Below, piece after piece: positions 1 through 37,099 of a stretch of 37,099 nt of DNA. Origin of the DNA: Chloroflexota bacterium. GTDB lineage: Bacteria; Chloroflexota; Limnocylindria; P2-11E. A model generated the notes under the pieces. That model ran no database searches, was not told the DNA's origin, and saw only the letters and a program-made list of their open reading frames with translations. Location: positions 1-37,099 of the forward strand of contig VBDQ01000031.1 in assembly GCA_005889075.1 (NCBI GenBank). The letters run 5' to 3'. A program made the translations under genes and the position numbers. Positions within the stretch are counted from its first letter, which is position 1. Each line of letters opens with the position of its first letter.

Positions 1-663
1 GACCAGAAAACCGACTGCAGCACGCTCGCGCACACACGCAACGACCTGGTCCACAAGCTGCACGACTCGTACATGGGCTTTCGCGAGCAGGTCAAGGTTC
101 TTGCGCATGACGCGCGCGAGCTCGCCCGCGACGAGAGTCATTCCAAGTCCGCCACCAACGTGATGAGCGAGCTTCGTAGGGCGCTGGCCGACTCACGGGC
201 GAAGCTTCAGGACATCTGGAGCGCGGCGCACGCTAAGCTCCAGGATCTCGCCGATCTGGGCCAGGCCTGCGCGGACGCTGACCAGGACAAGGCTGATGCT
301 GATCAGGACAAGACCGAGACGGAAAAGGTCGAACCAAAGACCGAAGCCGACAAGCAGGATGCGGACAAGGACGACACGGATAAAGACGATGAGGACAAGG
401 CCGTGTCGACAACCGCGACCACGACGACGAACACGACCGTGAAGACGGACGACCTCGTTTCGAAGTCCAAGGATGTCGTCACTCAGGCGGTCAAGGACAT
501 GCAGGCGGTCATGGATGACCTGAATGCCGCCGTCGCGAAGCTGACTACGGCGATCCAGACCGCGGACGCCCCGAAAGTAAATGCCGACCACGCCAAGACG
601 CGCGAGCACCGCGACGAGACGACGAGCCAGCACCGTTGGGACGGCAAGGGGTCGCGCGGCTAG
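1..663 (+). CDS. Charged, repeat-rich protein of unknown function (5' truncated)
   Basis: The frame is open from base 1, so the gene begins upstream of the window; an ATG at 73 is internal to the open frame. I do not recognise the family. The visible 220 residues start with an Arg/Ala/Glu-rich, helix-prone stretch. A strongly acidic, Asp/Lys-rich low-complexity segment follows, including two tandem ADADQDK units at 271-312. After a Thr-rich patch comes a second helical segment with regular hydrophobic spacing that could form a coiled coil, and a basic C-terminus. No catalytic motif is visible. The composition suits an extended surface or periplasmic protein, but the N-terminus, where a signal peptide would be, is missing. 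An intrinsic terminator follows directly. Confidence 0.75.
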   Translation, partial: DQKTDCSTLAHTRNDLVHKLHDSYMGFREQVKVLAHDARELARDESHSKSATNVMSELRRALADSRAKLQDIWSAAHAKLQDLADLGQACADADQDKADADQDKTETEKVEPKTEADKQDADKDDTDKDDEDKAVSTTATTTTNTTVKTDDLVSKSKDVVTQAVKDMQAVMDDLNAAVAKLTTAIQTADAPKVNADHAKTREHRDETTSQHRWDGKGSRG

Positions 664-687
664 ACCATCGCTTCGGATGAGCCGATC

Positions 688-720
688 AGCCCGCGGGACG
701 CTCCCGCGGGCTGTTCTTTT
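688..720 (+). terminator. Intrinsic terminator after the charged-repeat gene
   Basis: A perfect 10-bp stem (AGCCCGCGGG at 688-697, its complement at 703-712) with a 5-nt loop is followed by GTTCTTTT. It lies 25 nt after the stop codon and is the only textbook stem plus T-tract found in the window. It separates the first gene from the acyl-CoA dehydrogenase. Confidence 0.88.
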
Positions 721-741
721 CGAGTCAATAGACTCGCCACG

Positions 742-1896
742 GTGGACTTCGACCTCACTCCAGAGCAGCTCTCGGTCCGCAAGCTCGCGAAGGACTTCGC
801 CGACAAAGAAATCGCGCCGGGCGCGCGCGAACGCGACCGCAACGAGACCTTCCCGAAGGACATCCTCGCGAAGATGGCGCCGCTTGGGCTTCTCGGCGGT
901 CCCGTCCCTGAGAAGTACGGCGGCATCGGGCTCGATTACCTCTCGCACGCGCTCGTTACCGAGGAGATCGGACGCGCCGACTCTTCGGTGCGCACGACCC
1001 TCTCGGTCCAGATCTCTCTCGTCGAGCTCACGATCCTCAAGTTCGGGACCGAGGAGCAAAAACAGCGCTGGCTCCCGCGACTCTGCAAGGGCGAGCTCAT
1101 CGGCTGCTTCGGTCTCACCGAGCCTGAGGTCGGCAGCGACGCGACGAAGCTTCGGGCGAGTGCTCGGCGTGAGAGCGATGGCTGGGTGCTGCGCGGACGG
1201 AAGATGTGGATCAGCAACGGCTCGGTATCCAATCTCGCGCTCGTCTTCGCGCAGGCCGATCCGACAGAAGGCCACAAGGGGATAACGGCGTTCGTGCTCG
1301 AGCGCGCGACGCAGAACTACGGAAGCCAGGCGCTGCACGGAAAACTCGGGCTCCGTTCGTCCGACTCGAGCGAGCTCATCCTCGAGGACGTGTGCGTCCC
1401 CGACAAGAACCGGCTCGGCGAAGTCGGCGACGGCTTCAAGATCGCCATGACCGCTCTCGACTCGGGACGGTACTCGGTCGCGGCAGGGGCGGTCGGCGTC
1501 GCGGAAGCGTGCATCGACGCCTCGATCGCGTACGCGACGACACGGCACGCGTTCGGAAAACCAATCGCGGGACATCAGCTGGTGCAGGAGCTGATCGCGG
1601 ACATGGTCGTTGAGACCGAGGCCGCGCGGCTACTTGTGTGGCGTGCCGGCGATCTCAAGGACAAGGGCAAGCCCAACACGCGCGAGACGAGCATCGCGAA
1701 GCTCTACGCTTCAGAGGCCGCGCAGCGCGCCGCGGACAACGCGATCCAGATCCACGGGGGTTACGGCTTCAGTGACGAGTTCCCGGTGGAGCGTTACTGG
1801 CGCGACGCCCGCGTGAACCGACTCTACGAGGGCACCACGCAGATCCAGAAGCTGATAATCGGCCGCTTCGCGACGGGCATCGACGCGATCGCGTAG
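742..1896 (+). CDS. Acyl-CoA dehydrogenase
   Basis: FAD-dependent acyl-CoA dehydrogenase of 384 residues, the usual length. The family oxidises acyl-CoA to trans-2-enoyl-CoA in the cytoplasm and passes electrons to ETF. An N-terminal helical domain (1-115) is followed by the FAD/substrate signature CFGLTEPEVGSD (122-133), the beta domain, QIHGGYGF (336-343) and YEGTTQIQK, in which Glu363 is at the position of the catalytic base of SCAD/MCAD-type enzymes. The start is GTG at 742; the protein then aligns from MDFDLTPEQ, a normal family N-terminus. It is followed after 14 nt by a PCP_red-like small protein and then an SDR, suggesting a short acyl-CoA operon. Chain-length specificity cannot be read from the sequence; glutaryl- or short/branched-chain acyl-CoA is possible. 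Confidence 0.95.
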   Translation: MDFDLTPEQLSVRKLAKDFADKEIAPGARERDRNETFPKDILAKMAPLGLLGGPVPEKYGGIGLDYLSHALVTEEIGRADSSVRTTLSVQISLVELTILKFGTEEQKQRWLPRLCKGELIGCFGLTEPEVGSDATKLRASARRESDGWVLRGRKMWISNGSVSNLALVFAQADPTEGHKGITAFVLERATQNYGSQALHGKLGLRSSDSSELILEDVCVPDKNRLGEVGDGFKIAMTALDSGRYSVAAGAVGVAEACIDASIAYATTRHAFGKPIAGHQLVQELIADMVVETEAARLLVWRAGDLKDKGKPNTRETSIAKLYASEAAQRAADNAIQIHGGYGFSDEFPVERYWRDARVNRLYEGTTQIQKLIIGRFATGIDAIA

Positions 1897-1910
1897 AGAG
1901 GGCTGACAAC

Positions 1911-2198
1911 ATGGAGTGGGACGAGGCCGCGGAGGGCGTGCTCACGACGCTCTGCCGCATGGTCCCTGAGACGATCCGCGAGCTTGCACGGTCATCCGCG
2001 CACGACGAAGCCGAAGCTACTGCTGGCGAGCGGAGCGCCACGAGCGTATCCGTCGACGACGTGGTGCGCGGATGGATCCGCACGACGCCGCCGGAGCAGC
2101 GGGATGGTCTCGTAGCGGTCATCACTCGACGGCAAGGTCGCGGTCATCACCGGCGGTGCGCGAGGGATCGGCGCCGAGACGGCCAAGGTCTTCCGTGA
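1911..2198 (+). CDS. Small PCP_red-like helical protein
   Basis: Short protein of up to 95 residues starting WDEAAEGVLTTL, with VPETIRE, a run of Glu/Ala-rich helix and a VSVDDVVRGWI segment. This layout resembles the small PCP_red-like domain (named after a light-independent protochlorophyllide reductase subunit but also found alone); I assign it by pattern, with moderate confidence. The start is ATG 14 nt after the dehydrogenase stop, preceded by a purine-rich GAGAGGG. The last residues (from about 2104 on) overlap the SDR in another frame and become Arg-rich, so the natural C-terminus may be near 2120 and the tail may come from a local sequence change. Its role next to the dehydrogenase is unknown. 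Confidence 0.6.
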   Translation: MEWDEAAEGVLTTLCRMVPETIRELARSSAHDEAEATAGERSATSVSVDDVVRGWIRTTPPEQRDGLVAVITRRQGRGHHRRCARDRRRDGQGLP

Positions 2199-2844
2199 GG
2201 CCGGTGCGACAGTCGTCACATGGGATGTCGTGGAGGGTGCGGACGCGCAGGTCGATGTCACGAACGCCGAGAGCGTCGCGACGGCCACGACGAATGCGGT
2301 TGCCGCGCATCGCCGGATCGACATCCTCGTGAACAACGCGGGCATCCTCCGCGACGCGCTGCTCGTGAAAGTCAAGGACGGGGATCTCATCGGGAGCCTT
2401 AGCGACGCTGACTTCGACGCGGTGATCTCGGTGAATCTTCGCGGCGTGTTCGTCTGCACGCGCGCCGTGTCGCCGGTAATGATCAAACAGGGCTCGGGCA
2501 GGATCCTCAACGCATCGAGCGTCGTCGGCCTTTACGGCAACTTCGGTCAAACGAACTACGTCGCGACGAAGGCCGCGGTGATCGGCATGACCAAGGTCTG
2601 GGCGCGCGAGCTAGGGCCGCGCGGGATCACCGTGAACGCGGTGGCTCCCGGGTTCATCGGCACCGAGATGGTCCGTCAGATGCCAGAAAAGATCCTCAAC
2701 ACGATGGTCGAACGGACGCCGCTGCGCCGACTCGGCGAGCCGCGCGACGTCGCCCTCGCGTACCTCTTCCTCGCATCGGATGAGGCGGGATTCGTGAACG
2801 GGGCCGTCCTGTCGGTCGACGGCGGAGTCGTCGTTGGGACCTGA
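2104..2844 (+). CDS. FabG-like short-chain dehydrogenase/reductase with an in-frame amber at codon 4
   Basis: Classical SDR, most like 3-oxoacyl-ACP/acetoacetyl-CoA reductases (FabG/PhaB). From 2125 it reads LDGKVAVITGGARGIG with the Rossmann TGxxxGxG motif, then the NNAG motif, NASSVVG with the catalytic Ser, YVATK (Tyr and Lys of YxxxK), and the FabG-like end VNGAVLSVDGG. The likely ATG is at 2104, with a GGAG about 8 nt upstream, but codon 4 (2113-2115) is TAG in the same frame. The next canonical start, GTG at 2230, would delete the cofactor-binding motif. Either the gene carries an early nonsense change or sequence error, or it initiates at a non-canonical codon after 2115. The rest of the frame is intact and looks selected. 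It fits the acyl-CoA context as a 3-oxo/3-hydroxyacyl reductase. Confidence 0.85.
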
Positions 2845-2888
2845 GTCGACGCCAATCGCGACGTAAGCCAGTTCTCGCCGGGCGACGA

Positions 2889-4046
2889 TCAGACCGCCTT
2901 CTCTTCGATCTCCCGATCGAACTTGCCGAGTCGCGACGCACCCATCGTCTCGCCGATCACCTGGTGGTACGGCACACCGGTGAAGAGGTGGTGGCTCTTC
3001 GTCGGGATATCGTCGCCCGTCGCCCATTCACGTCGCTGGAGATCGACGTAGGCCTGCTCGTCGCGCTCGGCGAGGTCCCCAAGCAGCTTGCTGAACGCGT
3101 AACCCATCGCGTGCTGCGCGGCGAGCGTGATGAAGATGAACTTGTAGCCGAGCTCGCCGAGCTCCGCGAAGCCGGTCGGATCCGGGTCGTTGAACCACTT
3201 GAACGAGCTCGACCAGTTGAAGCCAAGCATCGCCTTGGGAAAGCGTCGCCGAACCTCCTGCGCGAACCGAACGGTCGGCTCGCGGTCGGAGTTGGGGAAC
3301 TCGCACCACACGACATCGGGGGCGCCGCTGTCGAGGTACCGGAGCGCGCGCTCGATCGCGAGGTCGAGCCCACGCATCCCCTCGGGCGCGTCGACCGCGG
3401 AGACCGCGTCGGTGCGCGCGATGAGCACGAAGTCGGATCGGCCGAGGTCGTCGGCGACAGCGCGCGCCATTCGCAGCTTGCCGACCATCTCATCCGCGGA
3501 GATCAGCGCTTTGCCGGCGATGTGCCCGCACCGCTTGGGAAGGACCTGATCCTCGAGATGCGCGCCGGCGACGCCCGCGTTGACGTACAGCTCGGTCACC
3601 CGCTGAACGTTGAAGAGGTTGCCGTAGCCGCCGTCCATATCGACGACGACCGGCGGGATCTCGAGATGCGTCGGTGGCACACCCTTTTCCGGGTCGCCCA
3701 CCGCCATGGTCAGCTGGAACTTGCGCAGCGCCGAGACCGTGCGGCGCGCGCCGTCGGCGATCTCCGGCCCGGCGTAGAGGTCCATATCGGTCGTGCCGAG
3801 ATGCCCGATCGCGAACGAGTACCCCGAGAAGTACACGGCCTTGGCGCGGTGGTACATCACGAGCTCGGCGCCGTGCGGGTCGTAGACCCCGGGCGCGAAG
3901 ACGAAGGGCTCAGTGTCGAAGAGCTCCCGCAGGCGCGTGGCTGGATCGGTCCAGCGCGAGGAAGGCACGCGGTAACCAGGCGGCAGCAGCGGCGTCTCGG
4001 CAAGGCTGGGGGCTGGGGGGCAAAGCCCCCCAACGCTAGTTGTCAT
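2889..4046 (-). CDS. Isocitrate lyase / PEP mutase superfamily enzyme
   Basis: TIM-barrel enzyme of the isocitrate lyase/phosphoenolpyruvate mutase superfamily. Counting from ATG 4046, it has DMDGGYG (136-142, metal binding), HLEDQ (163-167) and KRCGH (171-175), which matches the active-site KKCGH of isocitrate lyase and carries its catalytic Cys. WCEFPNSD and GFNWSSSFKW also echo isocitrate lyase. I therefore favour isocitrate or 2-methylisocitrate cleavage over PEP mutase activity. At 385 residues it is shorter than E. coli AceA. The start is uncertain: ATG 4046 has no Shine-Dalgarno sequence and would put a GC hairpin in codons 6-11; GTG 3968, just before the conserved SSRWTDPATRLREL, is an alternative. 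It is divergent from a LysR gene that may regulate it. Confidence 0.88.
   Translation of the reverse strand: MTTSVGGLCPPAPSLAETPLLPPGYRVPSSRWTDPATRLRELFDTEPFVFAPGVYDPHGAELVMYHRAKAVYFSGYSFAIGHLGTTDMDLYAGPEIADGARRTVSALRKFQLTMAVGDPEKGVPPTHLEIPPVVVDMDGGYGNLFNVQRVTELYVNAGVAGAHLEDQVLPKRCGHIAGKALISADEMVGKLRMARAVADDLGRSDFVLIARTDAVSAVDAPEGMRGLDLAIERALRYLDSGAPDVVWCEFPNSDREPTVRFAQEVRRRFPKAMLGFNWSSSFKWFNDPDPTGFAELGELGYKFIFITLAAQHAMGYAFSKLLGDLAERDEQAYVDLQRREWATGDDIPTKSHHLFTGVPYHQVIGETMGASRLGKFDREIEEKAV
4015..4031. other. Short GC-rich perfect hairpin near the lyase N-terminus
   Basis: GGGGGGC, a 3-nt AAA loop, then GCCCCCC. It lies inside the lyase reading frame if translation starts at 4046, but in the mRNA leader if it starts at GTG 3968. 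There is no T-tract on either side, so it is not a standard terminator. It may be a leader structure or a degenerate small palindromic element. Confidence 0.55.
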
Positions 4047-4245
4047 GGTCGAGCTGGCAGAGCTCGGGGCAGGTGCACTCGCTCTGCTCGAAGTCCGTAG
4101 TCCGGTCTTCGTTCGGACCGGCGCGAAGGATCGGCCGATATGTGCTCGGCTCGGCGTTGGTGCGGTCAAAGGTGTTCATGGCGTCCGTGGCAGGGCACTT
4201 TGCGTGCCGGACAAGCCATAAGGCAAATCGTTTGTTTCGATATCT

Positions 4246-4272
4246 GTTATAAATCGGATTTATAATCCGTGC
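4246..4272. promoter_or_regulatory. Divergent lyase/LysR promoter with LysR-type palindrome
   Basis: A perfect 19-nt palindrome at 4247-4265 (TTATAAATC, G, GATTTATAA) contains the T-N11-A form of LysR-family operators. A consensus TATAAT lies at 4261-4266 on the + strand, placing a start site at about the GTG (4273) of the LysR gene, which would make that mRNA leaderless. On the - strand TATAAC (4251-4246) could serve the lyase, giving a leader of roughly 190 nt. Both -10 boxes sit within or overlap the palindrome, so one bound regulator could control both directions. No clear -35 boxes are seen. Confidence 0.7.
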
Positions 4273-5166
4273 GTGCTCATGGGGCAGCTCGAGGCGTTCA
4301 CCGAGGTCGCCCGCCTTGGGAACGTGAGCCGCGCCGCCGCGTCGCTGAACCTCACGCAGCCGGCCCTCACCGCGCGCCTTCAGGGTCTCGAAAGCGAGCT
4401 CGAGGCCAAGCTGTTCGTCCGCGGTCCGCGAGGGATGTCGCTCACCGATGCCGGAGCGACGCTGCTCCCTTACGCCCAGCGCGCCCTCGGCCAAGTAAGC
4501 GACGCTCGCAACGCGCTCCGCGATCTGCGTTCGGGAAAGGTCGGCGAGCTCTTCATCGGCGCGGCCCCCGCGGTGAGCACGTACGTGCTTCCCGCGCTTC
4601 TCAAGACGTTCGGCGACGCCCACCCCGATGTGCGACTCGGCGTGTCCACCGGCCACACCGAGGAGGTGCTCGAGATGGTCCTCCGCCGGCAGGTGCATCT
4701 CGGCGTCGGGCGCCCGATCCGGCACGCCGAGGCGGAGCTCATCCCACTCTTCGACGACGAGCTCGTGCTTGTGGTCGCGCGGCACCACCCCTTCGCACGG
4801 CGGGGCCGCGTGCGCATCGAGGAGCTGTCGCGCGATCGCCTCATCCTCTTCGACCGCGCCTCGAGCTACTACGAGCTCACCAGCTCGTTGGTCCGGCAGG
4901 CCGGGGTGGTACCCGGGAGCGTCATCGAGCTCGACAACGTCGAGGCGGCAAAGAAGATGGTCGCGGAAGGTCTTGGAGTCGCGCTGCTTCCAAAGATGGC
5001 GCTCCGCGCGGAGCTACGTGCGCGCGTGCTCCGGCCAGTCGGGCTGATCGGTGCGCTTCCGGTGCGCCGTCCGATCGTCGCGATCCGGCGACGCGATGCC
5101 GGACCGGCGATGGGACCTGTCGCGGACTTCCTCGAGCTGCTGCAGCGGCCGCGCGCGGCGCGCTAG
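4273..5166 (+). CDS. LysR-family transcriptional regulator
   Basis: A 297-residue LysR-type regulator of normal length. The N-terminal winged helix-turn-helix (about 4-62) reads LEAFTEVARLGNVSRAAASL, then LTQPALTARLQGLE and the wing LFVRGPRGMSLT. An effector-binding domain follows (about 90-295), with VRLGVSTGHTEEVLEMV and a late VAEGLGVALLPKMAL segment typical of the fold. Start is GTG 4273 or ATG 4279; the TATAAT at 4261-4266 favours a leaderless GTG start. It is divergent from the isocitrate lyase-like gene across a palindromic operator, the usual arrangement for a LysR protein and its target. The effector is unknown; a C2 or acyl-CoA-derived metabolite is a guess from context. Confidence 0.95.
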   Translation: MLMGQLEAFTEVARLGNVSRAAASLNLTQPALTARLQGLESELEAKLFVRGPRGMSLTDAGATLLPYAQRALGQVSDARNALRDLRSGKVGELFIGAAPAVSTYVLPALLKTFGDAHPDVRLGVSTGHTEEVLEMVLRRQVHLGVGRPIRHAEAELIPLFDDELVLVVARHHPFARRGRVRIEELSRDRLILFDRASSYYELTSSLVRQAGVVPGSVIELDNVEAAKKMVAEGLGVALLPKMALRAELRARVLRPVGLIGALPVRRPIVAIRRRDAGPAMGPVADFLELLQRPRAAR

Positions 5167-5179
5167 ATGCGCACTCGGC

Positions 5180-5908
5180 TCACGAAAGTCGCGCCCGCTC
5201 GCGGCGCGCGAGTGCCGCACCGACGGAGTCCGGCGACGCTTCGATCGCGAGGCCGAACATCGTCCGCGCTTCTTCGACGGCCTCAGTTCGGAGTGCGATC
5301 CCGCAGAGGTACGCCAGGAACGCTCGGTCCGGAGCACGCAGTCGACGCAACTCTCCCTCGGCCTCCCTCAGGCGACCACGCAGCGCACCGTTGTCGCTCT
5401 GGCGCGCCGCGACGATCGCCGCGAGCGCGCGGTGCATGCCGATTCGCTCTCGCGAACGCTGGAGCTCGCCATCGCTGGCGAGCGCCGCGACGATCGCCTC
5501 GCCACGCGCGGGATCTCCGCCCTTCGCGACGAGCTCGGCCCACGCCAGGGCGAGCCGGACGTCGACGTCCTCGGGCAGCCGCGCAGCGGAGCGGCGCGCA
5601 TCACCAGCGCGATCGAGCGCGGCGTACGAGGCGACGAGGCCCACGACGACCGCGCGATCATCGGGTCGCTTCTTCGCCACCTGTTCGAAGAACGACGCGG
5701 CGCTCAACGGATCGGCCGAGGCGTAGAGCACCTCGGCGGCGAGCTTGCGGATGAAGGTCACGCCGCCGTAGGTCTCGAGCAGCGGTCCGACGAGCTCGCG
5801 CGCGCCGCCGAGGTCGCCGCGATCGAGCGCCCGACGGGCCCGCCAGACGGCGCGCGGCACGGCAAAAACGTCGGAGATGGACGGCGCCCGCACACCCCGC
5901 TTTTCCAC
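5180..5908 (-). CDS. TPR-like repeat protein
   Basis: A 242-residue Ala/Arg/Leu-rich protein made of helix pairs resembling degenerate tetratricopeptide repeats, for example RALDRGDLGGARELVGPLLE (about 27-46), then ADPLSAASFFEQVAKKRPDD and a C-terminal AFLAYLCGIALRTEAVEEA followed by a FGLAIEASPDS unit. TPR proteins act as scaffolds; no enzymatic domain or DNA-binding domain is seen here. The start is GTG 5908, giving MEKRGVRAP. It is convergent with the LysR gene, with only 13 nt between their stops. The start codon lies in a DnaA-box-like site (5901-5909) and two more such sites are upstream, so replication-linked control is conceivable. Confidence 0.8.
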   Translation of the reverse strand: MEKRGVRAPSISDVFAVPRAVWRARRALDRGDLGGARELVGPLLETYGGVTFIRKLAAEVLYASADPLSAASFFEQVAKKRPDDRAVVVGLVASYAALDRAGDARRSAARLPEDVDVRLALAWAELVAKGGDPARGEAIVAALASDGELQRSRERIGMHRALAAIVAARQSDNGALRGRLREAEGELRRLRAPDRAFLAYLCGIALRTEAVEEARTMFGLAIEASPDSVGAALARRERARLS

Positions 5909-5971
5909 AGGAACAGGGTCATTCTGCCTTCGGACGGGGGTTTATCCACCGAAATCGGGTGGTTATCCACA
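5901..5971. promoter_or_regulatory. Cluster of three DnaA-box-like sites
   Basis: Three direct 9-mers on the + strand: TTTTCCACA (5901-5909), TTATCCACC (5942-5950) and TTATCCACA (5963-5971). The last is an exact match to the E. coli consensus DnaA box and the others have one mismatch each. The spacings, 41 and 21 nt, are close to whole helical turns. The cluster fills the leader of the TPR gene. There is no dnaA, dnaN or AT-rich unwinding element nearby, so a DnaA-responsive promoter or titration site is more likely than an origin. Confidence 0.55.
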
Positions 5972-5993
5972 CACTGGGCGGCTCGGTTGCGTG

Positions 5994-7139
5994 CTAGCTG
6001 TCCGCGAGTAGGCCACCAGCGATTACGAGCCGTTGGATCTCGCTCGTGCCCTCGTAAATGCGATAGATACGCGCGTCGCGGTAGGCGCGCTCGATCCAGA
6101 GCTCGCGCATGTATCCCATGCCGCCGTGGATCTGTACGGCGGCGTCCGCGACACGTCCAAGGGCCTCCGTCGCGAACAGCTTCGCCATCGCCGCGCGATC
6201 GGTCACGCGTTCGCCGCGATCGGCGCGCGATGCCGCGTCGTAGACCATGAGCCGCGCCGCGTGGATCTCGACGGCCGCGTCCGCGAGCATCCATTGGATC
6301 GCCTGCTGCGCGGCGATCGGCTTCGCGAATTGCACGCGGGCCTTCGCGTGGGCGACCGAGGCCTCGTGAAGGCGCTGAGCGGCGCCGACCGCATGCGCGG
6401 CGAGGCCCATGCGGCCGTAGTCGAGTGTCCGCAGCGCGACCTGGAATCCGCCCCCCTCCGGACCGAGACGCTGCTCGACCGGCACATGCATCTCATGAAA
6501 AAAGAGCTGCGCGGTGGTCGAACCATGAAGCCCCATCTTCGCGTCGTTCGGCCCGACCTCAAGCCCCGCGGTCGCACGCTCGACGACGAACGCGGTGATG
6601 CCCTTCGAGCCCTTTTCGCGATCCGCGTTCGCGAAGACGACGAACAGGTCGGCGATCGGCGCGTTGGTGATGAAGGTCTTCGCTCCGTCCAGCACGTACG
6701 CCTCGCCGTCGCGACGCGCGGCGGTCTTGAGGCTCCCGGCGTCGCTTCCGGCCCCGGGCTCGCTCAGGGCGTACGCGCCGATCTTTCGTGCCGACAGAAG
6801 ATCCGGGAGATACCGGCGGCGCAGCGCGTCCGGGCCGCCAGTGTCGATCGCGGTGCCGCAGAGACCCGCCGAACCGCCGATCACGTTCCAGAGCGACGCG
6901 TTGGCGCGCGCGAGCTGCTCCACCGCCACGCAATAGCCGAGCTTGCCGAACCCCTGGCCGCCGACGTCCTCTGAAAATCCGAGCCCGAAGAGGCCCATCG
7001 CGGCCATCGCGTCGATCACCGGGCGCGAGATCTCGTCCTTCGCTTCGATCTCGCGCTCGAGCGGCTGGAGCTTCTCCTCGACGAACTGCCGCACCGAGCG
7101 CTGCAGGAGCCGGAGCTCCTCCGGAAGGGTCGGCTGCAT
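5994..7139 (-). CDS. Acyl-CoA dehydrogenase
   Basis: Second acyl-CoA dehydrogenase, 381 residues. It has the helical N-domain, AYALSEPGAGSDAGSLKTAA (123-142), the family FAD/substrate signature, then QIHGGMGYMRE (337-347) and IYEGTSEIQR (361-370), with Glu363 at the catalytic base position. It oxidises acyl-CoA to enoyl-CoA using FAD and ETF. The ATG shares one base with the stop of the upstream thioesterase (TGATG), so the two are almost certainly co-translated. The second enzyme differs clearly in sequence from the dehydrogenase at 742, so it is not a recent duplicate and probably has a different substrate range. The DnaA-box cluster lies just downstream of its stop. Confidence 0.95.
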   Translation of the reverse strand: MQPTLPEELRLLQRSVRQFVEEKLQPLEREIEAKDEISRPVIDAMAAMGLFGLGFSEDVGGQGFGKLGYCVAVEQLARANASLWNVIGGSAGLCGTAIDTGGPDALRRRYLPDLLSARKIGAYALSEPGAGSDAGSLKTAARRDGEAYVLDGAKTFITNAPIADLFVVFANADREKGSKGITAFVVERATAGLEVGPNDAKMGLHGSTTAQLFFHEMHVPVEQRLGPEGGGFQVALRTLDYGRMGLAAHAVGAAQRLHEASVAHAKARVQFAKPIAAQQAIQWMLADAAVEIHAARLMVYDAASRADRGERVTDRAAMAKLFATEALGRVADAAVQIHGGMGYMRELWIERAYRDARIYRIYEGTSEIQRLVIAGGLLADS

Positions 7140-7558
7140 CAGTCCGTCATCCGCGCCCGCTCGAGCGTTGAGCGAAGGTCGTCGGGGATGCGAGTCACCT
7201 TGTTCGTGGCCCGGTCGATCATCACCTGGATCGTGCTCGCTTCGGCGCAGTGCGTGCCGTCGGCGCGATCGATCGCGTACTCGAAGGCCCAGGACGAGTG
7301 GCGGATGTCGCCCACGCGGACCTTGATGTCGTATTCGTCATCGAAGCGCAGGGGAGCGCGATAGCGCACGCGCGCCTCGCCGATCGTGAAATCCGTTCCC
7401 TTCCCGAGGAAGTCTCGGTCGTAGACGATGCCGAGCGCGCGCAGATAGGCGACGCGGCCGACCTCCGCATAGAGAAGATAGTTCGCGTAATAGACGACCC
7501 CTTGCGTGTCGGTCTCGCCGAAGCGCACGCGCTGGCGGTGCGCGAAGGGAAACTCCAC
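7139..7558 (-). CDS. Acyl-CoA thioesterase, 4-hydroxybenzoyl-CoA thioesterase (hot-dog) family
   Basis: A 139-residue single hot-dog-fold thioesterase of the YbgC/FadM/4HBT type. The catalytic-loop region reads VRFGETDTQGVVYYANYL, with Asp in the DTQGVVYYANY motif used by 4-hydroxybenzoyl-CoA thioesterases. It would hydrolyse acyl-CoA thioesters in the cytoplasm. The frame is open to 7705, but I choose GTG 7558 (MEFPFAHRQRVRFGE) because the extra residues are Arg-rich and overlap the divergent YggT gene. It is followed by an acyl-CoA dehydrogenase with a 1-nt overlap, a pairing that suggests CoA release or turnover of the same acyl pool. Confidence 0.9.
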   Translation of the reverse strand: MEFPFAHRQRVRFGETDTQGVVYYANYLLYAEVGRVAYLRALGIVYDRDFLGKGTDFTIGEARVRYRAPLRFDDEYDIKVRVGDIRHSSWAFEYAIDRADGTHCAEASTIQVMIDRATNKVTRIPDDLRSTLERARMTD

Positions 7559-7596
7559 CCGCCGACTCTGGCATACCGTCTGCTGGCTTGCTCGGT

Positions 7597-8049
7597 ATGG
7601 CTGTACAACGACATGACCACGACACGGACACGACTCAGCGCGTAGACCGTTACGAGCGCGAACGGATCGTCGAGCGACCGCCTCAATCCGCGGCACCGGG
7701 AACATCGAACGTCAACGTCGGGCCGACAACGGGCGGCCCGGCGGTGGTGGCCAACAGCGCGGTGTGGATAGTGGCGCGCGTCGTCACGCTTTTCTTCACC
7801 GTGATCGAGGTGCTGCTGCTCTTCCGCTTCGTCCTGAAGCTGCTCGGGGCGAACGCACAGCAGCCCCTGGTCGACGGCCTCTATCGCCTGACGGAGCCGC
7901 TCGTGCGCCCGTTCCAGGGGATCTTCCCGCAAGCGCAAAGCGCGGCCATCGATCTTCCAGCGTTGCTGGCGGTGGTGTTCTTCTTCCTGCTCGCGGCACT
8001 CGTCGTCGCACTGGTGCGCGCGATCACCGGCGCACGCGCACCTTCCTAG
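7597..8049 (+). CDS. YggT-family membrane protein
   Basis: A 150-residue protein with a hydrophilic, His/Asp/Arg-rich N-terminus (about 1-55) and then two hydrophobic blocks, AVWIVARVVTLFFTVIEVLL and DLPALLAVVFFFLLAALVVA. Between them is the conserved segment PLVRPFQGIFP, diagnostic of YggT/Ycf19. The family is found in membranes and linked to cell-envelope or division functions in other bacteria, but its biochemical role is not settled. A TTG at 7588 is in frame, but ATG 7597 gives the more natural start. It is transcribed divergently from the thioesterase, with 38 nt between starts, and is followed by two strong hairpins. Confidence 0.88.
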   Translation: MAVQRHDHDTDTTQRVDRYERERIVERPPQSAAPGTSNVNVGPTTGGPAVVANSAVWIVARVVTLFFTVIEVLLLFRFVLKLLGANAQQPLVDGLYRLTEPLVRPFQGIFPQAQSAAIDLPALLAVVFFFLLAALVVALVRAITGARAPS

Positions 8050-8055
8050 TAGACC

Positions 8056-8082
8056 GCCGGGCCTAGCCCCTCTAGGCCCGGC
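8056..8082. terminator. Strong hairpin between convergent genes (first)
   Basis: A perfect 11-bp stem, GCCGGGCCTAG (8056-8066) with complement at 8072-8082, and a 5-nt loop. It starts 6 nt after the YggT stop. There is no clear T-tract, so it would be a weak intrinsic terminator; RNA 3'-end protection is an alternative. Confidence 0.55.
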
Positions 8083-8108
8083 TCGTTCGGTGGGGCACAC
8101 GCGTGCCT

Positions 8109-8138
8109 CGAAGAGCGGGGTTGCACCCCCGCTCTTCG
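8109..8138. terminator. Strong hairpin between convergent genes (second)
   Basis: A perfect 12-bp stem, CGAAGAGCGGGG (8109-8120) with complement at 8127-8138, and a 6-nt loop. It lies between the YggT stop (+) and the flavin oxidase stop (-). With the hairpin at 8056 it probably blocks read-through in both directions, although neither side has a good T-run. Confidence 0.6.
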
Positions 8139-8166
8139 TTCCGCGGGCACGAGATGCTTGGTCTCG

Positions 8167-9708
8167 CTACGGCTTGATCGATTGGGGGAAGCGGAACAGG
8201 TCGCCCGGATCGTAGGTCCGCTTCACCCGCTGCAGCCGCGGGTAGTTCGCGCCGTAATACGCCTGCGGCCAGTCGGCCAGATCGGGATCGGCGTAATTCG
8301 CGTAGGCCGCGTTGCTGCTACGAGCCGCGACCTCAGCGCGATGCGAGCGCAACGCGGTGAGGGCGTCGCTCTGGTGTGAGGCGTCCGACCAGTGGACGAC
8401 GAACTGGAGCACTCCCAGCGCACCGCGGTACGGAAAGGCGGTCGCGTCGGGCGCGACGCGCGAGACGGCGCCGCCGAGCGCGTCGTAGATCACCGAGTAG
8501 GCCGTCCCCGCCGCGACTGGATCGAATCCCTTGATGAGGGCCGCGATCGCGTCTGCGCTCAGTGGCGCGTTTGCGACGATCGAGCTGGCCGCGTACGTGT
8601 CGCGCTCGAGCGTGCCATCCGGCGTCTGCCCTGCGAGGTGGCACTGCGACACGGTCCGGCCGAAGCAGCCCGCGTCGATCAGCGTCACGTCGGAGAACGA
8701 GCGCAGCGCGAGGGATCGGCTTGCGCGGATGCCCGAGAGAGCGTCGAGACGATCGAGCTGCGTGGCGAGCGACGCCGTGGTCCCAGCGTGCACCGCGTAC
8801 AACGTGAGCTGCGCACCGCCGCTGTCGCCGTCGAGATGGAGGTTCGACCAGAGCGCGTCGGGCGCCTGCCCCATGAAGTCCTGCCACGCCGCGATGACCG
8901 TGCGTGCGCTCGTCCACGGCCAGGAGAGGAACGCGACGGCGAGCGAGCCCGCGGGGTGGGTCCGCAGGGTGAGCGAAGTGACCACACCGAAGCTGCCCGC
9001 GCCTCCGCCGCGCAGAGCCCAGTAGAGGTCCGGCTCGCGCTGCCCGTCGCAGCTCGTGACCCGGCCATCGGCGGTGACGATGTCCGCGGCGACGATGTCG
9101 TCGCAGAGGAGACCCCAGGACCGCGACATCACTCCGATGCCTCCACCGAGTGCGAGGCCCGCCACACCGACGGTCGCGCAGCTTCCGCCCGGCACGCTGG
9201 CGTTCACCGCGCCGAGGGCCCCGTACAGGTCGATGAGCTTCACGCCCGCCCCGACGATCGCGTGATCTCCCCGCACGTCGATCGCGTTCAACGGTGCGGT
9301 GTCGATGACAAGGCCCATCCCGGTGGACCAGCCGCCGTAGCTGTGGCCGCCGCTGCGGAGCGCGAGTGGAACGTCATATGTCGCCGCGAATCCGACGCAC
9401 GCCCGGACGTCATCGACTGACCTGCATCTCGCGATCGCGGCCGGACGGATCGCATCGAACCGCGCGTTGTAGAGAACACGCGCGCCGTCGTACATCACAT
9501 GACCGGGCAGGATCAGCCGATCGGCGAGGGCGCTCCGCAGGCGCGCCCAGTCGGGTGCGGGCCGCGCAGTGGACGTCGCGGCGGCGGTGGGGCTCGGCGG
9601 AGGTGGCGCGGTCGGCGTGGCCCGTTCGGCCGCAGGTGCGACGCAGTCGGCGAGCGCGACCGCACCGAGAGCGCCGAATCCGCGCAGCAGGGCACGCCTG
9701 CCGATCAG
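8167..9708 (-). CDS. Tat-exported bicovalent FAD-dependent oxidase (BBE-like), probable CTG start
   Basis: Flavoprotein of the PCMH/berberine-bridge family: an FAD-binding domain with SGGHSYGGWS and GGSCATVG. The His and Cys in these motifs are the positions that covalently bind FAD in the bicovalent members. It ends YYGANYPRLQRVKRTYDPGDLFRFPQSI, the family C-terminus. Such enzymes oxidise sugars, alcohols or alkaloid-like substrates with O2. The first canonical start (GTG 9498) would lose the conserved N-terminal YNARF-type lead-in. The frame stays open to a CTG at 9708, giving MIGRRALLRGFGALGAVALA then DC, a twin-arginine signal with a near-lipobox, followed by a Pro/Thr-rich linker. That CTG overlaps the upstream synthetase stop as CTGA. 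I infer a 513-residue, exported protein. Confidence 0.85.
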   Translation of the reverse strand: MIGRRALLRGFGALGAVALADCVAPAAERATPTAPPPPSPTAAATSTARPAPDWARLRSALADRLILPGHVMYDGARVLYNARFDAIRPAAIARCRSVDDVRACVGFAATYDVPLALRSGGHSYGGWSTGMGLVIDTAPLNAIDVRGDHAIVGAGVKLIDLYGALGAVNASVPGGSCATVGVAGLALGGGIGVMSRSWGLLCDDIVAADIVTADGRVTSCDGQREPDLYWALRGGGAGSFGVVTSLTLRTHPAGSLAVAFLSWPWTSARTVIAAWQDFMGQAPDALWSNLHLDGDSGGAQLTLYAVHAGTTASLATQLDRLDALSGIRASRSLALRSFSDVTLIDAGCFGRTVSQCHLAGQTPDGTLERDTYAASSIVANAPLSADAIAALIKGFDPVAAGTAYSVIYDALGGAVSRVAPDATAFPYRGALGVLQFVVHWSDASHQSDALTALRSHRAEVAARSSNAAYANYADPDLADWPQAYYGANYPRLQRVKRTYDPGDLFRFPQSIKP

Positions 9709-11645
9709 CGCGCGGCCGCCCCGATCGCGGTCGCGCGGATCTCATCGATCGCCGCCGGATTCTCGAGCGAGCTGAGGTCACCGAGGTCGCTCTTCCCGAG
9801 ATACGCGCCCCTGATCACGCGCCGCAGGATCTTCGCGTTCCGGGTCTTCGGGAGCTGTGTGACGAAGCGCACGCCTTCGGGACGCAGCGGCTTCCCGAGG
9901 ACCTCGGCGATCCTGTCCTGTACCGAACGGGCGAGCGCGTCGCTCGCCACATGATCCGGTCGGAGCACGCAGAACACCACGATGGCCTCGCCCTTGATCT
10001 CGTGCGGAACGCCGATCGCGGCAGCCTCCGAGACCGCTGGATGCCCGACCGCGGCGGATTCGACCTCGGCCGGGCCGACCCGCTTTCCCGCGACCTTGAG
10101 CGTGTCGTCGCTCCGTCCCTCGATGTACCAGAAACCGGCCTCGTCGATCCGCGCGAAGTCGCCATGAACCCAGACGTTCGGGAAGCGACTCCAGTACGTC
10201 TCGAGGTAGCGACTCGCCGCTCCGGCCGGATCTCGCCAGAACCCGCGCGTCATCCCGGGCCAGGGCCTCCTGATGACGAGCTCTCCGACCGCGCCACGAA
10301 GAGCCTGGCCATGCTCGTTTACGACGTCCGCGTCCATCCCGGGGCACGGGCCGCTGAACGAGCCGGGCGCGATCGGCGTCCAGGTCGTGCAGCCGACGAT
10401 GCCGCCGGAGACTTCGGTGCCGCCGGAGTAGTTGATGATCGGGCAACGCTCCTCGCCGACGTTGCGGAAGTACCACCACCAGGGATCCGGATTCCATGGC
10501 TCACCGGTCGAGCCGAGAACAAAGAGCGAGGAACGGTCCTTCGAGCGGACCGGAGCCTCGCCTGCGCGCATGAGACCCCGGATCGCGGTCGGCGAGATGC
10601 CGAGATGCGTAACCCGATGGCGCTCCACCAGCGACCACATCCGTGAGGCGTCGGGATAGTCGGGAGTCCCGTCGTACAGCACGATCGTCGCGCCCAGCAT
10701 CAGCCCGCCCGCGATCAACCAGGGCCCCATCATCCAGCCGATGTCGGTCGACCACAGGATCACGTCGCGCTCCTGGAGGTCGAAGCAATGCGCGAGGTCT
10801 TGTGCGGCCTTCACCGGGAAGCCGCCGTGCACGTGCAACGCGCCCTTGGGCTTACCGGTCGTGCCCGAGGTGTAGATGACCATGAACGGGTCCTCGGCTG
10901 AGGTGTCCGCGATGTCGAGATCGGCGCGGTGCCGCAGCTCGGACCAGGGCACGTCGCGACCGCGCTTTGCGTACGCGCGGCCGACGCGTTCGACCACAAC
11001 GACCGCGCCCACCGAGGGCGCGGCGTCCGCGGCCGCATCGGCGGTCTCTTTCATCGGCACGACCTGGCCGCGCCGGTAAAACCCGTCCGCGCAAATGAGC
11101 GCGCGCGCCTCGGCATCGCGCAGCCGTCCCGCGATCGCCTCCGCGCCGTAGCCGGAGAAGATCGGGATGAATACCGCACCGATGGCGCCTATCGCAAGCA
11201 CCGCGACGGCGCACTCGATCGTCAGCGGGAGAAATACGCCGACCCGGTCGCCGCCGCGGACGCCGAGCGAGCGCAGTCCGGCCGCCACGCTCGCGACCTC
11301 GGCGGCGAGCTCGCCGAAGGTGAGCGTGCGCACCGTACCGTCTTCGGCTTCGGCGATCACCGCGACGCGTGCGGGATCGTGGCGGAGCGCGGTCGCGACG
11401 TAGTTCATCCGGCCACCGGTCCACCAGGTCGTCCAAGGGATGCCCTTCGTACTGTCGAGGACGTGCGCGTACGGGGCGTGCCACACGATCCCGAGGTCCT
11501 GCTCGGTCGCGCGCCAGAACGTCTCGAGGTCGCGTATCGACCACTCGAAGAACGTCGCGTAGTCCGAATGGCCGTTGGCGCGCGCGAAGCGCCGCAAGCG
11601 GCTTCGCTCGAGGTAGCTCTCGCTCGGCTCCCACGCGGGCCGCAT
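9705..11645 (-). CDS. Acyl-CoA synthetase (acetyl/acetoacetyl-CoA synthetase-like, AMP-forming)
   Basis: ANL-superfamily ligase of 646 residues from ATG 11645: it activates a carboxylate with ATP and joins it to CoA. Seen are the ACS N-terminal domain (WHAPYAHVLDSTKGIPWTTW), the P-loop-like YTSGTTGKPKG (258-268), YSGGTEVSGG, the adenylate-binding GDFARIDEAGFWYIEGRSDD with the hinge, and PKTRNAKILRR with Lys605, the residue acetylated in regulated acetyl-CoA synthetases. Length and N-terminal domain fit the acetyl/propionyl/acetoacetyl group, but the substrate is not certain. An upstream ATG at 11681 would add 12 atypical residues and overlap the preceding stop region. It is followed by the flavin oxidase with a 4-nt CTGA overlap. 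Confidence 0.93.
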   Translation of the reverse strand: MRPAWEPSESYLERSRLRRFARANGHSDYATFFEWSIRDLETFWRATEQDLGIVWHAPYAHVLDSTKGIPWTTWWTGGRMNYVATALRHDPARVAVIAEAEDGTVRTLTFGELAAEVASVAAGLRSLGVRGGDRVGVFLPLTIECAVAVLAIGAIGAVFIPIFSGYGAEAIAGRLRDAEARALICADGFYRRGQVVPMKETADAAADAAPSVGAVVVVERVGRAYAKRGRDVPWSELRHRADLDIADTSAEDPFMVIYTSGTTGKPKGALHVHGGFPVKAAQDLAHCFDLQERDVILWSTDIGWMMGPWLIAGGLMLGATIVLYDGTPDYPDASRMWSLVERHRVTHLGISPTAIRGLMRAGEAPVRSKDRSSLFVLGSTGEPWNPDPWWWYFRNVGEERCPIINYSGGTEVSGGIVGCTTWTPIAPGSFSGPCPGMDADVVNEHGQALRGAVGELVIRRPWPGMTRGFWRDPAGAASRYLETYWSRFPNVWVHGDFARIDEAGFWYIEGRSDDTLKVAGKRVGPAEVESAAVGHPAVSEAAAIGVPHEIKGEAIVVFCVLRPDHVASDALARSVQDRIAEVLGKPLRPEGVRFVTQLPKTRNAKILRRVIRGAYLGKSDLGDLSSLENPAAIDEIRATAIGAAAR

Positions 11646-11673
11646 CGCTCCCACGTTACCAACCGTCGCGACT

Positions 11674-12018
11674 TCACCCACGGACCGGATCGACGATCCA
11701 ATCCAGATGCAGCCAGATCACGCGGGAGTAGCGCCAGACGAACGGCGCCGCGGCGATGAACGCGAGATCGGCGATCACGAGCGCCACCGCGACGTCCCAA
11801 CGCGTGAGGAGCCACAGCGCGACGAACAGCGCCACGAGCACCGGGACGCCGAGCGAGTAGCTCGCGATCATCGCGCCGGTCCAGTACCCCGGCTCGCGCT
11901 CGAAGTGCAGACCGCAGACGAGACAGTCGTCGTTCATCGCGAACATCGAACGCCAAACGGGGCCGGAGAGGCAGCGAGGACAGCGACCCTTGAGGATGGC
12001 AGCGATTCGCCGCTGCAC
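11674..12018 (-). CDS. DUF983-like zinc-ribbon membrane protein
   Basis: A 114-residue protein starting at GTG 12018, which overlaps the stop of the upstream YIP1 gene (TAGTG). The N-terminal zinc ribbon has CPRC (13-16) and CLVC (32-35), with FEREPGYWTGAM next to it, a pattern typical of DUF983. Two hydrophobic helices follow (about 46-70 and 77-97). The family is often found near cytochrome oxidase or membrane genes and has no agreed function. It is the penultimate-but-one gene of the long - strand directon. Confidence 0.82.
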   Translation of the reverse strand: MQRRIAAILKGRCPRCLSGPVWRSMFAMNDDCLVCGLHFEREPGYWTGAMIASYSLGVPVLVALFVALWLLTRWDVAVALVIADLAFIAAAPFVWRYSRVIWLHLDWIVDPVRG

Positions 12019-12692
12019 TAGAAATACTCGAGGAGCGAAGCCGCGAGGACGATCGCGATGAGCGCTCCGACGATCAGGATCAGGGGCACGATGTAGAACA
12101 CGATCGCGCCGAGGAGGAAGATGGCGATCGCGCGCTCGCCGCTCACGCCGTAGTAGATCTCGATGCCGCGATACACGACGAGCGCGAACCAGGCCAGCGC
12201 GACAACGCTGACGGCCGACGCGAGCTGCGGTCCGGGCCCCGCGCCGATCGACCCGAAGAGGATGCCGGCTGTCGAGGTTGGCACTTGATAGCCGACCTCG
12301 GCGTACGCGAACAGAACGATCATCGGCAGGTAGGCGTGCCCGCGGATCCCACGGATGCGGGCGGCGGCGTGCATCGCACTCGAGCCGAGAAGCCAGAGAA
12401 AGAGCGGCGTGATCGCCGACGCGACGACGAGCACGTCGAACGATCGCTCGAGCATGTACACGAGGACGGTCGTCCGGTCGACGCCGATGGCGGCGATCAG
12501 CGTGTCGACGAACGAGCTGCGCGTCGGACCGAACACGAGGTCCTCGACGCGGATCGTCGTCGCGAGCCGGTACGCGCCGACGATCGAGAATGCCATCGCC
12601 AGCCCGATGAAGACGAGCGCCTGCGGAAACGTCCCAGTACGTAGCGCCCAATCGGCGAACCGGCGCGGGGACAGCAGGACCGCGAGCGTCAC
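12018..12692 (-). CDS. YIP1-family membrane protein
   Basis: A 224-residue polytopic membrane protein with hydrophobic segments at about 24-42, 86-104, 121-135, 156-175 and a long block at 188-219. The early LLSPRRFADW (7-16) echoes the SP-x-x-FF/W lead-in of bacterial YIP1 (PF04893) proteins, and the C-terminal hydrophobic block fits that family. Function in bacteria is unknown. Its ATG overlaps the stop of the deacetylase gene as ATGA and its stop overlaps the DUF983 start, so it is embedded in a co-translated run. Confidence 0.72.
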   Translation of the reverse strand: MTLAVLLSPRRFADWALRTGTFPQALVFIGLAMAFSIVGAYRLATTIRVEDLVFGPTRSSFVDTLIAAIGVDRTTVLVYMLERSFDVLVVASAITPLFLWLLGSSAMHAAARIRGIRGHAYLPMIVLFAYAEVGYQVPTSTAGILFGSIGAGPGPQLASAVSVVALAWFALVVYRGIEIYYGVSGERAIAIFLLGAIVFYIVPLILIVGALIAIVLAASLLEYF

Positions 12693-13765
12693 GCGAAAGC
12701 CACCGCGAGCGCATCCCGGATAGCTCCATCCGTCGCGGCATCGATGGCCGCGCGCTCGCGTCCCGTCGCGATCGGAGGATGGGCGTCGTGGAGCTCATCC
12801 GGGATCGGGGCGCCGATCATGATCAGGTACTCCATCGACCAGGTGCGTCGTACCGCGTCGAGGTCGTAGCCGCCGCCGCCCATCGCGACCCACGGGTACG
12901 GCATCGCCGCGAACGCTCGCACCATCCGCTCGCGCGCTCTCGTCGAGACACGCAAGTGGGTCAGCGGATCGGTGAAGTGGGGATCGATCCCCTGCTGCGT
13001 GACCAGCACGTCCGGACGGAACCGGTCCACGAGGGACGGGACCACGGCTTCAAAAGCGCGCAGGTAGGCCGGATCGTCGGTGTACGGTGGCAAAGCGACG
13101 TTGATGCTGTAGCCCGCGCCGCGGCCGCGCCCCCGCTCGTCGGCGAATCCGGTGCCGGGAAAGAGGAAGCGACCGCTCTCGTGAAGCGAGATGGTGAGGA
13201 CTTGGTCGGTCTCGTAGAACGCGGCCTGCACCCCATCGCCGTGGTGCGCGTCGATGTCGACGTACGCGACCTTCATCCCGCGGTCGGCGAGAAGACCACA
13301 GACGATCGCCGGGTCGTTGTAGATGCAGAAACCGGAGGCGTGACGGCGCATCGCGTGATGGAGCCCGCCTGAGTAGTTCACCGACACGCGCGTGCGACCC
13401 GCAAGCACCTCCTCCATCGCGCGAATCGATCCGCCGGTCGTGAGCAGACTGACCTCGTGCATGCCGGCGAACGGCGGGGTGTCGCCCCAGGGCGACAGCC
13501 CCCACTCCGAGTAGTCGAGATCCGGTTCGGCCGACGCCCGCATCACCGCCTCGACGTAGTCGGACCCGTGCACGCGCTCGAGCTCGGCGCGCGTCGCAGG
13601 ACGCGGCGCGAGGACCCGGGCACCCGGGCGCTCGAACGCCCCAAGGCGCTCCAGCGTGTCGCGCACGCCGACGAGGCGGATCGGACGCAGCGGATGGTCC
13701 GCGCGATATACGTGGGTCGCGACGCGCTCGTCCCATACGAAACCCGCGCCGTTCGGCGCGCTCAC
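12689..13765 (-). CDS. AcuC/histone deacetylase-family deacetylase
   Basis: Zn-dependent deacetylase of the class I HDAC/AcuC arginase-like fold, 358 residues from GTG 13765. Key residues are present: GLHHA (His136-His137, active-site pair), VDIDAHHGDG (170-177, with Asp172 and His174 as Zn ligands), QGIDPHFTDPLTHL (Asp261 as third ligand) and GGGGYD with Tyr300. In Bacillus, AcuC deacetylates and activates acetyl-CoA synthetase. An acyl-CoA synthetase with a conserved acetylatable Lys lies three genes downstream in the same directon, so it could be the substrate; acetylpolyamine deacetylase is an alternative. The start overlaps the DHFR stop as GTGA. In-frame sequence upstream of the GTG is Arg-rich antisense to DHFR and was excluded. 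Confidence 0.92.
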   Translation of the reverse strand: MSAPNGAGFVWDERVATHVYRADHPLRPIRLVGVRDTLERLGAFERPGARVLAPRPATRAELERVHGSDYVEAVMRASAEPDLDYSEWGLSPWGDTPPFAGMHEVSLLTTGGSIRAMEEVLAGRTRVSVNYSGGLHHAMRRHASGFCIYNDPAIVCGLLADRGMKVAYVDIDAHHGDGVQAAFYETDQVLTISLHESGRFLFPGTGFADERGRGRGAGYSINVALPPYTDDPAYLRAFEAVVPSLVDRFRPDVLVTQQGIDPHFTDPLTHLRVSTRARERMVRAFAAMPYPWVAMGGGGYDLDAVRRTWSMEYLIMIGAPIPDELHDAHPPIATGRERAAIDAATDGAIRDALAVAFA

Positions 13766-14256
13766 GACTTCCGGATGCGCTCGAGGGTGACGAAGCTGAA
13801 GGGATAGGGGTGGCGCTCGTCCGCCGGATGCGGAACGTTCTCGAGCACGCGCCAATCGGTCCCCGCGAAGTCGAAGTACGTGTCGCCCCCGACGTCGGCG
13901 TCGACCTGGGTCAGGTAGATGCGTTCGGCGAGCGGCAGGAACTGGCGGAAGACCTCGGCGCCGCCGAAGACGATCACCTCGGCCGCGTCGCCGGCGAGGG
14001 CCAGCGCCTCATCGGGCGTTCGCGCGACGCGCACGCCATCCCTTCGGAACTCCGGGTCGCGCGTCAGCACGATGCTCGTGCGCCCCGGCAAGGGCCGGCC
14101 GATGGATTCGTATGTGCGGCGACCCATGATGAGCGGCTTGCCCAGGGTCAGCTCGCGAACGTGCTTCAGGTCGTCGGGCAGGCGCCAGGGGAGTCCGCCA
14201 TTCTTGCCGATGACCTTGTTGCGATCGAACGCGACGACGAACGAGATCCGACTCAA
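13762..14256 (-). CDS. folA: Dihydrofolate reductase
   Basis: A 164-residue DHFR of standard length. It reduces dihydrofolate to tetrahydrofolate with NADPH. It shows ISFVVAFDRNKVIGKNGGLPW (substrate and Met20-like loop), LPDDLKH with the conserved acidic residue, PLIMGRRTYESIGRPLPGR (cofactor site) and VIVFGGAEVFRQFLP (the GG pair). The start is TTG 14256, overlapping the thyA stop as TTGA. Placement straight after thyA is functionally sensible because thymidylate synthase generates dihydrofolate. Confidence 0.96.
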   Translation of the reverse strand: MSRISFVVAFDRNKVIGKNGGLPWRLPDDLKHVRELTLGKPLIMGRRTYESIGRPLPGRTSIVLTRDPEFRRDGVRVARTPDEALALAGDAAEVIVFGGAEVFRQFLPLAERIYLTQVDADVGGDTYFDFAGTDWRVLENVPHPADERHPYPFSFVTLERIRKS

Positions 14257-15134
14257 ACGGCCATCTTCGCCTTGATCGGCGGATGGTGTTGGTAGTTCAC
14301 CAGGCGCGCGAAGCCATCGATGAGCGGACCCGGCGCTTCGCCACGGCTGACCCGCGCGAGGATGTCGCGATAGCGGGCGACCGCGTCGTCGACGCCGCGG
14401 ACTTCATCGTCGAGCCACAACGAAGGGGCCCCGAACGGCTCACGCTCCAGCTGCTCGCGTGCGGCGTCGACGTGATCGAGATACACGTGGGCATCGGCGA
14501 GGACGTGGACGAGCTCGCCGGGCTCGAGCTCGGTTTCGCGGGCCACGAGGTGGAGCAAGAGCGCGTATTGCGCAACGTTGAACGGCACGCCGAGGACGAG
14601 ATCGCAGGACCGCTGGTACATCATCAGCGACAGGCGCGAGCGCGCGACGAAAAACTGGAAGAAGGCGTGGCAAGCCGGCAGCGAGGTCTGCTCGATCTCG
14701 CCGGGATTCCAGGCCGTGACCAGCATTCGCCGGCTCGAAGGCCGTTCCCGGATGAGACGGATGACCTCTCGCAGCTGATCGATGCGCGTGCCGTCGGGCG
14801 CGGCCCAGTCGCGCCACTGTTGCCCGTAGTTGCGGCCGGCGTCGCCCGGAAAACGCGCGCGGTCGCGCCAGTACTCTGCGTGAGCGTTGGCGTCCCAGAT
14901 GTGGACCCCGAGCGCGTCCAGCTCGTTGACGTCGGAGCTGCCCGCAAGGAACCAGAGGAGCTCGGCGATCACCGCGCGGAACGCCAGGCGCTTCGTGGTG
15001 ACCGCGGGAAACCCTGTCGAGAGGTCGAAACGCATGATCTCGCCGAAGATCGCACGCGTGCCGACCCCTGTCCGGTCCGAACGTTCGTCGCCTTCCTCCA
15101 GCGCCTTGCGCAGGATCGCCAGGTACTGGTGCAT
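14253..15134 (-). CDS. thyA: Thymidylate synthase
   Basis: A 293-residue ThyA that methylates dUMP to dTMP using methylene-tetrahydrofolate. Visible are DRTGVGTRAIFG, the catalytic Cys155 in SLPACHAFFQF (151-161), QRSCDLVLGVPFN (174-186; dUMP binding) and the VHVLADAHVYLDHV segment. The C-terminal KMAV matches the mobile C-terminal segment of the family. The ATG at 15134 shares one base with the stop of the serine hydrolase (TGATG), and its stop overlaps folA. In-frame sequence upstream of 15134 is antisense to the serine hydrolase and was excluded. Confidence 0.97.
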   Translation of the reverse strand: MHQYLAILRKALEEGDERSDRTGVGTRAIFGEIMRFDLSTGFPAVTTKRLAFRAVIAELLWFLAGSSDVNELDALGVHIWDANAHAEYWRDRARFPGDAGRNYGQQWRDWAAPDGTRIDQLREVIRLIRERPSSRRMLVTAWNPGEIEQTSLPACHAFFQFFVARSRLSLMMYQRSCDLVLGVPFNVAQYALLLHLVARETELEPGELVHVLADAHVYLDHVDAAREQLEREPFGAPSLWLDDEVRGVDDAVARYRDILARVSRGEAPGPLIDGFARLVNYQHHPPIKAKMAV

Positions 15135-16480
15135 CAGGCGTCGGCGCGACGGTAGACGCGTCCGCCGGCGCGGATCCATTGAACGGAGCCCGTCGGATCG
15201 CGAAGGACCTCGCCCTTCGTGTCCTTGAGCGGTCCTTCCAGGCACACGAACCGGTCTTCGCCGATGAAGGCGACCCGCGCCGGAGCAGGATCGGTCGGGG
15301 CCGGCTTGATGCCGAGGACGTTGTGCGAGATGGATCGGACCGTGAGCGATCCGTCGCCGCCCGCCCGGAGCTCGACGTCGGAGAGCGCGGCCGTGTAGCG
15401 CCCGACGAGCTCGTCGCGGCGCGACTTCGGAACGCGGACGTGCGCGGGCTCGGGATCGGCGACGCCGAGGTACGTCCGGAAGGCCCATTTGGTGATGTCC
15501 TGGTGCAGCAGGCCGCCCCGGCCTGAGTTCGCTTGCACCGCTATCGCGAACTTCCGCTCGGGCGCGAGCATGAGCACGCCCTGCTGCCCGATCGCCGCGC
15601 CGCCGTGGTACTGCACCTGGACGCCGCCGATCTCGCGGAGGAACCACGCGACGCCGACGCCGCGGCCCATGTCCGCGGGTGCCAGACGCGTGCGCATGAG
15701 CTCGATCGAACCGACAGAGAGGAGACGCGCCCCGTTCGACGCGCGACCATCGCCGAGGTGGAACCGTGCGTAGCTGAGGAGGTCGCGGACGCTCGCAATC
15801 ACGCCTCCCACGGGAGTGGTGGCCCGCGGGAACGCCCACGGGCGCGCGACCTTCGGCTGCTCATCGACGATCACGTGGCCCGCCGCGACGCGGTGGGTTA
15901 TGGCCTCGTCCGCGTTGAAGCAGCTCTTCGTCATACCCAGCGGGATGAACAGCAGCTCGCGCGTCGCGGCCTCGTAGGTCTTTGCCGTAGCGAGCTCGAT
16001 GAGCCTGCCGAGGACCGCGAAGCTCGAGTTCGAGTAGTGCCAGATCTCACCGAACGGCGTGAGCTGTTCGAGCTGCGCCATCGCGGCGACGTATTTGGCA
16101 AGCGCATCGTCGCCCTTGCCCGTGTCGGCGAAGCAGTCGCCGAGCCAACCGCCGGTGTGGGTCACGAGATGTCGGAGCGTTGCGCGCGACGCCGCGTCCT
16201 CGTCGCGCACACGGAATTCGGGAATGTAGCGACGGACCGGGGCGTCGAGATCGAGCGCGCCACGCTCCACGAGACGCATCACGATCGTGGCCGTGATCGT
16301 CTTCGTGATCGAGGCGATCTGGAAGAGCGTGTCGGCATCGACCGGAAGCGGATGCTCGATGTTCGTCACGCCGTATGCCGCGATGTCTTCGTCGCCCTCG
16401 TGCAGGATCCCGATCGCGACACCGGGGACGTGGTGCTGGGCCATCCCTTCCCGCACCAGCTGATCGAGCTCAGGTCGCAC
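15134..16480 (-). CDS. Serine hydrolase, beta-lactamase/DD-peptidase (class C-like) family
   Basis: A 448-residue penicillin-recognising fold hydrolase. Active-site motifs: SITK (Ser57-Lys60, the SxxK nucleophile), YSN (149-151) and HGG (292-294), replacing the KTG box as is common in esterase/class C-like members. The last roughly 100 residues form an extra beta-rich domain. No signal peptide is visible; GTG 16480 gives MRPELDQLVREGMAQHHVPG, the usual start of the catalytic domain, so it is probably cytoplasmic. Substrate is unknown: ester, peptide or beta-lactam. It starts a run of overlapping genes with thyA, but the biological link is unclear. Confidence 0.92.
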   Translation of the reverse strand: MRPELDQLVREGMAQHHVPGVAIGILHEGDEDIAAYGVTNIEHPLPVDADTLFQIASITKTITATIVMRLVERGALDLDAPVRRYIPEFRVRDEDAASRATLRHLVTHTGGWLGDCFADTGKGDDALAKYVAAMAQLEQLTPFGEIWHYSNSSFAVLGRLIELATAKTYEAATRELLFIPLGMTKSCFNADEAITHRVAAGHVIVDEQPKVARPWAFPRATTPVGGVIASVRDLLSYARFHLGDGRASNGARLLSVGSIELMRTRLAPADMGRGVGVAWFLREIGGVQVQYHGGAAIGQQGVLMLAPERKFAIAVQANSGRGGLLHQDITKWAFRTYLGVADPEPAHVRVPKSRRDELVGRYTAALSDVELRAGGDGSLTVRSISHNVLGIKPAPTDPAPARVAFIGEDRFVCLEGPLKDTKGEVLRDPTGSVQWIRAGGRVYRRADA

Positions 16481-16520
16481 GCCCGAATCCTAGATCGCAC
16501 GCGACGCCGCGAGGCGGGTG

Positions 16521-17960
16521 CTAGCTCGGCGTCACTCCCGCGACGAAGAAGCAGCCACTCCGGAAGGAGACCTGCCGCACCAGGAACGGCACCTGATCCG
16601 CGAAGGTCGCGCTCCCGCCTTCGGCGACGGCCTTCAGCGCGTCGACCAAGCCCGGCGGGAGCGGGTCGGCGGAGAGTCGCGAGAAGAGCAGCGTGAACTT
16701 GTCGCCGACGGTGCCGCCGATAAGGTCGGCGTTCGCGTTCAGGGTCAGGATCTGGGTCGTCGCTTTCGCGACCGCGTGGATGCCGGCCTGGTCGATGGTC
16801 ACCCTCGCCTCGCTCACCGTGAACCCCTGACCGGTCGGTGGGCTGGCGGACGCGGCTTGGTTGATCTCGGCCTCCGTGTAAACGAGCGAGATCGCCTCGG
16901 CTTTGTTCGCGACCGCGAACGCACGCGCGGCGCCGATCCGCGCGTCGAGCGCGCCCGAGGCGAACGAACGGCCGGGGGCGATCGCGCCGCACAAGCTCGT
17001 CACCAGTACCGCGTCCTCGAACGTGGAGAGCACCTGTGGCGCGCCAGCGCTCAGCGTGATACCGGTACGTACCTCGTCGTTCGCGTTGAACCGCCGCGAG
17101 AATGCCGCGCCACCGATGCGCGTGGTACCGGTGAACGTCTCCACCGTGAGCGTCGGGGTGCTCGCGTTCCCCATCGTCAGGAATAACCCCCACCGGCCCG
17201 GCGACGGATCGCGGACGGTGATCTTGTTCGCCGTTAGCACGCAGCCGAAGATCTCGGACTTCCTTCCGAATGGGCCGCACGACGCGCCGCTCGGCGAGAT
17301 CGCGAGGAAGTTCAAGCCCGCGTCCGATGTGATCTCGATACGGGGTGATGGCGCGATCGGGGTCGGCGCCGCGGGTGCGGTGGCACCGTCGGCGATGGAG
17401 ACCTGCGAACCCGCGGGCACGCTGACGGTTCCACCCGCGGTCGCGGTCACGAGGAGCGTGCCCTCGTCGACCTGGTACGTCGTGGTCGTGCCGCCCGTCG
17501 GGTTCGCCTGCACGAGCGTGAGGAAGCCGGTGCCACGGACGACGGCGGTCGTGCTCGGAGTCCGCATCTCCCACTTCGAGTCTGGGGTCTTGAGCTTCTG
17601 GACCGAGGACCAGGAGCGCCCGAGATCCTGCTGGATCGTCACCTGGATCCCGTCGCCAGGCACCTTGTTGAGCGCGATGACCTTTACCTGCGAGCCCGGA
17701 TCGACGGAGACGGTCGACGCGTCGAAGAAGGTGAGTACCGCGCGTCCCTCGATATTCGCGCGCACGAGATCGCCGGTCTTGTAGACCTCACCGTCGAGCG
17801 CGGGCGCGAACGAGGCCCCGGAGCGCGACCCCTCGATGGCCGTGTTGAGGATCGCGAGGGTCGCCGCATTGGCCGCCGAGACCGTCGCACCGCCACGCGG
17901 GTAATAGAGGAACGCCGCAATGGCGCCAAGAACGACGACGAGAACGAGGAGCTTTTTCAA
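16521..17960 (-). CDS. FecR-domain exported/anchored protein with a novel C-terminal region
   Basis: A 479-residue protein with an N-terminal hydrophobic helix (MKKLLVLVVVLGAIAAFLYY) acting as signal or anchor. A FecR-like domain follows at about 50-190, where VYKTGDLVRANIEGRAVLTF, then DASTVSVDPGSQVKV and a MRTPSTTAVVRGTGF segment are characteristic. A Pro/Ala-rich linker follows, then a roughly 270-residue region I cannot assign, with Cys residues at CGPFG, FGCVL, SLCGA and SGCFF that could form disulfides. The start is TTG 17960 with a GGGAAGG just upstream. FecR domains outside iron transport bind signals or carbohydrate; no FecI-type sigma factor or TonB receptor is adjacent. Confidence 0.85.
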   Translation of the reverse strand: MKKLLVLVVVLGAIAAFLYYPRGGATVSAANAATLAILNTAIEGSRSGASFAPALDGEVYKTGDLVRANIEGRAVLTFFDASTVSVDPGSQVKVIALNKVPGDGIQVTIQQDLGRSWSSVQKLKTPDSKWEMRTPSTTAVVRGTGFLTLVQANPTGGTTTTYQVDEGTLLVTATAGGTVSVPAGSQVSIADGATAPAAPTPIAPSPRIEITSDAGLNFLAISPSGASCGPFGRKSEIFGCVLTANKITVRDPSPGRWGLFLTMGNASTPTLTVETFTGTTRIGGAAFSRRFNANDEVRTGITLSAGAPQVLSTFEDAVLVTSLCGAIAPGRSFASGALDARIGAARAFAVANKAEAISLVYTEAEINQAASASPPTGQGFTVSEARVTIDQAGIHAVAKATTQILTLNANADLIGGTVGDKFTLLFSRLSADPLPPGLVDALKAVAEGGSATFADQVPFLVRQVSFRSGCFFVAGVTPS

Positions 17961-18028
17961 CCTTCCCGCCGGCGAGGCTAGCAGAGGAGCACGCGAGCGA
18001 ATGGTCGCAGGCGGGTCTCAGGACGCCG

Positions 18029-18571
18029 CTACGCGCGGCTAGCTTTCTCCCAATCCTCGCGCAGGACCTCACCAACCCAGCGGTCCTTCCACTTGCCCTC
18101 GCGGAATTCCTGTTCGCGGCGCGTGCCGACGGTACGGTAGCCGTTACGCTCGAGCGCCTTGCGGCTCGCGACGTTTTCAGTGTCGACCTCGGTCATGAGC
18201 TTGTGCAGGTTGAGCTCGCGAAAGGCATAGCGAGTTCTGAGTCCAATGGCCTCGGTCGCGTAGCCCTTACCCCAGCAGTCTTTCTCGCCGATCATGGTCC
18301 CCGTCGTCGCGTTCGCGTCGATCCAGTTGATGGCGTGGATCCCGGACGCGCCGATCGCTTTTCCCTCGGCTTCGATCGCCCACCACACGTCATCCTTCGA
18401 CTCGCCGATCTTCTTGAGGAATTCCTGCTCTTGATAGAGCGCGATGGCCATACGCCGTCCGAGCATTCGGGTGACCTCCATGTCGGCGAACCACCGGACG
18501 AACAGCTCGGCATCGCTCTCGCGACCCGGACGCAGCGTCACCTTCGTACCCTTCAGCACCGGCCCGAACAT
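18029..18571 (-). CDS. GNAT-family N-acetyltransferase (RimJ/RimL-like)
   Basis: A 180-residue acetyltransferase with the RimJ/RimL-type layout: VTLRPGRESDAELFVRWFAD at the N-terminus, GASGIHAINW, then CWGKGYATEAIGL, the acetyl-CoA-binding motif, followed by ENVASRKALERNGYRTVG and FREGKWKDRW, all typical. It transfers an acetyl group to an N-terminus or small amine; the substrate is unknown. It is the first gene of the long - strand directon and diverges from the beta-CASP gene with 23 nt between start codons. Confidence 0.92.
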   Translation of the reverse strand: MFGPVLKGTKVTLRPGRESDAELFVRWFADMEVTRMLGRRMAIALYQEQEFLKKIGESKDDVWWAIEAEGKAIGASGIHAINWIDANATTGTMIGEKDCWGKGYATEAIGLRTRYAFRELNLHKLMTEVDTENVASRKALERNGYRTVGTRREQEFREGKWKDRWVGEVLREDWEKASRA

Positions 18572-18594
18572 GCGGACGGTCAGAATAGCCGCGG
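18572..18594. promoter_or_regulatory. Candidate overlapping divergent -10 region
   Basis: The 23-nt space between the two divergent ATGs contains CAGAAT (18581-18586) 8 nt before the + strand ATG, and on the opposite strand TATTCT about 10 nt before the GNAT ATG. The two candidate -10 boxes overlap. There is no room for a leader, so leaderless transcripts would be needed. The boxes are poor matches and no -35 is evident. Confidence 0.35.
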
Positions 18595-20052
18595 ATGGAG
18601 CTCGCGTTCCTCGGTGGCGCGACGACGGTCACCGGGTCACAGTTCCTTCTCGACACCGGACGTGCGCGCGTCCTCATCGACTGCGGGATGTTCCAAGGCA
18701 GCCCGAACGAGACCGTCCGAAACCGCCTGCCGTTCGGGTTCGAGCCGCGCCACGTCGATGCTGTTCTTCTCACCCACGCCCATCTCGATCATTGCGGGCT
18801 TATCCCCCATCTCGTCGCGAGCGGATTCGCTGGACCGATCCACGCGACCGACGGGACCGTCGAGCTCGCGGGTCTGGTTCTGCTCGACGCGGCCAAGCTG
18901 CAGACGGAGTTCGCCAGGCGCGCGCTGCGGCGCGAGCGCCATCACCACCACCTGCCTGCCGACGCCGAGACCGAGCTTCGCGCGGCCGGACCCGAAGTCG
19001 TCACGCAGATCGACGAGCCGCTCTACGAAGAGGCCGACGTGCTCGCCGCGCTGCGCCGCTTCAAGGGCGTCCGGTACGGCGACGAGCTTGCCGTCGCGCA
19101 AGGCGTCACGGCGCGCTTTGTCGATGCCGGCCACATCCTCGGCTCGGCGATCATCGTGGTACGCGCGGAAGGTCGAACGATCGTCTTTTCCGGCGATCTC
19201 GGGCGCCGCGGCTCGCCGATCGTGCGCGATCCGAGTGTCGTCACCGACGCGGACTACGTCCTCATGGAGTCCACCTACGGCGGTCGGGAGCACCAGCCGG
19301 AATCACAGGCGACGGCCATCCTCGCCGAGACGGTGAAAGCGGTGAGCGACGCCGGTGGCGTGTTGCTCGTTCCGTCGTTCGCAGTGGGTCGGACCCAGGA
19401 CGTTATCTGGGAGCTCGATCGGTTGCTCGAAGCGGGCAGCATCCCGCGGCTTCCGCTCTATCTGGACTCGCCGATGGCCTCGAAGGCGACGGACATCTAT
19501 CGCCGGCACACGGAGTACTTCGACGACGACATGAGGGCACTGCTCGCGCGAAAGGAAGACCCGCTCGACTACCCGGGTGCCCAGACCACGAACGACGTCG
19601 CGGCATCGCGCGCGATCAAGGACGCGCCGCGGCCGTACATGATCGTCGCGTCGAACGGCATGCTCACCGGAGGTCGAGTCCTGTCGCACCTTCGTGACCT
19701 CGTCGACGATTCGAGCGCGACCCTCCTGTTCGTCGGCTACCAGGGTGAGGGGACACTCGGCGCGCATCTCCAGCAGGGCGTGCGGCAGGTCGTCATCGAC
19801 GGTGCCGAGCGCGACGTGCGCTGTCGCGTCCGCTCGATCGACGGTTTCTCGGCACACGCTGACGAGCCGGGCCTGCTCGAGTGGATCGGCGGCTTCGCGA
19901 AGGGCAAGCGCTCGGGCGATCCCGGGTTCCCTCGTACGGTCTTCGTGGTCCATGGCGATCCCGCGGCCGAGGCCGCGCTCGAGCCGAAGGTGCGCGCGCT
20001 CGGCTTCAACACCCACGTCCCGAAGTGGCGCGAGCACGTGACCCTCGCATAG
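18595..20052 (+). CDS. MBL-fold beta-CASP RNA-processing exonuclease-like protein
   Basis: A 485-residue metallo-beta-lactamase/beta-CASP nuclease of the CPSF73/YSH1-like bacterial group. The zinc motif HAHLDH (61-66) is followed by the GHILGSA His site, FSGDLGRRG (motif 4), the beta-CASP cap with PSFAVGRTQ and LDSPMA, SNGMLTGGR, GYQGEGTLG, FSAHAD and VVHGD (the A, B and C motif region). It probably cleaves or trims RNA using two zinc ions. The Arg/Lys-rich KGKRSGDPGFPRT near the end is a small insertion. It is followed after 6 nt by the luciferase-like oxidoreductase. Confidence 0.93.
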   Translation: MELAFLGGATTVTGSQFLLDTGRARVLIDCGMFQGSPNETVRNRLPFGFEPRHVDAVLLTHAHLDHCGLIPHLVASGFAGPIHATDGTVELAGLVLLDAAKLQTEFARRALRRERHHHHLPADAETELRAAGPEVVTQIDEPLYEEADVLAALRRFKGVRYGDELAVAQGVTARFVDAGHILGSAIIVVRAEGRTIVFSGDLGRRGSPIVRDPSVVTDADYVLMESTYGGREHQPESQATAILAETVKAVSDAGGVLLVPSFAVGRTQDVIWELDRLLEAGSIPRLPLYLDSPMASKATDIYRRHTEYFDDDMRALLARKEDPLDYPGAQTTNDVAASRAIKDAPRPYMIVASNGMLTGGRVLSHLRDLVDDSSATLLFVGYQGEGTLGAHLQQGVRQVVIDGAERDVRCRVRSIDGFSAHADEPGLLEWIGGFAKGKRSGDPGFPRTVFVVHGDPAAEAALEPKVRALGFNTHVPKWREHVTLA

Positions 20053-20058
20053 ACCGCG

Positions 20059-20946
20059 ATGACCGTTCGCGTGAGCGTGCTCACCCTGCAGCCGGCACCC
20101 TACGAAACGCTGCACGAGCGATGGCGACGCATAGAGGAGCTCGGATTCGATGGCATCTGGGTCGCAGATGGATTGGCCGAGCTGGGTGGCGCGCTCGCGT
20201 TCGACGCGTGGGCCGTTCTCGGAGGGCTCGCACAGGCGACGAGCCGTGTACGTGTTGGGACGCTCGTGTCGACCGTAACGCTTCGTCATCCCGCGGTGCT
20301 GGCGAAGGCGGCGCAGACGATCGATCACATCTCGAACGGCCGCCTGGACGTCGGGATCGGTCTCGGCGATCCGGTCGACCGTCGGACACTCGGGATCGCG
20401 GAATGGAGCACCGACGAGCGGATTGGCCGGCTGATCGAGACGCTGCAGATCGCCGACGGGCTCCTGCGTGGGGAAGACGTCTCGTACGAAGGCACCTACT
20501 ACCGCTGCACGCTTCGGATCGCGCCGCCGCGGCAGCGTCCGCGGCCGCCGCTGCTCGTAGCGGCGAACGGCCCGCGCGCGATCGCCGTCGCGGCACGGTT
20601 CGCGGACATCTGGAACACGCTCGGCGGACAGCCCGAGGGCGATCTCGATCCCGTGCCGCTGTCGGAAGCGCTTGGCCGCACCCGGCGACAGCTCGAGCTA
20701 CTTGAAGAAGCCTGTGGCCGCCTGGGCCGCGACCCGCATTCGATCCGTCGCTCGATGCTGGCATATCGCGTGCGGCCCCCGCTCTTCGCATCGGTGGGAC
20801 GGTTCGAGGACGTGATCGGCCGCTACCGCGAGCTCGGCATCGACGAGTTCATCGTCACCTGGCCTGGTGTGATCACGCGATCCCCTCAGCAGGAAGCGGT
20901 GCTCGAGCTCACCGCGGCCGAGGTCCTACCACGGCTTCGCTCGTGA
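20059..20946 (+). CDS. Luciferase-like (LLM) flavin/F420-dependent oxidoreductase
   Basis: A 295-residue bacterial-luciferase-like monooxygenase fold. Seen are the first beta strand with LTLQPAPYETLHERW, RVRVGTLVSTVTLRHPAVLAK (cofactor region), IDHISNGRLDVGIGLGDP and LLRGEDVSYEGTYYRC, all typical of LLM-class enzymes. Cofactor is FMN or F420; this cannot be decided from the sequence alone. ATG 20059 follows the nuclease stop by 6 nt. It is convergent with a regulator whose stop lies only 6 nt beyond. Confidence 0.92.
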   Translation: MTVRVSVLTLQPAPYETLHERWRRIEELGFDGIWVADGLAELGGALAFDAWAVLGGLAQATSRVRVGTLVSTVTLRHPAVLAKAAQTIDHISNGRLDVGIGLGDPVDRRTLGIAEWSTDERIGRLIETLQIADGLLRGEDVSYEGTYYRCTLRIAPPRQRPRPPLLVAANGPRAIAVAARFADIWNTLGGQPEGDLDPVPLSEALGRTRRQLELLEEACGRLGRDPHSIRRSMLAYRVRPPLFASVGRFEDVIGRYRELGIDEFIVTWPGVITRSPQQEAVLELTAAEVLPRLRS

Positions 20947-20952
20947 AGTGGC

Positions 20953-22464
20953 TCATGCGACAGGCCGCTGGGTGAGCGCAGCCGAAAGCAAGACCTCATC
21001 GCCGCGCTTCTCGCCGACGTCGAGCTTCGCGCGGATGCGCGTGAGGTGTACGCGGAGCGTGTTCGGGGACACGCCCAAACGGCCCGCGAGCGATGCGCGG
21101 TCGAGGCGCTTGCCCTCGCGTGAGAGGAGCTCCATCTCCCGCAGGATCCCGAGCTCGCGCCACGTGAGGCCGACGGTCCGCAGGTAGAACGTCGCCTCGT
21201 CGAGCGCTGAAGCTCCAACTGCCGTGGCGCTGTCGGTCTTCGCGCGACGCAGTGCGGCCTCGGCGCGCGCGCGGATCTTTCGGGCCAGCTCGCGCGACGT
21301 GGGATCGCGCTCCGCGCTCCGGCCGAGCCACGCCGCGACCTCGGGCAGGTAGTAGGCGAAGCCCTCACCCCCGCGCGCGCCGATGTCGCGGACCAGCGAC
21401 ACCGCACGCGCCGCACCCCCGCCGCGGACCAGCGACTCCCGCCAGTACGCCGCGTGGACCGCCGCGCCGAGCGCCCAGTGCGCCATTCCGCGGGCCTCGA
21501 ACTCCTTCGCGGCCTCATCCAGCATGCGCACTCCTCCGCGCGGATCGCCTTTCTGCGCGCGGACGATCGCCCGCACGTCGTTCCGGAACTGCTCGTCCTC
21601 GGGGAAACCTTGCGGCGCGCGCGTGAGGATGCGGTCCGCCACGTCGGTCTCGCCGCGCAGCAGCGCCAGGTGCGCATGATCTTCTGCGGCACCGGTCGCG
21701 CTCTGGCGAGCGAGCCGGTCACCGTCGGCGATCTCGCCTCGCTCCATCCGTGCGCGCGCGAGGCAGAGGCACGTGTATCGCCAGACCGATGACCCGTACG
21801 CCCGCAGTCCGGCCTCGGACTTGGTGAATTCGTCGACGGCCTGATCGATTCGTCCCGACATCCAGTGGACGAAGCCCTGGGTGTAGATCGACCACGCCGT
21901 CTCCCACGGATCGTTGACCCGGGCGGCATTACGCGCGGTCGCCTCGGCGGCAGTCGTCGCGTCGACGTAATCGCCCGAGTGCGAGAGGAGGTGCGCGAGC
22001 TGGCGGCTCACCCTGGTCGCGACGAGATCACGCGAACGGCCCTTCGGAGCGGCCTGCAGCGCATCTTCGCAGCGACGCGCCCGCACGAGCGCTTCGGTGA
22101 CCTCGTTTTGCGCGGTGAGGACGATCGAGATGCCGAGCTGCAGCTCCGCCTGGATGAAGGGGTCCTGCGCGGCGTTCCGCTCAGCGAGCTTTTGGAGACG
22201 CGGCGAGTCCTCACGCCGGACGAGGTAATAAGAAAGGTGGAGCAAGTCGACGGCGACGCGCGCCTCGAGGAGCGGATCGTGGATCTGCGGTAGGACCTCG
22301 GAGAGCTCTGCCCACGCGAGGTCGAACGACTCGAAGTACTTGAGGCAACGCGCGCGGAGCACGCGGCGCTCGAGGCTCTGACGGCCGCTCGAAACTCCGG
22401 GGAGAAGACGCTCGGCGTCAGCGCGCGAAAGCGGCGCGAGCGCCTGCTCGCGCAAAGACGTCAC
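20953..22464 (-). CDS. TPR-type regulator with C-terminal LuxR-like HTH
   Basis: A 503-residue protein. Most of it (about 1-410) is an all-helical, TPR-like array with repeated Ala-rich helix pairs. The C-terminus (about 440-500) contains LTWRELGILREMELL, then LAGRLGVSPNTLRVHLTRIRAKL, a LuxR/GerE-type helix-turn-helix. There is no N-terminal STAND ATPase domain (no Walker A), unlike MalT-type relatives, so signalling through the repeats is likely. The start is GTG 22464; a TAATAC on the same strand (22474-22469) lies only 4 nt ahead of it, compatible with a leaderless mRNA. Targets are unknown. Confidence 0.85.
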   Translation of the reverse strand: MTSLREQALAPLSRADAERLLPGVSSGRQSLERRVLRARCLKYFESFDLAWAELSEVLPQIHDPLLEARVAVDLLHLSYYLVRREDSPRLQKLAERNAAQDPFIQAELQLGISIVLTAQNEVTEALVRARRCEDALQAAPKGRSRDLVATRVSRQLAHLLSHSGDYVDATTAAEATARNAARVNDPWETAWSIYTQGFVHWMSGRIDQAVDEFTKSEAGLRAYGSSVWRYTCLCLARARMERGEIADGDRLARQSATGAAEDHAHLALLRGETDVADRILTRAPQGFPEDEQFRNDVRAIVRAQKGDPRGGVRMLDEAAKEFEARGMAHWALGAAVHAAYWRESLVRGGGAARAVSLVRDIGARGGEGFAYYLPEVAAWLGRSAERDPTSRELARKIRARAEAALRRAKTDSATAVGASALDEATFYLRTVGLTWRELGILREMELLSREGKRLDRASLAGRLGVSPNTLRVHLTRIRAKLDVGEKRGDEVLLSAALTQRPVA

Positions 22465-22523
22465 GCATGTATTACGCCATGACTAGGACTTGAGTTCCTC
22501 CGTCAGACCGGCGCGTATACGGT

Positions 22524-22619
22524 CTATTGGCGAAGGAGCAGGGAAGCAACCACGGTAGGAGCGAGGGCCAGGAGGACGAGGACGACGCGGCCGATCACGC
22601 GGCCAGTCTGTCCGCGCAC
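22524..22619 (-). CDS. Possible 31-residue membrane micro-protein
   Basis: In the otherwise empty interval between the TPR/HTH gene and the DinB-like gene, the - strand has a GTG-initiated frame of 31 codons: a basic start VRGQTGRVIGR, one hydrophobic helix VVLVLLALAPTVVASLLL, then RQ and a stop. The basic-then-hydrophobic pattern is that of a small single-pass protein. No ribosome-binding site is convincing, and a short hydrophobic frame can arise by chance. Confidence 0.3.
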   Translation of the reverse strand: MRGQTGRVIGRVVLVLLALAPTVVASLLLRQ

Positions 22620-22686
22620 GACCGGCCGGTCATCCGATTTGGCCGGCGGGAACTACTAGGAATCTTGCAGACCGGTCGCAGCCGAG

Positions 22687-23154
22687 CTATGCGGTGGGCG
22701 GAAACAGCGCCGCGAGGTCGCTTGCGTGCCCGTGCGAGTGATCGGCCTGGTAGGCCGCGAAATGCCCGGCGTCGACCTGGCCCCAGTCGCTGTGGACCCC
22801 CGGCCGCCCGGCAGCGCCCGGTCGCTGCAGGAGCTGGACGATCCGCCCGTGCGCCGCAGAAAGCCGGCGCGAGAGCTCCATCGGCTCGCGCTCGTTATTC
22901 CGGCGCTCCCGGGCGATCGCGTCCTGGTCGTACGAGGCGAGGCGCGGATTGTTCTCGTTCACGCAGCGCTCCACCCGGTCCGCGAAGATCTCGGCCGCGT
23001 CGGTGACGTGACCGATGACCTCGAGCGCGGTCCACTGGTCAAGCTTGGTCCCGCGTAGCTTCTCGGCCGGCACCGTCCGCACGATGCGCGCGATCGTCGC
23101 GGCGTCATCGGCGAGGAGAAAGGCCTTGTCGTCGTCGTAGCGCAGCCGTTCCAC
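22687..23154 (-). CDS. DinB-like four-helix metal-dependent protein
   Basis: A 155-residue DinB/YfiT-like protein. The WTALEVIGHVTDAAEIFADR helix carries the first metal-binding His, and the C-terminal GHFAAYQADHSHGHASDL carries the other His residues of the triad. The family binds zinc or nickel in a four-helix bundle; some members are thiol transferases, most are uncharacterised. The start is GTG 23154, giving MERLRYDDDKAFLLAD. It is transcribed away from the secreted-protein gene at 23235, with an 80-nt interval in which I see no clear promoter. Confidence 0.88.
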   Translation of the reverse strand: MERLRYDDDKAFLLADDAATIARIVRTVPAEKLRGTKLDQWTALEVIGHVTDAAEIFADRVERCVNENNPRLASYDQDAIARERRNNEREPMELSRRLSAAHGRIVQLLQRPGAAGRPGVHSDWGQVDAGHFAAYQADHSHGHASDLAALFPPTA

Positions 23155-23234
23155 GACCTTCTTCTATCACGGACGTACGAGTTGGGGCATGGGACGCGGA
23201 CGACCCAGCAGGGCCGAAAGGCGACATTGCTCCC

Positions 23235-24614
23235 ATGCGCGATCTCGCCGCCGCGACTGTGCTCGTCATCGTCATCGCGGTCGGCGCGCTCGCGCCCGCG
23301 TTGTGGCAGCCCAGGTTCGAGGGCCAAGCACTCGCCTCAACCGCGGTGTCGCCCACGGCGAGTCCGATGCCGCCTTCTTGGAAAGGGAAGGATCGCGGCT
23401 CGGGTTTCGTCGTCTGCGCCAAGAACGACTCCTGGTCGCGGCCCACCGTCGCCGAGGAGAACGCGCATCTTGCGGCCGACCCCCGCTACGCGAACGTCCG
23501 AGCGGACGACTCGTACTCACCCGCCTGGTCTCCGTTCCGCATGGGAGCGACCTTGTACGACGGCTCGACATCACGCGATGAGGTCATCGCCTTCACCGGC
23601 CTCTGGAGCGATCCGCGCGCCGGCGCTACGACGTCCGCGTGTGTTTCCTCCGAGCCGCAGGTGTGGCTCCTCGGCTACGCACCGGTGACGTACTGGGCGG
23701 AGGATCGACTGATCTCGGAGCTCCGGGTCGTTCCAGCGCCGGGCTACCAGATCGTCGTCATGACGGGAACGATTCGACGTCGGCTTGTCGTCGCGGACAA
23801 CATGAAAGTGGCCGTAATTCAGATGCCGGCGACGGCGCTAACTCCGACGCCTACGCCACCCCCGAAGCCCCCGGTCATTCAGACCCCGCCACCCTACGTC
23901 CCTCACTACACGCCCGCCCCAGCGATGCCCGAGACGACGAAACCGGTCGGATTCGAGCTCCCGCAAGAATGTCTCGCGAGCGCGCCGACACACTCAGAAG
24001 GGACGTTGTCGAACTCGACGAGCTGGGTCGTCTCGTGCCTGGACGTAAGCACAGCCCAGCTCGCGACCCTCATGAAGCGGGCGCTGTTCACACAAGGCTG
24101 GATCGAGGGACAGCAGCTGAGCGGCGGAGTTCACGAGTTCCTCAAAGGCGACCTCGAGGTCGACGTGCGGTTCCAGGACGGCGCGGGGTTCCCGACCGAT
24201 CGGATGTTCCTCGCCGAGCACTACATCTGCTGCGGCGTGGCGACCCCGCCGCCTTCGCCGGCGCCGGTCGACCTCATGCTGCCGCGAGGCTGCGGCATCT
24301 ACGAGAACGGCATCGGCATACGGACCGGCCAGGACGGCCAGGTGATCCACTGGATCGCGAACTGCCCGCCGATGATGAACGCCGACGAGCTCGCGACCGC
24401 CTTCGAGGCGAACGTCGAGGCGCAGGGTTGGGTGCGCACGACGTGGATGCCGCGCCGCGCGACCTATCGCCATCCCACCCGAGACCTGGAGTTGGTGCTC
24501 GAGTTCGTCGACGGCCACGTGTGGTTCGCGGAAGCCGGAAGCGTCATCGCCGCCCTGCCGCGATCGGCCCCGGCGTCCGCGGCACCAGCCGCCCCCGCCC
24601 CGCCGTCGCGGTGA
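23235..24614 (+). CDS. Secreted protein with duplicated C-terminal Cys-pair domain, unknown function
   Basis: A 459-residue exported protein that I cannot assign to a family. A hydrophobic signal or anchor (about 5-24) leads to a first domain (about 55-200) containing two Cys, then a Pro/Thr-rich linker (200-235). Two related domains follow at about 240-330 and 347-437. Each begins with LPxxC, has a Trp five to six residues before a second Cys (W264/C268 and W373/C377), then a Leu/Ala-rich helix ending in QGW (residues 287-289 and 397-399), and a beta-rich end with an acidic stretch. The repeats are diverged, which implies an old duplication. The ORF ends inside the 3' end of the convergent hydantoinase gene, overlapping it by 71 nt. 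Confidence 0.8.
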   Translation: MRDLAAATVLVIVIAVGALAPALWQPRFEGQALASTAVSPTASPMPPSWKGKDRGSGFVVCAKNDSWSRPTVAEENAHLAADPRYANVRADDSYSPAWSPFRMGATLYDGSTSRDEVIAFTGLWSDPRAGATTSACVSSEPQVWLLGYAPVTYWAEDRLISELRVVPAPGYQIVVMTGTIRRRLVVADNMKVAVIQMPATALTPTPTPPPKPPVIQTPPPYVPHYTPAPAMPETTKPVGFELPQECLASAPTHSEGTLSNSTSWVVSCLDVSTAQLATLMKRALFTQGWIEGQQLSGGVHEFLKGDLEVDVRFQDGAGFPTDRMFLAEHYICCGVATPPPSPAPVDLMLPRGCGIYENGIGIRTGQDGQVIHWIANCPPMMNADELATAFEANVEAQGWVRTTWMPRRATYRHPTRDLELVLEFVDGHVWFAEAGSVIAALPRSAPASAAPAAPAPPSR

Positions 24615-25908
24615 TTTCGCCGCTCTGATACACGATCTCTCCGCGCCCGATCACGATCTCGGGCCAGCCGGTGACCTCCCAACCTTCGTACGGGTCGTAG
24701 TCGCAGGCCGAGTGCAGCTCGGCGGCGCGGATGATCCGACGGGCGCCGGGGTCGAAGACCACGATGTCGGCATCCGATCCGACCGCAAGGGCGCCTTTCG
24801 TCGGATACATGCCCGCGATCCGCGCCGGGGCCGAGCAGAGCACCTCCACCAGTCGTCGGACCGTGATGCGTCCGTTCGCGACGCCCTCCGAATAGAGCAT
24901 CGGAAGCATCGTCTCGAGGTTGGAGACACCGGGCGGGATGCGGTCGAACGGCACGCCCGCCGCGAGCTTTGCCGCGCGCGGGTGCGGGATGTGGTCGGTG
25001 CCAACTGTGTCGAGCGTCCCGTCGGCGAGCGCGTCCCACGCCGCGGCGACGTCGTCCGGCTCGCGGAGTGGCGGCTGTCCGACCCAGAGCGCGCCGTCGG
25101 CGCGTCCGAAGCGCTCGCGCGTGAGATAGAGGTAGAGCGGTCGCGTCTCAGCGAAGACGCGAGCGCGCCGCTTTCCCTCGCGAACCGCGTCGAGAGCCGC
25201 GCGCGAGCTGAGATGCACGAGGTAGATCGCGGCGCCCGTCTGCACGGCGATGTCGATCGCCTCGCGCACCGCCTTCACCTCGGCCTCCACGGGCCGGCTC
25301 GCGGGGAAGTGCTCGACGCCGCTGCGGCCGGCCGCGAGGAGCTCGGCGGTCCGCGCCGCGACGATGGCGTGGTCCTCGGGATGTACCGCCACGAGCGCGC
25401 CGGCCTGGGCCGCCGAGCGCATCAGCGCGACGTAGTCATCGCGGCGTTCGACGAAGCGCGGGCTCACCATGAAGACCTTGAGTCCCGCGTGCCCCTGGGC
25501 GACCAGGTCTTTGATCTCGTCACGCGCGGCGTCGCTCGGATCGGTGACCACGACGTGGAACGAGAAATCCGCGATGGACCGCGTCGCATCGCGCAGACCG
25601 CGCTCGAGGCCGGCGCGGAGCGATCCGTCCTCCTGGTAGACCATCGACACCACCGTCGTCACGCCGCCCGCGACGGCGGCGCGCGAGCCGTGCGCGAAGT
25701 CGTCGAGCGGCGTCCACGTCGGCGTGGATGCCAGATGGGTGTGCAAGTCGACGCAGCCAGGAAGCACGATCTTCCCGCGCGCGTCCAGCTCTTTGCTCGC
25801 CGCCCGGACCTCACCGATGGCCGCGATGCGCTCGCCCGCGACGGCGATGTCAACGCGCTGCTCGCCGTCCGGAGTGACGACGAGACCGCCGCGGATCGCT
25901 AAGTCGAT
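24544..25908 (-). CDS. Hydantoinase/dihydropyrimidinase-like amidohydrolase with a non-canonical start
   Basis: Cyclic amidohydrolase of about 454 residues. With numbering from 25908: DLHTHL (His56, His58), GLKVFM (Lys144, the carbamylated metal bridge), HPEDH (His176), VHLSS (His232) and TDHIPH (Asp305), the complete binuclear metal set of hydantoinase/dihydropyrimidinase/allantoinase enzymes. It hydrolyses a cyclic amide; the substrate is not determined. The family N-terminus (IDLAIRGGLVVTPDG) begins at an ATC codon at 25908, with no ATG, GTG or TTG there. A CTG at 25938 would add 10 residues. A GTG at 26064 adds an Arg-rich stretch antisense to nothing but overlapping the membrane gene in another frame, and is unlikely. 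It overlaps the membrane gene by 10 nt. Confidence 0.9.
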   Translation of the reverse strand: MDLAIRGGLVVTPDGEQRVDIAVAGERIAAIGEVRAASKELDARGKIVLPGCVDLHTHLASTPTWTPLDDFAHGSRAAVAGGVTTVVSMVYQEDGSLRAGLERGLRDATRSIADFSFHVVVTDPSDAARDEIKDLVAQGHAGLKVFMVSPRFVERRDDYVALMRSAAQAGALVAVHPEDHAIVAARTAELLAAGRSGVEHFPASRPVEAEVKAVREAIDIAVQTGAAIYLVHLSSRAALDAVREGKRRARVFAETRPLYLYLTRERFGRADGALWVGQPPLREPDDVAAAWDALADGTLDTVGTDHIPHPRAAKLAAGVPFDRIPPGVSNLETMLPMLYSEGVANGRITVRRLVEVLCSAPARIAGMYPTKGALAVGSDADIVVFDPGARRIIRAAELHSACDYDPYEGWEVTGWPEIVIGRGEIVYQSGEITATAGRGRLVPRTPGPIAAGRR

Positions 25909-26234
25909 GCTGTCGTCCGGCGGGCGAAGAGAAGCCAGAACGCGACGCCAAGGCCGGCGAGCATGACCACGTGGATCCAGAAGTCGACGCCGAGGAGTCC
26001 ACGGAGGACGACGATCGTGAGGCCGAAGAGCGTTCCGGCGAGAACGATGACGTAAGCGATCCACGGACGGAGCACGCCTGCGAGGGTCACCAGGAGGACG
26101 AGACCGAGTAGCGCCTCGGCGATGCTCGCCGGCGCGAGCGCGCCGGCCGGGACGAACAGCCCAGAGTGATACGCCGCGGCAGCGAAATACACGAGCATGT
26201 TCGCGGCGGTGACGACTCGAAGCGTCCCGCTCAT
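25899..26234 (-). CDS. Small four-helix membrane protein of unknown function
   Basis: A 111-residue hydrophobic protein with about four predicted membrane helices: VVTAANMLVYFAAAAYHSGL, IAEALLGLVLLVTLAGVL, WIAYVIVLAGTLFGLTIVVL and IHVVMLAGLGVAFWLLFA. No motif lets me assign a family. It starts 2 nt after the prfA stop and its end overlaps the hydantoinase start, so it belongs to the ribosomal/prfA operon. Confidence 0.75.
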   Translation of the reverse strand: MSGTLRVVTAANMLVYFAAAAYHSGLFVPAGALAPASIAEALLGLVLLVTLAGVLRPWIAYVIVLAGTLFGLTIVVLRGLLGVDFWIHVVMLAGLGVAFWLLFARRTTAST

Positions 26235-26236
26235 CC

Positions 26237-27337
26237 TCAGTCGCCGTCCTCTTCAAGTCGAGAGAGCCGGTCGGCCTCGTCCTGTTGCGCGAGCGCGTCG
26301 ATCAGATCGTCGATCTCGCCGTCCATGCGGCGGTCGATGCTCGAAAGGTTGTAGCCAAGGCGGCGGTCCGTGATCCGATCGTCCCGATAGTTGTAGGTGC
26401 GCATCTTCTCCGCGCGCTCACCGCGGCCGATCTGCGCCCGGCGCGCCGAAGACTCCTTCTCCTCCTGCTCCGCGCGCATGCGCGCCAACAGACGCGACCG
26501 AAGCACCGCCATGGCCTTCGCCTTGTTCTTGAGCTGGCTTCGCTCGTCCTGACAGGTGACGACCTCGCCGGTCGGGATGTGGGTGATGCGCACGGCCGAG
26601 TCGGTGGTATTCACGCCCTGACCACCCTTGCCAGCCGCTCGGTAGACATCGATCTTGAGATCGTCTTCGCTGATCTGGAGATCGACGTCCTCGGCCTCCG
26701 GCAGCACGGCGACGGTCGCGGTCGACGTGTGGACGCGGCCCTGCGCCTCGGTCTTCGGCACCCGCTGCACACGGTGGACCCCGGACTCGAACTTGAGCTT
26801 CGAGTACGCGCCGCGACCGCCGACCTTGAAGATGATCTCCTTGAAGCCGCCCTTCTCGGAGTCGCTCTGCGACAGGATCTCGGTCCTCCAGCGATGCCGC
26901 TCGGCGTAGCGCGTGTACATACCGTAGAGGTCGCGCGCGAAGAGAGCCGCCTCTTCCCCACCCTCGCCCGCGCGGATCTCGACGATCACGTTCTTCTCAT
27001 CGAGGGGGTCGCGCGGGACGAGCTGGGAGCGAAGCTTGCCGCCGAGCGTTGCGATGTCGTCGGTCGCCTCGGCGAGCTCCTCACGCGCGAGGTCGCGCAG
27101 ATCGACGTCGTCGCCTTCGGTGAGCTCGCGCGCCTCGGCGGCCCGGCCCTCGGCGCTCCGGAGCTGGCGCACCGTGTCCACGACCGGCTCGAGCGCGGCG
27201 AACTCCTGTCCGACGGTCCGCAGGCGCGCCGGATCCGACGTCGTCGCCGGATCGGAGAGCAAGCGCCCGAGCTCGTCATATCGCTCTTCGACCTTCTCGA
27301 GTCGCTTGCGCAGGCCGGGCGTGAGCACGTCGGTCAT
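26237..27337 (-). CDS. prfA: Peptide chain release factor 1
   Basis: A 366-residue class I release factor. GKGGQGVNTTDS carries the peptidyl-tRNA hydrolysis motif GGQ (238-240), and QRVPKTEAQGRVHTS has PKT (194-196), the PxT tripeptide that in RF1 reads UAA/UAG. RF2 has SPF there, so this is RF1. The ATG overlaps the DUF1385 stop as ATGA. In many bacteria prmC, which methylates the GGQ Gln, follows directly; here a membrane gene does instead. Confidence 0.97.
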   Translation of the reverse strand: MTDVLTPGLRKRLEKVEERYDELGRLLSDPATTSDPARLRTVGQEFAALEPVVDTVRQLRSAEGRAAEARELTEGDDVDLRDLAREELAEATDDIATLGGKLRSQLVPRDPLDEKNVIVEIRAGEGGEEAALFARDLYGMYTRYAERHRWRTEILSQSDSEKGGFKEIIFKVGGRGAYSKLKFESGVHRVQRVPKTEAQGRVHTSTATVAVLPEAEDVDLQISEDDLKIDVYRAAGKGGQGVNTTDSAVRITHIPTGEVVTCQDERSQLKNKAKAMAVLRSRLLARMRAEQEEKESSARRAQIGRGERAEKMRTYNYRDDRITDRRLGYNLSSIDRRMDGEIDDLIDALAQQDEADRLSRLEEDGD

Positions 27338-28224
27338 GCCGCGGCCTCCGTTTCGCGGTCGCCGGCGATCGCTTCCTCGAGTGAGGCAACCGCGACCTCG
27401 ATCATCCGCGCGTCCGGCCGGCGCGTGGTGATCCGTTGTAGCAGCAGGCCCGGTGCGACGATCGCGCGCATGAGCGGCGAGCGCTCGTGGGCGGCGCCAA
27501 AGCGCAGCACCTCGTACGAGATCGAGGCCACGGGAACGACGAGGACGAGCCGCACGATCAGGTCGAACGCCACGTTGACTCGCGGCAGGAACGCGAAGAG
27601 GACGATCGCGACGAAGACCACGAACAGGAGGAAGGCCGTGCCGCAGCGCGGGTGCGCGGTCGGATACGGCTCGATCCGCTCGGGCACGAGCGGGTCTCCG
27701 TGCTCGAACGCGTGGATCGTCATGTGCTCGGCGCCGTGGTAGGCAAAGACCCGGCGCACGTCCGGCATGAGCGAGATCGCGGCCAGATAGGCGACGAGCA
27801 GCACGAGACGAACGAGTCCCTCGACCAGGTTCGCGAGAAGCGATGAGCCGAGCGCGACATGCGCGAGGTTGATCGCCAGATACGGCACGCCGACGAACAG
27901 CGCGACGGCAGCGAGCACGGCGGCGCCAAGCACGACCGCGTTGCCGCGCGTCCCGCTCCCCTCGGTCCGCTCAAGTTGCACGTCAGCCGACCGCATCAGC
28001 ATGCGCAGGCCATAGTCGAGCGACTCCCAGAGGACGACGACGCCACGGATGAACGGCGCACGCGCGATCCGCGAGCGCTGCAACGGCGAGCTCAATCGCT
28101 CGCGATAGCGGTAGATGTCGCCGTTGGGACGCCGGCACGCAAGTCCAATGGTCCGCCGGCCACGGATCATCACGCCCTCGATGACCGCCTGCCCGCCGTA
28201 CGTCGCAGCGCGCGGTTCGCTCAC
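27334..28224 (-). CDS. DUF1385 (YqhQ-like) membrane protein
   Basis: A 296-residue protein with the DUF1385 signatures GGQAVIEGVMIRG (10-22), YHGAEHMTIHAFE (162-174) and HPRCGTAF (191-198), plus three to four membrane segments between and after them. The His/Glu residues suggest metal binding. The family sits beside prfA and rpmE in many Terrabacteria; the role is not established. GTG 28224 is chosen because the open frame upstream (to 28392) overlaps the rpmE gene and lacks the family pattern. Confidence 0.92.
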   Translation of the reverse strand: MSEPRAATYGGQAVIEGVMIRGRRTIGLACRRPNGDIYRYRERLSSPLQRSRIARAPFIRGVVVLWESLDYGLRMLMRSADVQLERTEGSGTRGNAVVLGAAVLAAVALFVGVPYLAINLAHVALGSSLLANLVEGLVRLVLLVAYLAAISLMPDVRRVFAYHGAEHMTIHAFEHGDPLVPERIEPYPTAHPRCGTAFLLFVVFVAIVLFAFLPRVNVAFDLIVRLVLVVPVASISYEVLRFGAAHERSPLMRAIVAPGLLLQRITTRRPDARMIEVAVASLEEAIAGDRETEAAA

Positions 28225-28250
28225 GTTGTCACCGCGCGGGGCGGTCGCAC

Positions 28251-28496
28251 CTAACGGTGCGGGGCGGCCTCCGCGGTCGCGGATGGCGCCGCTTGCTCCT
28301 TCTTCGCGTAGCGCTTCGTGAAGCGCTCGACGCGGCCCTGGACATCCAGGATGTGCTGCGTTCCCGTGTAGAACGGGTGGCAGCCGGCGCAAACCTCGAC
28401 GTGCAGCTCGGGCTTTGTGGAGCCCGTCGTGTAGCTGCGGCCGCAGGCGCAGACGATCTTCGCCTGCATGTACTTGGGGTGGATCTTTTCCTTCAC
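28251..28496 (-). CDS. rpmE: Ribosomal protein L31
   Basis: An 81-residue bL31. MKEKIHPKY is the standard N-terminus and the zinc-binding Cys (C16, C18, C36, C39) are all present, so this is the zinc-containing C+ form, linked with zinc-replete conditions. The C-terminal tail from about 66 is an Ala-rich extension compared with short L31 proteins. It lies between rpmA and DUF1385 in the operon. Confidence 0.97.
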
Positions 28497-28506
28497 TGCA
28501 TGACCT

Positions 28507-28761
28507 CTATCCGGCGACGACCGAGACCCGCCGGCGGTCGTCGCGTGCCGCCTTGAACTCGACCGTGCCCGCGACGAGCGCGAAGAGCGTGTGGTCCTTC
28601 CCCACGCCGACGTTGCTGCCTGGCAGCACCTTCGTCCCGCGCTGGCGGACGATGATCGTGCCTGCGTCGACGCGTGCGCCCGCGTACTCCTTCACGCCGA
28701 GACGCTGCCCGGCGCTGTCGCGTCCGTTGCGGGTTGAGCCCGCGCCCTTCTTGTGTGCCAT
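28507..28761 (-). CDS. rpmA: Ribosomal protein L27
   Basis: An 84-residue bL27. It begins [20 protein letters not shown], the exact-type N-terminus that reaches the peptidyl-transferase centre without a cleaved presequence (as Firmicutes have). The start codon directly abuts the rplU stop (TAA then ATG), so the pair is co-translated. Confidence 0.98.
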
Positions 28762-29073
28762 TTATGCCTCGATCTTCGTGATACGGAGCGTCGTCTGACC
28801 CTGCCTGTGTCCGCGCGTCTTGCGCGAGCGCGTCTTGTTCTTGTACTTGAACACCCGGATCTTCGGCCCTCTTCCCTGGCCCACGATCTCGGCGGTGACC
28901 TTCGCGTCGCTCACCAAAGGCGTGCCCGCCCGGACACGCACGCCGTCCGCCACGAGCAGGACCTGATCGAACGTCACCGTGTCGCCGGCCTGGCCGGCGC
29001 GGCGGTCGATGGTGATCGTCGAGCCTTCCTCGACGTGGTAGCTCCTGGCGCCGCTGCGAACGAGCGCGTACAT
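28762..29073 (-). CDS. rplU: Ribosomal protein L21
   Basis: A 103-residue bL21. MYALVRSGARSYHVEEG starts the family pattern, and KIRVFKYKNKTRSRKTRGHR with QTTLRITKI ends it. ATG 29073 is the natural start; the frame is open further upstream but without homology. It leads the rplU-rpmA-rpmE set, with a probable promoter at 29134-29139. Confidence 0.97.
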   Translation of the reverse strand: MYALVRSGARSYHVEEGSTITIDRRAGQAGDTVTFDQVLLVADGVRVRAGTPLVSDAKVTAEIVGQGRGPKIRVFKYKNKTRSRKTRGHRQGQTTLRITKIEA

Positions 29074-29133
29074 CGAAACGTGGGACTCCCCGGACAGAAA
29101 AAGTCGCCGCGCCTCGTGCGCGACGTAACGACA

Positions 29134-29139
29134 AGTATA
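29134..29139 (-). promoter_or_regulatory. Candidate -10 box of the rplU operon
   Basis: TATACT on the - strand (29139-29134), a five-of-six match to TATAAT, lies about 60 nt ahead of the L21 start. A convincing -35 is not seen at 16-18 nt. The roughly 55-nt leader that would result includes a GC-rich inverted segment (GCGCACGAGGCGCGG region), where an L21-type autoregulatory leader might sit, but I cannot confirm one. Confidence 0.45.
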
Positions 29140-29151
29140 GAGGATGCCGCA

Positions 29152-29182
29152 GCGGACGGCCGCCTCTTGGACGGCCGTCCGC
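29152..29182. terminator. GC-rich inverted repeat between membrane protein and rplU
   Basis: A 10-bp perfect inverted repeat (GCGGACGGCC at 29152-29161, complement at 29173-29182) with an 11-nt loop, located just after the stop of the 29193 gene on the - strand. There is no T-tract, so termination would be weak. It separates the membrane protein from the ribosomal genes. Confidence 0.45.
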
Positions 29183-29192
29183 CGAACGTTCG

Positions 29193-30278
29193 CTATGCGG
29201 CGGCCGGCGCGCGCATGGGCGCCGGGGAGCTCGCAAGACGCAGCGAGAACGTGACGATGCCGAGCAGCGCGGAGAGACCCATGATCGGCGCGGTATACGC
29301 GACAGGGTGCGAGAACGCTGCCGCGCCAGAGCTCGAACCGACGAAGACGAGCACGGCGGTGAACGACAGGACGCCGACATTGAGACCCCAGAACACGACG
29401 TGGTCGGCCCACGGCCACACCCGCGGTCGATCTGCCGTCGCTAGGAGGATCGCCCCGAACAGCGTGTTCGTCATCACACCGATGAAGAAGGTGTGGTCGA
29501 GCGAATGGATGAGTCCCGGCGGGACCTTGCTGAAGTCTCCATTCGCGGCCACGACCTGCTGGACCAGCGCGACCACCAGTAGGACCCCGATCACCAAATA
29601 GAGCGGAACGATCGCGGCGTGCCGGATGCCACCCGTCGCAGTCCAGACGGTTTTCATGAGCGCGGGACCAAGCCGCACGACGACCATCACGGTCGCCGCG
29701 AGCTGGAGGATGTTCGTGACGAGGAGCAGGGGTTGGATCCCAAGGAGCGAACCCAGCGCGAGGCTGAGACCGGCGAGGAAAAGGAGCACTGACTGGATCA
29801 TCCCACCGGTCGTGCGCTTCTCACCGATGAGGAACCACTCGATGATCCCGGTCGCCACGAGGATGAGGTAGCCGCCGACCTGTGCGGACGCGTGCGTGCC
29901 AATGAGCGCCGCGGTCTGGGTGGACGTTGCATTCAACGCGAACTGGATCTGGATGATCACGCCGACGGTCGAGCCGATGACCAGCGTGGTGAGCCCGAGC
30001 AGCATGGCGAACTTCGGATTGCTGAGCTTTCCAAAACCCTCCTGCGAGGAGCGATATGCGACCCATGCCCACCAGCCGAAGATGGTGCCGAGCATGACAA
30101 TCCCGAACACGCCCATGCTGATCCACCCGAGCGTGCCAGAGTGGAGATGCGTGAGGAGCGTGTTTTGATCGAGGTCGCCGATGATCTTCGTCGCATTGAA
30201 CAGTCCGATGAGTGCGGTGAGCGTGAAGATGCCGAGCCCGTACTGGAAGGCCCGGTTGGTTCCCACGGGAAATGCCAT
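29193..30278 (-). CDS. Ten-helix membrane protein, possibly heme-copper oxidase I/NnrS-like
   Basis: A 361-residue polytopic protein with about ten membrane helices, the first at 12-31 and the last near 330-352. His residues cluster at helix starts: LLTHLHSGTLGW (His44, His46), GTHASAQVGGYL (His129) and IHSLDHTFFIG (His258, His262). The HLH-x-GTLGW block recalls the start of helix II in heme-copper oxidase subunit I and NnrS proteins, so heme or metal binding is plausible. It lacks enough helices and the Cu-B ligands of a full oxidase, so this is tentative. The start follows a strong GGAGGGAGGT, partly in a hairpin with the end of the MBL gene. No oxidase partner subunits are adjacent. Confidence 0.65.
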   Translation of the reverse strand: MAFPVGTNRAFQYGLGIFTLTALIGLFNATKIIGDLDQNTLLTHLHSGTLGWISMGVFGIVMLGTIFGWWAWVAYRSSQEGFGKLSNPKFAMLLGLTTLVIGSTVGVIIQIQFALNATSTQTAALIGTHASAQVGGYLILVATGIIEWFLIGEKRTTGGMIQSVLLFLAGLSLALGSLLGIQPLLLVTNILQLAATVMVVVRLGPALMKTVWTATGGIRHAAIVPLYLVIGVLLVVALVQQVVAANGDFSKVPPGLIHSLDHTFFIGVMTNTLFGAILLATADRPRVWPWADHVVFWGLNVGVLSFTAVLVFVGSSSGAAAFSHPVAYTAPIMGLSALLGIVTFSLRLASSPAPMRAPAAA

Positions 30279-30287
30279 AACTAGGTA

Positions 30288-30311
30288 AACCTCCCTCCGA
30301 GCGAGGAGGTT
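30288..30311 (-). promoter_or_regulatory. Hairpin that may hide the ribosome-binding site of the 30278 gene
   Basis: On the - strand, AACCTCC (overlapping the MBL-gene stop) can pair with GGAGGTT, which contains the strong Shine-Dalgarno sequence GGAGGGAGG about 10 nt before ATG 30278. This could throttle initiation when the upstream ribosome is absent, or be a chance consequence of a strong SD. No T-tract follows. Confidence 0.4.
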
Positions 30312-30951
30312 AGCGCGCGCGAGAGTCGAGCGCGACCACCTGGACGTTGTCGGAAAGGCTGCTCCGTGTAACGGAGAGCTTCGGGACCGGGGTGACCTCC
30401 TTCACGCCGAGCTCGTGCAGTAACCGCTCGAACGGGCTGTCCTTGCGCTGCGCCTCCGGGTCGTACGACATGGGAACGACGACCTTCGGCTCGAGCTGAT
30501 GGATGATCTCGGCGGCCTTCGCGGCGGTCAGGTTGACGTCGGCGCCCGAGATCGGAACGAGGACGATGTCGACGTCCCCGATGCGCTCGAGGTCGGCGGC
30601 CGGCAGCTCGTGGCCGAGGTCGCCCAGGTGGCAGACGACGAGGTCGTCGAGCCGGATGGTGAAGATGGTGTTACGTCCGCGCGCCGCGCCGCCGCGGTCA
30701 TCGTGGAACGTGCCGACCCCCGTGACGAGAACCTCGTGCACCTCGTACTCGCCGGGACCCCGTAGGACGACCGGCTCTCCACCGACGCTTTTGAGACTGG
30801 AATGACCGGCGTGCTCATGCGAGATGGTCACCACCTGCGCCTCGGTCTTGGGAATGGCGTGCCCCGATTTGGGGTCAGGCGGATCGGTGAGCACGACCCC
30901 TTCGCGGCCGCGCGCGCGAAAGCAGGCGTGGCCCAGCCAGGTCAGGTCCAT
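30310..30951 (-). CDS. MBL-fold hydrolase of the COG2220/UPF0173-like group
   Basis: A 213-residue metallo-beta-lactamase-fold protein starting MDLTWLGHACFRARG, the hallmark N-terminus of this group. The zinc motif is ISHEHAGHS (His45, His47, His50): HxHxxH is kept but the usual Asp before the last His is Gly. FHDD, CHLGDLGH and VVPMSY follow, where the last position is Met rather than the common His. Metal binding is therefore altered relative to a standard two-zinc site. Substrate is unknown. ATG 30951 is divergent from the sigma-factor gene, leaving little room for a promoter. Confidence 0.87.
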   Translation of the reverse strand: MDLTWLGHACFRARGREGVVLTDPPDPKSGHAIPKTEAQVVTISHEHAGHSSLKSVGGEPVVLRGPGEYEVHEVLVTGVGTFHDDRGGAARGRNTIFTIRLDDLVVCHLGDLGHELPAADLERIGDVDIVLVPISGADVNLTAAKAAEIIHQLEPKVVVPMSYDPEAQRKDSPFERLLHELGVKEVTPVPKLSVTRSSLSDNVQVVALDSRAR

Positions 30952-31005
30952 GGAGTGAGCCCGAGAATACGCGAAACACCGCTCCGGCCCGGGGGGTATC
31001 CCGCA

Positions 31006-31557
31006 TTGACCGACCAAGAGATCGTGAAGCTCTGCCTCGGCGGGGACGCCGACGCCTATGCGGCTCTGGTCGAACGATATGGCGGCCGTGTGTACAACAT
31101 CGCTCTGAGGATCACGAACGATCGCGACGCCGCCAACGATTGCGCCCAGGAGGCTTTCATCCGCGCCTATCGAGCGCTCCACCAGTACGACCCCTCATTG
31201 CCGTTCGGGCCGTGGCTCTTCCGGATCACGACGAACGCGAGCCTCAACCATGTCCAGCGTTGGCATGCGCACGAGACTGCCGTCGACGAGCTTCCTGAGT
31301 CACCGGAGGATCAAAACGAAGGCCCGGAGGCCACCACGCTCCGCCGCGAAGAGCTCGCCGAGGTCGTGTCTGCCATGGAAGAGCTACCGGCCGCCTACCG
31401 TGCGGCGCTCACACTCCGTCACATGCAGCAGCTCTCCTATCAAGAGGTGGCCGACGCCCTCGAGATCCCGCTCGGGACGGTGAAGACGCACCTCCATCGC
31501 GCGCGTGCGGCGCTCAAGGCACGGCTCGCGGCTCGCCGGCATGCGAGGCCAGCGTGA
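31006..31557 (+). CDS. ECF-type sigma-70 family RNA polymerase sigma factor
   Basis: A 183-residue sigma factor with region 2 (LVERYGGRVYNIALRITNDR, then DAANDCAQEAFIRAYRAL, and an FGPWLFRITTNASLNHVQR segment) and region 4 (YRAALTLRHMQQLSYQEVAD, then ALEIPLGTVKTHLHRARAAL). It lacks region 1 and region 3, as in ECF factors, and directs RNA polymerase to a specific promoter set. TTG 31006 (MTDQEIVKLCLGGD) with a GGGGGG upstream is the natural start; a GTG at 30955 would add 17 residues. It overlaps the next gene by 4 nt (GTGA), the usual position for its anti-sigma factor. Confidence 0.93.
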   Translation: MTDQEIVKLCLGGDADAYAALVERYGGRVYNIALRITNDRDAANDCAQEAFIRAYRALHQYDPSLPFGPWLFRITTNASLNHVQRWHAHETAVDELPESPEDQNEGPEATTLRREELAEVVSAMEELPAAYRAALTLRHMQQLSYQEVADALEIPLGTVKTHLHRARAALKARLAARRHARPA

Positions 31558-31949
31558 GCGGTCAGCTGCCCGACGACCTCGAGAGCATCGAGAGGCCTGT
31601 GCACCGCCTGCTCGCCGCGGTGCCACCCCAACCGCTCCCCCTCGGGTTCCGCGACGCGGTGATGCGCCGCGTCTCGGCGCGGGGCGTCAGCGCGTGGGAG
31701 TGGATCATCGCGACGGTGCTCGCGCTCCCATCGCTCGCGTTTCTCGTGTTCCAGCTACTTGACCGTGGCGACGAGTTCGCAGCCGCCGTGAACAACGTCG
31801 TCGCGGCAGCCTCGAGCGACGCCGCGGATGCCTTCTTCTTCGTCGATGGGACGACGGTCTTTGCGCTGGCCCTTCTCGGCATCGCGAGCATCATCGCCGC
31901 GCATGCGGCGCTCCTCTCTCCGACACGAAGGACCGTCGCCGGCAGATGA
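31554..31949 (+). CDS. Putative membrane anti-sigma factor
   Basis: A 131-residue protein whose GTG start overlaps the sigma stop. A short N-terminal cytoplasmic part (PDDLESIERPVHRLLAAVPP, about 5-45) is followed by two membrane helices (WEWIIATVLALPSLAFLVFQ and TVFALALLGIASIIAAHAAL). The zinc-binding HxxxCxxC motif of ZAS anti-sigma factors is absent, so the assignment rests on position and topology only. It overlaps the next gene by 4 nt (ATGA). Confidence 0.7.
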   Translation: MSGQLPDDLESIERPVHRLLAAVPPQPLPLGFRDAVMRRVSARGVSAWEWIIATVLALPSLAFLVFQLLDRGDEFAAAVNNVVAAASSDAADAFFFVDGTTVFALALLGIASIIAAHAALLSPTRRTVAGR

Positions 31950-32740
31950 AGGAACGCGACGCGATGCTCGTCCTCGGGGCGGTCATCCTCGCGGTCGGCG
32001 TATCGGCGCTGCTGCTCGCGGGTTCGCTCGCGACCGCGCGATCGACAGGTGCTCGTCAGCGGATCTTCTTCGATCCACGGAACTCGCCACCGCCGGCGCT
32101 CACGATCATCGAGGCGGAGCGAGGCGTACCCGGTGCGCTGCAGCCGATCGTTCCGCTCCAGCGTGGCGTCTCCGATACGGCGCGCGATGCCGCGGGGTAT
32201 CTGTTGGTCCTCCTCGGAACGTCCGCGGCGCTGGTGCTCGCGCGCGAGCAGGTCGTGCGGACGTATCGCGCATCGCTCGGCGATTGGCGCGCGCAGGTCC
32301 GCGTCCTCGCGAGCGGTCTCGCGGTACTCGGCGTCGGTGCGTCTGCCGCCGCGCTTTCGTGGATCGTGTTCCTCGGATCGGTCGCGAGCTTCCGCAGCGG
32401 TCCGCTTGGTGTCCCGGCCACCCTCCAAGTTGGCCTCGCAGCCTTCAGCGTCGCGCTCGTGGTGGTTGGTGTGGCAGCGCTCATCGGCTTCGCCGCCGCG
32501 GCGTGGCGTTTGGGCGATGCGCTCTTCGGGATGCAGGTGCTGCGACGCTTCGCCAGCAGCGTTCCCGCCCCTCTCATCGCACTCTTAGGGGCAAGCCTTA
32601 TCTATATCGCGTGGCAGCTTCCATACGTGGGTGCGCTCGCGGTGGTGCTCGCGCTCGCGTACGCGCTCGGGGCCGTCGTGACGGCTCGACTCGCTCCCCC
32701 AAGCACTCCGCAGGCAAGCACTCCGCAGGCTGCGCACTGA
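31946..32740 (+). CDS. Polytopic membrane protein of unknown function
   Basis: A 264-residue membrane protein with about six hydrophobic helices: MLVLGAVILAVGVSALLLAG near the N-terminus, then AAGYLLVLLGTSAALVLA, VRVLASGLAVLGVGASAAAL, VGLAAFSVALVVVGVAALIG, LIALLGASLIYIAWQLP and VGALAVVLALAYALGAVV. A roughly 45-residue extracytoplasmic loop lies after the first helix. No family is recognised. The C-terminus carries a duplicated STPQA from two perfect 15-nt repeats (32701-32730). It sits between the putative anti-sigma factor and the MacA-like adaptor, so it is probably part of that module. Confidence 0.78.
   Translation: MKERDAMLVLGAVILAVGVSALLLAGSLATARSTGARQRIFFDPRNSPPPALTIIEAERGVPGALQPIVPLQRGVSDTARDAAGYLLVLLGTSAALVLAREQVVRTYRASLGDWRAQVRVLASGLAVLGVGASAAALSWIVFLGSVASFRSGPLGVPATLQVGLAAFSVALVVVGVAALIGFAAAAWRLGDALFGMQVLRRFASSVPAPLIALLGASLIYIAWQLPYVGALAVVLALAYALGAVVTARLAPPSTPQASTPQAAH
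32701..32730 (+). repeat. Perfect 15-bp tandem duplication at the end of the membrane gene
   Basis: AAGCACTCCGCAGGC occurs twice in direct succession (32701-32715 and 32716-32730), adding five residues (STPQA) twice without disturbing the frame. Being identical, the copies look recent, or are prone to slippage. Confidence 0.85.
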
Positions 32741-32765
32741 CCGCGCAAGGAGCAAGGTTCCGCAG

Positions 32766-34655
32766 ATGACCGTGATCAGAGGGATCCTCGCGACGTGGCC
32801 GGGACGCCTGTTCGGCGTCGCGCTCGTCGCGGTTCTCGCGGGCGGCGCGGTCGTCGCGTCGCGCGTGAACGCGCAGCCGGCGAAGGCGGAGATCAGGACG
32901 CAGCCGGTCGCGCGTGGCTCGGTCACCCAGACCGTTGCGATCTCGGGCTCCGTGAACGCCTCGAGTCAAGTGAAGCTCGCGTTCAAGGCTCAGGGAAAGA
33001 TCTCCGCAATCTACGTGTCGGTCGGACAGCAGGTCACCGCCGGTCAGGCGATCGCGACCATCGACACCACTGATCTGCAGACCACGCTGACGCAGGCGCA
33101 GCAGAGCCTCAAGAGCGCACAGCTCAACTACGACAAGGCCGCTCAGTCGGCGAACGACGCGCAGCGCAGTCTCGACCAGACCGTCCAGCAAACGCAGACC
33201 GATATCGCGAACGCCCAGCAAGCGCTCACGAAGCTGCAGCAGAACTACGCCAACGCGAAGACGAACGCGCTCTCGTTCGGGAGCGGCCTCTACACGGATC
33301 TCGGCGCGTTCCAGAGCGCGCTCGACACGGTGAAGACTGACATCGACATCGTGCTCAATCAGCTCGACAACAGCTCGCGGAACGGTGACATCCAGCTCAA
33401 CGCGCAGAACGATTTCAAGAGCGCTCAGAACTCGCTCAACAGCGCATACGCGCCGCTCGCGAGCGCGCAGAACCTGTCGGCGACCGTCCTGAAGCCGGCG
33501 ATCGACGACCTCCAGCACTCACTCGACGGGATCGGCGCCGCGATCGCGGAGTTCGATTCCGCTCTTGTTGCCGGACAGGACACCGGCCACGCGAACTCGG
33601 ACTTCCAGCAGGCCATGCTCGCGTACAACCTCGCGTCCTCGCGCCTTCAGGGCGGGCTTGACAGCGTGACCGGGCCGCTCGGGACGATCGCGACCGACAT
33701 CAGCTCGGCGCAGGCCTCTCTCAACACGACGAACACGCGAACGATCAAGGGCCTCGATACCGCGCGGACGTCCCTCGCGAACCTCCAAAGCGTGGTGACG
33801 ACGGAGCAGCAGCTCGGTTCGTCGATCAAGACCAAGATGACCCAGGCCGGCACCGCACTTTCGACGGTCAACGATGCGATCGGGGGCTCGATCGTGAGCG
33901 CGATGCAGAACATCGTCTCTACGCAGCAGCGCTCGGCGCAGAGCATCCAGTCGGCCCAGACCAACGTGGCGAACCAGCCGTTCAACCTTGCCAGCGCGAA
34001 GACCTCGGTCGACAACGCCGCGACGTCGGTCCAGAACGCGCAGGCGAACATCGATGCCGCGACGCTCACCGCACCGTCGTCGGGCGTGATCGCGTCGATC
34101 GCGAACTCCGTCGGCGAGAGCTCCGCGAGCCCGTTCGCGGTCCTCGCGAACACCGCGGCGCTGTCGCTGCACGGCACGATCGGCGAGGCCGACGTCGCCA
34201 AGCTCAAGCTGGGCCAAGTAGCGAACGTCACCGTCGACGCGGTCGGCTCGACCACGCGCATGACCGGGAAGGTCACGTCCGTCGACCCCGTGGCGACGAT
34301 CCAGCAGGGCGTGCCGGTCTACGGTGTGGACGTCACGATCGATCTGCCCAACCAGCAGGTGAAGCCCGGCATGAGCGGCACCGCGAACGTCATCATCGCG
34401 AGCCGCCAGGGCGTCCTGACCGTTCCGAACCTCGCGATCCGAACGACCGGTGGCCGTCGCTACGTGCAGGTGTTGAAGGACGGCGAGGCGGTCGACGCCG
34501 ACGTGACGTTCGGGATCGCGAACGACACGGTCACCGAGGTCGTCTCCGGCCTCTCCGAGGGAGACCTCGTGGTCCTGCCGCAGACCCGCGCCACCGCCAC
34601 GCAGCGCGTGGGTGGTGGCGGACCCGGCGGCGGACCGGTGTTTATCGGGCGGTGA
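32766..34655 (+). CDS. MacA/HlyD-type ABC-efflux adaptor with very long coiled coil
   Basis: Membrane-fusion adaptor of 629 residues. One N-terminal membrane helix (RLFGVALVAVLAGGAVVASRV) leads to a barrel/lipoyl half (VKLAFKAQGKISAIYVSVGQ), then a very long Gln/Ala/Ser/Asn-rich helical region (about 100-425), the second lipoyl half (TLTAPSSGVIASI), a beta-barrel and a membrane-proximal domain (PVYGVDVTIDLPNQQVKPGM). Gly-rich end. MacA proteins are about 370-400 residues, so the coil is unusually extended. It links a MacB-type transporter to an outer partner; no TolC-like gene is near. The last codons overlap the ATPase start (GTGA). Confidence 0.9.
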   Translation: MTVIRGILATWPGRLFGVALVAVLAGGAVVASRVNAQPAKAEIRTQPVARGSVTQTVAISGSVNASSQVKLAFKAQGKISAIYVSVGQQVTAGQAIATIDTTDLQTTLTQAQQSLKSAQLNYDKAAQSANDAQRSLDQTVQQTQTDIANAQQALTKLQQNYANAKTNALSFGSGLYTDLGAFQSALDTVKTDIDIVLNQLDNSSRNGDIQLNAQNDFKSAQNSLNSAYAPLASAQNLSATVLKPAIDDLQHSLDGIGAAIAEFDSALVAGQDTGHANSDFQQAMLAYNLASSRLQGGLDSVTGPLGTIATDISSAQASLNTTNTRTIKGLDTARTSLANLQSVVTTEQQLGSSIKTKMTQAGTALSTVNDAIGGSIVSAMQNIVSTQQRSAQSIQSAQTNVANQPFNLASAKTSVDNAATSVQNAQANIDAATLTAPSSGVIASIANSVGESSASPFAVLANTAALSLHGTIGEADVAKLKLGQVANVTVDAVGSTTRMTGKVTSVDPVATIQQGVPVYGVDVTIDLPNQQVKPGMSGTANVIIASRQGVLTVPNLAIRTTGGRRYVQVLKDGEAVDADVTFGIANDTVTEVVSGLSEGDLVVLPQTRATATQRVGGGGPGGGPVFIGR

Positions 34656-35392
34656 TCCAGAGCGTCGTCCAGCTCCGCGGCATCGCAAAGACCTACACGA
34701 TCGGTCGAGAGATCACGGTGAACGCGCTCCGGGGCGTCGATCTCGACGTCCGACCGGGCGAGTTCGTCGCGATCATGGGTCCCTCGGGCTCGGGCAAGTC
34801 GACGCTCATGAACATCCTCGGTTGCCTCGACGTACCCGATTCCGGCACGTACGTGCTCGCCGGGGAGAACGTGGGAAAGCTCTCCGACGACAAGCTCGCG
34901 GCGATCCGCAACCAGCACATCGGCTTCGTGTTCCAGACCTTCAACCTGCTGCCGCGCCTCAACGCCATCGAGAACGTGGAGCTTCCGCTGATCTACGGGG
35001 GCGATCGCCACGACCGTCGCGCGCGGGCCCTCAGCGCCCTCGAGCAGGTCGGCCTGGGCGATCGCGTGCACCATCGCCCGAGCGAGCTCTCGGGCGGTCA
35101 GCAGCAGCGGGTCGCCATCGCACGCGCGCTGCTCAACGACCCTTCGATGATCCTCGCGGACGAGCCGACGGGGAACCTCGATTCGCGATCGAGCGCTGAG
35201 ATCCTGGCGATCTTCCAGCGGCTCAACGACCTCGGGAAGACGGTGGTCATGGTGACGCACGAGCCGGACGTCGCTGCGCACACCAAGCGCATCGTTCGCA
35301 TGCGCGACGGCGTCGTCGCGCGCGACGAGCTCGTCTCGCAGCCGCGCCGCGCCGAAGACGAGATCGCGGCGGGGATCGGCGCCGCCGAATGA
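34652..35392 (+). CDS. ABC transporter ATP-binding protein (MacB/LolD-type)
   Basis: A 246-residue ATPase with Walker [10 protein letters not shown] (43-51), Q-loop [12 protein letters not shown] (92-103), signature [15 protein letters not shown] (146-160) and Walker [13 protein letters not shown] (166-177) with catalytic Glu171, ending with a H-loop VTHEPD. NILGCLD after Walker A is characteristic of the MacB/LolD/FtsE group. Start is GTG 34652, overlapping the adaptor stop, and its stop overlaps the permease start (ATGA). It drives export of an unknown substrate. Confidence 0.97.
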
Positions 35393-36657
35393 AGCTCTTC
35401 GACTCCTTCCGCTCGGCGCTCCAGTCGCTCGTGGTCAACAAGCTCCGCTCCGCACTCACGATGCTGGGCGTGATCATCGGCGTCGCCGCCGTGATCGCGA
35501 TGGTGTCGGTCGGTAACGGCGCGTCGCAGAGCGTGCAGAACACCATCCTCAGCCTCGGCTCGAACCTCGTGACCGTCACGCCGAACTTCTCGACCGATCA
35601 GGGGCTCCGCGGAGCCGGGGCGCAGGCGCAAAACCTCACGCTCGACGACATGCGCTCGATTCAGGATCAGCTCGGCACCTCGATCGTGGCCATCGAGGCC
35701 GAGCAGCAGACCGGGCGCTGGCAGGTGACCGCCGCGGGGCAGAACTGGAACACGCAGGTCACCGGCGTCACCGAGAACTACCAGGCCGTCCGTGACTGGC
35801 CCCTCGAGGAGGGCGACTTCTTCAGCACGAGCGACCTGAACGTGAACGCGCAGGTCGCGGTCATCGGCTCGACCACCGCAACGAGTCTTTTCGGCGACGG
35901 CGACGCCGTCGGGCAGACGATCCAGCTGCGACAGGCGTTCGGCGGGGGCAAGGATCAGCGCGCGCGGATCATCAACTTCAAGGTCATCGGGGTGCTCGCC
36001 ACAAAGGGCACGACGTTCGGATTCAGCCGCGACGACCAGATCGTCGTGCCGATCACGACCGCCCAGCACGTCCTCACCGGTCAGCTCAACCGCGTGCAGC
36101 AGATCGTCATCAAAGCCGCGTCCTCCGACACGATGGACGAGACGACGAGCGACGTGAACAACATCCTGCTGCAGCGTCACAAGATCTCTGACCCGGCGAA
36201 CGCCGACTTCGCGGTGACGAATCAGAACGACACGCTGCAAGCCCTTTCGAACGTCACTGGGACCTTCACGCTGCTGCTCGGCGCGATCGGCGGGATCTCT
36301 CTGCTCGTCGGAGGAATCGGGATCATGAACATCATGCTCGTCTCGGTGAACGAGAGGACACGCGAGATCGGCATCCGCAAGGCCGTGGGGGCGCGCCGCG
36401 GCGACATCCTCACGCAGTTCCTCATCGAGGCGATCGCGCTCACCGGACTCGGCGGCGTACTCGGGATCCTCATCGGTTGGTCGATCACCGTAGCCGTGCA
36501 TCAGATCCCGCAGGCCGCGAGCGTGCCGCTCGTCATCACGACCGGCACGGTGATCATCGCGGTCAGCGTGTCCGTCGGGATCGGCGTGATCTTTGGGATC
36601 TATCCGGCCATGCGCGCCGCACGGCTCCACCCCATCCAGGCACTTCGCTACGAGTAG
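35389..36657 (+). CDS. ABC transporter permease, MacB-type (MacB_PCD + FtsX)
   Basis: A 422-residue permease. One membrane helix ([20 protein letters not shown]) precedes a periplasmic MacB core domain (about 45-285), then three membrane helices with FtsX signatures: [20 protein letters not shown] and the following [20 protein letters not shown], a [15 protein letters not shown] helix, and [19 protein letters not shown], the family C-terminus. ATG 35389 overlaps the ATPase stop. With the adaptor and ATPase it forms a MacAB-like export machine in a probably monoderm cell. Confidence 0.97.
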
Positions 36658-36686
36658 GAACCGAGCTACCGCACGGTCTATACGTC

Positions 36687-36708
36687 GAAGCCTTGCAAGC
36701 AAGGCTTC
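36687..36708 (+). promoter_or_regulatory. Near-perfect palindrome just upstream of the last gene
   Basis: GAAGCCTTGC (36687-36696), a 2-nt AA centre, then GCAAGGCTTC (36699-36708). It lies between the permease stop and the strong GGAGGAG (36713-36719) of the next gene. A TATACG at 36679-36684 could be a weak -10 ahead of it. It could be an operator for the next gene, or an RNA hairpin affecting its translation; it is not a standard terminator, having no T-tract. Confidence 0.55.
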
Positions 36709-36729
36709 TGGTAGGAGGAGACCCAAGCA

Positions 36730-37099
36730 ATGAAGACACCACAGATCGTCATCGGCGCCGTCGCGGCGCTCGCCCTCGCGGGGGGCGGATTCGCGGCGGG
36801 CATGACGTACGAGAAGTCCCAGTCGAGCACTCCAACCGCGGCCACGACCACCCAGACCACGACCGGACGAGGAGCGGCCGGCGGACGCGGCGCCTTCGGC
36901 GGCAGCGGCGCGACCGGCGGGATCCAGCCGGTGGTCGGCCGGGTCCTCGCGGTCAACGAAGGATCCATCACCGTCGCGGCCGTCGAGCGTGGGCAGGGTC
37001 AGAACACGCAAGCCGGCGCCTCGCCCGCGACCCAATCGCAGATCGTGCTCATCGGCACGAACACGCGGATCGTGCGGACCACGGAGACCGACGTGAAGC
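36730..37099 (+). CDS. Gly-rich exported protein (3' truncated)
   Basis: Start ATG 36730 follows GGAGGAG by 10 nt. The visible 123 residues begin [20 protein letters not shown], a signal peptide or anchor, then a Thr/Gly/Arg-rich spacer and [20 protein letters not shown], followed after a short polar stretch by a [14 protein letters not shown] segment. This beta-strand pattern resembles DUF5666-type OB-fold repeats; that assignment is weak. The gene runs off the window. It is downstream of the MacB-type permease, and the Gly-rich region also recalls the C-terminus of the MacA-like adaptor, so it may be an associated extracytoplasmic component. Confidence 0.75.

Follow-up and report, generated by a model that had tools for sequence, protein, structure and literature searches.

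A probably extracytoplasmic Chloroflexota protein with two homologous, cysteine-paired domains of putative Mog1/PsbP-like fold

The locus and the layout of the protein

The window, i.e. the whole stretch of DNA that was analysed, comprises 37 099 nucleotides of a Chloroflexota genome (contig VBDQ01000031.1 of assembly GCA_005889075.1). The gene under study (23235–24614, forward strand; taken from the list of open reading frames) encodes a protein of 459 residues that occurs once in its own genome, and the frame is regarded as coding because homologues in other genomes support it. The protein consists, in order, of a hydrophobic N-terminus, an N-domain, a Pro/Thr-rich linker, a first domain (R1), a short linker, a second domain (R2) and an Ala/Pro-rich tail; the coordinates of these parts refer to the forward strand. 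The hydrophobic N-terminus (residues 1–26; 23235–23312) was assigned from hydropathy as a signal peptide or membrane anchor; the Kyte–Doolittle maximum of the protein lies here, with a mean of 2.48 across residues 4–22, which agrees with the signal region proposed in the first-pass annotation. Cleavage may occur at a possible AxA site, ALA (residues 32–34; 23328–23336), which was found by motif reading; the sequence ALAS is likewise present in the homologues from genomes G009, G006 and G003. Of nine proteins checked, four have a lipobox-like motif; in the window protein none was found within residues 1–40.

The N-domain (residues 45–200; 23367–23834) was delimited from a six-row alignment (A6), in which two cysteines (Cys61 and Cys136) are invariant. 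It has no family match: none of the six rows gave a Pfam match and a sequence comparison with solved structures gave nothing under an E value of 1.3. A linker follows (23835–23939), with proline and threonine making up 57% of residues 199–238. R1 (residues 236–334; 23940–24236) and R2 (residues 343–437; 24261–24545) were delimited by repeat comparison, alignment and model, and are separated by an eight-residue Pro-rich linker (24237–24260). The Ala/Pro-rich C-terminal tail (24546–24611) was, like this linker, assigned from the sequence.

The gene is flanked by a divergent neighbour on the reverse strand (22687–23154), which encodes a DinB-like protein (Pfam DinB_2, 5.5e-9), and by a convergent amidohydrolase ORF (24544–26256, reverse strand; ORF list and Pfam). 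The 3′ end of the latter overlaps the gene by 71 nt (24544–24614) on the opposite strand. A further ORF at 20953–22464 is LuxR-like by reading, with a sub-threshold TPR match only in Pfam. The dinB gene was found in 27 of the 28 genomes of the window's taxonomic family, and in 19 of these 27 it is adjoined by a relative of the 20953–22464 ORF. An N-domain gene lies within 1.5 kb of dinB in seven of the 27 (G000, G003, G006, G009, G024, G026 and G016). In G001, G004 and G007 an amidohydrolase match ends about 6–113 nt from the dinB match instead; among the matches listed, dinB is followed by a methyltransferase-like ORF in G002 and by a small membrane ORF and prfA in G010 and G005 (all named by reading). 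The stretch between dinB and prfA (loci L069–L095) thus looks like a variable slot that holds an amidohydrolase, a methyltransferase-like ORF, the window gene or nothing. Since the occupants beside dinB vary, the window gene is taken as an accessory occupant of this slot, and the neighbours give no hint of its function; the DinB-like neighbour is conserved and is treated simply as a neighbour.

The repeated domain: sequence, cysteines and predicted fold

A Smith–Waterman comparison of R1 with R2 (BLOSUM62) gave a score of 57 with 11/1 gap penalties (shuffled sequences 24.3 ± 4.3) and of 69 with 8/1 penalties (shuffled 27.4 ± 5.5), and none of 2000 shuffles reached the observed score in either case. 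R1 and R2 are practically certain to be homologous repeats of about 95 residues. The first-pass annotation had placed a duplicated domain at 23952–24545, and these positions agree with the translation, in which residue 240 begins at 23952 and residue 437 finishes at 24545. The sequence features listed there were also recovered: an LPxxC motif in both copies (Cys246 in R1 and Cys353 in R2), a Trp four residues ahead of the second Cys (Trp264/Cys268 and Trp373/Cys377) and a helix, which is predicted in the models of both. The QGW motif that had been read as the end of the domain is present in both copies (at 287 and 397), but it closes a helix in the middle of the domain and is followed in each by four predicted strands.

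Among 18 copies of the domain collected from related genomes, Leu7, Pro8, Cys11, Cys33 and Trp54 (domain numbering) are invariant, with identity to R1 mostly 20–30%. The invariant cysteine pair corresponds to Cys246 and Cys268 in R1, which has additional cysteines at 332–333, and to Cys353 and Cys377 in R2. The number of cysteines per domain is even in all 18, being either two or four: seven domains carry just a pair, another seven add a third after the QGW motif and a fourth near the C-terminus (these two co-occurring in 7/7) and four have a terminal CC pair in their place. The protein-wide count is even in 9/9 proteins, with the lipobox Cys of four excluded and with the proteins of G006 (run of N) and G024:C61 (in-frame stop) left out. 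The cysteines behind the lipobox are also even in number in the proteins from G008 (12) and G026:C43 (10), and in the G007 protein, whose start is not fixed, four cysteines follow the hydrophobic stretch, all of them belonging to the domain. Even and conserved cysteines fit disulfides in an exported protein. Disulfides within the R1/R2 domain are very probable, and the location of the window protein outside the cytoplasm is slightly more probable still. The folded extracytoplasmic domain with Cys pairs envisaged in the first-pass annotation is supported as probable. Against disulfides, a search for VKOR oxidase found none in the window's genome, which is 87% complete, and none in the 11 genomes sampled from the genus, so that the oxidising pathway is unproven; in the family the enzyme is patchy (7/28 genomes). 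Exported proteins with conserved, even cysteines nevertheless occur in this genus.

Pfam and NCBIfam scans of the window protein, of the domains and of the other members gave no usable match for the repeated domain, and no known domain was matched with confidence by both halves. The weak Pfam matches were to DEP (0.094–0.096), DUF7496 (0.085) and DUF7259 (0.11); in the window protein DEP (PF00610) matched R1 only, with an E value of 0.096 and a score of 13.1 bits, far short of the curated cut-off (32.7). Four NCBIfam families appeared at 0.093 or worse, with one member each. A sequence search of solved structures returned 7ue2 at 6.1e-5, a repeat protein for which no single stretch passes, as well as three further matches at 0.38 or worse and 5w7k at 0.54; all were rejected. 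A literature search of one limited collection (titles and abstract openings) yielded no description of a domain of this type.

AlphaFold2 models were built for R1 (pLDDT 76.5, pTM 0.67) and R2 (pLDDT 80.3, pTM 0.66). In both, short strands at the N-terminus lead into a longer run of one strand, a helix (model positions 38–51 for R1 and 41–54 for R2) and four final strands, a likeness that is partly non-independent because the same seven sequences lie behind both models. The order of elements, considered without coordinates, agrees with the Mog1/PsbP-like fold. In VIA-align, where models that lack a clear match typically reach a best Z of 7–8, the top solved structure for both halves is the N-terminal domain of PA1624 (PDB 6td9), with Z 8.8 for R1 (98 of 99 residues aligned, 3.1 Å) and Z 10.6 for R2 (93 of 95 residues, 2.5 Å), ahead of the next match by 1.6 and 2.4 Z units, respectively. 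With a common element order and a common best match, the two models are not unrelated. Both lists continue with SciW, EagT6, DcrB, PA94 and KA1 domains, with LppA (Z 5.3 for R1, 6.0 for R2) and PsbP (best Z 5.0 and 5.4) lower; BamC was matched by R1 alone, and Mog1 and LpqN (Z 4.7) are listed for R1. We take BamC, LppA, LpqN and PA94 to be members of the Mog1/PsbP-like group. Unrelated structures are close behind, namely KA1 (Z 5.7–7.4), a DEPDC5 domain (Z 6.4 and 7.2) and, for R2, spermine synthase (Z 6.2). Foldseek gave no match at E ≤ 0.001 for either model, the best being E 0.08 for R1 (unrelated PylRS chains) and E 0.035 for R2.

PA1624 is described as a hypothetical periplasmic protein of unknown function, and its domain 1 as distantly Mog1p/PsbP-like and related to DcrB by its authors (PMC7716261). 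The aligned part (residues 26–178) is this domain 1, which is likewise extracytoplasmic. It differs from the window domains in sequence (7 and 11% identity), in its larger size (residues 24–184) and in its fusion to an OmpA-like domain; R1 and R2 are shorter, occur as a repeat and have the invariant pair of cysteines. The DcrB/DUF1795 family (PF08786), including EagT6 and SciW, neighbours both halves at Z 6.1–8.2. DcrB itself is reported to be periplasmic, anchored in the membrane and a member of the Mog1p/PsbP family (PMC7716261). No sign of the N-terminal lipid-modified Cys of DcrB was seen in the window protein, given its lack of a lipobox-like motif over the residues checked. Pfam scans with an E limit of 10 did not list the DcrB family for the window protein or for 15 of the 18 domains; the other three were covered by scans of their entire proteins at E values up to 1, again without a DcrB match. 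PsbP_2 (PF18933) was not listed in the Pfam scans of members; in the phylum it was matched in seven of 151 Chloroflexota genomes at E ≤ 0.001, two above the cut-off, and the window's genome has no match at that level. The Chloroflexota proteins of this type begin with a loosely comparable strand–Pro–Trp motif. An hhalign comparison of the domain profile A5 with six of them (six of the eight matches), the one fold-member family covered by profile–profile comparison, gave a probability of 0.1% (E 0.68), against controls of 0.0% (negative, DinB) and of 97.8% with E 9.5e-13 (positive, profile A1 versus A3). Lpp-LpqN (PF10738) was not listed in the Pfam scans of members, and was matched in none of the 28 family genomes, but 14 control genomes were equally silent.

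The Mog1/PsbP-like fold is accordingly the best reading of the R1/R2 models and a reasonably likely one, with membership unproven because the Foldseek E values are weak and there is no profile link to the PsbP_2-type proteins. A less likely explanation, but one that deserves weight, is an unrelated small α+β domain, KA1-like or with a fold of its own, whose arrangement is merely common to Mog1/PsbP-like proteins: KA1 scores Z 6.9 for R1 and 7.4 for R2, level with DcrB and EagT6, all Foldseek E values exceed 0.03 and the PsbP_2 profile link is absent. PA1624, however, is the top match of R1 and R2 alike, with almost all of the domain aligned, and several entries of DcrB, Eag and PsbP type recur in both lists. 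No KA1 family was listed in the Pfam scans of the window protein and of 15 of the 18 domains. The strand–helix–strands order, which presumably resembles that of cystatin, might also suggest a module of the protease-inhibitor type, a reading that we consider very improbable: the order of elements is all that speaks for it, and no cystatin is among the Foldseek and VIA matches listed. On the models, the Mog1/PsbP-like reading would probably make the domain a new sequence family on a known fold; the earlier statement that it could not be placed in a known family stands for the family databases searched and is modified at the level of fold.

Distribution, architectures and origin of the tandem pair

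A search with the whole protein matched nine of 101 genomes (its own included) at E ≤ 0.01, two of them by chance on reading (G020:C83 and G017:C29). Domain profiles A1, A2, A4 and A5 widened this search to the 18 copies. These are spread over 14 proteins from 11 genomes, and every one of these genomes belongs to the taxonomic family of the window (11 of 28 genomes). With A5, 12 of the 177 genomes of the class were matched at E ≤ 0.01, 11 of them in the family; the twelfth (G159) is a partial match (E 0.003) over profile positions 13–58. A search of 400 phylum genomes turned up two matches outside the family (G306 and G248), both judged to be chance on reading, as were G017:C185 and G026:C56. 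These profile searches scored at most 12 candidates per genome in the phylum set and 28 in the class set, so that very divergent copies may exist elsewhere. A scan of genome contigs with the whole protein (45 stretches) gave no relative; with five lipoprotein-type rows it gave five loci (L051–L055), all from Chloroflexota, which add no members because they are identical places to the G024, G012, G010, G026 and G007 loci. The window-type rows (A1, nine rows) match the lipoprotein-type rows (A3, five rows) with the probability and E value given above for the positive control. An N-domain turned up in seven of the 177 genomes of the class, each a member of the window's family; in one of these (G016) no copy of the repeated domain was detected in the N-domain protein.

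The domain was found in six architectures. The N-domain precedes two copies in four proteins (G000, G003, G006 and G009) and one copy in two (G024 and G026). A single copy stands behind a hydrophobic N-terminus in two (G026 and G007), and one copy follows another two-Cys domain in four lipoproteins (G020, G012, G010 and G024). One protein combines a WD40-like propeller (PD40, E 0.00035) with a two-Cys domain and one copy (G026), and in a lipobox protein (L042, G008:C203) the copy is followed by a BNR/Sortilin/YCF48-like propeller. In 13 of the 14 proteins no further recognised domain comes after the copy, or after the second copy where there are two. The survey for single-copy proteins suggested earlier thus found them, for example in G024, G026 and G007, all within the family. 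To judge from these sequences, the domain appears to be a mobile, lineage-specific module used in several different, probably extracytoplasmic, exported proteins.

The domain that precedes the copy in the lipoproteins and in one propeller protein is about 75 residues long and has two invariant cysteines (alignment A13; loci L017, L018, L019, L025 and L037). It gave no Pfam match in L017, L018, L019, L025 or L051 (the same place as L037), and the N-domain showed no profile relation to it or to the QGW domain.

The tree of the 18 domains has good support at only three of its 15 inner branches. In it, R2 pairs with a stand-alone, single-domain protein from another genus (G026:C30; support 95/90, 46% identity). 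The R1 domains of G009, G003 and G006 cluster in the best tree (100/98) with the domains of the single-copy proteins from G024 and G026 and away from the R1 of the window; forcing them all together with the latter is not rejected (p-AU 0.194). In the remaining tandem proteins, different sub-types appear to be joined. The first-pass annotation had proposed a long-lived duplication. A diverged, homologous pair is what was found, but R2 is closest to the stand-alone protein rather than to R1, and the pair therefore looks like old modules brought together; exchange of modules among the proteins of the lineage would be the simplest reading, suggestive and not firm. Duplication in place within the gene, with both copies diverging since, would account for two adjacent and similar domains and for tandem proteins in four of the 11 genomes of the genus. 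We nevertheless regard it as unlikely, given the affinity of R2 for the G026 protein and the cost of forcing R1 and R2 to be sisters (8.6 log-likelihood units; p-AU 0.0365, a weak rejection); the placement of the G009, G003 and G006 R1 domains also argues against it, weakly in view of the p-AU of 0.194. A decaying accessory gene, diverging fast and being lost for lack of function, would fit the occurrence of the N-domain near dinB in seven of 27 genomes and the TAG codon at the conserved Trp of G024:C61. The chance of this is smaller again: Cys, Trp and the LP motif are kept invariant across domains mostly 20–30% identical to R1, the cysteine number is even in 18/18, and the domain is reused in several architectures. 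The in-frame TAG of G024:C61 (L006, match 1501–2484) marks either a broken gene or a sequencing error.

Proposed role

Taken as a whole, the explanation that we somewhat favor is a secreted or anchored accessory protein in which disulfide-stapled, Mog1/PsbP-like copies serve in non-catalytic docking. The hydrophobic N-terminus would export the protein and probably tether it, while the two-Cys N-domain and the Pro/Thr-rich spacer would hold out two domains of about 95 residues, probably disulfide-stapled. Each copy is predicted to start with a short hairpin, to continue with a strand and a single helix that QGW closes, and to finish with four more strands. By analogy with its structural neighbours, the domain may be non-catalytic and dock a partner protein, a membrane segment or a lipid-like ligand at the cell surface, and two unlike copies might provide two binding faces on one arm. 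A docking or ligand-binding role of R1 and R2 taken by itself is evenly balanced. As examples of what structural neighbours can do, Eag chaperones are reported to bind type VI effectors at their transmembrane segments (PMC7773334), and LpqN, reported to act as an accessory to MmpL3 (PMC7458404), may serve as a model for docking; the window protein may well do something else.

The attachment of the domain to lipoproteins and β-propellers in the same bacteria would suit a plug-in module. The domain family lies outside the Pfam and NCBIfam copies searched and belongs to a poorly studied soil lineage; it gains a testable fold and a module logic, a modest addition for most biologists. If the fold is true, the Mog1/PsbP-like group would gain very small members that are Cys-stapled, arranged in tandem and shuffled. 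More tentatively, the domain may be a new, lineage-confined, disulfide-stapled binding module that has been recombined among the surface proteins of soil Chloroflexota (tandem arms, lipoproteins and propellers), with the gene coming and going at one slot. Its use would then be akin to that of the immunoglobulin-like or PASTA modules of other bacteria.
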